In this document: piece after piece, positions 1 to 64,000 of the stretch
Layout of the letters: each line of letters begins with the position of its first letter
How positions within the stretch are numbered: position 1 is the first letter of the stretch
Assembly: GCA_030568195.1 (NCBI GenBank)
Contig: JAJLTO010000003.1
Span: 1,572,501-1,636,500 of the forward strand
From: Dipodascopsis uninucleata var. uninucleata
Taxonomy: Eukaryota; Ascomycota; Lipomycetes; Lipomycetales; Lipomycetaceae
DNA: 64,000 nt
Reading direction: 5' to 3'
Made by a program: the position numbers and the translations under genes
Notes under the pieces: generated by a model
Seen by the model: the letters and a program-made list of their open reading frames with translations, nothing else
Database searches by the model: none
What the model was told of the DNA's origin: nothing

Positions 1-34
1 AATTTCAGTGTAGACATGATGATACTTTTTGGAT

Positions 35-1694
35 TTAGACAACAGTTTTAATAGCTTTTGACAGTAGTCCGCGTGGTTTTGAGATTGACTTGCTGTCAAT
101 AATTGATAAGTAAAGGATTGAGTATGAGAATCCAAATATGATGGGTTCTAGTTTTTTATGAGAGTCGCTCAACTGTTTAGGAATAGTGGCGCGTAGAGCT
201 CGAGGAAATACTAGAAAGCAATTTTGAAAGTCAGAAATTGTCACGCTCTTATGATTTATACATCAGACATACCAAACAATGCAAGTTCGCCTCTTCGATT
301 CGCTTTCTCAATCAAAATACCTTGTGTTAAGAAAAGTCGAGGTTTATAGCAGTTAGTCAGAGTAATCGTTAAACAGCGCGAATAGTCACTCTAAGTCACT
401 TACTGAGGCCACTCAAAACTGAACCTATCAGTGGTCCGGTGGTGTCATCGAACGTTATCAGTTCTGCTTCGGGAAAAAAAAAAGGACCAAGACGCGACCT
501 GGTTAGACAGACTCCGTACCACGTCAAAGCTGTAAAGCTGGCTAGAAAGCATGATGATCTAATTGCTGCTCTTACAGATTTGATTATAGACCTGACGGAT
601 CTTCGCTTTATAACGAGTGCTAAATTAAGAGGAATGTAGATCTGGTAGACTTAGTAAATTGATAACGCTGCAGATAATTCCATTCAATTTAGCATATTTT
701 AACCTACCAGCATTGCCGACCGGAACGCACGTTCAAACCGTAAAAGCGCGTGTATTTCACAGTTCTCTGCAATGTTTTCGTGAATGACAATGCAAGGAAC
801 TTGTCTAACCTAATATATATTCGAGATGAGTAAGTCTGCTACAGCTATACAGCAAGACGATAGTTATACACGCTACACACCTTAGCCGGGTCTCCCATTG
901 TACGAGGCAGTCCATATTCTTCGCATCTCTCACTCAGAAGATCTGCATAACCAGTATCCTTACCGTAAATGAATTTCTTCGCTTTAACCAATCGGAGAGC
1001 CTCTAGTAACCTTGGATCCATATCAGCAAACTTAGTAATCCAAGTGTTATACGACTTTGGAAGACGATCGGGATAGTAGAACCAGCTGTACATTATGACT
1101 ACGGCAGATGCACTGAACATAACTGTATCTCTCAATATCATACTTGACGCTAGTGGTGCTATACTACTGTGATTCAAGATGTGATCTAAAGCTGATGAGG
1201 TTGCATACATAGTGCTATCGATAGTATCTTGTGTCCGATTTTGAGAGCACTTTTGTTGTCTTTGATGCCAGCGCAAAACCAACGCTCCAATCGCACTTAA
1301 AGAAAAATATAGCCATAATTTACGTATTTTGGGCAATACTCCAAACCTAGTACATATTAGACTGATAATCTCAGACGTTGCAACAGAGCAGCCGATAAGC
1401 ATAGCACTAAACCAAGGAAGCTGATCCCTTGACAGTTCCGATCGACAAATATGCTTAGCAATTTTGAATACATCCTTCACTTTTAAGTTCTTTTTGCGAG
1501 AATATTGTACACAAAGATTAAAAAATCTCGGTGCAACAAGAGCTATATAAGATAATAGAAACGATTTAGATGAACTGAATTAAGTTAGTTTTCCGTTTGT
1601 TCACTGATCATACTAGTACTTACGAAGATATTACACGTACTGCCAGCCGATCAATAAGCTGAAGTCGAGAAATTGTTCCGTTAAATCCTCCCAT
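35..1694 (-). CDS. TMEM135-like multi-pass membrane protein
   Basis: Six exons on the minus strand: 1624-1694, 881-1574, 708-809, 404-641, 273-320, 35-210. They sum to 1329 nt, in frame, 442 aa. The start is the ATG at 1694. The first intron (49 nt) has an ACTAAC branch site and a TTCAG acceptor. Seen: hydrophobic segments, a segment reading FYYPDRLPKSYNTWI then DMDPRLLEALR, WYGVCLTRSRLGP, and a C-terminal block ending FPRALRATIP...KAIKTVV. From memory of the family, this order matches the fungal TMEM135-like integral membrane proteins; animal TMEM135 is linked to mitochondria, peroxisomes and lipid droplets. Exact role in this organism is not known. The fourth intron ends in AAG instead of YAG. 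Family assignment is fairly firm because all exons fit; function is inference. Confidence 0.72.
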
Positions 1695-2061
1695 TATAAA
1701 GTATTCAAAAACATGAAAGCTAAGATGATAATATTTGACAATTATCTATCTATCTATCTATCAATCAATCTATCATCTTGGAAGTCATAAGTGGTAGATC
1801 TACAAGTGTCTTGATTTTCATCCGGCAGTCATGTTACACCTCACGTAGCATGTGATATCACGTGATTGTTGTTTAACTATAACTAAAAGAGGTGGATACA
1901 GCTTTTGACAGGAATTATACAAAAAATGTGCCGATGCCTCTGTTATAGTGATTACAAGATGCGTGATAATTATATATAACACTTTTAGACCTGAACAAAA
2001 TAATAATATAGCAAAATATATTAAATATGTAAACATACTTATATTCGAGACGGGAGACTGC
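1695..2061. other. Intergenic spacer with TATC repeat
   Basis: About 370 bases between the start of the TMEM135-like gene and the 3' end of SEC6, both on the minus strand. It must hold the promoter of the first and the terminator of the second. The only structure seen is a short tetranucleotide repeat near 1742-1776. No convincing ORF. Confidence 0.6.
1742..1776. repeat. (TATC)n microsatellite, imperfect
   Basis: Consecutive CTAT/TATC units interrupted by two AATC units, upstream of the TMEM135-like gene. Simple sequence repeat; no other meaning visible. Confidence 0.85.
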
Positions 2062-4771
2062 TCATGCATTTATTTTAGACATATATGTTTGGCGATCGCT
2101 TGTTTGACTAGAAAGAAGGTCCGAACATTGAGTTCTTATTGCTTCCACATAATCACGAACTGTTTTTGAATCAAGGTCATCCCTCGCTTTCAAAATATCT
2201 TCTATTAGCTTTAAAGGGGCATCTGGAAAACTTTTCTTAAGAACCTTGAATTCTTCAACCACTCCTATCTTGTCACTTGAAATCAAACCCATAAGAACTT
2301 CAATACCTCTAAATTGTATTTGAACATGGTCGTTGTCAGTGAATGATGAAAAGAAAGGATAAACCACTGAAACATCCGACTTGATTTGGTCAATAGCATT
2401 TGCTGTTAAATATGCGCCTTTATTTTTACTTAGAGCCGATAAATAGTTGACGAGAGTGGCATCTAATAAATCGTCTATGTAAATCTGAAACAAATCATAG
2501 TTTAAGTGTGCCTTAAGCTCTATGTTGTATTCTTCAAAAGTTCTAACGACTTCTTGCATTAATGGACTACTCCCTTCTGACATCAAAGTAGCGTCATTCC
2601 CTCCAGTGGACGGAACTAGATTATTCGTATTGTACCAAGATGACTTGAATAAACTAGCGAACGTTGATTGCACATCGACCATTACCATATCAATAATTTC
2701 TAAAATACAGATCTTCGCAGTAGCGATAAATCCATCCATTGTATCTTCAAGTTCTTGAACCATTTCTGACTGAATAGCTCGATGGTTATCGGAATGTATT
2801 AATATGTCCACATTAGTATTAACCTGTCGAGTAATTATTGCATCCGTGTAGTCAGCACCACGCACTTGATCGTTTGCAATAGCAATGCAATATTCCACAA
2901 GCCCTCCAGCTACGTTATCCGGAGATACATTGGATTGTTGTACTTCATCGTGCACAACTTTTGCCCATTTTCGCTGTCTCTCGATAAGCTGCCGTTTACA
3001 CTCTCGTATAACACCGGCTACAACTTTTATCTCATCAGAGTCAATAGCAACGTTTATTTGTTGATTGAGCATCTGAAACACAATAGGTGTACTAGAAAGA
3101 CCATATTTGGAATCAGGATCGACGTCTGGAGCTTTATCACGATCGATAAATTCTTGATATTCTGTCTTCGCTAACGTGGACATCCATTCATTAATCTTAC
3201 GACAAATCAAATTCATGTATTCTGAGAGCAATTCATCTTCCTGTCCATCTAGCAGTGGAGGAGCAAGTTGTGATTTTGGGATTTTTAGATCTTTAGTCAT
3301 TGTATCTTCGTACTTCTGCGACCATCGTACAACTTTTAGAAGCGTACCGGCATCCGTGTCCTTATTAATTAAAGATTTCACTAGTATGTACATCTCCTGA
3401 TGATACATTGCTACAAATCTGTCCACTATTTTCCATTGGCTCGGAACACAGGGCTGTAGACCTGTTTTTGCTAACAATATATCTCTAAACACCCAATAGA
3501 GGTTATCTAATAGTGTTTCGGGATCATCAGGAAATGTTGATATACAATTACGGAACACGTCACTAGCAGCAAGTCGTATACAATCCGTTATTTTTTCGTC
3601 ATAATTCCTTAAAGATCGAGTCACCAAAGAATTTTGTGATATTGAGGAAATTGTAAGAGAGGCTTCTCTGCTCTCAATCGATACAGTTCTAAAGTTTTTA
3701 GCCTTCTTATCGAGTTTCTCTTCCAGATCAATAATCTTTGCCCAGCGAACGACGAGACTAGTATTCCCTTCACGCAAAACTTCTAAGAGATTTTGACCGA
3801 TGTCAGATAAAATATCATCGAATTGCTTTATGTTTTCGTCCAGACGACTGAAATATTGCGATAGTGTTCGAACTGCGTCATTCCCGGCTCGACTGGCCTG
3901 ACTCATCGCGCTGTCTCTAAAGTCTCGTAATCTTGCAAGTTCAAAGTGAATTCGTAAAAGGTTAGGCATAGGTCCAAATATATCTAAATAGTACACGAAT
4001 TATAATTAGGGATTATGCTATAGATATTATAACAGCATATGCTGACTTACCTTTCCCATCTTGATCTATAAGAGCCTCGATTTTGTCCAGCATTTCAGGA
4101 AGCTCTTTCAGTCTCTGCATAACATCCTCTACTGCGACAAAGTTCCTTTTAATCTTAAAAACTCGGTTCGCTTGTGAAAACCCAGGTACTATAGTTTCCG
4201 CCTCTGCACAAAGACTATTTAACTACAGAAATTCATTTAAATTAGAGTCGGAGAACATTTACTAGATTAGTGCAGCAGCTTTAAGTAGACTTACCTGGTC
4301 TAATTCATCAGTTAATGCTTCCACAATTGATCTGCTATCCAATAAATTTTTCAGTCCATTCTATGATTCCACAAGTTAATATTTACCAAAATGATGTTGT
4401 AATAGTCATATCTTCGAATTATATTTACGTACCGTTGTTATATCCAGCTGTGTCTGAACAGTACTCTTGAGTTGCAGATCTATTGCAGCTTTCTCTCTGC
4501 TTAATCTCTCACGAACGGCTGGAATCTTGGACAGGTCCTATTATAAAATAGGAATAAGTAGTCAGCTGAATGCTAGCCACTTCATAAAAGATGAATAACA
4601 GCTCCACGAGTAATTCTAGTAACGCCCGTCAATGAAGTTAACTTACATCTGGATACCGTAGGATCTCCGAGAGACTGAACAAAAGTATTAGGCGGAACAG
4701 CACATATATTACACAGAATAACAACTTTCATATACTTGCCTGCTCACTGCGCCATTAAGTGAGTTGCTCAT
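2062..4771 (-). CDS. SEC6: Exocyst complex subunit SEC6
   Basis: Six exons: 4740-4771, 4647-4674, 4433-4537, 4295-4360, 4051-4222, 2062-3983; total 2325 nt, in frame, 774 aa, the usual size for fungal Sec6. Family hallmarks seen: LSEILRYPDDLSKIPAVRE near the N terminus, CAEAE, then PNLLRIHFELARLRDFRD and NTSLVVRWAKIIDLEEK, which match the conserved N-terminal coiled region of Sec6. Sec6 is one of eight exocyst subunits and tethers secretory vesicles to the plasma membrane before SNARE fusion. The first intron begins with GC (AG|GCAAGT), a GC-AG intron; all others are GT-AG. Head-to-head with the CENP-Q-like gene, with about 230 bases between start codons. Identification is strong. Confidence 0.93.
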
Positions 4772-5002
4772 GATACATTAGCAGATCATTCGACATGTAG
4801 TATCTGATTTGTACAATCTGCTGAGATCTCGGTATTTTAGGTGTGGAAAGGAGCTGAATCACGATATAGTGAGGGTTAGTGATACTTTCACTGTCACGCT
4901 ATTCTACCTGCGCAGCTCTTTGCACAAGATATCGACGAGAACTACAATCTAACGCTAAATACTATTATTGACCTTGGAAACAGAAATAAATTTTAGGAAA
5001 GC

Positions 5003-6391
5003 ATGGTAATATAAGTTCTTATGTATTTGGGAGAACATGTAAGAGCTAATTCATGTTTTAGCCGAAAGTCAAGGAATCAGTCAATTCTGTGAGTGTTAGG
5101 AACAATCGTAAGGCAGTGCGAAAACTGGATAAGTCCAAAAGATTATCCAAATCAAAGAGCAAAGAGTCTGGAAAGGACCACCAAAACCAGCGAAAGGACT
5201 CCAAGTTATTTAATTCAAAGGAAACGGTCCATAAGATCAGTTGCGATGTAATTCAAAGAGAATGGGGTACGCTTTCAGAGTCAGCCTGCGAAAATATCAT
5301 TGATCTTATGTATCTGGTCACCTTAGCAGTTTATAATTCCATACAGAGTGAGCAGCGAAAAAAACAGGCACAGGAAGTTATTACAGACGCGATAGAAAAG
5401 TATGGGGTACATCAAATAAGTGCTGCTGCAATCTAACTGTTTTTATTTGCTAACTATATATCATATCTAGAATTCGAAGGAGACTACGAAAACTACCTGT
5501 ACCACCTACCGCGAATGAGAAGAATTTTGACTATGAAGGTGTATTGGAAACAAATGTGAGAAGCAGTCTTGAAATTTAATGTACTGCTGCTGACTATGAA
5601 ATCTTAGGCTCAACTTGAACGCGATCTTGTTACAGATCTGGAATCGATATCACAATTAGAACAGGAAATAAAAAAGGAGCGGAAACTATACGACAAAGAT
5701 AAGGAATATTTTAAGGAACTGGAGCATAATGCAAGAGCTCAGGAAAATCTACGTAATTCTCAAAAAAAGAAGGTCAGTATGATATTCTATAATGCTTCGA
5801 AGACGCTATCCCGTTGCTCTCGCTTTTCAATGGAAATAGTAATTCTCTATGTGACATGTACTAATATTTGCCTTCTTTGAAGCTTAACAAGCTACTTAGA
5901 GACGTAACAAACCTACAAGAAAATTCTGGTGATGACTCAGAGACAATTGGATTTGTGGAATCACATTCTATGGTATGCTCACTATCAGCTTCTAAAAATA
6001 TGAATTTGGATTGTCTTGCTAATTGTAGATCTATAGATTGACTCTGACAGTTCACTAAATAGTCTAACTTCAAGACTTTCCCAACATTTATACTCTATAA
6101 GCTCAAATATCTCCAGTGTTGAGGAAATCGTCGCAGCATCTCGTCAAGTAGAGTCTGTCCTCTGCCATGTTCTTGAAACACGTAAACAAAGCAATGTATC
6201 AGGTAACTAAATAATCAAGGGTTTGGTACATGCCCTACATTACTGCATTAGGGCTGATAAATCTTTACCAGCCTCATGTGGCTAATACAGCATAATTTCC
6301 CTCTTTTTGATTACTTTGCCTCCATTTTTTTTTCTTAGTACAAATGGATAATTCTATAATTGAGATCACCGAGTCTGTGTATGGAGCGTAA
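5003..6391 (+). CDS. CENP-Q/Fta7-like inner kinetochore protein
   Basis: Seven proposed exons: 5003-5005, 5062-5399, 5471-5555, 5608-5772, 5883-5972, 6037-6202, 6339-6391; 900 nt, in frame, 299 aa. The first coding exon would be only the ATG, joined to PKVKESVN. The N terminus is Lys/Ser-rich. The middle reads W...L, then LRKLPVPP, FDYEGVLETNAQLERDL and a coiled coil ending LRNSQKKKLNKLLRD. This order (W-L start, PVPP, FDYE, coiled coil, LLR) is the pattern I know for the CENP-Q family (fission yeast Fta7, budding yeast Okp1), part of the inner kinetochore CCAN/COMA complex. Intron 4 ends in AAG. Uncertain parts: the ATG-only exon and the last exon; an alternative stop lies at 6208-6210. Family by pattern recognition only. 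Confidence 0.7.
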
Positions 6392-6512
6392 CAAATAAAG
6401 ATCACTCTGAATCAGTAGATAGTGTATAGCTTTTTTTAGAAATTCGATATAAGTCGGTGATTGGCTTCTGTCAGCTATTTCACTTGATGTCACACTGGCG
6501 GAGAAACGAGTA

Positions 6513-8519
6513 ATGGTGGAAACAAACACAGAGTCAGAACAAGAACCTGCGCCACCGGACAGATATACTGCGGAGACAGCTGCTGTCCGTCAGTCAAAAG
6601 CAGGAAGAGCAGGATCTTCCATGTCAGGATCTTCTAGTGTTGCAGGACAAGAATCTGGCAATAACGGCCAAATCATACCCATTTCACCTGGACTTAGAGA
6701 AAGGAATAATAGCGGAGCGAATCTGAGAGAGAGAGCTTCAAGTGGACAATTAAATCAAAAACGAAGGAAGGTTGATCACGGTAAGTGTTACAATAAACGC
6801 TACAAATCAGTATTATCAATATCACATGTAGACTCAGCGAGCTTGTTTTGAACTGGGGTTTAGATGTTTTGGTGTATATATTAGGACTTAATTGAGTTTG
6901 CGTGAAATCTATATAGGAGCCCAGGGGGATAAGCCCGGGAAGATGGAGAATACAATTCAAGTCTAGTATTGCAAAACTGTGCAGATTAGCTAACATATTT
7001 TATTGTTCTTAGCTTGTGTATATTGTAGAAGGTCTCATATGACTTGTGATTCTGGTAAGTTTAAGATTGAAAATTATCATCGCTTACATGCGCTCTAGAA
7101 TAATTGCTAACTGGACTGAATTTAGGTCGACCGTGTTCAAGGTGTGTGAAACGTAACATCGGTCATCTCTGCCACGACGAAAGCAAAGATTCGAAATCCG
7201 GCTCGGGAGCAAAGGCAGAAATAGGGGAGAGTAACTTGAAGTCAGAACAGACTAGTGAAGTATCTTCAAACTTGACTGATAGTGGAATTGTTTACGACAT
7301 GCCTACTCATGGCGAGTCTACTGGGCAACCAGCTGTTCTATCCGAAGCAAACGACGCAAACACATCAACAAACACATCAACAGATTACTGGTCTTCAATG
7401 GTTAATTCGTCGACTGGCCTTCTGAACCTGACTCCATATCAGCCTCCTCTTTTTATTTCAGAGCATGCAGGAAGCGAGTTTTCGTCCTTAAATGACTTTC
7501 TAACCATGCTTGAAGACACGCCGATGTCTCGCCCTATGGATGACTCTCCCGGATCGTTAGAGACTGCTACTGATCCTCTAATGCTCAGATCCAGCACAGA
7601 AATATCTAATGGCGACTCTATTGCTAGAGAGAGTCTGAATAGTAATACAGAGCAAGTAGTGGCGTTGGAATCTGTGCAGAGACACACTACTGGTGATGTT
7701 AGTGTTGGCGATGTTGTCAGTGATGATGGTGCGAACACTATTAATCACAGCGGTAACAATGGTGGTAAAAGTCATGACATAAATGAGAGCCATTTGTCTG
7801 CAGGGGCAAACGGTAATTTGACTTTGACTACTCCGACGAGACCGCCGTCAGTTCCTGAGACTGCAAGAGATAAGTTTTTCTTGACAGCTGCTGACCCCGC
7901 AGATGGTCCGCAGAGAACACCAGAAGAAAGATTAAAACAAGTTATTAATGCCAAGCTGGAAGCAGGACTTCTGGCCCCATTCAATTATGTTAAGGGCTAT
8001 GCTCGACTACAGCGATACATGGATCATCATATGTCGCCTGCATCGCGTCAGCGTATTTTGAAACCTCTTTCGATATTTAGACCAGCGTTTCGCGCGATTG
8101 CACAAACTCTTATAGATGTTGATTTAGTGCTCGTGGAAGAGGCATTTGAACGAATGCTTCTTGACTATGATCGCGTGTTTACTTCGATGGCGATACCGGC
8201 TTGTTTGTGGCGGCGAACAGGTGAGATATACAGGGGGAACAAAGAGTTTGCAGCATTGGTAGAAGTTTCTGTTGAAGAATTGAGAGACGGAAAGTTAGCT
8301 ATTTACGAGTTGCTGAGTGAGGATTCGGCAGTTAATTATTGGGAGAAATATGGTAACATTGCTTTTGACTCTGGTCAGAAGGCTGTTCTTACAAGTTGTA
8401 CTTTACGCTCAAGAGATGGTTCTAGCAAGCGTGCGTGCTGCTTCAGCTTCACTATTAGACGCGACCGATATAATATTCCTAGTTGTATTATAGGTAATTT
8501 CATTCCTATTCATCCTTAA
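6513..8519 (+). CDS. ERT1/acuK-type Zn2Cys6 transcription factor with PAS-like domain
   Basis: Three exons: 6513-6780, 7013-7054, 7126-8519; 1704 nt, in frame, 567 aa. A 42-nt middle exon carries half of the zinc cluster. The joined motif from about residue 91 is C-x2-C-x6-C-x5-C-x2-C-x8-C (ACVYCRRSHMTCDSG then RPCSRCVKRNIGHLC), preceded by basic KRRKVDH. The RPCxRCxKRxIGHLC form is typical of the ERT1/RDS2 and acuK/acuM group, which control gluconeogenic genes such as PEP carboxykinase and fructose-1,6-bisphosphatase. The middle is acidic and Ser/Thr-rich; the C terminus (about residues 420-565) has a PAS-like segment (YRGNKEFAALVEVSVEEL, later RDRYNIPSCIIGNFIPI) as in that group. Which paralogue it is cannot be told from the window. 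Confidence 0.86.
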
Positions 8520-9914
8520 ATACTTATTAACTTGTTGGAGTGTGATATTGAAGGCTTTATTGGTGACTACTGTATAATAACAGTACTTCTTTTTCGCATA
8601 TCACTTTGTCGTCTTCATTATATCTGCGTTATTGTGAGATACATATCTTCTGTATATTAGTTTTGGGGAGTTGATTTACTTTCTGGTTATATATTATATC
8701 TCTGTTATTTATACCGTATTTCGCTGTGTTCCACCTCAATATTCCTGCCTTATTCTCCTGCGCTATTGGCGTTTAATGTACTGTTGGGCGAGCACTATTA
8801 GTGTTAGCTTAGAACATAAAATACTGAAGTTGGACACGTTAGTTAAGGCAAGGATTAGTCAATCCGCGCTAGCCTGTTTTCCTTTTCCGAGAGGATGCTG
8901 CTAAATCTACGAATACTTAAATTTAGGATCTGCTAGTGGCAACAGCTTTGACATTCTCATAAGATACTTTTTACATTTACTCCATGGCAAAGAAAAAGCA
9001 ATAAAAACTCACGAGATCATGTAAATATCGCAGAGTATGGTAAATATAGATCGAGTTCTATTACTTAGATGCGGCTTCTTGCCTTTGACAATTAGCTGCC
9101 CTCTTAAAAAAGCTTATGCTTACATTGAGTTCTCACATACATACAAATTACCTCTATATTGCTGGTCCAAAATCATGTGTACCGTAAGATCTCAGGCTAG
9201 ATGTAGCTTTACTGTCGACCTTTAAATTGTATACGGCATAGCTTCTCGGTTTACCTTTTTTATATGTAATAAAGTGTAATTACAGCATGTATATTTGTGC
9301 GTTTAGAGATTTTACGACAAGGAAATTACCTGTAAAGGAATTTCTTCCTACTTTGGAGAATAGAGCACATGTGTAAATTTCCCTATAGTAGTTAGCGCTC
9401 TCGTCAACTTCTGTAAGGCGGCACAGTCAAACCTTGTTTCTTATGTCCCTCTCAAAAATTACTACTTCATACCCGTGATCTCCTTAGTTCAAGAAATTTC
9501 ATTTTGTGAAGTATGTTTCATTTAGAGTCGCAGTTACGGCTGAAGATAGGCATATATATATCTATAAAGACAGTTTTACAGCCTATTTACAGTCTTGACA
9601 AAGATACCATTGTTTGCGTACAATAGGGATTATATGGATTTTTGGGCGCCTCAAAATGAACCATAAAAGACCTAATTTCTAGCGACTGGACTCTATAAGG
9701 ATTATTTCAGAGCATCTAACTTGAAGGTACACAGTAGCCCGCGGACATCAAATTATAAATACTACAAGGTTGATTGATTCGATATATCCTACTCTTTGTA
9801 GAAATAGTGAGCTGCGTGTTGCCATATTCAAATCAAGTTTATTTGATATTTGTCGAGAGTCTGTGTCGATTAGTTTGCACAAAGTGCAATTGAAGTCTGT
9901 AGAGGCAGCGTATA
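8520..9914. other. Intergenic region, no supported gene
   Basis: About 1.4 kb between two plus-strand genes. It holds short AT-rich ORFs (for example 8671-8904 and 9037-9225) rich in Cys, Tyr, Leu and Ile with no recognisable motif and no splice partners. Likely 3' UTR of the zinc cluster gene and promoter of the GDSL gene. Confidence 0.5.
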
Positions 9915-11210
9915 ATGGAAAGAATACAGTACAATAATCTCAACAAGCGATATAATAAAGAAATCATGACAGCGCGCTCTTTGGAGAGGCCAAATCCCTA
10001 CAAGCTGCTAGTAGTCTTTGTGGTTGCTACAACATTTATAATAGTAACGCTGACCGCTCAATCTTCGATCTCTGACGATACCTACTTCAATCCTACACGG
10101 TCATCGAAGTCGACATTGGTTCATGCAAGCCTTCCAATTTTACCTCTGGAAAAAGAAGGCAGTTCATGGTTTGAAGCTCTCGGTGGTAAAGATACACGTA
10201 TTATTATATTCGGCGATTCTTGGTCTGATGATGCAACTAGAGTCACACCTGATGAGAGCGATTCTAAAGATACATATTACGATGAGGAGAAGTATAGCGG
10301 ACCGAGACGAGTTGGTCCGGGATTTGGTGGAAGATGGTCAAATGGAATAGTTTGGCCTGAATATCTGCGGGACGATCTCAAATGCGAAAATTATCTTAAT
10401 CTAGCGTATGGGGGAGCAAAAATCACAAACAACTTCGTCGAGTCACCTGTTCCTGATTTGGTAGATCAGTATCATTTATATTTAGGGATCGAGTTGCCGG
10501 TGTTACTCGAAAAATATCGATTAAATATAACACAATTGCAATTGTCTAGATTGGACAACGATGCATTTTACGATACACCAGATTACTTGAATACCGAGGA
10601 GAAGTTGCAAAAAAATAGAAAAACACTTTTTAGTTTCTGGTTCGGTATCAATGATTTGATCCAGTATATGAATATGATGCAGGATATGACAGCCAGAATC
10701 AGGGCCGTCGAGGAATCTATTGACGTAGTGTTCGAGATCACTAATCGACTTGCTACATTGCATCCGCAATCAAATTTTCTTTTTGTATCTACAGTTGACG
10801 TCACTCTGCTTCCTATCTGGTCACAAAGATTTCTTGAGACTGATTCCCACATGGTCAAGTACAAGGAAGCAGTGCAGCTAGTGAGAATCTGGCGCAAAGC
10901 GCTCAGTATTAAGTACTCTAATTGGAATGACACCAAAGCGTCAGCTGTGTTTTGGGATTTTGACAAGTGGTACAGACAACAAATATCAGGAATAACTATT
11001 AGCGATTTTAAGAATACTAAGAAGTCATGTTTCGATCGTGTAGAGAACAAGTTATGCGATAATCCATCTGATTACCTCTTTTGGGACTCAGTTCACTTGA
11101 CAACTGCTGCACACAGATTAATAACCGATCGCCTGCATTCAGTCAACCTTTTTCCCTCGTATACACAATGGATTGGTTCTAGCAAGGAACATAATGCTTC
11201 GAGACAGTAA
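9915..11210 (+). CDS. Membrane-anchored GDSL/SGNH hydrolase
   Basis: Single exon of 431 aa from the ATG at 9915. A hydrophobic stretch at about residues 31-49 (LLVVFVVATTFIIV) after a basic N terminus looks like a signal anchor, so the catalytic part should be lumenal or extracellular. SGNH blocks are visible: block I FGDSWSDD near residue 99 (nucleophile Ser), a Gly block around LNLAYGGAKITNN, block III FGINDL, and block V FWDSVHLTTAAH, giving the catalytic Asp and His. This resembles fungal GDSL lipase/acetylesterase proteins (CE16-like). Substrate cannot be called; esterase action on sugar acetyl groups or lipids is inference from the family. Several N-x-S/T sites fit secretory entry. Confidence 0.82.
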   Translation: MERIQYNNLNKRYNKEIMTARSLERPNPYKLLVVFVVATTFIIVTLTAQSSISDDTYFNPTRSSKSTLVHASLPILPLEKEGSSWFEALGGKDTRIIIFGDSWSDDATRVTPDESDSKDTYYDEEKYSGPRRVGPGFGGRWSNGIVWPEYLRDDLKCENYLNLAYGGAKITNNFVESPVPDLVDQYHLYLGIELPVLLEKYRLNITQLQLSRLDNDAFYDTPDYLNTEEKLQKNRKTLFSFWFGINDLIQYMNMMQDMTARIRAVEESIDVVFEITNRLATLHPQSNFLFVSTVDVTLLPIWSQRFLETDSHMVKYKEAVQLVRIWRKALSIKYSNWNDTKASAVFWDFDKWYRQQISGITISDFKNTKKSCFDRVENKLCDNPSDYLFWDSVHLTTAAHRLITDRLHSVNLFPSYTQWIGSSKEHNASRQ

Positions 11211-11772
11211 TGACTTATCGTCAATTCACTGCTTCGCTCGTCACCATCGTTAAATAAGCTTGGATCATCACTTCAGTTTCCACTATTTTCCAAAATCTGA
11301 CAGCTCCATTATGTTAGAATGTATTATTATTTACAGGTGTTATGAATATATAAATGTTTATTTTACTTAGTTTTAAAAAAGATTGCTCTTTTTCCAAGCA
11401 ATTGCTCCAAACTAACATACTGATTATATGAGCCTTCGTAAGAATTTGCATCATTTGATCAACAGTAAGCACTTCCATTATTTGTATAAGACAACAAATA
11501 CTTCATTTCTCTTTTTTGAATTTCTTATTTACAATATTAATATCACTTCCTTTCCTCTTTCATCGGTACACAAAAGGACATAAAAGTAATGTATGCTTGA
11601 AATTAGCCTTTTTAAGTCAAACATGTCGTTATTTCTCCTATCCTTCCTACCAGGTCATACTGTATATAGCAAAAAGAAAATTATACACACGCTTTTTTTT
11701 ATTATACATAATATTAATAATGAATTAAATGTAACCAAGTCAAATGAAAATCAAGACAACTGCATGAAAGTA
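11211..11772. other. Intergenic region between convergent genes
   Basis: About 560 AT-rich bases between the stops of the GDSL gene (+) and NAB2 (-). It should hold both 3' ends. Short hydrophobic ORFs at 11516-11778 have no motif. Nothing else seen. Confidence 0.5.
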
Positions 11773-13590
11773 CTATGATGATGTACTTACAGATGTCACC
11801 ATTTCATTTGCTGCATTATTATCAACAGCCAATTTCTCAATATTCTCATCGTCGTCAACGGCAAATTTTCTTTCGCTCATATGATCAGTATCATCTTGCT
11901 TCGCTTTAGATGGAGCAATCCATACCTTATTGGAAAACTTCTCATTTGATTTACCATTCGGATGGGAATATAAGCACTGAGGATTTGCACATGATGTTCC
12001 AAACTTGCATATAGTACTTAAAGGGTGCGTGAAAATGCAATCCGCTCTGGTGCATCCAACTCCATTTCTGCATAAAATTGCGGATAATGGATGACGGAAC
12101 TTACAACCGTGATTTTTGCAGTAAGGATGGAACTTACAAGTCTCCAAAATAACGGCTGATTTTGGTACAGCTTCAAACGCGGGCGCTTCAGCTATTACAA
12201 CATCGTTGATATTACCAGTAGCATGATTTGAGTTAGATCGTAACGACGCTGGAGAAGGATGGCTTCTATCACAGTTCTCATCTGAGCACGAAGTGCCATC
12301 AGGGCAATCATCTGCTCTCAAAATCAGTGCATTGCCGTTCGCTGGAGTAGGATGTGCAAAAGGACACTCTGCGTTTGTACATTTAAGTGAAAACTTGCAT
12401 AATGGCTTCAGCCCTCTATTTTCGGACTTGATACCATTCTGGTTAGCAGGATTCCAGTGTTGCTGGCCCTGATGATACTGCTGATTCTGTGGAAACTGGT
12501 GCTGTGCAAATTGATGGTGATTCTGCTGATTATTAAAATGGTGGAACTGGTGTTGCAAGTAATGCTGACGTTGCTGTTCATGCTGCTGCCTGGTCAACAT
12601 AGCCTCTTTATTAGCTTGGTTTCCCATGGGATACAGCGGTGTAAAATTATACTGTCCACCAGATTCGACAAATTTTATAGCATCATCTTCTGACATATCT
12701 TCTCCAACATGAATTCTCGGGCATGTACCTCTGCTGTTACTACAGTTGGGATAATCCCGACAGATTTCTGTAGGATGCTCAAATTTGCAAGGCATGTTGC
12801 TAAAATGATACGGCCAGTGACGGCATCTTGTAGTCGGCGTAAGGTATCTCGCAGCAGAACTGTCATTATTGACTCCATTCATATTGTTATGAATGTTATG
12901 ACCATTATTATTATTACTGATATTTCTGAAACCCATACGTTCAGCAAAACTATTGGCACCAGCACTTCGATGTCTCGCATTGCCATTGTTCTTATTGATG
13001 CCTGACTGACCGAACTGCATACCTCCATTAGTTTTGCCTCTCGCATTCGTGCCACCTTTTCCGATGGAAAACTGGCCGCGTGTTCGGTGCAAGGTATTAG
13101 AGCCTTGAAGCGTCGAGTTTATACTATGCATAGCATGATTATTTGGATATCGAAAATTCCGTCGAAGTCCTGTATGATGCCCACCACCCATCGCATTCAT
13201 GTCGTCGTTGACACTATTATTATCTTCCATCATCATACCCATTCCCATATCGCTCTCAGGAGCCGCGACGCTATTAAAATTTTGAGTCACCTGAGACTCA
13301 TCAATAGCGGTACTGTTCTCTATATTCTCATCGCCAGACTCAAGACGTCTGAGCTCATGAAAAAGCCAGCTAGTAAAATCACCGGTGAACCGGTCCGGAC
13401 CTAGCAGTTCACCTAATTCTTCTTGTATCTGCAGAGCGCTCTTATTGTTACACATCATCACCGTTATAAATTCTGAAACGAAAGGTGTCTCATCCTCAGC
13501 AAATCCATCGCTTACCAAACGAGACGCTATAGATGTTTGCAGAGCCTCTGCTAAGGGTGATCCAGCTGATAATGATACTGTCGACGACAT
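11773..13590 (-). CDS. NAB2: Poly(A) RNA-binding protein NAB2 (seven CCCH fingers)
   Basis: Single exon, 605 aa. The N terminus (residues 5-90) resembles the PWI-like fold of Nab2. A Met/Gly/Asn-rich linker follows, with RG-type stretches and a His/Gln-rich segment (about residues 345-400). Seven Cys-Cys-Cys-His fingers are visible: two around residues 255-300, two around 400-445 and three tandem near 485-545 (CKFHPYCKNHGCKFRH, CRNGVGCTRADCIFTH, CKFGTSCANPQCLYSH). Seven fingers, the tandem last three and the N-terminal fold are the layout of Nab2/ZC3H14, which binds poly(A), limits tail length and couples 3' processing to mRNA export. The last codons contain a GTAAGT donor-like site just before the stop, so a short downstream exon is possible. 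Confidence 0.9.
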   Translation of the reverse strand: MSSTVSLSAGSPLAEALQTSIASRLVSDGFAEDETPFVSEFITVMMCNNKSALQIQEELGELLGPDRFTGDFTSWLFHELRRLESGDENIENSTAIDESQVTQNFNSVAAPESDMGMGMMMEDNNSVNDDMNAMGGGHHTGLRRNFRYPNNHAMHSINSTLQGSNTLHRTRGQFSIGKGGTNARGKTNGGMQFGQSGINKNNGNARHRSAGANSFAERMGFRNISNNNNGHNIHNNMNGVNNDSSAARYLTPTTRCRHWPYHFSNMPCKFEHPTEICRDYPNCSNSRGTCPRIHVGEDMSEDDAIKFVESGGQYNFTPLYPMGNQANKEAMLTRQQHEQQRQHYLQHQFHHFNNQQNHHQFAQHQFPQNQQYHQGQQHWNPANQNGIKSENRGLKPLCKFSLKCTNAECPFAHPTPANGNALILRADDCPDGTSCSDENCDRSHPSPASLRSNSNHATGNINDVVIAEAPAFEAVPKSAVILETCKFHPYCKNHGCKFRHPLSAILCRNGVGCTRADCIFTHPLSTICKFGTSCANPQCLYSHPNGKSNEKFSNKVWIAPSKAKQDDTDHMSERKFAVDDDENIEKLAVDNNAANEMVTSVSTSS

Positions 13591-14271
13591 TGTCGCTTTC
13601 TATACTTCTTGAGACGAACTCACGAAGCTGATCTGGATTTACTATTAATGTATATCTCACGGCTATGATCTCTTCAAAGTCCTGCTCTTCCGTTATTCAC
13701 ACACCTGACACTTCTGCCCTTATCAGGAATACAATATAGTGCCGCTAAACTAACCAATCTTACAAAAAGTAAAACTTCTCTGTTTCTTTGATTATTTTCT
13801 ATGACTGCTATTATAATGGTCAAGCTGGCAAAAAGCGCGTAAAATCAATCTCTTTCTGCTGATCGATTACCAAGGCTTATTATTGACTTTAAAAAATGCA
13901 AAAAAATGCAGTCTATTCACGATTCCTGGTGTCGCGCTTTTGCAATATCGAGCTATGTGAAATACGGACAAGTGATTCAACAGGCCATTCTCTCTGAACA
14001 TTTTTCTCGTAGAAGATTTTACTTCGCTGAGTAATGGTGGCGTACCACACGAATCACCCAAAATGTCACGTTATTTTAATACCCTTAACCGATAATTAAA
14101 TGTGCGGCTGTGACTACGACCCGGACTCTGCAAATAATAAAGAAATGATAATAATGACTACGCTATATAAAACTAATAAATTTAAATTAAATACAAATTT
14201 TATAGGTCTATACTATCATAGCGTATAGACTTATATGTGTATGGATTTATTGTAATATAGGTCTAGCTATA
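13591..14271. other. Intergenic region
   Basis: About 680 bases upstream of NAB2 and downstream of the FUSC-type transporter (both minus). AT-rich toward 14150-14270. A 64-aa antisense ORF at 13867-14061 has no motif. No RNA gene recognised. Confidence 0.5.
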
Positions 14272-17200
14272 CTATATAGACAGTGTCTCCTCTTCAATAG
14301 AACCAAAAAGTTCCTGAAGCAGCCTTATAATATCATGAAGTCCACCATCAATAGCGAGCGTTGAAAGAACTAGATGAAAAATACATCATGTTTAGCAGGA
14401 TAGTTAAATAATTAAATATTAATATTTGAAGTATACTCACTGTAGGCATAGAATAGCACAAAATCATCGTCACTACCGTGGTCGCTTGCAACTTGCTTCA
14501 TGCGATACTTATTAACCTTAGCAATCATCCTGTCGCGTGCGTGATCGGTATTCGGTAAAGCTGAAGGTAGAGGAAGACCCAGACGAATCGCAGATGCTAT
14601 TACTATTATAATATTTAGTTTCATACTCTAGCAAATGCTACCAGAACATTAAATTTGTCTACTCCCTAAGGAAGGAAAATTAAATCACGTACAGTAAAAT
14701 AGGAGAAATAATCGACTGCTTAGCTCTTTACGCTCATCACGCGTATATGCAATGATTTCAGCCTCGCGTGGAGATGCATTAAGATCTTTGAGTATCATAG
14801 AATTTAGATTGTGATAAGAACTAAACATTGCATCTGTATAAGACAACAATTGTTCATACCGCGTCGTCGGGAATGATCCTTTCAAGCGGTACTCCTTTGA
14901 AGCTTGATTCAAGAGGCTACGCATGCTCATCAACGACTGCTGAAGCCTCTGCTCGTCCTGAAGATTTATAGAAGGCTTAACGCTACCGCCATCAACAATA
15001 ATACAAGACAAGGGATCGCTATTCCAGATAAGTCCCATTTGAATCCAAAGAATTCCTAATTTCCGTTTAAGATCTGATCGTGCACTATTAGGCCATCTAC
15101 TCAAAACTGTGTAAGTTTGTTTACTTAATCCAATCAAAGAATACAGCAGACTCACATTCCAAAAGTAATGACTAATCCAAGAATAACACCGCTCGTAACC
15201 GCGATCATTCGGTGGACTTGAGATGTTAAGTTAGCACTATAGGTAAAAATATAACTAATGCCAGCATATCGTCACGTACGAGCAATTTCCGAAACTATAG
15301 GATCTATTCCTCCTTCGTCATCATCCTCACCGTCAGGGATGTCGTTCTGTGATAAGCTGTATGAATACAAAGCTGTAAGGTTGAAGGTAAGGAGTACGTA
15401 TCTATCAATAAGTTAAAGAACAAGTTAATAATATGCTAGATATTACACTAAATACTATAATACCTTCCGAAAGAACTGTTTTCGCTATTCTTTCCCAAAA
15501 TAACGTAAAAACAGAGAAATGCTGTCAGAAAACCAGTGAGAGATAATAATACTGGATTAGCTCCAAAAATAGTCCATCTGTAGGAATAAAAAAGTTAATT
15601 AAACTATGTCCACTTAAATCAGCTTCGTCATCTAGATACATACGCAACGAAAGCAGTAAATGCTCCTAGACCAGTTCCAATAATTCTGAGGCCTGCGAGT
15701 GATGTAACGCTACCGATTGTCATATTCATAACAATCACGAAAGATACAAGAGCCCATTCTGCTCTAAAATGGGTCATTAAGGGTCTCGTCTCTGGTATAT
15801 AAGCTGGAAGAGCAATCACAAGAGCACCAAAACCGACTTTGATCCCATATCGGATATCGTTTCTACGAAAAACCCTTAAAAAGCGCCAAAGCTTCAAGCC
15901 AAAAGAAATATTTTCATCTCCATTTTCATTTTTATTTATTCCATCGTCGTTAAAGAGTCTAGAGAACTTCGCAGGCACAGAGACATTCTCCAGAGTAGGC
16001 TTTGTCCTTTGCACATTCTTAGGATTTTCGGCCCAAAACCTGAGCCACCACCAAGATTTTCCTCTACCACTATTCACGTAAACATCATAATCCTCCATTG
16101 TAGTTAGCATTTCATCGAGCTCCTTAGAGAGATCAACAAGCACATTTGACATCTGCCCCCAAGATGAAGCGACCTCTTCCATGTCAACTGCCATATCAGG
16201 CTCGCCTACGGCAGATTTAAAGAAATCTCTAGAATATATATCTTTAAGAGCTCTACTTCGAGCAGTAGAAAACAGTTCAATTGCCTGCTGTAAGCTAGGT
16301 TTAAAATTTGGTTGATATTGAATTTCCATATCTCTGGAGTTCTCATTGTAAGGCAGAGCCTCCAAGATTGTCTTTACAGTAAACGTTAATGATTTCAGTG
16401 GAGGCCCAAGGTGAGAAACAAAGATGTCCAAAAGTTCTAAAATATTACCACCGTTATCCGGTGCGCTATTAAGGATGAGCTGTGTAGCAAGCGAAGATCT
16501 CAAACCGCCTAAATGTTGCATTATATGTTGTATAGACTTGACCAACCGACCTTGAATAAAGAACTCTACTTCTGATCCAAAAACATAATGTTCGAACTTT
16601 GCATCATGATAGCTGGTTTCAATTATGCTATATGTTGCTTGTGATCCATTCATTATTATATCAATTTCCTTAAGAGAAGATGTATTAACGCCTCCTACGA
16701 GACTTCTGGTGATGGAAGAAAGCATATGCGAGTGCAGGTCCATAATCTTGTTCATAGACTCCTTTAGCTTGCGATTTGCAGTTCTAGGATGAATCAAAAA
16801 ACATACACTCGCCGCTATGAAAATACCAAAATTAACAGTAATGGAAACTTGCTTTAGTCTCTCGAATGACAGTTTCCCTGCTTGTACAGACCCTTCCCTG
16901 ATTAAAATTGTTGCAAACGATGTAGATGCTAATGAGCATGCGGTATTGAAGTTTTGTTTGCCGACTTTCTGTTTCATTAGCGCTATAGAACCTAATCCTC
17001 CAGCGCAAAAGAAGATGAGAATGATTGCAAAGCCGATATACTCCAAATCTAAATTTTTGAAAATAACTCCAATTTCCATTGTTGAAAATGAGAGAAGCGC
17101 ACTATAGAGCAGTGCTACTTCAGCAAATAATGTTGACTCTATCATGCTGCCAACTGTACGTGATGGATGAAAATAAACCACTACCGTAGCAGTAAGATGC

Positions 17201-17820
17201 TTGCCATCTCCAGAGCCAAACATCGGTGATAATAAACCCCAAAAGACTGTCAAAGAAGCCAAAAAGTATGTGAAAGCGCATTTTAATGGTCTTGATGCGT
17301 CTATTGATTCCAAGAGAGCTACCATACGATCATAAGCAAGCATACACCAGATTTTCGTCCTTACGATCATCGGGAGCCTTTCCAATCGCATATCTCGAAC
17401 AGTTTCATTTACATCGAATAGATGGGCTGTTTCAGCACTAGCATCTATGGAACTATCTCTCGTATCATCAAGCTCAATATCGTGTCCCTCACTTGAATGT
17501 CTGCTGCCACTTAAATCCTCAAAATCATCCTCCGACAATGTTATCTGCCGTCTTACACGCTCTCCTGTATATGGTAATATCAACGAGTCATTTCGCAACA
17601 GCTTGTACCTATGTGATGGTGAGACAACAGCTGACTGCTTCAATGAGCTTATGGTATCTTGTGCTTCTTGTATGTCGTCATTGTTGCTGTTCAGTTGCGA
17701 CGACAACTCAATATTCTCCTGGGTGCCCACTTCTGAGGCGCTCGTTGTTATTGAGCTCCAACTACGACCATGATCTGACGACTTACTATCATTTCTTGAA
17801 TGCTTAGATGGATCTGACAT
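14272..17820 (-). CDS. FUSC/ArAE-family membrane transporter, BRE4-like
   Basis: Start ATG at 17820. First exon 15644-17820, then 15464-15577, 15276-15401, 15156-15236, 14693 to about 15123, 14441-14596 and 14272-14369; about 1060 aa. The N terminus is cytosolic and Ser/Asp-rich. Two blocks of membrane segments are seen: one after KCAFTYFLASLTVFWG, and one from RNDIRYGIKVGFGALVIALPAY onward. These are separated by a large soluble region. The second block continues across the small exons (YVLLTFNLTALYSYSLSQND, HRMIAVTSGVILGLVITFG, WPNSARSDLKRKLG). This is the fungal FUSC_2/ArAE_2 plus DUF2421 layout; the founding yeast member, BRE4, affects brefeldin A sensitivity. Substrate unknown. The junction between 15156 and about 15123 is unsure: the obvious CAG acceptor at 15106 breaks the frame, while an AAG acceptor (32-nt intron) keeps it. 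The 15276 donor (GTGACG) is weak. Confidence 0.78.
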
Positions 17821-18032
17821 CGCTGATTCGCTCAGGTCCAGTGCGTTGGCATTATGTAAATCTTCCTAAATTATGTCGAGAGTCTGAAGCAAACGATGTG
17901 CGGGTTGTGTACTACAACAAGAGCCGCACTCATATGACTTAGAAGGTAAACTGAAAACAACCATTTCTACTACCAAAAACACGAAAATATAGACAGACTA
18001 ATTACATAGAATAGTAATAAAAAGTCATAATA

Positions 18033-18063
<31 letters not shown>

Positions 18064-18573
18064 GAGTAGAATAAAAATAACAGCAATACTAATATTAATA
18101 TTAATAATAAGTGCCAATTGCTTGTCAAGCATAACAATAATTACAAGGAGAATTGAAGAGAAACGCATTACTAATACTAACTACACAAGAAAAAACGAAA
18201 TAGAGAAAAGATACATAGACCAAGCCGCTTATAGCTATATGCCGTAAAAGTAAGTTGAAATGAGATAAAAAAGAAAGTAAAAAAGACGAAAAGATAACAT
18301 ATCCTATTCTATCATGTAAGAGCAAGAAGTCAAATAGAAATTAATGATCTCATTGCTGTGCGTAGCGTATTGCATTGCTCTGTAAAACATAAAGATTACA
18401 GACATTTCTAGCTCCAAACATGCATCAACATCAACATCACACCCTCGTAATTTTGTTCACCTTATCAACAGCATGATACAGTATTCCATTCTTATGGTAT
18501 TATAAGATAATAATCAAATAGTTTTAGAATTTGCGAAAGATATACGTACAAGCGCGAGTTAATAAATGCCAAT
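17821..18573. other. Intergenic region with AAT repeat
   Basis: About 750 AT-rich bases upstream of the transporter and downstream of the thioredoxin-fold gene, both minus strand. It contains a trinucleotide repeat at about 18027-18063. No coding signal stands out. Confidence 0.55.
18027..18063. repeat. (AAT)n microsatellite
   Basis: Nearly uninterrupted ATA/AAT units, one GTA interruption near the left end. Simple repeat in an intergenic spacer. Confidence 0.88.
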
Positions 18574-20592
18574 TTAGTCAAACTTGCCTCCCGTAGTCTG
18601 CGGAATAGAATGATTTGAACCAGATACGCCACGAGAAAACTGACGCAATCTTCCCTTCAAAAACCAAGCTATACAGAATGTAATACCCACTATTGAACAA
18701 ATAAGTGTAAATGGATACGCTCGAGAAGAGAGCTTAATTGCCTGAACAAAGCTGAGAAATGATGTAGTGGTCGACTTCGGAGTAATCTTCTTAGGATTCT
18801 TGAGGATGGTGCGAAGTGTGTCAAGAATAGTCTTAGAATCACTAGGTAAGAGTGGCTCATCTTCTACAGTACTGTCCCAATAAATCTTATTGTCTTCATC
18901 ATTGATGATAACACGTTGACCACTTCCTCGGACATTGATACCATACGTCTTCTGGAGCCATCGTTCCCAAAACAAGCCATCAACCCAAGCAAATCCAACC
19001 TCCTTTTTAGGAGACAAAACAACGTGCATATTCTGTGCAATCTTAAGACCCTTGACATCACCCTTGCTGCTGGCCTCTTCAATCTTCATTTCCTTCAACT
19101 CCCGTTGCGTCTGACGCTCAGTCTTCTCTTGCTCTGCACGAAGATCAAGCCATTCGCGAGAAGCCGATTTTAACTCCTTCTTAGACAACTCAAACTCCTC
19201 CTCTTTAGATTTATCAAGTACTCCCAGAACTACAATCCGTCCTTCCATAATTTCGTGGGAATTAGAAGCGGTAAGTTCTGGCAGGATAGGCAACCACACA
19301 GTCTTCATCCATACTAAAACTTTAAGATGGTCACGCATATCCTTTGGCGACAAGGCTGTGTAGTAAGATGGTCGGCCATCACTAATCACTACCAATCGTG
19401 GAAATGTCGTCACTCTAAATCGCGAGGCAAGAATTGGCGCGTTTGTAGTGAACAATGGTGCATGTCCAATAAGCGGTAGAGATACACGGTCAAGAGCATC
19501 GAAGTCTTCCTTAGCAGTATTCTCATCATAGAAGTAGAGAAAGAAAACCTCCTCTTTTGCTTCAATCTCTTCGAACTCTGTCGCATCTATAGAGCGGACT
19601 TTGGAGTTCATAGCCTTTGTTGCAAAGGCTACAAGATCCCCAACTCCGCGGAGACCATCATATTCAACACGTTCACTGCCTACAAAGTACATGAGCGATG
19701 GATAACCTTGGAGTCGAGCATCTTTACAAAGCTGCTTCTCATTCTCACAGTTGACCTCAGCAATATTAAGCTTATTTTGCATCTGACGAGCAAGCTCTAG
19801 CCAAGCAGGTTCCATTGCCTGGCAATGACTGCACCATGGCACATAAAACTTGATGAAATAACCATCGCGTGTAGAAGTTACTAATTTGTTGAAAGACTCT
19901 CGAGTTAACGGAACGGAGACTCCTGAAGGGTTTGGCATATCAGTACTTTCAGTGAAAGTAGGAGTACTGGCCCTTGCTATTTCATCCTCAGAAGTACTGA
20001 TGGTATCCTCTGATTCAGCACCACCATCTTGCACCATATGAATCTTTTCAGAAGATGCGGCCTTCACAGTATTCTGTGACTCTGTGACCTGCTCTTCAGA
20101 AATCTTAGTCTCCTTCAACGCAGGTCCAGACTTCATCTGCGTTCTTGCAAACTCCGTGAGAATATCTACAGACCGTCCTCGACTCATTGCATAGGTATCG
20201 ACTAGTTTTCCATCCTGAAGTAAAAGAAGAGTAGGATAGGCCCTGATACCCCATTCATTACAAAGATCTCCATGTGCAGAACAATCAACATTAGCGAAAT
20301 GAAAATCTGCTGCCGTAGCTTCTTCGTATAGATCTGCTGCTGTCTTGGACCATAACGGCGCAAAGCTCTTGCAGTGCGGGCAATATGGTGAGAAAAATTT
20401 CACCCACCAAGTTCCATGTTCGACACTACTCTTGAAATTTGCTGGGCCTAGGTCCTCGGTAACCGCCACTGTTGCTTCTGTTGATGTAGTCTCAGCATCC
20501 ACGTCACCTGCTGCATGGACTTCACTAACTATTGCCAGTAGCAGCATCCACATCAACACAATTTTCGACAATCCCTTCATTCCTGTTTTCAT
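18574..20592 (-). CDS. ER membrane protein disulfide isomerase-like (EPS1/TMX-like)
   Basis: Single exon, 672 aa from the ATG at 20592. I chose this start because a signal peptide follows at once (GLSKIVLMWMLLLAIVSEVHA); the frame is open for 31 more codons upstream but that would bury the signal. First thioredoxin domain has CPHC at residues 71-74 (FFSPYCPHCKSFAPLW); second has CSHC at 254-257 (FYVPWCSHCQAMEPAW), both preceded by the usual aromatic/Pro. Further thioredoxin-like folds lacking a CxxC probably follow. A membrane segment (FTLICSIVGITFCIAWFL) near residues 625-645 is followed by a basic cytosolic tail. A type I membrane PDI of the ER, like yeast Eps1 or animal TMX3, is the best call. 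The role would be disulfide formation or quality control of secretory proteins. Confidence 0.85.
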   Translation of the reverse strand: MKTGMKGLSKIVLMWMLLLAIVSEVHAAGDVDAETTSTEATVAVTEDLGPANFKSSVEHGTWWVKFFSPYCPHCKSFAPLWSKTAADLYEEATAADFHFANVDCSAHGDLCNEWGIRAYPTLLLLQDGKLVDTYAMSRGRSVDILTEFARTQMKSGPALKETKISEEQVTESQNTVKAASSEKIHMVQDGGAESEDTISTSEDEIARASTPTFTESTDMPNPSGVSVPLTRESFNKLVTSTRDGYFIKFYVPWCSHCQAMEPAWLELARQMQNKLNIAEVNCENEKQLCKDARLQGYPSLMYFVGSERVEYDGLRGVGDLVAFATKAMNSKVRSIDATEFEEIEAKEEVFFLYFYDENTAKEDFDALDRVSLPLIGHAPLFTTNAPILASRFRVTTFPRLVVISDGRPSYYTALSPKDMRDHLKVLVWMKTVWLPILPELTASNSHEIMEGRIVVLGVLDKSKEEEFELSKKELKSASREWLDLRAEQEKTERQTQRELKEMKIEEASSKGDVKGLKIAQNMHVVLSPKKEVGFAWVDGLFWERWLQKTYGINVRGSGQRVIINDEDNKIYWDSTVEDEPLLPSDSKTILDTLRTILKNPKKITPKSTTTSFLSFVQAIKLSSRAYPFTLICSIVGITFCIAWFLKGRLRQFSRGVSGSNHSIPQTTGGKFD

Positions 20593-21193
20593 ATTTTCAA
20601 AAGATGTTGAAAAAAAATTAAGAGAGCGATTGCTGTTGTTGAAGTTCTCAATCCCTATTGAGAACAAGAAAACAGTGACCGGCAATTATAAAATATGCCT
20701 TTGATACACTTCGCGCTCTGCGAGCTCGCAATCCCTTGGTATTTTTAACGGCTCGAACTACGCTCCCCTGGTCGTGTAGTAGCTAAAGCTAGACTTATAT
20801 CAGTAGTTTATCGCCGAAAAAAACTTCTGCGATTGCCAGGTATACGGCTCTCTCTTGCTTGCGGAATGGCGTTTTCAGCTATATAAAACTTGTGTCAGAG
20901 AATATTCAGATACAGTTCGTTACCCTGGCTTTATGGTTTAGGTCTGTAGCCATATATAATAGAAAATACGATTTATTACGTAAAAAGTTAGTTCTCTACA
21001 TTACGAAGAGCAAAAAAATAGTCAGGGATACTACCAAGAGAAACAGGCACTTTTGTCGTCGAAGTTAGTCGGTTCTGTCAATCAATCGCGTATCCATCGT
21101 CAGATCAAATCTAAAGATACAACAAGTGGCAGCTGGTACTACTGCGTTAGTAGATCGGGAAACAATTTACAATCGACATTGACAGACTTGGCG
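20593..21193. promoter_or_regulatory. Divergent promoter, PDI-like / CDC73
   Basis: About 600 bases between two divergently oriented start codons. No defined motif can be assigned from the sequence alone. The CDC73 frame is open upstream of its ATG (from about 21053), but the upstream part does not resemble the family, so 21194 was taken as the start. Confidence 0.5.
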
Positions 21194-22490
21194 ATGGCCG
21201 ATCCACTTGAGCTGCTGCGACATGCAGTAGCTTCAAACAACCCACCAGTGCTACTAAGCAGTGATGATATATCGAGAGAGCCAGTAGATGATATTGCAAA
21301 GGCTACTCATGTCATGTTTCCGGGAGACCCTGAAGCTGGAGCTGTGGCGCTGTCGACAATGACGAGATTTGTTCGGAAGGTTGGACCGTCCGGGAAGGAA
21401 GGGCCAGTTGATTTGCGAGCTGTGATCTTCTGCTGGCTCTGCCGTGATGAAAACGTTGCAAGATATATTGCTCTATGCGGTGAAAAAGAAGTAGTGAATC
21501 TAACTTTTTTGGAAAGAACATCATTGATTACATGGCTAGAAGGGGCAGATGAAGTATCAGATTATATCGTGCCAAAAGAAGGAAAAGCTGATACGACAAA
21601 GCAAGAAGCAGAAGAGAAGGTAGAATCAGCATCCCAGGCTCCTCTGGCACCAAGATACAAAGCAAGGCCCATAGACCCCCGACTCGAAAGAACATATGCA
21701 AAGGAGCGGACTTTGGTTAATCACAATAGCTTTTTACGGGGAACAAAGCACACAGTGAGTGTACTTTAAAAGAACTTTGACACACACAACGCAGTCAAAT
21801 TCCATCGATACTAACGTAACCTTTATTATATAGGACTTCTCATATGTGCGACAGGAGGCATATGAACCTTTCATTCAAAAGATGCGCTCTAAGACATCGT
21901 CATCGTCCCATGCACTGCATCAGCAGTTTTCATCACATGGAGGAAATCCAAGAGCGCCTTCAGTGGGAGGTTCTACTCTACAACCTTCCAAGAGACGAGA
22001 TCCAATTATTCTTTTATCTCCTTCAGCTTCTTCTCTACTTACTATGTCAAATATCAAGGATTTTTTGGAGCGGGGAACTTATGTGGCAACACCAGCTTCA
22101 AATTCGTCAGTCAATCTACAGATGATCACTCGCAATTTTGGTCGACTTGGACCCTTAAAGTTTGTAGTTGTAGATTCTTGTGAGCGTTTTAAACCTGAAT
22201 ATTGGGATAGAGTTGTCGCTGTGTTTACTACAGGTCAAGCTTGGCAATTCAGGTCATATAAGTGGAGTGACCCGAATATGCTCTTCCAAAAGGTCAAAGG
22301 TTTTTGTGTGAATTATTCTGGTGAACCTGTACCTGAAAATGTTCGGTCCTGGAACGTCGATGTAGTTACAATAGATAAAGTACATAGATTTAGAGATCGT
22401 GAAATTGCCGAAGGAGTGTGGGATACTTTAGAAAAATGGATGGAGATGCGAGGTTGGAGTTCTAGACATAGTAGTCGTACCGGTCGTTAG
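21194..22490 (+). CDS. CDC73: Paf1 complex subunit CDC73 (parafibromin homologue)
   Basis: Two exons, 21194-21754 and 21834-22490 (1218 nt, 405 aa), split by a 79-nt intron with a TACTAAC branch site. N terminus MADPLELLRHAVASNNPPVL and later FLERTSLITWLEG are the conserved parafibromin start. The C-terminal Ras-like domain is clear: PLKFVVVDSCERFKPEYWDRVV, FTTGQAWQFRSYKW, FCVNYSGEPVPENVRSWNV and a final EKWMEMR. Cdc73 is a Paf1C subunit in the nucleus; it helps RNA polymerase II elongation, H2B ubiquitylation and 3' processing. Length fits yeast members (about 390 aa). Convergent with the uridine-kinase-like gene, about 270 bases between stops. Confidence 0.95.
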
Positions 22491-22759
22491 ATGTGTTTCG
22501 CTGTGATGTATTACTCTTCTTTGCAAGTGTACTCGCAGCTTCTCTTTTGTATTTTTAGATCACATGTCCCTAAATTTATGTAATGTTATTGTATTGGTTT
22601 CGCCTATGAAATTAGGCTACAGATAAGCTCCTGGTGGGAAGATTGATTGTCTAGTGTAAAAGAAATTCGTATCTAATGTGATGGTGCCTATAGATCTGAC
22701 CTCTTCATTTAATATCTGATAGATATATACAATACCAGAGATGAGATACATGTCAAAGA

Positions 22760-23826
22760 CTATGAAATTTCGTAAAAGTTCTCAGTTTGATGCTCAAACT
22801 CAGTTTCCAGAAGACTGTGATATGAGCTTGAAATAGCAGTAGGAGTGAGAAAGCCAGAGCTGGACAAGTCAGTGCTACGACTGTCCGTCATCGATCCATG
22901 GCTCATATTGCTCAGTCTGTCATAAATTGCACCTGCTATAATCTCCATTCCCTGGAATTCAGCTCCACGCATGAGAACTACGTCAGCATGCTCTCGCGTC
23001 TGTTGAAATTAAGTAATCGTTAGATCTTCTTTATTTGATCAAGCCAAAATTATAAATATAAATATTCTAAAGCAAAGCCACTTACTCCTTGGATATATTT
23101 CTCCATAGCAGGTCTTCCATATGCAAGATACTTAATTATATAAGAATAGCAATGTTAACAAAAACTCCAATGGTTTAATAATAAGAAGCACGTGAACATA
23201 CCGAGTCAAGCACCTCTTGCAGTGCCATGGATCGCTCCTTCAAATCTCTCTTGACTGAATCAAACATCATGTTAATCTTGGGAACGCTATCAATTTATTA
23301 TCATCTGGCTTACTTCTTCTTGACAATCTAGTATCATCATCTTCATAAATGTATATCTTTACCACTCCCATATCACGAAGCCTCCTATTATAAAGCGCAT
23401 AGGTTCCTCGAACTATAACTACATCAGAGGAGGCTTGTAATACTCTGTTTATTAGGCTTTCAAAATCATATGCCTCTGAATAATAACGAATCATTGAACA
23501 TCAGTTGTCAGAAAAACGTATTCTTTTGACCTTCACCAGATTTGAATTGATGCTCACCTGGACCTTCAGGATTTCCTTCAGGAGGAATCTCTTCTTTTTG
23601 AAAGTCATTCATATTTAGTATGCTAACATTTAGCACTTTCCATTCTTTAAGACGATAAGACAAAGCGTCAGCCACGGTTCTCTAGAATGATATGAGCGGT
23701 CAAGTTCATCTCAGCTTTATTAGATAACAAAAAGTCTCGTATTCCAGTAATATATGCTTCTTTGTTTTCACTTACCTTTCCCGCTGCTTGACCTCCACCT
23801 ATTAAAACTATTGTCTTCGGGGGCAT
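22760..23826 (-). CDS. Uridine-kinase-like P-loop protein
   Basis: Six exons: 23776-23826, 23558-23681, 23314-23475, 23202-23254, 23086-23130, 22760-22999; 675 nt, in frame, 224 aa. Family marks seen: IVLIGGGQAAGK at the N terminus (Walker A), EAYDFESLINRVL (like the P-x-A-F/Y-D-F block), VVIVRGTYALYNRRLRDMG, YEDDDTRLSRRIKRDLKERS, and HADVVLMRG. These are the uridine/cytidine kinase landmarks in order. Odd: the residue after GK is Arg18, where Ser/Thr normally helps bind Mg-ATP; the exon junction lies exactly there and no other splice choice keeps the frame. It may be a diverged, weak or non-catalytic member, perhaps like yeast DAS2 (about the same size). The fourth intron ends in AAG. Fold confident, activity not. 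Confidence 0.78.
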
Positions 23827-24280
23827 TGTAGTAGTAGGACCCTACAGTGCTCCTAATTATTGTAATATTGCAATCAAGAGGTTCATGCGATTTTGGTTGG
23901 CTAGGCACCTGTCATCAGAATTAGTGATAAACGAAGCTCTAAGGGGTGCGGCTTCGACCTGTATAAATCGTGACTGGACAATGCTGCGAAACATCAACTA
24001 ACACTTTCGCTTATAATAGAGCTTCTAGGCACAACACTATATCCAAGATATCAAACTGGCTCCAGGAGGATTTTCTAATCGTTTAGTTCCCGGCCGGTTA
24101 TCTATATTTAATCAGATCTACCAAAGATCGGTTGGAGGACGTCTATTATTTTCACCCATCTCAGCGGTCTGCCTTGTAACATCAGTAGCGCTTATCTATT
24201 CAACTCCTGTGTTTCAGAATTCAGGTTTTCAGTCAATCTCTTTTCTTTCCTCTTTCATAGGACGTGCAAATCAACCAGGA
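23827..24280. promoter_or_regulatory. Divergent promoter, uridine-kinase-like / PRD1
   Basis: About 450 bases between divergent start codons. A pyrimidine-rich run ending in CATAG lies just before the PRD1 ATG (24240-24260) and could be a 5' UTR intron acceptor. No other element assigned. Confidence 0.4.
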
Positions 24281-26519
24281 ATGGCTGCTCTAGGTAAGCG
24301 ACGAATTGAAGTTGAGGTTGATGGGTGATGTCGGAAGTAATGTTAAAAGTGATATGGGGATGTCAACTCTCCTCATTCAGTTTTACCTGATAATCAAACT
24401 AGAGAAAAGGGCCATTAGAAGTATTATCAAGCCCTAGATGTATCATGATATGATTGTAAATGGACTATAGTTCTAGTCGATACTGGACCTGACATATAAT
24501 CATATACTAACACTTGTCCACAATATAGTTCCTCCACAAGCACCACCAAAGTGGATATATACCCCTGAGCAGATCACCCAGGAGACAGACTCTATCATCG
24601 CTTCTACGAAGGAGCTACATGATTCAGTTGCTTTGGATCAAGAATTGACCTTTGAATCTGTAATCAAGCGTCTTGCTGAAGCTGACAACATCCGCTATGG
24701 TCAAATCAACCAGCTTACATTTTATCATCATGTGAGTACTAACAAGGAACTTCGTGATAGTAGTAGCAAAGCAGAGGAGCTCTTTCGCGACTTTGATATT
24801 GAAGCGGCTATGAGGGAAGACCTTTTTAAGGTTGTCAATGCTGTCTACAATAAGAAACCAGATGTCGATCCAGAATCTAATAGATTGTTGGAGAAGATGA
24901 ACCTTGATTTTATTAGAAATGGTCTTGCTTTACCAAAGGACAAGCGTGATGAATTAAAGGCACTTCAAAAGAAGCTTTCTAACCTTGAAGTTAATTACAA
25001 CAAAAATCTCGGCGAGGAAGCGGGCTTTATTCTGTTCACCCGTGAAGAGCTTAATGGTGTACCGGAAGATGTCGTCTCTCAGTTTGAGAAAGTAGACGAC
25101 AAGTATAAGATGACCTACAAGTATCCTGACTTATTTCCAGTAATGAAATATGCTAAAGATCCGGAAACTCGTCGTCGTGCCTTTGTTGGTGATCAAAACA
25201 AGGTAATGGCCAACTGTGAACTTCTAGTAGAGGCTGTTAAGCTTCGTTCCCAGATTGCAAGGCTACTCGGTTATAAGACACATGCTGCTTACATTCTAGA
25301 AGAGCGTATGGCAAAGTCACCGGAGAAGGTTTTTAGCTTTTTAAATGATCTTCGATCGAAGCTTACTGGCCAAGGACAAATAGAGATTCAGAAACTCTTG
25401 GAGCTCAAAGCTGAGGACTTCAAGTCTCTTGGTTTAACAGCAGATAATGTCATCAACGTTTGGGATTACAGATACTACGATCGCCTATTATTGGAGAAGG
25501 AATACGAAGTTGATGCGCAGAAAATTAGCGAGTACTTTCCTATGCAATCTACTGTAGAGAAGATGCTTGGAATTTTTGAGGTTCTGTTTGCTCTCAAGTT
25601 TGTGGAAGTTGTTGGAAAAGAGCGTTCTGTTTGGCATGAAGATTGTAAACAGTTTGCTGTCTGGAAGGATGATAGTGGAAAGGATGAGTTCGTTGGGTGG
25701 CTGTACTTTGATTTGCATCCAAGGGAAGGGAAATATGGTCACGCTGCAAATTTCAATCTCAGTCCTGGATATACTGATAAAGACGGTAACAGAGTCTATC
25801 CAGTTACCGCATTGGTTTGTAACTTTTCAAAGCCTACTGCAAATAAGCCGTCTCTACTTAAACATGATGAAGTAGTCACCTTTTTCCACGAGTTGGGCCA
25901 TGGTATCCATGATCTTGTATCTGAGACTAAATATGGAAGATTTCACGGTACAAATGTGGCTCGCGACTTTGTGGAGGCTCCTTCACAAATGTTAGAGTAC
26001 TGGTGCTGGCAGAAGAATGAGCTCAAGAATCTTTCCAGTCATTATTTAGAACCGAGCAAACAGATTGATGACGATTTGATTGATAAGATCATCAAGAGCA
26101 AGCATGTGAATGGCGGACTGTTCAATTTGCGACAGCTCCATTTTGCCCTGTTTGATATGACGTTGCATACATCCGATGGTAGTCTAGATGTTACCGATAC
26201 TTGGAATAGTATGCGTAAGGATATTGCATTGATGGGACAGAAGGACGATATTACATATGGTTATGCATCATTCGGCCATTTAATGGGAGGTTATGACGCA
26301 GGATATTATGGATATCTTTGGTCACAAGTCTTTGCTGCAGATATCTTCTTTACCAAGTTTATGGCAGAACCAATGAATACAGCAGTGGGACTCCAGTATA
26401 GAGACACAATCTTGAAACCAGGTGGATCAAAAGAAGAGATGGACAATCTAAAGTCTCTCCTAGACAGAGAACCTAGTAATGCCGCATTCCTGAAAGAATT
26501 GGGCGTCAAAACTAACTGA
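24281..26519 (+). CDS. PRD1: Saccharolysin / thimet oligopeptidase (M3 metallopeptidase)
   Basis: Two exons, 24281-24293 and 24529-26519 (2004 nt, 667 aa). The first coding exon has only MAAL plus one base; the intron has a TACTAAC branch site. The joined N terminus, VPPQAPPKWIYTPEQI, fits the family. The zinc site HELGH lies at about residues 458-462 in TFFHELGHGIHDL, and the third ligand Glu in EAPSQMLEYW. Also present: GYLWSQVFAADIF near the C terminus, typical of M3A enzymes. Saccharolysin is a cytosolic/mitochondrial Zn oligopeptidase that cuts short peptides left by proteasomes or targeting-peptide removal. Length is near the usual 680-710 aa. A longer N terminus from an upstream exon cannot be ruled out. 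Confidence 0.94.
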
Positions 26520-26876
26520 ACATATTTGCTATTGCTCTTGAAAATTTTAACATATTTAAGTAGTTAATCAAGTTGTATTAAAAGAGAAATATCAATCGAG
26601 AGACACATACTCTTTAGAGATGCTTTCTGATTGAAACATTAAAAATGTTTATGCAAGTTCAATATTACAAACTTGTCTTGAAATCAGTATTTGAAATATA
26701 TAATATGAACCATCCTTCCTGTGAAACCTCCTCATATATCCTTCACTCAACTTGCTACTCTTGATCTATCACAAAACATTTGAAAGATAGCCAACAATAA
26801 CATCACGACACTATAATTATCTACAATTGAGATCCGCTCCGCTCTAGTTCCCATAGCTTAGCTATAGATACATAGT
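26520..26876. other. Intergenic region, convergent 3' ends
   Basis: About 360 AT-rich bases between the PRD1 stop (+) and the stop of an orphan ORF (-). Probably terminators of both. Nothing else seen. Confidence 0.5.
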
Positions 26877-27392
26877 TTATTTAGAGGGTTTGATAGTATT
26901 GCTGTCAGTTGACGATGTTGACATTGTCGAAATTACACTTTCCCGACGCGAGCTTGACAGCGACACGTCTCTATCATGAAATGCACTGTATTCAGAACCT
27001 AGCGTAGAATTAATGGAGCTGTTGAAATGCTCCTGAACTTTCTTATGCTTAGCCTGGTTCAAAGGAGGATGATCAGCGCTTTCCTTGTTGTAGTATGGGT
27101 TCTGCCAAAGTCCGCAGATGCCAGGATGTGCACCAGCCTTGTAAAGCTCTTCGTAGTCATCCATGATGAATCCTTCCTGGCAGGGCTCGAACGGATCAAT
27201 ACCTTCCTGTGCAAGTAAAGATGTTATGTCAGCTTTCGAGCCGCTAGAAGCAACAGAATATAAATCAAAACGTCGTTGGCCACTCGTGGGAGTCATGGAT
27301 AACATATAATGCTCGAGCAATGGCATGTAACAACGAGTCATCTGGGACGGGAAATATGTCATGAGCATACATAATTTGAGTAGGATCTGCAT
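26877..27392 (-). CDS. Unrecognised Ser-rich ORF, 5' end uncertain
   Basis: Open frame of 171 aa from an ATG at 27392. An inner CCCAG followed by ATGACTCGT could instead be an acceptor joining an upstream exon. I do not recognise the family. From TPTSGQRRFDLYSVASSGS through DDYEELYKAGAHPGICG the codon use looks coding. The C terminus is Ser-rich with RRES and STSSTDS, suggestive of phosphorylation. Upstream there are donor sites at about 27435-27490 (GTATGT, GTAAGT after an ATG), so one or two small 5' exons are plausible, but I could not close them in frame. A strong hairpin (27408-27443) sits just upstream. Could be a real lineage-restricted gene or a spliced fragment. Confidence 0.4.
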   Translation of the reverse strand: MQILLKLCMLMTYFPSQMTRCYMPLLEHYMLSMTPTSGQRRFDLYSVASSGSKADITSLLAQEGIDPFEPCQEGFIMDDYEELYKAGAHPGICGLWQNPYYNKESADHPPLNQAKHKKVQEHFNSSINSTLGSEYSAFHDRDVSLSSSRRESVISTMSTSSTDSNTIKPSK

Positions 27393-27407
27393 ACCCTATC
27401 ATTGTGT

Positions 27408-27443
27408 CAACGAAAAGTCCCGAAACTTGGGACTTTTTCGTTG
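27408..27443. repeat. 14-bp inverted repeat, hairpin
   Basis: Left arm CAACGAAAAGTCCC, 7-nt spacer, right arm GGGACTTTTTCGTTG. The arms pair perfectly except for one bulged T. It lies immediately upstream of the orphan ORF, in what would be its 5' UTR or intron. Confidence 0.85.
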
Positions 27444-27856
27444 TATTCCACATACCTCATCCACACGACCTGATTAAATTCAATAGACTTACCATATTGT
27501 ATATATTCTTTCGTTCTTATTTAATCTAGCTTCTTGTATTCGTAATCTCCTCGGATATGAAAACAGTACAGTTCGTATGGATTTCGGCTAAACAAACTGA
27601 ACAAAAAATAACTTGTATGTTAACCCTTTCGCTGGAACTTATCTAAGAAACAACGCTTCGTCTCAATTAGAAACTGTAAATCAGGTCGAGATCAACGGGT
27701 AATAGAACCAGCGGTTAAGATGCAAATGCTATGTGCAAGTAAGCTTTGCTTTGCTATGTAATAAAACTGTATTAACATGTAAAAGCCAAACCTCTTTGAC
27801 CGATACTATTCTATGTTACAATGTTGACTAACTATAATAGAGAGGAAGGCATGCCA

Positions 27857-27883
27857 ATATATATATATATATATATATATATA
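27857..27883. repeat. (AT)n microsatellite
   Basis: Uninterrupted AT dinucleotides over about 26 bases in the spacer left of the tRNA gene. Confidence 0.9.
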
Positions 27884-28614
27884 CTATAGACTCAATCTGT
27901 GACTATAACGTGATGCAGCACCCTATCTTGGTACATGCTCGTCTTTTAGTCTTTTCGGCGTTAGCCACGGTGAATTTGAAGCTGCTTCTTTACGTCTTGA
28001 GTATGGCATGTAACAAATAAACAATCAAACCCTACACAGCAAGAATCGTATTTGTGGGTGGCTTCGTGGCCAGAAATTAATGCCGAATGCCTAATATTGA
28101 GCTCAGTAGACTCTGTTAAATAGTGGTCGAGCTTCACATACTAGATCTGATATGTAAGCAGATGAAGGCATTCGCTGGATCATCTACAATTTCACCCCCG
28201 ATACATCATGCTCGGCCACGTAGAGTGCCATGACACTAGTTAAGATTGACAGCAAGTCCAGCAGATGAAGAGATGTTTTACAATTGACTATTTTACATCG
28301 ACAGGGCAATACTTGCCAAAAGTTATAGGAAATGTATTTGCTCCTGTACATATCCGATATAAGCCACTACGGAACCTGCGGTTGTAGACCAATTGCTGGC
28401 CAATTTCTGGCCAATTTCGTCACTTAAATGGTGAAGATCTTCTAGTACTGAAATAGATTGTTATCGTGCCGTTTCTCTCTTTCCTTACCGTGCTCATTCC
28501 TATAAATTCCGTTGTTGATATTTTAAGCCAACGTACTCAATTGCCTTTTATATGATTGCCGCATTACTAAATCGGAATTTTTATCTTCTCCTCACTGCTC
28601 TGTGGGTTAGGTTA

Positions 28615-28637
28615 TTCCCCGGCAAGAGTCCGGGGAA
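28615..28637. repeat. GC-rich perfect hairpin
   Basis: TTCCCCGG, a 7-nt loop (CAAGAGT), then CCGGGGAA: an 8-bp perfect stem in otherwise AT-rich sequence. It may be part of a structured transcript. Confidence 0.8.
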
Positions 28638-29055
28638 CGAAGTACGGGAAGCCAAACATCCATTAGTCCATGGCAGTTCGCGCTAGGCGGCCCATACTAG
28701 ATATTGCACACGATAGAATAGGGTACCTAGTATCCGAAAACTACATAAGCTTGAAGGTATGCGGTGTGCACCGCTGAAAGAAAATATGTTAAAGCTAACC
28801 ATACCCCATGATAATTATGTATGTGATCTCGAATAGTCTGCCGGCAAATTCACGTGTCGGCTACTTGCTTGCTCCCATCCAGTTACTAAACCTCTATTCT
28901 AGCTTTTGTCACTCTGTAAACAAACTGACTCTTTCCATTCACCTCGTAACTGGCCGTTAGACGATAATTGCCATATTGTTTATTGTGCAACCCTAAGCAA
29001 TTTCATTTTTTTCTATATATAGTCAATTAAGAAATACCAAATATATACTGTTTTA

Positions 29056-29127
29056 TCCGAAATAGTGTAATGGCTAGCACGGTCCGCTCTCACCGGGCAA
29101 ATCGGGGTTCAATTCCCCGTTTCGGAG
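29056..29127 (+). tRNA. tRNA-Glu (CTC)
   Basis: 72 bases fold as a tRNA. The acceptor stem TCCGAAA pairs with TTTCGGA, with G as discriminator. The D arm is TAGTGTAATGGCTAGCAC. The anticodon stem GTCCG/CGGGC encloses the loop CTCTCAC (anticodon CTC, reading GAG). The T arm is CGGGG-TTCAATT-CCCCG. No intron; CCA not encoded. Overall it closely resembles fungal tRNA-Glu. Confidence 0.96.
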
Positions 29128-29136
29128 TTTTTTTTT
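29128..29136 (+). terminator. RNA polymerase III T-run terminator
   Basis: Nine T residues directly after the tRNA-Glu discriminator base, the usual Pol III stop. Confidence 0.9.
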
Positions 29137-29403
29137 CGCCATTGTATGGGGATGAGTTTTTTCATTTGTATGCTGGTTTGCCCTTATATGAAATTTCATC
29201 TTTCTAATATTGTATGTTTGACAGTAAAGTGCAGAATTAAATAGCTATATTAGATTGCTGAATATCTATCCTTTTTATTCGTTCAGTGGGTGCGTCTTGA
29301 AACGGCAGTCGTACGCTAAAATCACGCGAATTACATGAATATATTTTTCAGAGTGAAGTAGTTCAGTACAACGTCGCGAAGACTTACTGTAAATCACCAT
29401 GCC

Positions 29404-30413
29404 ATGAGATTTCCATTGCTTGATGTTAAAAAAGAATCGCTATTAGAGACGGTAACTACACTACTAATAAATGGTGCTGTTCGTGTTTTTGAGAGAGCTA
29501 GCATACTGACTGTGTACTCAAGCTTACTAGTGTTCCTGACGATGGCGACATAAGGACAAAGCATCTGGGGGATGATAGTGGGGGACATAGCGGCGCGATA
29601 GACAGTGAAAACCATATTCCATTTAATCTAGGTAACGGAGGAATTCACACAATATATGGACCACCGTTTTCTGGAAAGTCGAAATTGCTGATGCATGTTG
29701 TAATAAATCATAGGCGTTCATCTGCTTCTACAGTAATAATTGATCTCGAGGCACGTTATGATCTTGGTCTTCAATTGGACTCCAAGAGCGAGAGCATTGT
29801 TTTTATCCAGCCCTCTGATTCGAGCGAACTTGTTTCCTGTATTGATTCAATCGCTTCGGGAAAATTTCTGACTAGTCTACCGGATCCCGGTAGAGATCAG
29901 GTAGAAAACGATTCAGACACAATTCAATTTACCCATTCATTCAGCTCGAGCGGATCGTCTCTAATTCAGGTTTTTAATTTATCGAGATTTCTGCGAAGTC
30001 CTCTGTCACTATTAGTAATTGATGGTATTGCATCTTGCTATTGGGAACTGGCATATGCAGGAACATGGCATAGGTTTGCTAACAAATTGGTGATGAGTAT
30101 AGAGCTCCTCATGAAAGTTTACGGGGACATTCCTGTTCTCTGTGCAGTGACGCTGTATTCTGCTTCTTCGAATCTACTGGTTGAAAAACCAGATTTGTCT
30201 TCAGCTTGGCCTTTACTACCATTTACACGATCAGTGTCATACATGTCTCTCAGAGTTCCATTTGCTGTTCGTCTTGCAAATACTGCATCCAATGATCAAG
30301 GCTATTTGCAGACAAGTCGTTTCCGCTTATTCGAATATGGTGCTGGTTTAACGGCAATTTCTAACGAATTTGGATTCTTTGTCGATGACCTATCAATTGG
30401 ATTCGAGCCTTAA
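29404..30413 (+). CDS. XRCC2-like Rad51 paralogue
   Basis: Two proposed exons, 29404-29451 and 29523-30413 (939 nt, 312 aa). Walker A is GPPFSGKS at residues 62-69 in HTIYGPPFSGKSKLLMHVV. Walker B-like SLLVIDGIASCYWE matches the XRCC2 form in which a hydrophobic strand leads to D-x-x-x-x-x-Y/F-W. A VIIDLEARYDLGLQL segment sits where XRCC2 has its IDTDYHFD stretch. XRCC2 works with RAD51 paralogues in homologous recombination; yeast analogues act in Shu-type complexes. Exon 1 (MRFPLLDVKKES) is joined through an acceptor ending TCAAG, so the first 16 residues are less certain. RecA fold strong, XRCC2 subtype probable. Confidence 0.7.
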
Positions 30414-30637
30414 ACTGAGAGATAGTATGGTACATCGGATAAATATATAAGTAATACTAATAAGTTATAATACCCTTCTAAATGTACATCAATATCATAG
30501 AAATAAATTAAGAAATAATAAATACTAGCCAGAAAGAATTTGATAACCCATTAAAAATTGTCTAAAAATCACATCGAGAACTTGTAAATCCAATGCTGGT
30601 CTATTATTAATGCTAGTGGCAATTACAAAAGACTGCC

Positions 30638-33600
30638 TTAGTCATATATTTCAATAGGTGGGATACGATCAATATTATAGAACCAATTACCAGCTTCGTC
30701 TTCTTTGAGAAGCCAATCTGTTGGAAATACGATCAGGTGGCCCCTAACATTTTGGAGCATTTTTTCTGCTATGCTTTTATCGAGTACCTTCTCTTCTGCA
30801 TGACTGCGTCGTCTCGATCGTCTAGTCTTCGAATGAGTAGTGACCGCGCTATTGATATTATCAATAGTCTGCCCTCTGCGACGTCGGCGACCATTTAATT
30901 GGCTAGCAGATGTTTTCACGCGTAATAAAGAATCTTCCGTATTGTCTGGGGATAGTGCAGTCTTTTCTGAAAGTACATCGTCCTCTGCTCCCTTGGAAAG
31001 GCTATTATTTGTATTGCTATCTGGAGAAGCTACAGAAGCGAGTTCTTTGACCTTCAGTGGCACTCGCTCTAAGCCATTAGTAACTCCTTCGATTCCTGTC
31101 AATATAGGCGATGGAGCGCGAATAGGTATTCCCCCAGCACCGCCGGCAGCGGAGCCACTTTGAGAGATATGATTATGGGAATCCATAGCAGCCGAGGAAT
31201 TTCCGCGCTTTCGTCCGTTGGCTTTCTCCTCGGCTGGTACCTTGACAGGGCCGTTGGTATATCCTCTCTGCATCTCTGAGAATTTTTCAGCGTAAGCATG
31301 ATAAGCTTTGTAATCCTTCCAAGTACGCACTTCATTATCTGGTTGGCATCTGAACACTTCTCTGAAGATATTTGTGTTGTTCATAGCGTGACCCAACCAA
31401 AGATCATAATAGAAACTTTCATCGAGAGGATCTTCAAAATCTAACGGATCAATTTTCTTTAGATGATCGTTTTGAGTTTCCAAAACGTCCAAGGACTCTG
31501 CATCAGAGAGATAGGAACGAGCGGGTTCTAAAATGAGAGATTTCAATATCTTCATCTGTTCAGCAACATCAATTCCTTTTCCTGCTTCTTTGTTAACACC
31601 ACCCTTGACATCATCCTTACTTTGATCCGCGTCAGTCGATTTATCGAAGTCAACTCCAACTGGCAAAGCAATATCACGCTGTTCACCATTTTCGCCGTTA
31701 GATTTGGAAGGATTTTGTAAATACTGTCGTTCTCTAATAGCATTTCTCATGTTCTCTTCTGCTTGCTCACTATCAATCATTCTATCAGGACCAAATCCAG
31801 CCAGATCTGCTGCATGAATCTCTCTCTTTTGAGCATCAAAGACTTCAGATCCTTCAGCGCCCGGGTTATGATTTCTTATTCCATCTGACGAAGAATTGTC
31901 CGAATTATATGACACCGTTGGATCTTCAGCTCTGTCCAGGACACCTGTAGATCTCGATCTGAACGCAGAGTTGACACTTCTTGCGTCACTTGAGAGTATA
32001 GAACTTTCGTCACTATCACTGCTATGTGATGTAGCATCATAGAGATTTTGATTTGAAATATCATTGTCGTCTATGATTGTTTGAGGACGGCGACCAAGGT
32101 TTTGTAGATCCTCCAGTTTCTGCCAAATATCTTTCTTATTGACATCGAAAGCACTATCAATGTCCCCAACACCTTGAGAATCAACGGAACATCGCTCAAC
32201 TTCCTCCAATGCATCAACATCTATTCCTAAATGCTCACGCATAAGTCTTACACGAAGAGTGTGCGGAAAACGACCAACCATATAAGGTTCACCAGCCATC
32301 CGAGATTCCATTTGGTCGGTATCACGAACAAATGCAGCCACCTCTGAATCGCGTGATCCTCTCATGGATCTTTCATTTATATTTGCAGAGCCAATGATTG
32401 CGACGCGGTCATCTACAATCATTATCTTCGCATGAATATATAGTTGCTCGGTGACAAGTTGGTTTGTAGGACCAATCTTACCCCATTTTCTCAAAGAAAA
32501 AAATTGAATATAGTCATCTGCATTGATTCCTGCACGCTCCAATCTACCAAAAACACTGTATGGACCTCTAGAAATGCTTCTAAACTGGCATTGCATGATC
32601 AACCTGACTGAAGTACCATCATGGTGATCAACCTCAGCTTCAAACCCTGGCATGAGAGGTATTATAATTACAGCTCGCCAATCTTCGTCATGCTTGTGTG
32701 CTCGAACAATGCGTTCTACCAGAGCATCACCAATTTCATTATGAATTACAGTACCATCAAACGACGTAGACGTGATAAAAAACTGATTTTCAATATAAAC
32801 AAAATGTTCAGATTGTTCAATAGTTTTCAAGTATGCATTAACAATGGAATGCTCGATTTTATCATTTTGGAAACCAAGGGACCATGAGCATGCTGATCGT
32901 AGTAACTGAACTTCACATGTTCCTAAATGTCCTAGTGCTTCTAATTCAGCGTCAGTAAAGTCAGGAGGGGGAAGAAGAGTCGGGGTAGGCCTGCTTGATC
33001 GCTTTTGACGAATAAGATAATTCCATCGCTGGACGAAATGACGAGAGGCATCTCGAGCTGGCTGACCGACAAGCTGCATATGGACATCATGCCATGGCAT
33101 ACGTGGAACCTTGCTTCTGTCATACATGTCATCGTATGGTTTATCAAGTTCATAAAAGTCCTGAACACGAGCATTTGAATAGTCTTTTCCGACCCAAAGC
33201 TGGGTCTCTTCGCCGAAATCAACTTTGCTACCTCTATCGAATCCTGTAGGCTTATCATCAGAAAGCACATGCTGAGGAGTGTCCCATCTACCAAAGCAGA
33301 GATCAAGACCTCCAACAAAGCCAATAACATGATCAATCAAAACAAGTTTCTCATGGTGTGCCCAAAACAAAATATTCTGCCTGAACTGATTAGGAGAACG
33401 AGCAACAAAAATATTAGGATGAAGATCTAGTAATGACTGCTTTGTATATTGAGAATCAATTGGAATTGCAGCACCAACATTTCTGTAAAGAATAACAAAG
33501 ATCTTAACGCCTTCCTCAGCTTTGCGCTTCAACAGACGATCCAGTCTCCATTGTTGATTTCCATGAGCTGGTCTCCTGAGATAAATCTCTGGAGACAGCC

Positions 33601-35992
33601 ACCAATCATGTATGTAGATGACATCACGAGCCATATCAATCGCACGCGAAACATTCCAGTAGTAATCACGGCCATCGACAAACCATTGTGCTAAGACATT
33701 ATATCGGACAGGCGCAAAACTGTCGAAACGATGGGTCTTAGACCAAGGCGTATTTCTTTGCATATAATCTATACTATCTAGAAATTGTTGCATATGCTTT
33801 TCAGATGGAGCAAGAAGCTTCATGTGTCTCTCTGCATTCTGTAAAGTGAGTGTATAAGTGAGCTTTGCTGACTCCTGGACCGATTTTTTAATGGAACGAT
33901 GTTTCTTTTCGGAGTCAGCGATTGCGGCACGCGAGGAAGGCTTGTGACTAAATTTGAAGTCTGCATCTACTATAAACACATCCAGTGGAACAACATCTAG
34001 AATACTATCCACAATGACAATATATGAATGTCTAACCATGATCCATCTTGATCCATATCGTCGGAACATTGATTTGATATTTTTCATATTGATTTTCTGT
34101 GAATGCCATCCCTGTGACGAAGATGTTGAGATGATGGTCAGAGGACCTTCTTTCCCGTGATATGAATTTTCTATTGAAAGTCTGAGATCCAATGCAGATA
34201 GTTCCAAAAATTTACAGATCCTATTTGCTTCTCCACTGAAAGTCATGACCCTTACCAATTGCTTTAGATAGTCTTCTAAACTTTGCCGCTGAGTTTCAAT
34301 AAATTTACTGTTCCTGTGAGCAGATGTAGGATTATGACCATGAGAATGTGAATTCGGAAGATTACTATTGGTATTACCATTACCATTTTCTTCTTCTTGA
34401 ACTGAGGCGTCCGGAAGAATGCTAAGTAGGCTGTGTCGAGATAGCCGTCCAAGCCGATTAAGAGCAGTAAAATTTGTGTCATTGTCATTAAGATCTGTGA
34501 GACCACGAACACCCCTTAGATATGGAATTGCATGACGAGGGAAATGTGGCAGATCAGCCAAAAGTCGCGAGTGGGTACCAGCTGTTGTTGATATGTTATT
34601 TTGCAAACGAATGACTCGCAACCTCGAATGAAGATTCACAAAGTCTCTAAAATCGCGATGTACAACCCATCGCATTCTGGTTGGACCGGACCCATACTCG
34701 AGCTCAATTCGGAACAACGTGTGCTGTCTATCCTCAGTCCTAGTAGAATCTGGAATGCGAACCTTGAGCTGTTCAAGTAGGACCGGGATTCTCCTACGGT
34801 TACGCTCGTCTCGCTTGAAGTACGATGCTAAAATTATAGCAGCTGGCGTACCGGCAGCTAATTCTCCGATCAATTCTGCGGATTTATCACGATCGCGTTT
34901 TATCTCTTCGTCTTTTTTTTTCTTCGTAAAATTAATAAAACGTAGCGTAGTCCGGAGATCTCGCCATCGAGCCGACATAGGTGCTTGATGGTCAGAAGAC
35001 GATCCCTGCGCTCCTATATATCCAGATTCGTTATCGAGATCGTTGGATTGATAAACACTTGAATTTGTTGTATGTCGTTTAGGATGTGGTATTCGATGCC
35101 TGAACCCGTCTAAAGCACTACTTGCTGTAACAGAACGACGATGGTTGACTGGACGCTTCGGAGTAGAAGGAACAGACGCCTTCGGTCGATGTTCACCTGC
35201 ACTCTCTGGCTCTGTTTCCGTTTCTGTGTGACGTTCATCTTCTGATGGACGAAGGGGACGAAGACGCTCTAGAATGCCATCAGCAGCTGCTAGGAGCCGT
35301 GTCCAACCTATGTAATCATTCACAGAGGATGAAGGGTCACGGTCATGTTCTGATTTGACCTCAGCCTCTTGGCTGTTATTAGCTTGATCCGGCAAGTCAA
35401 TAAAATTGTCATCATCGTCATCATCGTCATCAGCATCATCATCAGCATCATTGTCACTAGTGTCACAAGGCGCATTACTACATTTTAGACGACTTTTCGC
35501 GTGAGATTTGTCGCGACGCCTTCGATTGTTATTAGCGTCATCGACACATACCGCACTACTCTTGAGAATAGTCTCATTTTTCTTTTCATCTTTTCCGTCG
35601 TCTTCAGCTATTACATTGCGCTTTCTAACATTTCCAGTATCAGGAGTACTGCATCCATTTGTCTGTCCTTCTCGATGATCTCTAGAGCTGCTGTCTTCCG
35701 GAAATGAGCTACTGTTGTTACTCGATATCGAGTTCAGATCACTGTTGTTCATAACGTTTCTCGTTGAAAATATCTTCGAAATTCTGTTTGACGCTCTTCT
35801 CTTTGTCGGTTTTGCGGTAGACGTAAGCGCTTCAATTGGTCCTGCGTCTGGGTCTACGTCAGCGACGTAACCGTCTATTTCCTGTATGTCCTGCGGCTGC
35901 TTCTGTGGCAGTAGCGGCTTTTCAGGACCTCTACCAGTTTCTACTGGCGGCCCATCACCCATCGGATGTAAGTCAGCTACTGACGGATGCAT
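30638..35992 (-). CDS. PLD1: Phospholipase D (PX-PH-HKD type)
   Basis: Single exon of 1784 aa from the ATG at 35992, close in size to yeast Spo14/Pld1. Long disordered N terminus with an Asp-rich run (near residue 190-200) and basic repeats. PX-like region from about residue 415 (FRIELEYG, WVVHRDFRDFVNLHSRLR, ending near RHAIPYLRG). PH-like region after GPLTIIST (RYGSRWIMVRHSYIVIVD). Two HKD motifs: HHEKLVLIDHVIGFVGGLD and YIHAKIMIVDDRVAIIGSAN followed by INERSMRG, both complete (H-x-K-x4-D). The enzyme hydrolyses phosphatidylcholine to phosphatidic acid and choline at membranes and is PIP2-dependent in the family, with roles in secretion and sporulation. C-terminal extension is Ser/Asn-rich and ends in a conserved-looking block (HLIVFPTDWLLKEDE). 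Convergent with the XRCC2-like gene. Confidence 0.95.
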   Translation of the reverse strand: MHPSVADLHPMGDGPPVETGRGPEKPLLPQKQPQDIQEIDGYVADVDPDAGPIEALTSTAKPTKRRASNRISKIFSTRNVMNNSDLNSISSNNSSSFPEDSSSRDHREGQTNGCSTPDTGNVRKRNVIAEDDGKDEKKNETILKSSAVCVDDANNNRRRRDKSHAKSRLKCSNAPCDTSDNDADDDADDDDDDDDNFIDLPDQANNSQEAEVKSEHDRDPSSSVNDYIGWTRLLAAADGILERLRPLRPSEDERHTETETEPESAGEHRPKASVPSTPKRPVNHRRSVTASSALDGFRHRIPHPKRHTTNSSVYQSNDLDNESGYIGAQGSSSDHQAPMSARWRDLRTTLRFINFTKKKKDEEIKRDRDKSAELIGELAAGTPAAIILASYFKRDERNRRRIPVLLEQLKVRIPDSTRTEDRQHTLFRIELEYGSGPTRMRWVVHRDFRDFVNLHSRLRVIRLQNNISTTAGTHSRLLADLPHFPRHAIPYLRGVRGLTDLNDNDTNFTALNRLGRLSRHSLLSILPDASVQEEENGNGNTNSNLPNSHSHGHNPTSAHRNSKFIETQRQSLEDYLKQLVRVMTFSGEANRICKFLELSALDLRLSIENSYHGKEGPLTIISTSSSQGWHSQKINMKNIKSMFRRYGSRWIMVRHSYIVIVDSILDVVPLDVFIVDADFKFSHKPSSRAAIADSEKKHRSIKKSVQESAKLTYTLTLQNAERHMKLLAPSEKHMQQFLDSIDYMQRNTPWSKTHRFDSFAPVRYNVLAQWFVDGRDYYWNVSRAIDMARDVIYIHDWWLSPEIYLRRPAHGNQQWRLDRLLKRKAEEGVKIFVILYRNVGAAIPIDSQYTKQSLLDLHPNIFVARSPNQFRQNILFWAHHEKLVLIDHVIGFVGGLDLCFGRWDTPQHVLSDDKPTGFDRGSKVDFGEETQLWVGKDYSNARVQDFYELDKPYDDMYDRSKVPRMPWHDVHMQLVGQPARDASRHFVQRWNYLIRQKRSSRPTPTLLPPPDFTDAELEALGHLGTCEVQLLRSACSWSLGFQNDKIEHSIVNAYLKTIEQSEHFVYIENQFFITSTSFDGTVIHNEIGDALVERIVRAHKHDEDWRAVIIIPLMPGFEAEVDHHDGTSVRLIMQCQFRSISRGPYSVFGRLERAGINADDYIQFFSLRKWGKIGPTNQLVTEQLYIHAKIMIVDDRVAIIGSANINERSMRGSRDSEVAAFVRDTDQMESRMAGEPYMVGRFPHTLRVRLMREHLGIDVDALEEVERCSVDSQGVGDIDSAFDVNKKDIWQKLEDLQNLGRRPQTIIDDNDISNQNLYDATSHSSDSDESSILSSDARSVNSAFRSRSTGVLDRAEDPTVSYNSDNSSSDGIRNHNPGAEGSEVFDAQKREIHAADLAGFGPDRMIDSEQAEENMRNAIRERQYLQNPSKSNGENGEQRDIALPVGVDFDKSTDADQSKDDVKGGVNKEAGKGIDVAEQMKILKSLILEPARSYLSDAESLDVLETQNDHLKKIDPLDFEDPLDESFYYDLWLGHAMNNTNIFREVFRCQPDNEVRTWKDYKAYHAYAEKFSEMQRGYTNGPVKVPAEEKANGRKRGNSSAAMDSHNHISQSGSAAGGAGGIPIRAPSPILTGIEGVTNGLERVPLKVKELASVASPDSNTNNSLSKGAEDDVLSEKTALSPDNTEDSLLRVKTSASQLNGRRRRRGQTIDNINSAVTTHSKTRRSRRRSHAEEKVLDKSIAEKMLQNVRGHLIVFPTDWLLKEDEAGNWFYNIDRIPPIEIYD

Positions 35993-37308
35993 AGTCGTGT
36001 CCACCGACAATATATCCTATGCTGTGCGAACAAAAAAAATATAAATGTAAAAGTAAGTTTGGTAGCATGAATGCACGAGCGCTACCGCTTGCTCAGTACC
36101 TATGGATGCAGAGAATATAGAAAGGCTTTTGTTTACCCCCAGTGGTGAGGGCCAGTCTGGATTTGGTAACTTGCTTCTTACACTTTGACTGCCAGATGAG
36201 CCACCAACCGCACAATTTGATAAATTTTACAAATCAAGAGAACAACGCATATTTCAGATCATAATAAAATATAAAAAAATACCTGGACTGGACGAAAGAA
36301 AGATCAAATAGAGTGAATATTGCAATCTCTTGTGAATCAAAATAGGTCATTGTAGTAATCAGTTCATTCATAAGTAACCACTACCATTGTACTATTTACT
36401 GCCGTGGTTTTTTTAGTTATTGTCAATAGAAGCTATTGCGCACAACTATTCATAATTTTATATTTTATTCGGTTACTCGGGCCTCTTGGATATAAGTAAC
36501 AATAAGTTGCTGTTCGCGGACATACTTCTCGACCAGTTATCAAGTATTCCGCCATAACAACAGTACATAGGCAACTCTGTAACAGGAAGGACAGTAATTA
36601 GACCCAAAATGGCAATTAACATCAAGAAGCCAAGAAAATGCTCTATTCAAATAACCTATCTTTATATACACCATGCTACGGAGAAGATAAAACTTCAAAT
36701 AGCAGACAAAAAAGGAATCTATTATGATGTGTGCTGCTTAACAGTGGACGTGTTTGGGAACCAGTAATAGCTATATTAAAAAATAGCTGACACAACGCAA
36801 AAAGAAAAATATTTTATAAGCGCTCATATCAAAAAAGTAATAATTATATAGCATTCTCTTTTGAGCCTGTTCAATAGTAGGAGATGGCCGACACATATTC
36901 CGCGCCATCATAGGTGTCGTATATACCAGGTTTGACATAAAATGTCACGATCTAGGCGACCGAGACAGTGAAACGTCATTAGTAAATACACCTGAACTAC
37001 TCGTCAATAAAGACGAGAAACACACAAAAATCTTTCATGTTGACAAACGAAATATTCGGTCAAATCTTGCTTTCATACTGAGTCTAATTCCATGCGAGAC
37101 ATATATCATCATGGCGAGGAAGACAACGACAATATTTTCGCTGTCGCTCGAGTCATCCTGTTCCATAGATGATAGCCATAAGCATCCTTCTCTATTCTCT
37201 CTGAAAAAACATGACCTTAAAGAATACACTTATTCCTTGATGGTGTCTGTAATCTACCTGTTCTTCTATACGTAGCGGTATGCATCTTTAGAAATATTCG
37301 TTGCTCCA
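35993..37308. other. Intergenic region, PLD1 promoter
   Basis: About 1.3 kb upstream of PLD1 and downstream of the PUS5-like gene. Short ORFs (for example 37035-37229 minus) have no motif. No RNA gene or repeat recognised. Confidence 0.5.
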
Positions 37309-38435
37309 CTATAGAACGGGAAATCCAGTTTCCATATCTATATAGTCATGCCAGATATTGCTCGAATTCCACAGCACTGGAGCAAAATACGTTTTCCAGT
37401 CAAGACCAGCCTATTGAATGCCTCTGTTAGGGCATCGTATTATCCAGTGAATTGATATATCTACAGCCTATTTTCTCCATAAATATGCAATAGCAAATAG
37501 AAAAGAGAGGCATTGAGTACATAACTATTGTTGCAATAATCGCACTCACCTTTATATCCAATTTCCAAGAATGCAAAGCGATCTGTGAAGGAGACGAGCT
37601 TGCCTGAGTTTCGTGAAGTTGACAGTCGGAGTCATAGCGAGTGTCCCCTACAATCGGTGCCAGAAGAATTTCTGCGCAATGTCTTCTGAGCTGATGCTTT
37701 CTTCCAGTACCTAGTTCAAGGCGTAGCAATGCTTTGTTGTTTCTTTTGTCTCTGTGTAGTACCTCATATCTAGTCAGGCATTCCAACTGCTTACCATCTT
37801 CATATGTTAATGGGGTGCTGATTACACCTATATTTCCGCAACTTTCAAGACCCTTAACGCGAGTTTTCTCGGAAATAATTGGACTATTGTCACATGTATT
37901 CACGCATGCTATATACTACAATTATCGTTAGCTAGTCAAAACTTGTAGATGCCATCTCTAAAGGAAGACACTTGGTAATGTTGTGAATCTAAATAGTAGG
38001 ATCGATGTCGTAGTCGACTTACGCTTTTTTTTACTAGCCACCCGCTTGATCCGCCTTTTCTAAAATATCTACCAAATGATTGTGCAGCCTAATAACATCT
38101 AATAGTCAGACTTAGTTTCAATCTTTCTAGACTAATTGGCTCACCTGCTTGCTTAGCGCTAAAATCATGGCTCCAGAAACAGCGTAGTCTAACCGATGAA
38201 CGAGCTTCGGTTCTGTAAATGGCGCTTGTATATTCTTCCCAAATAATTCCGGATATTTTTCCCGTATATTGAGGAGCAAATCCTGCGAGTCTCTCAAGCT
38301 CGGGCCCGCGCTTCGCAAACTGCTGGTCCATTTGTTCACTGAGGTATTAGGCTGCGAATAGATCCCAGGAGGCTTATTTATAACTATATAATGACGAGTA
38401 CCGCCTACTAGAGTAATATCTCTCTGTATATGCAT
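37309..38435 (-). CDS. RluA-family pseudouridine synthase, PUS5-like
   Basis: Four exons: 38145-38435, 38023-38088, 37550-37915, 37309-37410; 825 nt, in frame, 274 aa. The N terminus has HYIVINKPPGIYSQP, the usual RluA entry strand. The catalytic Asp is in KLVHRLDYAVSGAMILALS (H-R-L-D motif). A later block RLELGTGRKHQLRRHCAE matches the family's R-K-H-Q-L/I-R-x-H motif, followed by GDTRYDS. It isomerises uridine to pseudouridine in RNA. The small size, the AAQSFGRYFRKGG segment and the lack of an S4 domain resemble yeast Pus5, which modifies mitochondrial large-subunit rRNA; that subtype is inference, and I see no clear targeting peptide. Divergent from NHP2 with 250 bases between starts. Confidence 0.85.
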
Positions 38436-38685
38436 TATGAATAAGTAAACAGTCCCATACTATCTTACATCATACTAATTCCCTCAAGTGCCCTTCAATT
38501 TGACCTTGATACTGTCGGACAGTGAATATACTGGTTTACATTGTCCACAAAACATCGCGATGAAGTTACCCGGAATTTACTTAACGAAAGGAACGGAGGA
38601 AAAAAAAACTGAAAAAAAATTTCTACTACACTAATAAGATATATTCACGAGACGGCAGATTCTGTGTCAAAATATTGGACATTAT
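38436..38685. promoter_or_regulatory. Shared divergent promoter, PUS5-like / NHP2
   Basis: 250 bases between divergent ATGs of two pseudouridylation genes, one acting as a stand-alone enzyme and one as an H/ACA RNP protein. Pairing could be chance. An A-rich run near 38598-38630 is the only feature seen. Confidence 0.5.
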
Positions 38686-39312
38686 ATGAAAATGACGGAA
38701 TCTACTACCCCAACGAAACATCATAAGAAGGACAAGGAGCACAAGAAGGATAAGAAGGACAAGAAGCGTAAGTCGCTGACGGTAGAGGAGGCTCAAGACC
38801 CAACAGAAGATGTTCAAATGAAGGACGTCGATGATACTCCAAAAAAGAAACGAAAGCAGCAAGATGAGACTACTGAAGAGAGTACCGTCGATAATTACGA
38901 TCTACGAATGGCAGCGATTCTCCCATTTGCTAAGCCCCTGGCAAGCAAGAAGTTAAATAAGAAGGTATTGAAAACAGTTAAGAAAGCCGCAAAGTCGAAG
39001 CATGTAAAGCGTGGAGTCAAGGAAGTGATTAAATCGCTTCGAAAGGGGGACAAAGGTCTAGTCATTGTTGCCGGAGACATTTCTCCTATGGATGTTATTT
39101 CTCATATTCCAGTATTGTGCGAGGACAACAATGTTCCGTACCTGTTCGTTCCTTCGAAGGAGGATCTCGGATCTGCTGGAGCCACCAAGAGACCAACTAG
39201 CTGTGTCATGGTGATTCCAGGTGGATTTAAAAAGTCTAGCAATAAGTCAGAGCCAGTTGAATACAGACAAAGTTTTGATGAAATTGTGAGCGAGATTAAG
39301 GATATGCAATAA
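38686..39312 (+). CDS. NHP2: H/ACA snoRNP protein NHP2
   Basis: Single exon, 208 aa (a second in-frame ATG two codons on could be used). Lys-rich N-terminal tail (KKDKEHKKDKKDKK), then the L7Ae/NHP2 RNA-binding domain from about residue 70: MAAILPFAKPLASKKLNKKV, VKRGVKEVIKSLRKG, GLVIVAGDISPMDVISHIPV, CEDNNVPYLFVPSKEDLG and SAGATKRPTSCVMV. Nhp2 is a nucleolar component of H/ACA RNPs with Cbf5, Nop10 and Gar1, guiding pseudouridylation of rRNA. The long basic/acidic tail makes it larger than yeast Nhp2 (156 aa) but similar to other fungal forms. Confidence 0.96.
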   Translation: MKMTESTTPTKHHKKDKEHKKDKKDKKRKSLTVEEAQDPTEDVQMKDVDDTPKKKRKQQDETTEESTVDNYDLRMAAILPFAKPLASKKLNKKVLKTVKKAAKSKHVKRGVKEVIKSLRKGDKGLVIVAGDISPMDVISHIPVLCEDNNVPYLFVPSKEDLGSAGATKRPTSCVMVIPGGFKKSSNKSEPVEYRQSFDEIVSEIKDMQ

Positions 39313-40645
39313 GTGCCGACTAGAGAGAACTAGTATTCTTAAAATTAATAAATTGTACCTTTGACATTCGTGGTCCTCTGATTTCCATTCTAATTTCTAT
39401 CTATCTGAATGCTGGTGCAGAGTAAAATGGAAGTATGATATTTTTTTTAGTCGACTAAAGACTTTGTATAATTTGGGAAAATGTGTACTCTTGAATACTA
39501 TTCTACACGTTGATGTTGATATTGATATTTATCTTGCTTGTAAAAGTTATATGGTGTTGCTGTTCTCGTTCACTACTATTCGACATTGTCTCTCTACTTT
39601 TTGCGATTAAAAACGATGATAGATCCAACACTGAAATGGTTTTGATCCGGATATTTAATTGCGAATGTAGCTATGTATAAGTTCACTAATTAGTGCAGGG
39701 TTCGAAGAAACTTGTAAAGCGACAAATAGATAAATATAAATATTATTAAAAATAATCATGATAATCCTATTGTCTATTAAAAAATGAATTTGCGCATCTA
39801 TTTGAGTATTCTAGCGTGATTAGTTTTATGTAAGCTAATCAGTTTTCCTAAATCTAATGTTCCCTTCCCTTGTAGTCTATTTAAATCATAGCTCTTTGTG
39901 AGTATGAGAGTGGTCATAACATGAATATGATGACAATAGTAACAGTGGTGAATCTGAGCACAATAGCAGTACTATGAAATAAAAAATGTTGTAATACTAG
40001 TGCTAACTTTTGCAAAAACATAACAAGCAAACCTCACTATCAACTCTGAACATAACCATCAGATATCAAATACTGCGATTTCAGAAGATCAGCTTCCAAA
40101 CCAATGTTAAAGAGCCTTACTTGCTTCGATAGAAACTGAATTTTCATCCGAAAAACAGAGTGCTGATCAAGATATATATTGATCGCAATAGAAATTCACT
40201 GAAGGAACATCAGAGCAATAGAAATGACAAATAGATAATTAAAACACGCACAAAAGTTTTCTGAAAAATGCCAAGCTCATAACAAAACTAAAGAGATCAA
40301 AAGAAATCAAAAAGAAAAGAATTGACAAACACTATCGTACATTAGAGTCAAATATCTACTGCTGACTTTTGGTAATGCTATCCCAGGTCGGAAGCTTACA
40401 AGATAACAACTACCATCAATTTGACGGTCAAAAAAGAGGTATTAAATAAGTGAGTTAAGGAAAGCATACAGTGTAATTATGAAATTGTCAAAGAATGACA
40501 AGAAAACCAAAAAAATATACTAGGAATATATGTGAAGAAAGGGGCTGCAGAGAGAGACCAACGACAATGATTTGAACCTAGTTCCTGAAAGTCAATGGCA
40601 TATGAGATGATAAATAGAAAGAGGAAGAAATAATATCAATAGATC
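39313..40645. other. Intergenic region between convergent genes
   Basis: About 1.3 kb of AT-rich sequence between the stops of NHP2 (+) and the YOX1-like gene (-). No ORF above 60 codons on either strand; likely 3' UTRs. Nothing else seen. Confidence 0.55.
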
Positions 40646-41654
40646 CTAGTTCCATGTTCCGCTCCGTAAACGGAGAAGATTCTGCACACATTCGATTTCG
40701 GAATCAGGTGTCGATGAAGCTGTGAGTGCTGTGAGACCAGCGATGGCGGATATTGAAGGTATAGAAATGGACGATGATGCAATAACAGCAGCAGTATTCG
40801 AATTCAGAGTAGTCTTGCCAATTGCGAAATAGTTCTCTTTTTCGCTAGATGAAATTAAATCGGACTGCTGCTGATGAAGAACAACTTGGGCCTTGCCATC
40901 TAAGGACATGGTTAGTCTAATTTGAGATGACGATCGTGACGCTATGGTAGGTGTAGCTACACTCGAAGACACAGTACTTGCTGCGCCTGTGTGTTGAGAC
41001 GCGTTGTTATTTCCCAGAGAAATTGACCCAGTTCCATTGGTCATGGAATTGAGAGATGAATTATGTGACGCTTTAGAGGAAACATTAGTGATTGAAGACT
41101 TGGAAGGGGTCAAAACACCTTTAACCGAAGGTTTTTTGTCAAATGATTGGCCAGGCTGACTAGTATTGGCATTCTTTTTCCTGTCCTCACGCTTCTTTGG
41201 CTCTAGTTGCCGAGTGATATCAAACTCAGACTCAAGAGGTGAAGCCTCTGGTGAGCTTGTTGTACTCGAGGAGAATGACTGCTGAATAGAGGCCGGGTTT
41301 GCCTGAGCTGCGCGTCTACAAGACTGCCTTCTGTTCTGGAACCAAATCTAAAGTAGACGTTAGAAAGACTTTACCTAGAGATAGACCAATTTACCCAATA
41401 AAACAGAGACGTACCTGAACTGCTTTCTCTGACATTCCCACGCGCTCAGCTATCTCTTGACGTACATGACGTGGTGGCTTAGGACATCTTTTGAACTCGG
41501 TATGGAGAATGCGCAACTCATTTGGCGAGGTGCGCCTCCGCTTCCGTCGCGCCAGAGGTGGATTGTCGATCTCGGGTTCCCGTAATGGGTATGTTGTGGG
41601 GGAGTGAGATATAAAAGCATATGTTGATCTCGTTAAGTCCTGAGGAGTAAGCAT
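40646..41654 (-). CDS. YOX1: YOX1-like homeodomain transcription factor
   Basis: Two exons, 41415-41654 and 40646-41347 (942 nt, 313 aa). The homeodomain spans about residues 36-95: RRKRRRTSPNELRILHTEF, a loop KRCPKPPRHVRQEIAERVGM, then SEKAVQ joined over the intron to IWFQNRRQSCRR. KRxRTS...CPKP...SEKAVQIWFQNRRQ is the Yox1/Yhp1 style, also found in fission yeast Yox1, where these factors repress M/G1 or MBF-dependent G1/S genes. The remaining C-terminal part is Ser/Thr/Asn-rich, with a final VQNLLRLRSGTW block. Specific orthology is inference; the homeodomain class is certain. Confidence 0.85.
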
Positions 41655-42544
41655 TACTGTGTTTATTTGTATTCGACGCGAGAGCGGTTTATTTCCTTCT
41701 CATCCACCACGGACACTATGGGCGATAACTAATTCCTGTTCTTTACAGACGAGAAGCACCAAATGCAAGAATGAAATGCTAATATGCACTTGGGTGGCTG
41801 CTTCTTAAAAATAGTAAAGAAAACAGTGTTTTTAGAAATATATGATATATAGATCACCGTCTGGAGACAACAATACATTAATACTCGTAACCGGCTATTA
41901 GAAACACGACCCTAGCGCACGTACCTAGTTCAGACTGATATCTCAGTCTCTTTCTGCTGTTAATGGGCTCTGATTTGTTTATTCAATTATTGAAAGGACG
42001 AATAGAGACAAGAGAAACAGATATTCTTTATTGAGATTTAATTGAAATTAGATATCGAGGCACGAATAAAAATTAGAAATTAAAAATCGAAAAGGAAATG
42101 GAAATGAAAATAGAAAGTAAACAAACAAAAGAAACAAAATTAAAAACAAAGACAACATTAATTAAACTCGCGTATTACTTCTTAATTAATTCATTAATTG
42201 CCTTTCGATTAGATGGGAATAATTCTGCATTAGTGCTGCTAGCTGCATTCGAACTGTATATGCGGAAAGGACACTCGCACTGGCTTTCTTGCACTGGCAG
42301 GCTGATATCCAGTAAGTGGTCTTCTATCTAATTCATAGTAATAGCACTAGTTTGAGTCTCAAGAAAATACACTAACAGGTAATTCGACCGCCCTTATACA
42401 CTGCTATGCTTTTGGACCATTCCTCAACCACAGCAGCTAAGACTCGAATAGCCTTAATGCGCTGGCATTGAGCTATCAGGCTTATTTGTGACCGCTATCT
42501 CTGTCAAAATGATTGTCCTGTCAACAAGCACAGCGAGTAATTTG

Positions 42545-42558
42545 TACGTGCGCACGTA
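42545..42558. promoter_or_regulatory. 14-bp perfect palindrome
   Basis: TACGTGCGCACGTA is its own reverse complement, about 0.9 kb upstream of the YOX1-like gene. Possible site for a dimeric factor; the core includes CGTG/CACG half-sites. Confidence 0.4.
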
Positions 42559-42661
42559 TGCATATATATTTTTATATTACTCGAACAAACTATTCGCTCC
42601 ATAAACATGTATTATGTAAGCCATTGGAGTTTTTTGATTACGTGAAAGATTAGTCATATAC

Positions 42662-42667
42662 ACGCGT
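42662..42667. promoter_or_regulatory. MCB-like element ACGCGT (copy 1)
   Basis: ACGCGT within CACGCGTCAT, about 1.0 kb upstream of the YOX1-like ATG. MCB is the known MBF target site; the link to this gene is inference. Confidence 0.35.
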
Positions 42668-43692
42668 CATGATTCGCTCCCTCTGTAGCCACACAGGCGA
42701 ACTTGCTCACACTACACCAGGCAGAAAACCCGAACATCACACGCAAATATCTTGAACAAGCGTACGTTCGATTAGCCATAAACAAATACGGATTCGACAT
42801 TTGCATACAAGCCTAGGAGTAGTAGCACCATAAATGGGCATACAAGGAATAAAAGTCGCCCGCTTAAGACTAATGTTCGGGCCCCCGTCAGACAAAATCT
42901 CTGTTAATCTATGGGTTATACATGAAAACCGAAATCTGACGAGAGCGTAGAATCTTAAAGAGCTAGAGCGCTTTCCTAACTTGGTAAAGACTTAGTTTAG
43001 CTAGCATCAATCGGGTCCCTATGATATTTACACCAGAAATATGTAGATTATGTAATATTTTTATCAGTGCTGCCGCGCTTGACTTCAAGTTTTTGTACTA
43101 ACGTTTCATGCTCGTACAGCATATTCGACAGCAAGATGGCAATGTCATGCCGCGCGTATTTCTTACAGTAATGATCTGTTCGGCTCCCTTATGTCTACTT
43201 TCCTGTAGGCAACAACTACCTGCAGTTATTTATCTCAGACAGCAGTCACAGGACGTCACTGTCTTGTTGATGTCGCGCTCACGGGGCAAAGGCAGCTTCC
43301 GTCTAGATGACCTGTCAGCTTCTCGAGCAACAGGCACATCAAAATATCTGTCCCCACATATAGTACCAGTTGACTAATGGTGAGTATATCAGCACAATTC
43401 TATTATAATCGCTTCGAGTTGTTACTTGACCAGAACAGCGTGTGCAGATCAGATCGTTCATTGAACGTCGGTTCGAGACGCAAGCTGGGTTCCAAATGGT
43501 TAGTTATATAGCACTTCAAAATTTAGATATCTATTTACTCCTCTATTTTTTTGCTATATAACATTATTACATCCTGCTCTATGAATGGTCATTTTTTGTG
43601 TTAATAGATTGCGGAAAAAAATATATCTCAACCTAAGGCAATCCTATCACTGAATCTGGTGTGTGGTGTCACTCGAAATGAGGTTCATGCAC

Positions 43693-43698
43693 ACGCGT
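43693..43698. promoter_or_regulatory. MCB-like element ACGCGT (copy 2)
   Basis: A second ACGCGT in the same 10-mer context (CACGCGTCAT), about 2.0 kb upstream of the YOX1-like ATG. The repeated flank is more than the hexamer alone. Confidence 0.35.
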
Positions 43699-44471
43699 CA
43701 TTTCAATCCTCTTTCTCTTGAACGCTAGCCAGGTAAGAGGGTGACGCTAATGTACGACTACAAGGCTGTAAAGGAGTATGAAAAATTAAAAGGGGACGTG
43801 AAAATTAGGAACTTGGCGTTCGAAAAGGACCATTTTACAAGTTTGGTATGTGGGAAGGGATGGAGCGACTAATGTGGAAATATCGTATCAAAAAATGAGT
43901 TCTCACTCACAAAGACACTTCTTCCAAACAGATCACGGTAGATGATTTCTGACTTGTCCACACTGCCTCTGAGCACGTCTCCTTTATTATTTATTATTAG
44001 TTTACGCAACGGATATCAAGATATGAACGAAGTGAACTATCAGCCTGTCAAATTATAGTACGAAAGGAAACTCTCATCACATACAAGGAATATTCTCACT
44101 CTCCATATCTCCACAAATTGACAATATTAACCTAGATATAGAACTATCAAACTAAACCATGAATGAGATGAAACAAGAATAGACTTACAAAGAAATAAAA
44201 AGATGGATAATTAGAACTACCGTATACTCCTAAATCATTCCAAAAACAAGAATACAAAAGCTTTTTGTTGCTTCAAGTATATCTACACATAGTATATAGA
44301 TGTATGCATCAAAACAAACTGAATACAGTGGCAGAATAATACTAATCGCAATAGATGATGTAGTCAGATAGACAACACCCAAAGCGCAACAGAATCTGAA
44401 TCATTATCATGGTATTACCAAAAACCAAATTGTGACGTATATTCGAGAATATGTCAATCTATAGTTGACGG

Positions 44472-46136
44472 TTATGTAAGTCGCTTTGAAGTTGCTGTAG
44501 TTGCTGTGGTTCCTGTGGTCAGACTTTTGTTGCTGACCTTTCTAATACCGCCATTGGACAATTTGCGAGACCTAGTGTCCAGTGAGCCGGAATTTACTCG
44601 CCTCTGTGCTCTGATGGCTCTAGCACTTCCTGGAGATGCGTTGGACCCGCCAGATGCAATAGTAGCTGTCATAGTCGTCGTAGTTGTCATTGTCACAGCG
44701 GAGAAACTCACACTTCGGCGGTTATCAGGTGACCCACCTGTAGATCTTGTCTTGCGAACCATCAAATTGTCTCTCGCGCCGTCGCTCGATCCTTCTCGGG
44801 TCATAACTATATTGTTTTCATCATTATATATCATAACATCTGTGTCCTCGATATGAATGTCTTTGTCTTTATCTTTATCATCAAGTTCATCTAACGTCGT
44901 AGATACCATTCGTGATCGACTCTGCTCAGGAGATTTTCGTGGCTGCCCTGGCGTGGGTGCTGGCAGAGCTGCGTTGTTTTCGACCTCGCCCAGAATATTT
45001 CTAACAGGCGTACGCGGGCTACTGCTTATTCTTGATTTCTCTAGCTGTGCTTTCGATACCAGTGGTCGGTAACCTGCTAAAGATGCCAACGGTGCACCGA
45101 GTCCCATTGTGTACCTCCATTCTCTAAATTCATGCTGATGAATGTATAGCCAGTGCTGCTGAGGTCCAACTACCATGCCAGGTCTCATAAAACGCATATA
45201 AGAGATAACCTCATTTGCTGTGAATCCGTATGCATAAATCAAATATGCTCCTATGAGACAGCCTGTTCGACCAAGTCCGGCCTTACAGTGAACTGCAATC
45301 ATCCCTTGCTGAGCTATAACATCAGCACATGTACCAATGAACTTCTTGACTGTGTCCATCTCGGGACATGTCCCATCGTCAAAAATCATGTCTATGTGAT
45401 TAATTCCGTGGTCTTCAAAAAGGCGCTTGTCATATAGCGGTGAATTTAAACGAACAACAACATTGACATTGTTGTCAACAAAAAAACCCAAAACATTTCG
45501 AATGGCAATTGGTAGCTTACTACTAGGTGAGTCCATTGAAGCAGAGCATTGCGGAGAAGCAAATGCAACGAAATGGGGTGGAATAGTGTTGAAATCACCC
45601 ATTTCTACTCTTTCATACTTTTCATAGTCTTCCAAGTTGAACTCTCGCATGTCTAGCAAGCCTTTATCTTTTGCCTTCCACACACCATATACAACATCTT
45701 GTACACTCAACGTAAAATCTGCAATTGAGTATCCCGCATCCCTGAATGGCATCAAAGGCGGTTCTGTCTGAGCAACAGGTGCTAAAGCCAGGTGGGGGGG
45801 CCAGGACTGGATTAGCACCATGTAGCAGCAAAGTACACAAGCAGCGTTTGCTCTAGCTTTGGGACTTGTCCTGGAGTAGAAGACGACTGATCTACTCTTG
45901 TTCTCATCTTCTGCCAAAATTTCGTGCAATGCAACTGCAAATCTGTAAAGATGACCAATATGTAATGGGCCAAAGTCGTGATGGAAGGCATTGTAAGATA
46001 ATGATTCATCCACGGTGAAGTATACTGCACTTTCAGTATCAGCCGGCGTGTTATCGAACGCTCCGAGATACAATCGATCTTTTAAAAATTCAATCACGGG
46101 TATCCTATGCCGTCGAGGTGACGAATGAGTAGGCAT
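44472..46136 (-). CDS. CDC14: Cell-cycle phosphatase CDC14
   Basis: Single exon, 554 aa. The N-terminal non-catalytic phosphatase-like half begins IEFLKDRLYLGAFDNTPAD and includes YFTVDESLSYNAFHHDFGPL. The dual-specificity catalytic half has VHCKAGLGRTG at about residues 282-292 (Cys284, Arg290), the WPD-loop region around HIDMIFDDGTCPE, and YMRFMRPGMVVGPQQHWLY, a Cdc14 signature. The tail (residues 345-554) is Ser/Thr-rich and basic. Cdc14 (Clp1/Flp1 in fission yeast) removes CDK phosphates for mitotic exit or cytokinesis. Full length for the family. Confidence 0.97.
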   Translation of the reverse strand: MPTHSSPRRHRIPVIEFLKDRLYLGAFDNTPADTESAVYFTVDESLSYNAFHHDFGPLHIGHLYRFAVALHEILAEDENKSRSVVFYSRTSPKARANAACVLCCYMVLIQSWPPHLALAPVAQTEPPLMPFRDAGYSIADFTLSVQDVVYGVWKAKDKGLLDMREFNLEDYEKYERVEMGDFNTIPPHFVAFASPQCSASMDSPSSKLPIAIRNVLGFFVDNNVNVVVRLNSPLYDKRLFEDHGINHIDMIFDDGTCPEMDTVKKFIGTCADVIAQQGMIAVHCKAGLGRTGCLIGAYLIYAYGFTANEVISYMRFMRPGMVVGPQQHWLYIHQHEFREWRYTMGLGAPLASLAGYRPLVSKAQLEKSRISSSPRTPVRNILGEVENNAALPAPTPGQPRKSPEQSRSRMVSTTLDELDDKDKDKDIHIEDTDVMIYNDENNIVMTREGSSDGARDNLMVRKTRSTGGSPDNRRSVSFSAVTMTTTTTMTATIASGGSNASPGSARAIRAQRRVNSGSLDTRSRKLSNGGIRKVSNKSLTTGTTATTATSKRLT

Positions 46137-47501
46137 TGTTGTTGACTGATATTATTGTACAAACTCTGACCAGCGACAGAAACAAAGTCAGCAAATATAG
46201 CTGACTAGTATTGTATTAAGCAAAGGGTAAAGAGAGAAAATGTCAGTCTCCAAACTGATCAAAATTAATTCTGTAGACCAACGATAGTAACAACAACAAT
46301 AAAGACCGGCTGCAGCAAACACTTTGTGTAAATAAGTTAATAAAGCGATGTATTCTCTGCTGCAATCTCGCAAGTAGATTTGATTGTAAACCGGCCCTTC
46401 TCGCCTGATTTTGTCTGTGAGTGTTCTCCAGGATCTAATTGTCGGCTCTCTCTGTTTTGCTATGTACTATTCTAAAGTCCTCCGAAAATAAACAAAATAA
46501 CTTGAATAATACAAAGCACCTGTCCACCGTAATATCTCTTGTCTAGCTCTCGTCTGATATTAATCAACCAAAGTTTGATACACTTCGTCCTTTTCTTTCG
46601 TCAAATGAATAGCAGACAAGTAAACGATAGAAACAAAGCTATCAACATAAACAGCAATTAACTGCAGCAGGCAACAATGATAGTATTATAGCTACAAAAA
46701 TATGAATGTAAGAAATGTTGTACTGCATATATAAGAATACAAAAATCATATTACAAGTTGTTGCTTGTTTATCATTTAGGTCGGACTTGTTTATCTTTTT
46801 CCTAATTCTGCAAACTGAAGACAATGTGTACCCTAAACTTGCATCATTATTACATTACCACGACAACTGGCTATCCCCTGCATAAATGCAGTGCTTGCTT
46901 CGAATTTGAGCAATGATCGGAAAGCTTAAGGAACACACTTCCATGTCTAACGTTTGTTGATGAGGGTCAAGTTATATGGACGTAATATTATTATATTTAT
47001 TATTGTTACTTTATTATTTTCACTGTGATATCACTTTCATTTTCATTGAGCCATTTACTTTCTCGCTTGTCTTATAGTCTCATATAATTAATATTACAGT
47101 CCATATATTGGTGACCCGTAAAAGGGATCACTAAATGTAGTCATGTGTCAAAGGACGACGTCTCCCGTATTTTATGTAGTTCAAGATTCCTTTCGTACAT
47201 CTCACCTTGCGACAGTCGTAAATAAACAGGGATTTGATCTCTGATTTAGAAGGCTCCTCAAATAGATATCTAGACTATTTAACGTTTACAAATATTTAGA
47301 CGCTGAAGTCATCATAGCTTTCACGATCATAACTCTGTTAGCACAAATCCACAAGAATTGGTATCAACAAGTGAAGCAAGCACTGTGACAACAGTAAAGA
47401 ATTATCAACAACGTGATATCATTTCGAGATATCCCAGTATTAGTGGAATTAAGAGCATTAGAAGCCAGTACTCCAGGTATATCATTCCTCGAAGTATAAA
47501 C
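46137..47501. other. Intergenic region, divergent promoters
   Basis: About 1.4 kb between the CDC14 ATG (-) and the ATG of the Ser-rich orphan gene (+). The frame of the orphan gene is open back to 47358 without an ATG, so a 5' exon may lie here. No other gene recognised. Confidence 0.45.
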
Positions 47502-49618
47502 ATGGAAGTAAGCTCACAGGTTCAGACTTTAATTGAATTATACGAGCGTATGACAGCTCTATTTCATGAAGCAGGCGTAATATTCGACTTTGAGCTTGTT
47601 GATCCAAAAGAAATTCAGTCTGCGGAGACACTCGATGATATTGTTATAGGAAGCTCCATTAATAGCTTCGACGATTATGCCAGAAAGGATATGAGATTCA
47701 ATTCGATGCCCTCACTCAACTTCTCCCGAAAGTCTGGTGGAGTTGGATCAAGAGCTAGTAATTCAAGTATGCATTTCCATAAATAGGGACGAAGGATATC
47801 TGCAATATAGTAAAAATAGGATGAATAGAACTATTGTTGTTATATTGAAAGTTAATAGTTGCAGTAGGATATTGCCAAGTAGTTTCTTTAGTAAGGCATG
47901 ATTGGATACTGCATGGTATAATTGAATGTAAATATGGTTGGTTAAAAAGAGTATGCTAACACCGATTCTCTGTTTTCTTTTTCTTTTTCTTGCTTTCTTT
48001 TGAAATTTTAGGATTACCTATAGCTGTTCTATATGCTGATGTACCTCATTCTGCTACCACAACGACACTGGATCTGAATTCATCAGTAAAGAACAATATG
48101 TTCAATGACCTTTCTTTCAGCCGAGACGACGAGCCATCATCTTCGTCCTATCACGTTAATCAAACCACCTATACGGACATCGATGTGCATTCTAAGATTT
48201 CTGATGCTATATTTCACGAAGCCGTGAGCCAAGTGGCGGATATCACTCGTCTTTTACCTCCATCTCATCCCGCTAGTTTCGAGCCAAAGTCAGAAAACTA
48301 CATTCAAGCTAATGACAGTAGCAGTGCCAGTCAATCATATCTCCTGGCTCCCAACTTGGACATAGAGCTACAGAATATACCTGGAATAAACGCCGACTCT
48401 ATATTTGAGTATGTTCTAGGGAGCTCTGATATAGAATGCGCTAGCGATATAAATAAAAATCAGCAACAGCGCACGATAAGTCACGTTGGATGTAACGAGT
48501 CGCAAGATCGCAGCGCAAGATCAAACGAAAACACAATACTATCTGGTACTAGCCCTACCAAAGGCATCTATTCATCTTTATCTTTATCGTTTATTCACCC
48601 GTACTATAAGTCTAACAAAGAGCCACTAGATATGAGAGACCATCTTTGCATAAAGACTGTCAAGCAAAGACCGTTGAAGGTGAAGCGTCAATCAAACTCA
48701 AACTTCTCACCCCTCACAAAGCCAAGTGAGAATGGGCAGCGCCATCTTTTCTGGGAAAAAGCGCCGCAAATAGACCTGTACGATTCTCAAAAAAGGCGAG
48801 TGAGCTATAGCTGGCTGCATCCACTCATAGATCAGGACATGAAACTGGGAACCAAAATGGTGGTTGGTGAACTTCAGCAGAAGTCGAACAAAGGACCGGA
48901 AACAAATAAGTTATACAAAGATGTCCATCTTCTAGGAAGCCCATCATTTTCACCTGTTTGCGCATTCAAAAATAGGGAACCTAATACTGAACTATATGAT
49001 AATCAAGACATTAAAAGCAGATATACAATACCCCTATCGTTCAACTCATTTCTTCGACCTACAGCAAGTCCAAGATACCATTTCACACCTACGTCACAGA
49101 CAGAAAGTGATGACATCTTTTCAACGCGTCATAGACGTCATCTTTCGCTGATGTCTCCTAAGAGTAATCGCGTTGAGTACGGACCTACTCGTAATGGAAC
49201 GCTAAGGTCTCTCAAATACGTGATTTCAAACTTACGTTCAGCATCCCCACCACCCGATCCATTCAATGGTCATAGCAGCACACCGAATCTATTCATCGAG
49301 CCAAAAGGTACTCTCAAGAGAATCAAGACTCGTAGCATTAAGCTATTCGTCACGAACAAGCCATCGCGAAAAAGGTTAGTTCGAAAACAACGGGCAGGCC
49401 ATAGATCACGCTCAGCTCCAATCACTCCGCAATCCAAGGTTACTGCCTTTGGCTCTCCTATGAACCGCAGGAACCGGCAATCAAAACAGTCACTCAAAAC
49501 TGCGGATCAAACAACTAAGCTATCCGGGAACTCAAGTCAGAGTCCATTGCGGGCGATTCTTCGCAAGCTGAATTTTAAGCGCAATTCTAAGGCCAGTAGG
49601 ATCTCACTTGTAAGCTGA
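47502..49618 (+). CDS. Unrecognised Ser-rich basic protein, two exons
   Basis: Proposed exons 47502-47766 and 48012-49618 (1872 nt, 623 aa), joined by a 245-nt intron with a GCTAAC branch site and a long pyrimidine tract. I do not recognise the family. The first exon has a short acidic helical region (SSQVQTLIELYERMTALFHE) and FDFELVDPKEIQSAETLDD. The second exon is low-complexity, rich in Ser, Asn and Pro, with a strongly basic C terminus (RIKTRSIKLF, KPSRKRLVRKQR, ILRKLNFKRNSK). Scattered SP/TP motifs (SPTKG, SPPPDP, ITPQSK) would suit CDK or MAPK control. No membrane segment. Its start is unsure; an upstream exon is possible. Confidence 0.6.
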
Positions 49619-50676
49619 AGTCTCATCTCATATCTTTTTTATGTTATCGTCATCATTATCATTATCGGTCTTCTTCCATCTGCTGAAAGCAGAATTTAAA
49701 TCGGTTGTCTCAATTCTGCTTCATAACTGCATTTACTCGATTGCCTAAAGATTGACTAGAGATCGGGCACGTTGTTTCATAATTTCCAAAAACTGTTTTT
49801 CAAGAGATGCAAGAACAACATAATAATATGCTCCTATATCTTTTCCAGTCTATATCTTTTCAGCATCCATAATGTCTTGCGGAGAGGCGAATCCTAGGCC
49901 AAATATTACTATCGTTTGCTCTATTCTATAGATATTCATAGAAAGAAGCATTTTCCTTTGATCTGAAAATTGTTTCTTTTGATTGTTTTACATTCCATTC
50001 TAATCTTACTTCTGCCTATGGATGTTTTAATATCATGGTATCTTTCCCTAGTTTAACTTCCTAGGTTATCTTCGTACACCCTAGCATGATACAGAACTCT
50101 ATGTCTCGCCCTATATTATTTATTATCATTATTGAGACTAATAGTACAGACTCTGTGATCGTTGCTATTTTTTTATAGCTTGTCTATGATTTCCAGACAT
50201 TTGGGTCTGCTAAAATCTGTTCCAGTTATATTTCGTTTTTTTTTTTCAATCGTCCTTACTCTTTCTTTGCACAATTAATTTATTCTCTCCCTCTAACTCT
50301 GCGTCTGAAAATGGCTACTGAAGCTTCTTGGTTCCTCTACTTACTATAAATTATATCTGACGAGATATCGAAACAGGCAAATACATATATCAGTTCCTGA
50401 TTCTAGAGCTGTCAAAAAAGCACGTGATATTCTATTACTGCATAAATATGACCGATATTAGACGCATAATTAACCCTGATAATATGGGTATGGGTATTTA
50501 TTTTATCTAGACGGACCAATCAAAGCGCCATTTCGGAACTGAGAGGTGTCGAATTTTGCTTGCTTTATGAATGTTCTTAAAAGGTCAATAGGAATCTGTA
50601 TACCCGAGCGGTTTGTATCAGGAATTGACTTGAATCCACAGACTTTTCTTCGTCAATAACTTAAGAAATTATCAAC
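49619..50676. other. Intergenic region upstream of ATP16
   Basis: About 1.06 kb of pyrimidine-rich sequence between two plus-strand genes. Contains a CACGTG at about 50420 and a CCAAT near 50516. No ORF of note. Confidence 0.5.
50516..50520 (+). promoter_or_regulatory. CCAAT box upstream of ATP16
   Basis: ACCAATCA context, 157 bases before the ATP16 ATG. HAP2/3/5-type factors bind CCAAT in front of many respiratory genes; involvement here is inference. Confidence 0.35.
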
Positions 50677-51802
50677 ATGAGTGCTCTGAGAGCTGCCACC
50701 CGATCAGTCCTTCGTTCGCGACCAACTGCAGTCTTCGGTTTGAGAGGATCTGTCCGTGGATACGCTGAAGTTCCGAGTGACAAGATTCGATTGAGCTTTA
50801 CTTTACCTCACCAAGTATGCATAACTGGAATTAAATTCATGTCAAGGGATATGTTGTTAAAATGATGATGTTAACGTAAATGACTTCTTAATAGGCTCTT
50901 TACAAGGATGTTGACGTGTATGTGGAAAGTTATTAATTCTGAAAAATTTTCTGGTTCCGTTAAATGAAGATGATATTTCGCAGCAAGAACTCAGTAGCCG
51001 TTTGAATGTGCTTCCTCTCAAGATGAATCAATATACTGTTGTGGGAATGAAAATAGATGGAGATCTATCATACGAAGTAGTTGTTTGAATTGGCTATGGA
51101 GGTTAAGGCTGGTGGAATGAAGGGAGGGGTGCATATCAGACAAGATCATCGAGATTTCTACGCCATGAACAAGCGGTGAATAGCAGCTAAATTCAAAGAA
51201 GACGATTCAAAGAGGATTCTGAGAATCTATACTCCGTAATTGCTATGAATATTACTATTGACGGGATGACAGTGTTAGTAGATTTAGCGTGAAGTAAGAT
51301 TGACTAACATTGTTTGATAATAGTGTACAGGTCAACCTTCCTGCGACTACCGGAGAGCTCGGTGTCTTAGCTGCCCACGTTCCAACCGTTGAGGAGTTGA
51401 AGGCTGGTGTTGTTGATATTGTTGAGGAGAGTGGTGCTACTAAGCAGTACTTCAGTAAGTTATGAATACATCACAGCGGCATCTGTGTAACTTAGTATCT
51501 GACTATAAATCTATAATTTAGTCTCTGGAGGCTTCGCCGTTGTACAGCCAGGTTCATTGTTGAGTATTAACGCAGTTGAGGCGTATCCTATTGAGGACTT
51601 CAGTGCTGATGTAAGTCATTTATCTTTAACATCTAAATTTTCATGGTGTTCTTTGATTTGCTGATTGTTTTACATACTACAGCTTGTCCGTTCTCAGCTT
51701 GCTGAGGCCCAGAAGAACTCTACTAGCGGTAGCGAAATTGATCAAGTCGAGGCTAAGATTGAGCTTGAAGTTTTGGAGGCTTTGTCTGCTGTTGCTAAGT
51801 AA
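50677..51802 (+). CDS. ATP16: Mitochondrial ATP synthase delta subunit
   Basis: Five exons: 50677-50814, 50895-50917, 51324-51454, 51522-51610, 51683-51802; 501 nt, in frame, 166 aa. The second exon is only 23 nt. The N terminus (MSALRAATRSVLRSRPTAV) is an Arg-rich presequence. The mature part has IRLSFTLPHQALYKDVDV, VQVNLPATTGELGVLAAHVPT, and ISGGFAVVQPGSLLSINAVEA, the delta/epsilon beta-sandwich, then a C-terminal helical pair (RSQLAEAQKNS). This is the central-stalk subunit (bacterial epsilon homologue) coupling the c-ring to gamma. Intron 2 is 406 nt, much longer than most here. Length is close to yeast Atp16 (160 aa). Confidence 0.95.
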
Positions 51803-52005
51803 AGTGACTTAGGTGCTGATTGTAGATTTTATCATATAATGGATATTTAATAAAAGATCTCTTCCTTGACTTGTAAAGAAGGATAAATTATTTGAGCGAG
51901 AAGCAGTGTTTTGTATTTTCAACTGTCTTATTGCTTTATTTCTTATTTTATTCTTATAATTTACAACATTATGATTATTATTATTTATACTATTGCAAAT
52001 TTCAG

Positions 52006-52824
52006 CTACTTCCGACTACGTCCGATATTTTCACCATCTTTCCATCCCATTCCTCTTAGTAAAGCATATCCAAACTCTTCAACGGGAACTGCTTCATAAG
52101 CTTCAAGAGATGGTTCTTCGGGTCTTTCGGCGATATCAAGTCTGTATGCTTCCTCTTCTGTTAATTGGCGTACTGCTGTAGATGACGTTGAAGCTGGCCT
52201 TAGAATCAAATTGGACTTCTGCCGTCTATCTTCATCCATGTCTGAAATTATCTTATTGATCGCCTGTTCTTCTTGCGATTGGTTTTTGAATTGTTGTGAA
52301 GTAGTACTTAAGTCTTCAGAGTGATCGTCTACTACCATATCCACAGCTGTTTGGCTTTCATCACTTTCTGATTTTATCTTCTTCGCTGCTGCAAGCGTTA
52401 ACCCAAACTTTCTGTTATTTTTTGAGTCTGATCCAGATGCTAACTCAAATTGCTGAGTTCCACTCTGAGACTGTGGTTTATAAATTCTTCCTCTCTTTTT
52501 GAGTGTCTCCTCTATCCAGTTTCGATTCTTTACCGCTTCAATCACCAGCTTCTCTTTCGTCTTAAGTTCGTTGACTGGAATAGCACCACCGCCTGAGAGG
52601 TCAAATCCCGTGATCATATCTGTTGGCGAAGGCGATCGCCGCCGTTTGTGAGCTAAATGTCCATTTCTAGATTTCGAACCAGCTGGTGTACTTTGGTTTT
52701 GTCGACCGATTGCAGGTTTATTCTTTGATGTAAAGCGTGATTCCACTGATTTATTTGACGCGCCGAACGAGAATGAAATTGTTTGCTTCTTTGGCTCTTC
52801 ATTTATCTTTTTACTATCCTGCAT
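52006..52824 (-). CDS. SPP2: Pre-mRNA splicing factor SPP2 (G-patch)
   Basis: Single exon, 272 aa. N terminus ISFSFG is typical of the Spp2/GPKOW group, followed by basic NLS-like HKRRRSPSP and ITGFDLSGGGAI. The C-terminal block AYEAVPVEEFGYALLRGMGW is the diagnostic G-patch of this family. Spp2 activates the DEAH helicase Prp2 in the B-act spliceosome. Size is a little above yeast Spp2 (185 aa) and near that of fission yeast. Convergent with ATP16, about 200 bases between stops. Confidence 0.92.
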   Translation of the reverse strand: MQDSKKINEEPKKQTISFSFGASNKSVESRFTSKNKPAIGRQNQSTPAGSKSRNGHLAHKRRRSPSPTDMITGFDLSGGGAIPVNELKTKEKLVIEAVKNRNWIEETLKKRGRIYKPQSQSGTQQFELASGSDSKNNRKFGLTLAAAKKIKSESDESQTAVDMVVDDHSEDLSTTSQQFKNQSQEEQAINKIISDMDEDRRQKSNLILRPASTSSTAVRQLTEEEAYRLDIAERPEEPSLEAYEAVPVEEFGYALLRGMGWKDGENIGRSRK

Positions 52825-53244
52825 CCTTTTGTTATGCTTTGAATATCACGAAAAGTGGCCGCTCTTGTCCGTCTAGACGGTTCACGTCAACTTATCGTAA
52901 AATAAAATATTGATGCTTTGGTATTGTGCATCTATTTTGTAACAGGCTCTTAAACGAGCAGCTGCTCTTGTATATATCTATGAGTATCTATGTATTATAC
53001 TCTTCACTTTTATGGATCTCTCTTGATCTCTAACTGATCACTCTAGAATGATAATTTGTTGTCGCTATGTGGCAATAAGAATGAATATTGAGAGCAGACA
53101 GAAAAAATTCAGCGCCGCACGGGTGAAATAAAAATCGCGAGAACTACATTTTAGGATTTTTTTTCACTATGGTATATTATCGGGTCGAGTAACTGTTATT
53201 GTATTCATCGATTATACTTTTTGACTACGAAATCAAATAGCAAG
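52825..53244. promoter_or_regulatory. Divergent promoter, SPP2 / bL35m
   Basis: About 420 bases between divergent ATGs. No element assigned. The bL35m frame opens at 53221 with non-ATG codons; the first ATG is 53245. Confidence 0.45.
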
Positions 53245-53650
53245 ATGCTATTCCTGTCTTCATTTGTACGACTGAAGGCTGCTGGCATTAATAGCTTAGC
53301 ATTGTTTAATCAAGCTCCCTCAGTTATCAGTATGTTCGTTAGAGAGAAGTCAACATACAAGATGAAGACGCACAAAGCAGCAGCAGCTCGTTGGATAAAA
53401 AGAGGTTCTGGCGGGTTCAAGCATGTAAGTTTACATCAAATCTTATAGATTTGTATTTTCTATCTTGTATTATATCACTGAAGATACTGATGAGTATTTC
53501 TAGGGACCTGTTGGTGTTAACCACGGTAATACTGGATGGTCGGCATCGGGGCGATCCCGTTATCATCGAGGCGGTTTTGCCAAAGGACCTGGAGAGGGCA
53601 ATCATGTCAAGAGATTGAAGAGACTGCTACCATACGCTGGTTACAAATGA
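53245..53650 (+). CDS. Mitochondrial ribosomal protein bL35m
   Basis: Two exons, 53245-53424 and 53504-53650 (327 nt, 108 aa). N-terminal presequence-like MLFLSSFVRLKAAG. The L35 core is clear: KMKTHKAAAARWIKRGSGGF joined to KHGPVGVNHGNTGWSASGRS, ending HVKRLKRLLPYAGYK. bL35 binds 23S-type rRNA in the large mitoribosomal subunit. The intron falls just after the KH of the core motif. Identification by the K-T-H-K-A-A-A-x-R motif and size. Confidence 0.9.
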
Positions 53651-53850
53651 ATGTATAAACATATTACGCGTTCGATTGTGGGCGAGACATATAATATGAG
53701 TCTCACATATTATGTACATAGACACAAAATATTTGGATTTCTTTATTAGGATAAATCTTTATATAAATACAAACGATTAAAACACAAAAAAACTGAATTA
53801 ACAATGTCATAAGATGATTGATACTTTTCTCACTGCTTTTGCTGTGATAG

Positions 53851-55731
53851 TCATGAAATACAGTCTCCCCAGAATTCAGAGTTTTTTGATAGCTGAAAAA
53901 TTGATTTTGCAGACTTCTTTGAAAGATACAAGTCTTGGATAAGCTTTAAACGCTTTTGTAGCATCTCGGATTGGTCTTTGATGTCGTTTTGCAAATCCTC
54001 TCCATGCGGTTTCATACTTTCTTCATTGATGTCATGAGAAGTCCGTTTATCGGCGGACATATCGTTCCCCTTGAAGAGACTGATTAATTCCTCTGCATGA
54101 CTTCTAACGGATTTTGTAATATGTTTACCAGTAACAGCAAGAAGCGCCGAGATTGTTATGGGTTGATTTTTTGCGAGAGATACAAGAAGTCTATTCGAAA
54201 TAATGTAGCCAACCCCTTCATCTTCAGTCATAGCAAGGTTCTCACGCCAATCGCATAATTTCCTTAAAGCTTCGACCTGGTTTGGATCTACTATGGAAAA
54301 CTTATCCGCTAACTTTTGCCAACGTTGCTCTCCTCTTACCGAAGTCTTCTCATATCGCTGCCTCGCTTCATTTCTGGAACTTTTCAGTACCTGATTTAAC
54401 TTGTCACCGCCTTCTGAGACCAATTTATTTCGCAATTTATCGAAGATCGAGAGGAGGAAATGTGTATCACAACGAGCATACATTAGCATATCTTCAGAAA
54501 GTGGACGAATACGCCAATCTGCAAGCTGGTACTTCTTCGAAGCTTTAAACGAGCACAGTATATCTAGAAGATATGATAGACTCTTGCCTTCAAAATTAAG
54601 TACACGTGCGGCATGATATGTATCAAAAAGTCCCACGATATATAGGCCAAAGTCTCTCTGAAGCCAAATTATGTCAAAAGTCGAACCGTGGAAGACCTTA
54701 ATAATATTGGGATTAGTAAAAACTTCGTTAAGTGCCTGTAACTCGTCTCGAAGCTGTAACGTGTCCACTACATAATCTTGCGTTCGTGTACTTATTTGCA
54801 TCAGACATACGAAGCCAATATATGATCTATGATCATGATGTTCTAAATCAACAGCTATTTCTGACGAATCTCTTAGATCTGACAGCATGCTGCTAAAATC
54901 TTCCTTTGTTTCTATCCATTTTGCAGTACTACTCTCGAGCGGTGGAGGTTCAATGACTTCGCCCAACCGCATTATTGAAGGAGGATATGGCGCATTTTCG
55001 ATTTCGTACGTATAGGGATTCTGATATGACGGCATCTCACCGTCATCCTTGTAAACCAGCTGCAGCGATTGCTCCAGGGGGATCATAGAGTTCGGTTTCG
55101 AGGTCAAGAGTGGTTTGAAAGGTGTCCGATCAAAATTATTAGGTACAGTTTTGAACTTGAGCTGCGGTTTCTCGATGTCAGCCCTGTAGAGGTTACTTTC
55201 GAGCTTTTCTCTCTTTCGCTTTGTACTCTTAATATTATTAGTAGATTATCAGCATTTCAACTTTGTCCAAAATATAAAACAATTAAGATCTTACAGTTCC
55301 ATCAATACCGTCCTTGCTCTTCTCTACTTCAATCTTTCGACCTGAAAAAATATCGAGGAAAGTATCCTATTTCGCCCTTAGTTAATAGTCAACATTCTAG
55401 CATGAGCTAATAAATCTTGTCATACCACTTTCTCAAATAAATAATCATTTATCTCAGCGATCTGCCTCCACTCTCCTACCAAATCGGATGGTTTTTCTAC
55501 TCGAAGATTGATTTGTTCTGGCCGTGCTGCATCGAGTAAGGACGATGTGAGATCGAGAAGCTTTTGGGAACACTGCTGAATCGCATTTATATTTGACGGA
55601 TCTATTGTCTGAAAGTATTCAAGATCTTGAGCCGAGAGCTGAGTAGCGGCATGTGTAGTGCCCAATACTGATTGAAAAATACTTGCATTGATCTCATCTA
55701 TACTTGAGGGCTTCGACAGTTCAGAAGCCAT
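53851..55731 (-). CDS. RRP6: Nuclear exosome 3'-5' exonuclease RRP6
   Basis: Three exons: 55426-55731, 55295-55366, 53851-55227; 1755 nt, in frame, 584 aa. The N-terminal PMC2NT domain (exon 1, contact with Rrp47/C1D) precedes KFKTVPNNFDRTPFKPLL, typical of Rrp6. DEDD-Y exonuclease residues: IAVDLEHHD (D, E), VFHGSTFDIIWLQRD (D), and MYARCDTHFLL (Y, D). An HRDC domain follows (VEALRKLCDWRENLAM...). Rrp6 trims rRNA and snoRNA precursors and degrades faulty RNAs with the nuclear exosome. It is shorter than yeast Rrp6 (733 aa): the C-terminal tail after HRDC is only about 80 residues, so the lasso/exosome-binding part may be reduced. The last intron ends in AAG. Confidence 0.95.
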
Positions 55732-56053
55732 CTCGGTAATCACTTCTGCCCGCTGCGTTTAAATTTTTCTATTAACAAGCGAACGTCACTAAGGATTAAT
55801 ACTATCACTTCAAGATATTAGAGCTTCATTCAGCTGAAGAAAACTTCGAACCTGTGAAATATACTGTCCTTCGCAGAGGAACGTGCAAAAATAAGGACTA
55901 AATCAAAATTTTTTGTATTTGATATATTGAAGTTTTCGCTAAATCCCAGTTCTTCACTAATTTTTTCAACCTTTACACCACAAATATATTTAAATCTGCT
56001 TTAATCGAACAGATTAGACTATTGCAATATTTGATTTTAATTGGATTAGTTTA
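55732..56053. promoter_or_regulatory. Divergent promoter, RRP6 / MDM35
   Basis: About 320 AT-rich bases between two divergent start codons. Nothing specific recognised. Confidence 0.45.
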
Positions 56054-56545
56054 ATGGGAAATCTAATGTCTTCCAGTTTTGCATCAGAGTGTAACGAGGC
56101 GAAAACGAAGTATGATGAGTGCTTTAACGAGTGGTACAGTGAGAGTAAGTTACGACATCACAGTTACTGATATATTTCAATTGATATGCTAACATGCCAT
56201 TGCTATCCAGAATTTCTTAAAGGAAAGGGAGTACGTAAATCTCATATCAAGGAAGCAAGTAAATAAATATTATTCTTCACATAGCTAACAATACAATCTG
56301 ATAATAGTTACAAAATGAATGCGAGGAATTATGGGAAGAATATAAGGAATGTCTAGGAGTAAGTCTTTTAATTCGTATATAGTATCATAGCTCTTTAGTC
56401 TCCAACTAACAAACAAATTAAGAAAGCTTTGACAAGTAGGGGAATCAAAAACATGCTGGACAAGTCGCGAGAGGACGCTCCCTTTGAGGTTGGCGGCAGA
56501 ACAAAAGAGGAAGTTGAAGAAATGAATTCAGAAGGCAAAAAGTGA
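56054..56545 (+). CDS. MDM35: Twin CX9C protein MDM35 (TRIAP1 homologue)
   Basis: Four exons: 56054-56144, 56211-56230, 56308-56358, 56423-56545; 285 nt, in frame, 94 aa; the second exon is 20 nt. Two C-x9-C helices: CNEAKTKYDEC and CEELWEEYKEC. Between them is FNEWYSEKFLKGKGLQNE, nearly the yeast sequence, and the tail has DAPFEVGGR. Mdm35 is imported into the intermembrane space by Mia40 oxidation and chaperones Ups1/Ups2 (PRELI-type) lipid transfer proteins, so it controls cardiolipin and PE levels. The last intron ends in AAG after an ACTAAC branch site. Confidence 0.95.
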
Positions 56546-57046
56546 CCAATATACTGTATTACCACTATAAGGAAAACAGCAACAAGTTATGCTTATAACC
56601 AGGTTTGAATGTTTTTCTTATGCTACTGTATCCGAATGTAAAATGTGTATTGTGGTCACAATAAGGATCACCATTGATCTATTTGTGTATCCGGCGTTTG
56701 CGGCGGAGATCTCTGTAAATAGTACTAATATAACCCATACTCTGTATCAAATAGCCATAAACTTATGCTTCTATTCGATCTTTAATATTGTCTATGAAGT
56801 CGTAAAGAACAAATGAGTAGTACAGCATAAGCTTTTTTGTTATATCAACTGGCGCATTATAAATAAATTATGCCCAAAATTCATTAGACGCGATTTATCT
56901 TTGTAGCTTCCTACTTCCCAAGATATTCACAACTTCTGAAATATTTTGTTATCTTTGAAAAAGAATAAATTGGCATTCTATAATTTATCCTATATTAAAG
57001 GATATTAGTATAATTTTCAATTACTAGTTTATGAGATTATAGATCA
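56546..57046. other. Intergenic region upstream of UBA3
   Basis: About 500 AT-rich bases between two plus-strand genes. An ORF at 56589-56816 (75 aa) is hydrophobic with no motif. Taken as MDM35 3' UTR and UBA3 promoter. Confidence 0.5.
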
Positions 57047-58798
57047 ATGGATATCAGTAGTGGTGATAAGAAGAGGTATACTAGTAGTGTGAACGCTGGG
57101 ATTGGAGTTGCTGCAATAACTTGATATACAACTTTGATTTTCGCTAAATATACCAATAAGTAAAGAAATATGATTCTAACGTAATCACATAGAGTTGTTT
57201 TGGATAGAATATTAGGACGAAGAGGTCCTTTCTCTGATGAGGCGTATGTACCAGGATCGGACGTCCTTAATTTCCTTACAAGCATGAAGATACTGTGAGT
57301 GCATGCACATACTTGAATAATGAAATATTGGATTACTCTTGAATACTAACCAAAGTAATTATCGTTAATATGCACAGTGTTATGTAAGTAATAGCAGGAG
57401 ATCACTTAGGTGCATTCTTGCGTTCATCTGGCAAAGCAGCGTTGCAGCCTGTAAAGCAATTTCTAATTTGATCTACAGTGGTGCTGGTGGACTAGGATGT
57501 GAAATTCTTAAGAACCTGGCACTCTCTGGGTTTACAGATATCCATGTGATCGACATGGATACAATCGACATTTCTAATCTCAATCGCCAATTTCTTTTTC
57601 GGTCGGCTGATGTAGGCAAACCAAAAGCCGTCGTGGCTGCTGAGTTCATCATGAAGCGGGTCAAAGGTGTCAAGATTACTCCATTTTTTGGTAAAATACA
57701 GGACAAGGATGAAGAATATTACTCTCAGTTTGGGATTGTTATTTGTGGATTAGATAGTGTTGAAGCTAGACGTTGGATAAATGCTACCCTTGTGAACATG
57801 GTGGATATGAACAACCCGGAGAGTTTAAAACCTCTGATCGATGGTGGTACTGAAGGATTCAAAGGGCAAGCAAGAGTTATTTTACCTACAATTACATCTT
57901 GCTATGAATGTTCACTAGATATGCTTGGAAAGCAAGAGACATTTCCTATTTGTACTATTGCAAATACACCGCGACTCCCAGAGCATTGTATCGAATGGGC
58001 CAGCGTGTTGGAATGGCCACGAGTTTTTAAAGGTATACTTCATCATTATGCCCATGGACTTTGTGCTAATTAATGCTTCTATGTACAGATAAGATTTTAG
58101 ATAACGACGATCCAGAGCATATATCCTGGTTGTATAAAACCGCTCTGAAGCGTGCGTTAGAATTCAAGATCGAAGGCGTGACATATTCTCTTACCCAAGG
58201 TGTTACAAAAAATATTATACCTGCTATTGCTTCTACAAACGCAATCATCGCGGGTAAGCTAATAATTGTTTTACTTTATAAAATGGACTGTCTTCTCATA
58301 TAATCCATTATGATCTAGCATCGTGTTGTAACGAAGCTCTAAAGATTGCTACAACATGCAATCCATATTTGTCGAATTATATGATGTACACAGGAAACGA
58401 CTCTGTATATACATTTACTTTCGAGCACCAGAAGAAGGATGACTGTCCTGTATGTGGCAATCTTGCTAGCGAATTCTCTGCAAAACCGTCATGGACCCTG
58501 GAAGACTTGATTATGAAGCTCACTGAAACTCAAGAAATGTAAGTACATTGTGATATCTTTAGCACTGCAGTATTTTACAAGGTTTAACAATCTATTTTCC
58601 CTTATATACAGACGAATAAACAGACCATCTTTAAGAACAGCAGAGCGCAACTTATATCTTCAGTCGCCACCTCAACTAGAGGAGTCTACAAGACCAAATC
58701 TAACCAAATGCTTAAAGGATCTGATTACTAACGGCGAAGAGGTCTCAATAACTGATCCTGCTCTACCCTTCAGTATAAGACTGCGCATTCGATACTAA
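57047..58798 (+). CDS. UBA3: NEDD8-activating enzyme catalytic subunit UBA3
   Basis: Seven exons: 57047-57075, 57193-57294, 57378-57383, 57479-58032, 58089-58253, 58319-58538, 58612-58798; 1263 nt, in frame, 420 aa. The third exon is 6 nt and supplies Val45-Ile46 of [20 protein letters not shown], the nucleotide-binding strand. Then [20 protein letters not shown], the catalytic Cys204 in [19 protein letters not shown], and zinc-ligand pairs CYEC and CPVC. The C-terminal ubiquitin-fold part binds the E2. UBA3 with ULA1/APPBP1 adenylates NEDD8 and forms a thioester before passing it to UBC12 for cullin modification. Exons 1 and 2 are less certain than the rest (donor GTATAC after exon 1). Confidence 0.93.
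57378..57383 (+). other. UBA3: 6-nt microexon of UBA3
   Basis: TGTTAT, flanked by GCACAG on the left and GTAAGT on the right. The upstream intron (57295-57377) has GTGAGT and a TACTAAC branch site; the downstream intron (57384-57478) has GTAAGT and a CTACAG end. Splicing turns AAG ATA CT, TGTTAT and TGGTGCTGG into KILVIGAG, the invariant family motif. Skipping it also stays in frame but deletes Val-Ile from the beta strand. Confidence 0.85.
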
Positions 58799-59043
58799 GA
58801 AAATTGCATATTTTCTCGGGAAAAGGTTTAGGCTATTTAAATATATCCTATCAAGCGTCAATAATTAGATTTATATATTAAATACTAGTTAAATACTTTA
58901 CAATTTGCAAAACCGTCCCAAAATTCAAATAAATCTCAATACAAATCAAAGAAAAGTGAATAAGACAGAGATGCAAATGCCTATTCTATAAAATAACCTG
59001 AGTTACCGTACAGAACCCTTCATTAATAACGAAAGATTCCAAT

Positions 59044-61365
59044 CTACTGCTGTGTAATACCCGTCATAATGGGCGTCTGGATCATCGAAGGAATCTCATC
59101 AATTGCTGTTCGAATTATTTGCTTTCCATCAATGATACCAGTGGTAAGAATGAGAATTCGTCGACGTTCTGCTTCCTGTTGGGCGATATAACGTAAGGCC
59201 GCGACTTCAGTGAATGTAATACCTCCGAGGAAGAAAACGGCAGTTGTTTTCTTTTCTCGTCTAGTATATGAACTAGCTAACATTGTCTTAGCTTTAGCAG
59301 AGCGTTCGTCTCCCTTTTGAGTTTCTTCAAAACTATCACCACTAATATTACGTAGGATGTCTTCTACACCACGCCAGCCACTGGTTCCAGAACCTGCTAT
59401 TCTTGAACCAAGAGCTCGTCGCTGTATTATGCATTGCACTAATCTAACACTCAGAGGTGCATAACCTGAGTAGACATACGCAATATCGTCCGGATCTTGT
59501 TCATTTACATCATCAACGATAAGCTTGAAAGACCTTCTAAGATTCGAAAACTGAAATTGAGATGCTGCAACTGATGCCTTACCACGCTGATAGATAAGAT
59601 CCAGCTTTGCCAAAGCATGGAATGTCAAAATATGTTCGTAACCATATGAGTTTAAAATAAGTCTTTTAAAGAATGCATAGTCCTTTTCTTTCAGACCACC
59701 TTGTACGAGACATTCAAGAGCCAAGAGTCGCAGAGGTCCTTCAATTGGAATGCACTTGGCTATCATTTCTTCAATGGATTGATTAAGTACAGAAGGGTCT
59801 AGTCCAGAAGCCACCAAATTCTGTTGAACTTCAAGTGATCTGTTGAATAATTCTGTTTGCGTACGATTCATAATCTCCTCGGCAAGATTAGTGTGGAGTC
59901 TGAGACTTTGATGCTCAGCCTGTAGTCCACTTAACTTACTGACAAATTCTTTTATTTGTGAGACGGTCTTAGCTTGATGACGCTCTTCATAATCCTCGTT
60001 AAGTTTTCTAGCGACTTTATTAAGGGTAGGCCCTACAAGCGCAAAATTGACGTCTCTAATATTAGAATAGAGTAAATCGTTTGAATCAAGTATAATCTTC
60101 TTCAGCTTAGGGCCAGAGACAGTAGTCGTCGAAATCATCGAATTTGCGGACGAGGTATTTCCCAGCTTACTATTCTGGGCAGTAAGCACAGAGCTAGGGA
60201 TCTCTGCTTGTGAGTTCTTGATACCAAATACCTCATTAATGAGGCCTTCATAAGTAAGCTGAGTCATCATTGGAGTAATCATATCGCAGCCACGCTCAAT
60301 GATGATTAGCTGCTCAAAAATGTTGCTGTCAGTAGGATTATTAGAGCTTGACACAAGTCTTGAGGTTGACGATGATATGGATGCAGAATCTAAGCCACTA
60401 TTGCTGGCATGTTGTGCTGCAGTTGAATCAAGCCGAAGTCGAACTAGCATGTCTGATAGCTTCTTTGCGTTTGCACCTTTACCATATATCTTTGGAAACA
60501 AACCATACGATTTCTGTAGTGCATTGAGAGCCAGAGCAGAGTAGTTGACCGTAGTTGGTAGCCCACGTAAATATAAATCCTTATATCCAGCATCAGCGAG
60601 TTCTATACTAAAGAAGTCATCCTCTAGAGGGATAAATCCAAGATTCCATTCATTAATGGTGACATCACCGAGAACACCTTCTTCCTCAAATATTCGCTCC
60701 ACCGACAACATCCTACGCGGACAGAGAAATATATTGAAATCATAATCACTTTCCGAAACCTGAACTAGCCTCTTGATCTGGTCTGCAGAATAATCATCAG
60801 TACATAAACGCCATGAATCTCTGTCTTACACAAATACAACTTTCATTCATACCTGCTACAATCTTTGCATTTTTCAAGTTTCCCCGAATCAGATATATTA
60901 TACTTTTACGAACTGTATCTTTCTGAGGACCATCTTCGAGCCAGAATATATTGTCTACTCCATGTTCCTAAAATGAGTAAATCCCGCATGCCATAAGCAG
61001 TTGAGATTTGTTTGAGTTAGTCAATATGCCAGAACTTTGTATTCTTTTTTTTATCACTCAATACAAGCCATATCAGTCCCGCGAACTGGTCATGAAAAGA
61101 AATATAATAAATACCTGTAACACAGAAAATCTTGCAATATAACCTAACGGTGCAGACAGTGCTCTATCGAGAACAAGCGATTTCTTTCCGCGAACCTTTG
61201 CGACACAAGCATCATAGTTAGTTTTACCATTTCTGCTGTATCAACTTTACCCGCTACTTAACCTAGTTTAGACGCAATACGTACAGTTTCAAGAAGTGCT
61301 AGGAACGAAGACAATGCATCAGCCTTAATGGCTTTTGACTTGACAGGATTGCTTGACGATGTCAT
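59044..61365 (-). CDS. VPS33: Sec1/Munc18 protein VPS33 (HOPS/CORVET)
   Basis: Four exons: 61285-61365, 61115-61195, 60853-60967, 59044-60782; 2016 nt, in frame, 671 aa. Joined N terminus reads ALLET then VRGKKSLVLDRALSAPLGYI, typical Vps33. Later YDFNIFLCPRRMLSVERIFE, GVLGDVTINEWNLGFIPLE, IIIERGCDMITPMMTQLTYEG and the C-terminal VFFLGGITFTEVAALRYI are SM-family landmarks. Vps33 is the SNARE-binding core subunit of HOPS and CORVET at the vacuole and endosome. The first intron ends in AAG (GCAAAG) after an ACTAAC branch site. Length is near the yeast protein (691 aa). Convergent with UBA3. Confidence 0.95.
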
Positions 61366-62781
61366 GTTATAAGTTCGTATAGTATTGCTTCCTCCTCGCT
61401 GATAATATTCCCCTGTATATTTGAACAGAAGAGCTCTGGCGCGATTGAGACAAATTTCTTGCTTCACAGAAAAGTCTCCGTTCTAGCTCCTAGCTTTACC
61501 TTTTGCACTTGCCTGGCTTGTCGAGCACCGGAATATCAACCTAATCTAGTATAACGATATCATGCTGGCAAGCGTAGACGAAGGAACGCAACGCCTACAA
61601 TGCACATGTTACCCGGACATGATATCTCGACTGGACACGGAGCCTGTGATAGCTGAATATCATATACACTACGAAGGGAGCATGGTAGACCGTGGATATT
61701 GGATCTGACAATGTTTGGCACACGAGATAGTATGCATTGACATTATTGTCACGTTAAAGAGAATGTAACCAGAAACCAATATATTGGTCAGGCGTTCCTA
61801 AAGACGACATTCGCACAGTTGTGTGACCACTTCCTCTGGAAATATCGTTCTTGGCAGCTAAAGCAATATCTAAGACTGATAAGATAATACCAAACTTAGA
61901 TGGATTTCTCGTGTATTGTAGTAATGATAATAGATATTTTTCTACTGTTTGGCTGCTGATGCGGGCTGTGTTGTAGATCTTCACAGTTCTCGTCTTGCGG
62001 GCCCTGAAACCATATTATGCGAGTAGGGATTTACAAGTCGCGTGACACGCAGTTAAGTACAACTTGACATCTTGAGATTGATTGCTACGTAAATGCCATT
62101 ATTGTAAGCTAAACTGCTATGGCCAGAGAGACGAGCATTATGTAACGTGACAACAGATTAAATTGGCGTTATCAAGACGCCGCAGGATAGGAAACAAGGA
62201 AAACGAGTAAAACATTTGAGAGCTCTGTAGGCTACGAAAGGAGAACCCATCAGTTATACCAGATACTAAATAAATATGATATAATATTAAAATATTTAGG
62301 ACAGTTATATATAGAATTAATAGGCAATAACTTTGCTGAAGTCTCCAATATCAGTCAAGCTAGTCAAGTATTATAATAGTGTAATCACAAGTGTTATTAT
62401 ATCCAAGACAGGCAAGTCTAACTTAGTCATGAAGACAGCTAACAGTGTATACAAAAAAAAACTAAATTAAAATAGCAGAATATAGATGCTAGAAGCAAGT
62501 CGTATGTAAAGCTCTTCCTCTATCCTGCCATATGTCATAAATACAGTCAAAACAATGTTTGAAATAAAATTAAATATTAAACACCACCGTCCCATCCATC
62601 CAGTTTCCGAAGCCTTCCCATATTATAATAACGCATGAGCGCATGAGCATGCTAACACATTCTCATATCAAATGTCTATATACTATCGGCACTGTAAATT
62701 GCACTTGCGAGCAAAGTCATGTGTCCGCTATATTGTGATCCTAACTAGGTTCCACACTTATGAGCTGCGTTACCCCTCAGC
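61366..62781. other. Intergenic region, one doubtful ORF
   Basis: About 1.4 kb between two minus-strand genes. A minus-strand frame at 61754-61984 lacks an ATG but follows a TTTCAG, and reads like a helical exon (TVEKYLLSLLQYTRNPSKFG); I found no partner exon and do not recognise it. The rest is AT-rich. Confidence 0.4.
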
Positions 62782-62991
62782 TTAATTTCCGTTCACTCTG
62801 TGTCTACTGAGCTGTGGCTGTTGAAACACTGGTCGATGCAGGGAGGGATCAGCTGAGGGAATAGGGGCCAAGGAATCTCTTCGCGATCGGCTACCGCTGG
62901 ACCTTCTGTTTTTATCGTCATAGTACGACGACGATGATCCACGGCGGTGAGAGTTGCGTCGAGCAGACGACGATGACATGCAGTTACCCAT
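62782..62991 (-). CDS. Small predicted N-myristoylated protein (MGNC type)
   Basis: 69 aa, single exon, starting MGNCMSSSSARRNS. Gly2 with Ser at about position 6 is a myristoylation pattern, and Cys4 could be palmitoylated, as in many dual-lipid anchors. The rest is Ser/Arg-rich (RRGSSSSYY, RRSSGSRSRRDS) with RRxS sites of PKA-type consensus, so membrane attachment could be charge- or phosphorylation-tuned. No known domain. Unlike shadows, it has an ATG in a strong lipid-signal context and clear compositional bias. It may be a complete small gene or the first exon of a longer one; no obvious downstream exon was found. Confidence 0.5.
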   Translation of the reverse strand: MGNCMSSSSARRNSHRRGSSSSYYDDKNRRSSGSRSRRDSLAPIPSADPSLHRPVFQQPQLSRHRVNGN

Positions 62992-64000
62992 TCTTAGAAG
63001 ATTTAGATAGCTTTATTGCTTTTAAGTGTTTGAATAGTTGTAGTAATAGCCTAGTGTTTGAAAGAGTGCGTGCAGATCAGTGCGAACTTTCCAAGTAGGC
63101 AATTAAATCAAGTAAGTCTTTTGAATCTTAGTGTTTCACGTTCAGTTATTCAAAAGGAATTTAAATAAGATATCCCGTGTAATAATCAATTCAATATGAA
63201 TAACAAAAGGAAAAAGTAGATTCACGAGTAGGAGAAACGTGGGCTTTATATAAAGATCGATTCTTTGGCTGACCAACTTCTCATGTTCATGTAAGTCTGT
63301 GTCTACAAGGTTAATAAACAATTACTGTATAAAATCTGGAGAACATTCGATCGTCAAGTAACTAAACCTTATTTTAGCCCAAAAGATGTCACATTGGTGC
63401 TATTTAAAAATCTTAAATGAGCGAGGACGCTGACTCTTACAAGCTTATTTTCAGTGACCTGCTCTTCATGACTAAGATCAGTGCCATTACGCCATTACTG
63501 CCTTTTATGGCCTATTCTAAAATACGCTTGAGTTTACGTGCTCGGTTGTAGGATGAGCCAGCTGAAGACTGCGGCAGTGCTACGAGCGCATCACTAATTA
63601 CGAGTCTTTGGAGGCTTATGGTTTAGTCATCGCTGGGGCTTATTAGCTGATCTAGGTAAGCTGGCCATAATGATACATTAATAAACGAAGTGTATTTGGG
63701 TTTTGCCTGGGCTCATCCGTGCAGGAGAACGCATATCATTTTTTGTCTACACCGTATACCTTGAAACACTACTAATAATCTTAATATCAATAATAAACGT
63801 CGCTGCTAGGTATGCAGTAGCCATCATTACAAACGGCTGCCAACGGTAGGACCTCTCTTAGATCTGAGTGAAATATGGATGCAATCTCTGGAGCTATTTC
63901 GTCTAGTGGCATGCGTGAGTCTGTAATATGCAAGTAATATATATATATATATCTATGCAAAATAATTGTGTGTTGTCGATAAAGTAAAGTTTTTTGCTTT
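62992..64000. other. Non-coding right end, possible first exon
   Basis: About 1 kb without an ORF above 60 codons. A possible first exon at 63875-63914 (MDAISGAISSSGM then GTGAGT donor, plus strand) would run off the window; support is weak. A short (AT)n tract lies near 63938-63952. Confidence 0.35.

Follow-up and report, generated by a model that had tools for sequence, protein, structure and literature searches.

A probable six-nucleotide microexon in the UBA3 gene of Dipodascopsis uninucleata and its apparent loss from many fungal protein models

Conserved microexons that are commonly missed by annotation have been described in plants, among them the 1-nt exons of APC11 and VPS55 (PMC8831610). 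Among the cytochrome P450 genes of the fungus Phanerochaete chrysosporium, predicted exons of 6 bp are the shortest reported (PMC1184071), and a 2024 paper described a microexon of Xlr2 in Trichoderma virens as the first fungal microexon with switch-like behavior (PMC11121469). Microexons of worms and of mouse cells require the U1 component PRP-40/PRPF40A (PMC8378409, PMC11463390). No paper on a UBA3 microexon was found in the open-licence literature; the accessible text of PMC5866513 contains a single mention of UBA3, as a candidate Transformer2-regulated event with no microexon, and the main text of PMC8831610 does not mention NEDD8.

Here we describe a 6-nt sequence, TGTTAT, in the UBA3 gene of the lipomycete yeast Dipodascopsis uninucleata (Lipomycetaceae) that is very likely to be a real, constitutive microexon. 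It probably goes back to an ancestor shared by Lipomycetes and Pezizomycotina and seems often to have been dropped when the genes of relatives were annotated. It resembles the plant microexons in being a tiny coding exon of a core gene, with apparently long conservation, frequent absence from annotation, and a strong GTRAGT donor; the plant exons were found by RNA-seq, whereas the UBA3 case lies in Ascomycota and was deduced from one genome and protein models (PMC8831610). As in the P. chrysosporium P450 genes, a fungal 6-bp exon encoding two residues is found among small introns, but those genes form a basidiomycete family, for which the available part of the source does not describe a single position conserved across classes (PMC1184071). 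Like Xlr2, the locus would provide a functional microexon in an ascomycete; the Xlr2 exon, however, is glucose regulated and removes a DNA-binding domain, whereas the UBA3 exon looks constitutive (PMC11121469). As with recursive splicing exons, a donor would lie at or near the junction formed by the first splicing step, but the UBA3 exon would stay in the product and code for protein (PMC6224609).

The whole stretch of DNA that was analyzed (the window) spans 64 kb and was taken from contig C3 (positions 1572501 to 1636500) of a 16.2-Mb assembly of 25 contigs. The gene and its features, read from the sequence, are as follows.

57047 to 58798, + strand: UBA3, seven exons, 420 amino acids
57047..57075, + strand: exon 1, with the start codon, encoding MDISSGDKK followed by AG; N terminus the same as in the deposited protein P0001
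57193..57294, + strand: exon 2, with the 3' end ...AAG ATA CT
57295..57377, + strand: intron 2, 83 nt, GTGAGT...GCACAG, with CTAAC 28 nt from the 3' end
57378..57383, + strand: exon 3, the putative 6-nt microexon TGTTAT; Val-Ile present in P0001
57384..57478, + strand: intron 3, 95 nt, GTAAGT...CTACAG, with CTAAT 12 nt from the 3' end
57479..58032, + strand: exon 4, starting T GGT GCT GGT GGA (GAGG loop)
58089..58253, + strand: exon 5
58319..58538, + strand: exon 6
58612..58798, + strand: exon 7, including the stop codon

The encoded protein contains a ThiF/adenylation domain (PF00899, E = 3.2e-58) and a C-terminal E2_bind domain (PF08825, E = 9e-30), and its best PDB sequence matches are catalytic subunits of NEDD8-activating E1 enzymes (E1C), with chain 1yov_B aligned to residues 14 to 418 (E = 7.9e-140). 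These similarities support the assignment to UBA3 made in the initial annotation, whose coordinates for exons 2 and 4 also agree with our gene model. The deposited D. uninucleata protein (P0001, "hypothetical protein V1511DRAFT_494397") is identical to the seven-exon model at 419 of 420 residues. The exception is residue 233, which is Ile in the window and Val in the deposited protein, and the two assemblies thus probably come from different strains. Adjoining UBA3 on the opposite strand is a long open frame (59044-60825, - strand) that resembles VPS33 and may encode it. The only tRNA found within the window was a tRNA-Glu with a CTC anticodon (29056-29127, + strand).

Direct reading of the sequence bore out the initial description of TGTTAT as directly preceded by GCACAG and directly followed by GTAAGT. 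The six nucleotides code for the third base of a Leu codon, a whole Val codon, and the first two bases of an Ile codon. Their inclusion gives KILVIGAGGLG and restores a near-invariant motif (KIL-GAGG to KIL-VI-GAGG), as had been proposed; when they are skipped, CT is joined to T GGT and KILGAGG results, so that the reading frame is kept both ways. Retention of either flanking intron introduces stop codons. Both of these introns are in phase 2, with canonical ends and a branch-point-like CTAAY motif each; CTAAY occurs within 60 nt of the 3' end in five of the six UBA3 introns, and the sixth has TTAAC. At 6 nt, with an acceptor and a donor of its own, the segment falls within the usual definition of a microexon (an internal exon of up to about 30 nt). 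The 184-nt stretch between exons 2 and 4 holds 10 frame-keeping, AG/GT-bounded candidate exons of up to 30 nt when flanking introns of at least 30 nt are required on each side, and only the 6-nt candidate restores the motif. Among 20,000 dinucleotide-preserving shuffles of this stretch, a loose equivalent (a 6-nt AG/GT-bounded segment encoding a hydrophobic residue followed by [VI]-[VI]) appeared in 403 (2%), and in 7 the equivalent also had a consensus donor and an AG preceded by a pyrimidine. On its own, the shuffle result is no more than suggestive. Combined with the presence of Val-Ile in the deposited protein and with the conservation of these two residues, it makes use of the microexon very likely, and we infer that the transcript is spliced accordingly.

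The initial annotation had also expected gene finders to miss the exon. This does not hold for D. uninucleata, as Val-Ile is present in its deposited protein and the microexon was therefore not overlooked, but it seems to hold more widely. Three protein searches were made, and they together list 295 distinct proteins. Val-Ile, or a V/I variant of it, is present in 254 of these 295 UBA3 models, and exactly these two residues are missing from 35 (3 lipomycete yeasts and 32 Pezizomycotina), one of the searches being biased toward such models. In the first search, with full-length UBA3 as the query (5,782 matches, 120 listed), Val-Ile was absent from five of the nine named lipomycete models and from none of the 111 others among those listed (Fisher P = 6.6e-7). 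This test and the one given below treat related sequences as independent, and both P values are therefore only rough. Precisely Val-Ile is missing from the models of Lipomyces arxii, L. oligophaga, and Limtongia, in which KVF or KIF precedes GAGG, whereas the models of D. uninucleata, L. tetrasporus, D. tothii, and Kockiozyma contain Val-Ile. The models of L. kononenkoae and L. japonicus are shortened and read LYS-GAGG or GTS-GAGG; their initial sequence fits a translation running back through the acceptor before GAGG (xxAG|T). The Kockiozyma model (P0007) begins at MKILVI, so the upstream exon is absent from it. For Kockiozyma, L. tetrasporus, and D. tothii, the presence of Val-Ile in a protein model is uninformative as to whether a separate exon encodes it.

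In the second search, residues 1 to 70 of the L. oligophaga model without Val-Ile served as the query (4,193 matches, 120 listed). All 35 exact two-residue skips were among the 120 matches listed, a count that demonstrates presence rather than frequency because the query was biased toward such models by design. The lipomycete entries are P0004, P0006, and P0008; the 32 from Pezizomycotina carry the names of Penicillium, Aspergillus, Onygenales and relatives, Diaporthe, Coniosporium, Sporormia, Lophium, Neodothiora, Aplosporella, and Massarina. The sole difference between two Aspergillus tubingensis entries (P0131 and P0181) is Val-Ile, and the same is true of P0136 (A. terreus) and P0192. An otherwise identical A. 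tubingensis pair with and without the two residues points to differences in annotation. Other irregular models were also seen. The Candelina submexicana protein (P0194) reads KVL-AKNR-VI-GAGG, with four extra residues ahead of Val-Ile, as would result if the exon annotated around the microexon were too long. Those of A. tamarii (P0209) and A. caelatus (P0210) have KIL-VS-GAGG in place of KIL-VI-GAGG, perhaps through a wrongly placed 6-nt exon.

The residue ahead of the missing pair provided additional clues about the underlying gene structure. All 254 full models have Leu immediately before Val-Ile; of the 35 exact skips, 27 have Leu and 8 have Phe at this position (Fisher P = 2.2e-8, relatedness ignored). 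Phe is explained by a Leu codon, TTA or TTG, whose third base is lost with the missing piece and replaced by the final T or C of the Ile codon. Enumeration over codon choices indicated that shifting the donor, the acceptor, or both of a single GT/GC-AG intron cannot produce the Phe form, and that a missing 6-nt exon between two introns can give it. One intron with a tandem donor or acceptor was thus ruled out, under canonical sites, for the eight Phe-type models. These belong to L. arxii, L. oligophaga, Limtongia smithiae, Penicillium argentinense, Diaporthe ilicicola, Lophium mytilinum, Neodothiora populina, and Massarina eburnea, and they span Lipomycetes, Eurotiomycetes, Sordariomycetes, and Dothideomycetes according to the lineages looked up for all but Lipomyces, which we presume to belong to Lipomycetes. 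For the 27 Leu-type skips, two donors spaced 6 nt apart in a single intron would be another possible source, as would tandem acceptors for some codings.

Lipomycetes and Pezizomycotina both lie within the clade saccharomyceta, and a single ancestral microexon would be the simplest account of the pattern, with separate origins at these two positions the less likely alternative; conservation across these species is something we infer from the protein models. An origin older than Ascomycota was considered and found no support. A Coprinopsis query from which Val-Ile had been removed gave 959 matches, of which the 120 listed came nearly all, by name, from mushroom-forming fungi, and none of these 120 had a two-residue skip; well-annotated basidiomycete microexons would escape this test. 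The result may count against a microexon common to Dikarya, or the genes there may be well annotated or free of the introns. One protein from this search (P0287) has Cys-Ile at the Val-Ile position. In viral contigs, searches with P0006 and with an alignment (A2) gave 4 and 38 pattern matches, respectively, none of them a relative. In prokaryote contigs, the A2 query gave 231 confirmed relatives, and the 80 retained were all archaeal or bacterial by title, with best identities of 27 to 41%. These viral and prokaryote scans thus yielded no UBA3 of fungal origin. A tblastn search of plasmids with P0001 (211 records) yielded, in the five matches seen, only prokaryotic ThiF-like sequences of <60% identity. 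The UBA2-like SUMO E1 gene in this D. uninucleata genome (L008:1380-2440, contig C6) has several short introns, one of them shortly 5' of the GAGG loop, and no microexon was seen in it when it was read by eye.

Two alternatives concern the gene structure. D. uninucleata UBA3 could lack Val-Ile altogether through one 184-nt intron, with TGTTAT a chance match; the loose match in 403 of the 20,000 shuffles is compatible with this, but matches with consensus sites are rare (7 of 20,000), each flanking intron carries a branch-point-like motif, and Val-Ile occurs both in 254 of the 295 listed relatives and in the deposited D. uninucleata protein, which makes this account barely credible. The microexon could instead be real in D. 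uninucleata and not ancient, with the skips of Pezizomycotina caused otherwise, for example by tandem donors 6 nt apart. Such a history suits the 27 Leu-type skips, but it is excluded under canonical sites by the eight Phe-type skips, which are spread over four classes, and we regard it as unlikely.

The remaining alternatives attribute a use to skipping. The initial annotation had raised the idea of a switch for NEDD8 activation, in which skipped UBA3 without Val-Ile would not bind ATP and might sequester its partner, so that inclusion of the exon would set the level of activation. The frame is kept on skipping, many fungi are represented by a deposited skip form, and a glucose-dependent microexon switch is known in a fungal gene, Trichoderma Xlr2 (PMC11121469). 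However, Val-Ile is retained in most of the listed models, and the two A. tubingensis models of an otherwise identical protein point to differing annotation rather than regulation. The GAGG loop was also affected in predicted structures. AlphaFold2 places residues 42 to 46 (KILVI) of the full A. tubingensis protein in the first strand, ahead of GAGG, whereas in the skip form the same strand is predicted to absorb the Gly-Ala of the loop (KILGA), and the mean pLDDT of residues 41 to 50 falls from 90 to 81. The whole-model values, 76.4 for the full and 76.6 for the skip form, are unchanged, so a loss of folding is not indicated. The models agree with skipping spoiling the nucleotide loop, but such models are no measure of stability. 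The present analysis gave no sign of condition dependence. A regulated switch appears very improbable, and the proposal is unsupported. A variant, in which the exon is ancestral and its skipping is used, would have some UBA3 without Val-Ile keep its partner and NEDD8-E2 surfaces without being able to adenylate, thereby tuning neddylation; we consider this very improbable as well.

A constitutive microexon is thus the preferred reading, and its role is likely simply to be always included. Short introns of fungi are generally recognized as units. If the two short introns flanking TGTTAT are each recognized in this way (i.e., by intron definition), the microexon itself would need no splicing signal. 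Two complexes are unlikely to be bound at once to sites 6 nt apart, and the closeness of acceptor and donor therefore suggests that the two introns are probably removed stepwise. In the protein, the GxGxxG loop of E1 enzymes binds ATP; the microexon would complete the Leu codon and add Val-Ile, with which the first beta strand ends ahead of this nucleotide loop.

How old the exon appears to be, and how frequently public models omit it, are of more interest than the switch idea. If the conservation proposed here is right, one of the smallest coding exons would have persisted in a central-pathway enzyme from the ancestor shared by Lipomycetes and Pezizomycotina onward. Many public fungal UBA3 entries (35 of the 295 listed) would then lack two ATP-binding-strand residues solely on this account, with consequences for structure models, for the reconstruction of ancestral sequences, and for any study of NEDD8 activation in fungi that draws on such entries. 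The UBA3 microexon may serve as a simple benchmark for fungal gene predictors and as a case for how an intron-definition spliceosome handles splice sites that are 6 nt apart.
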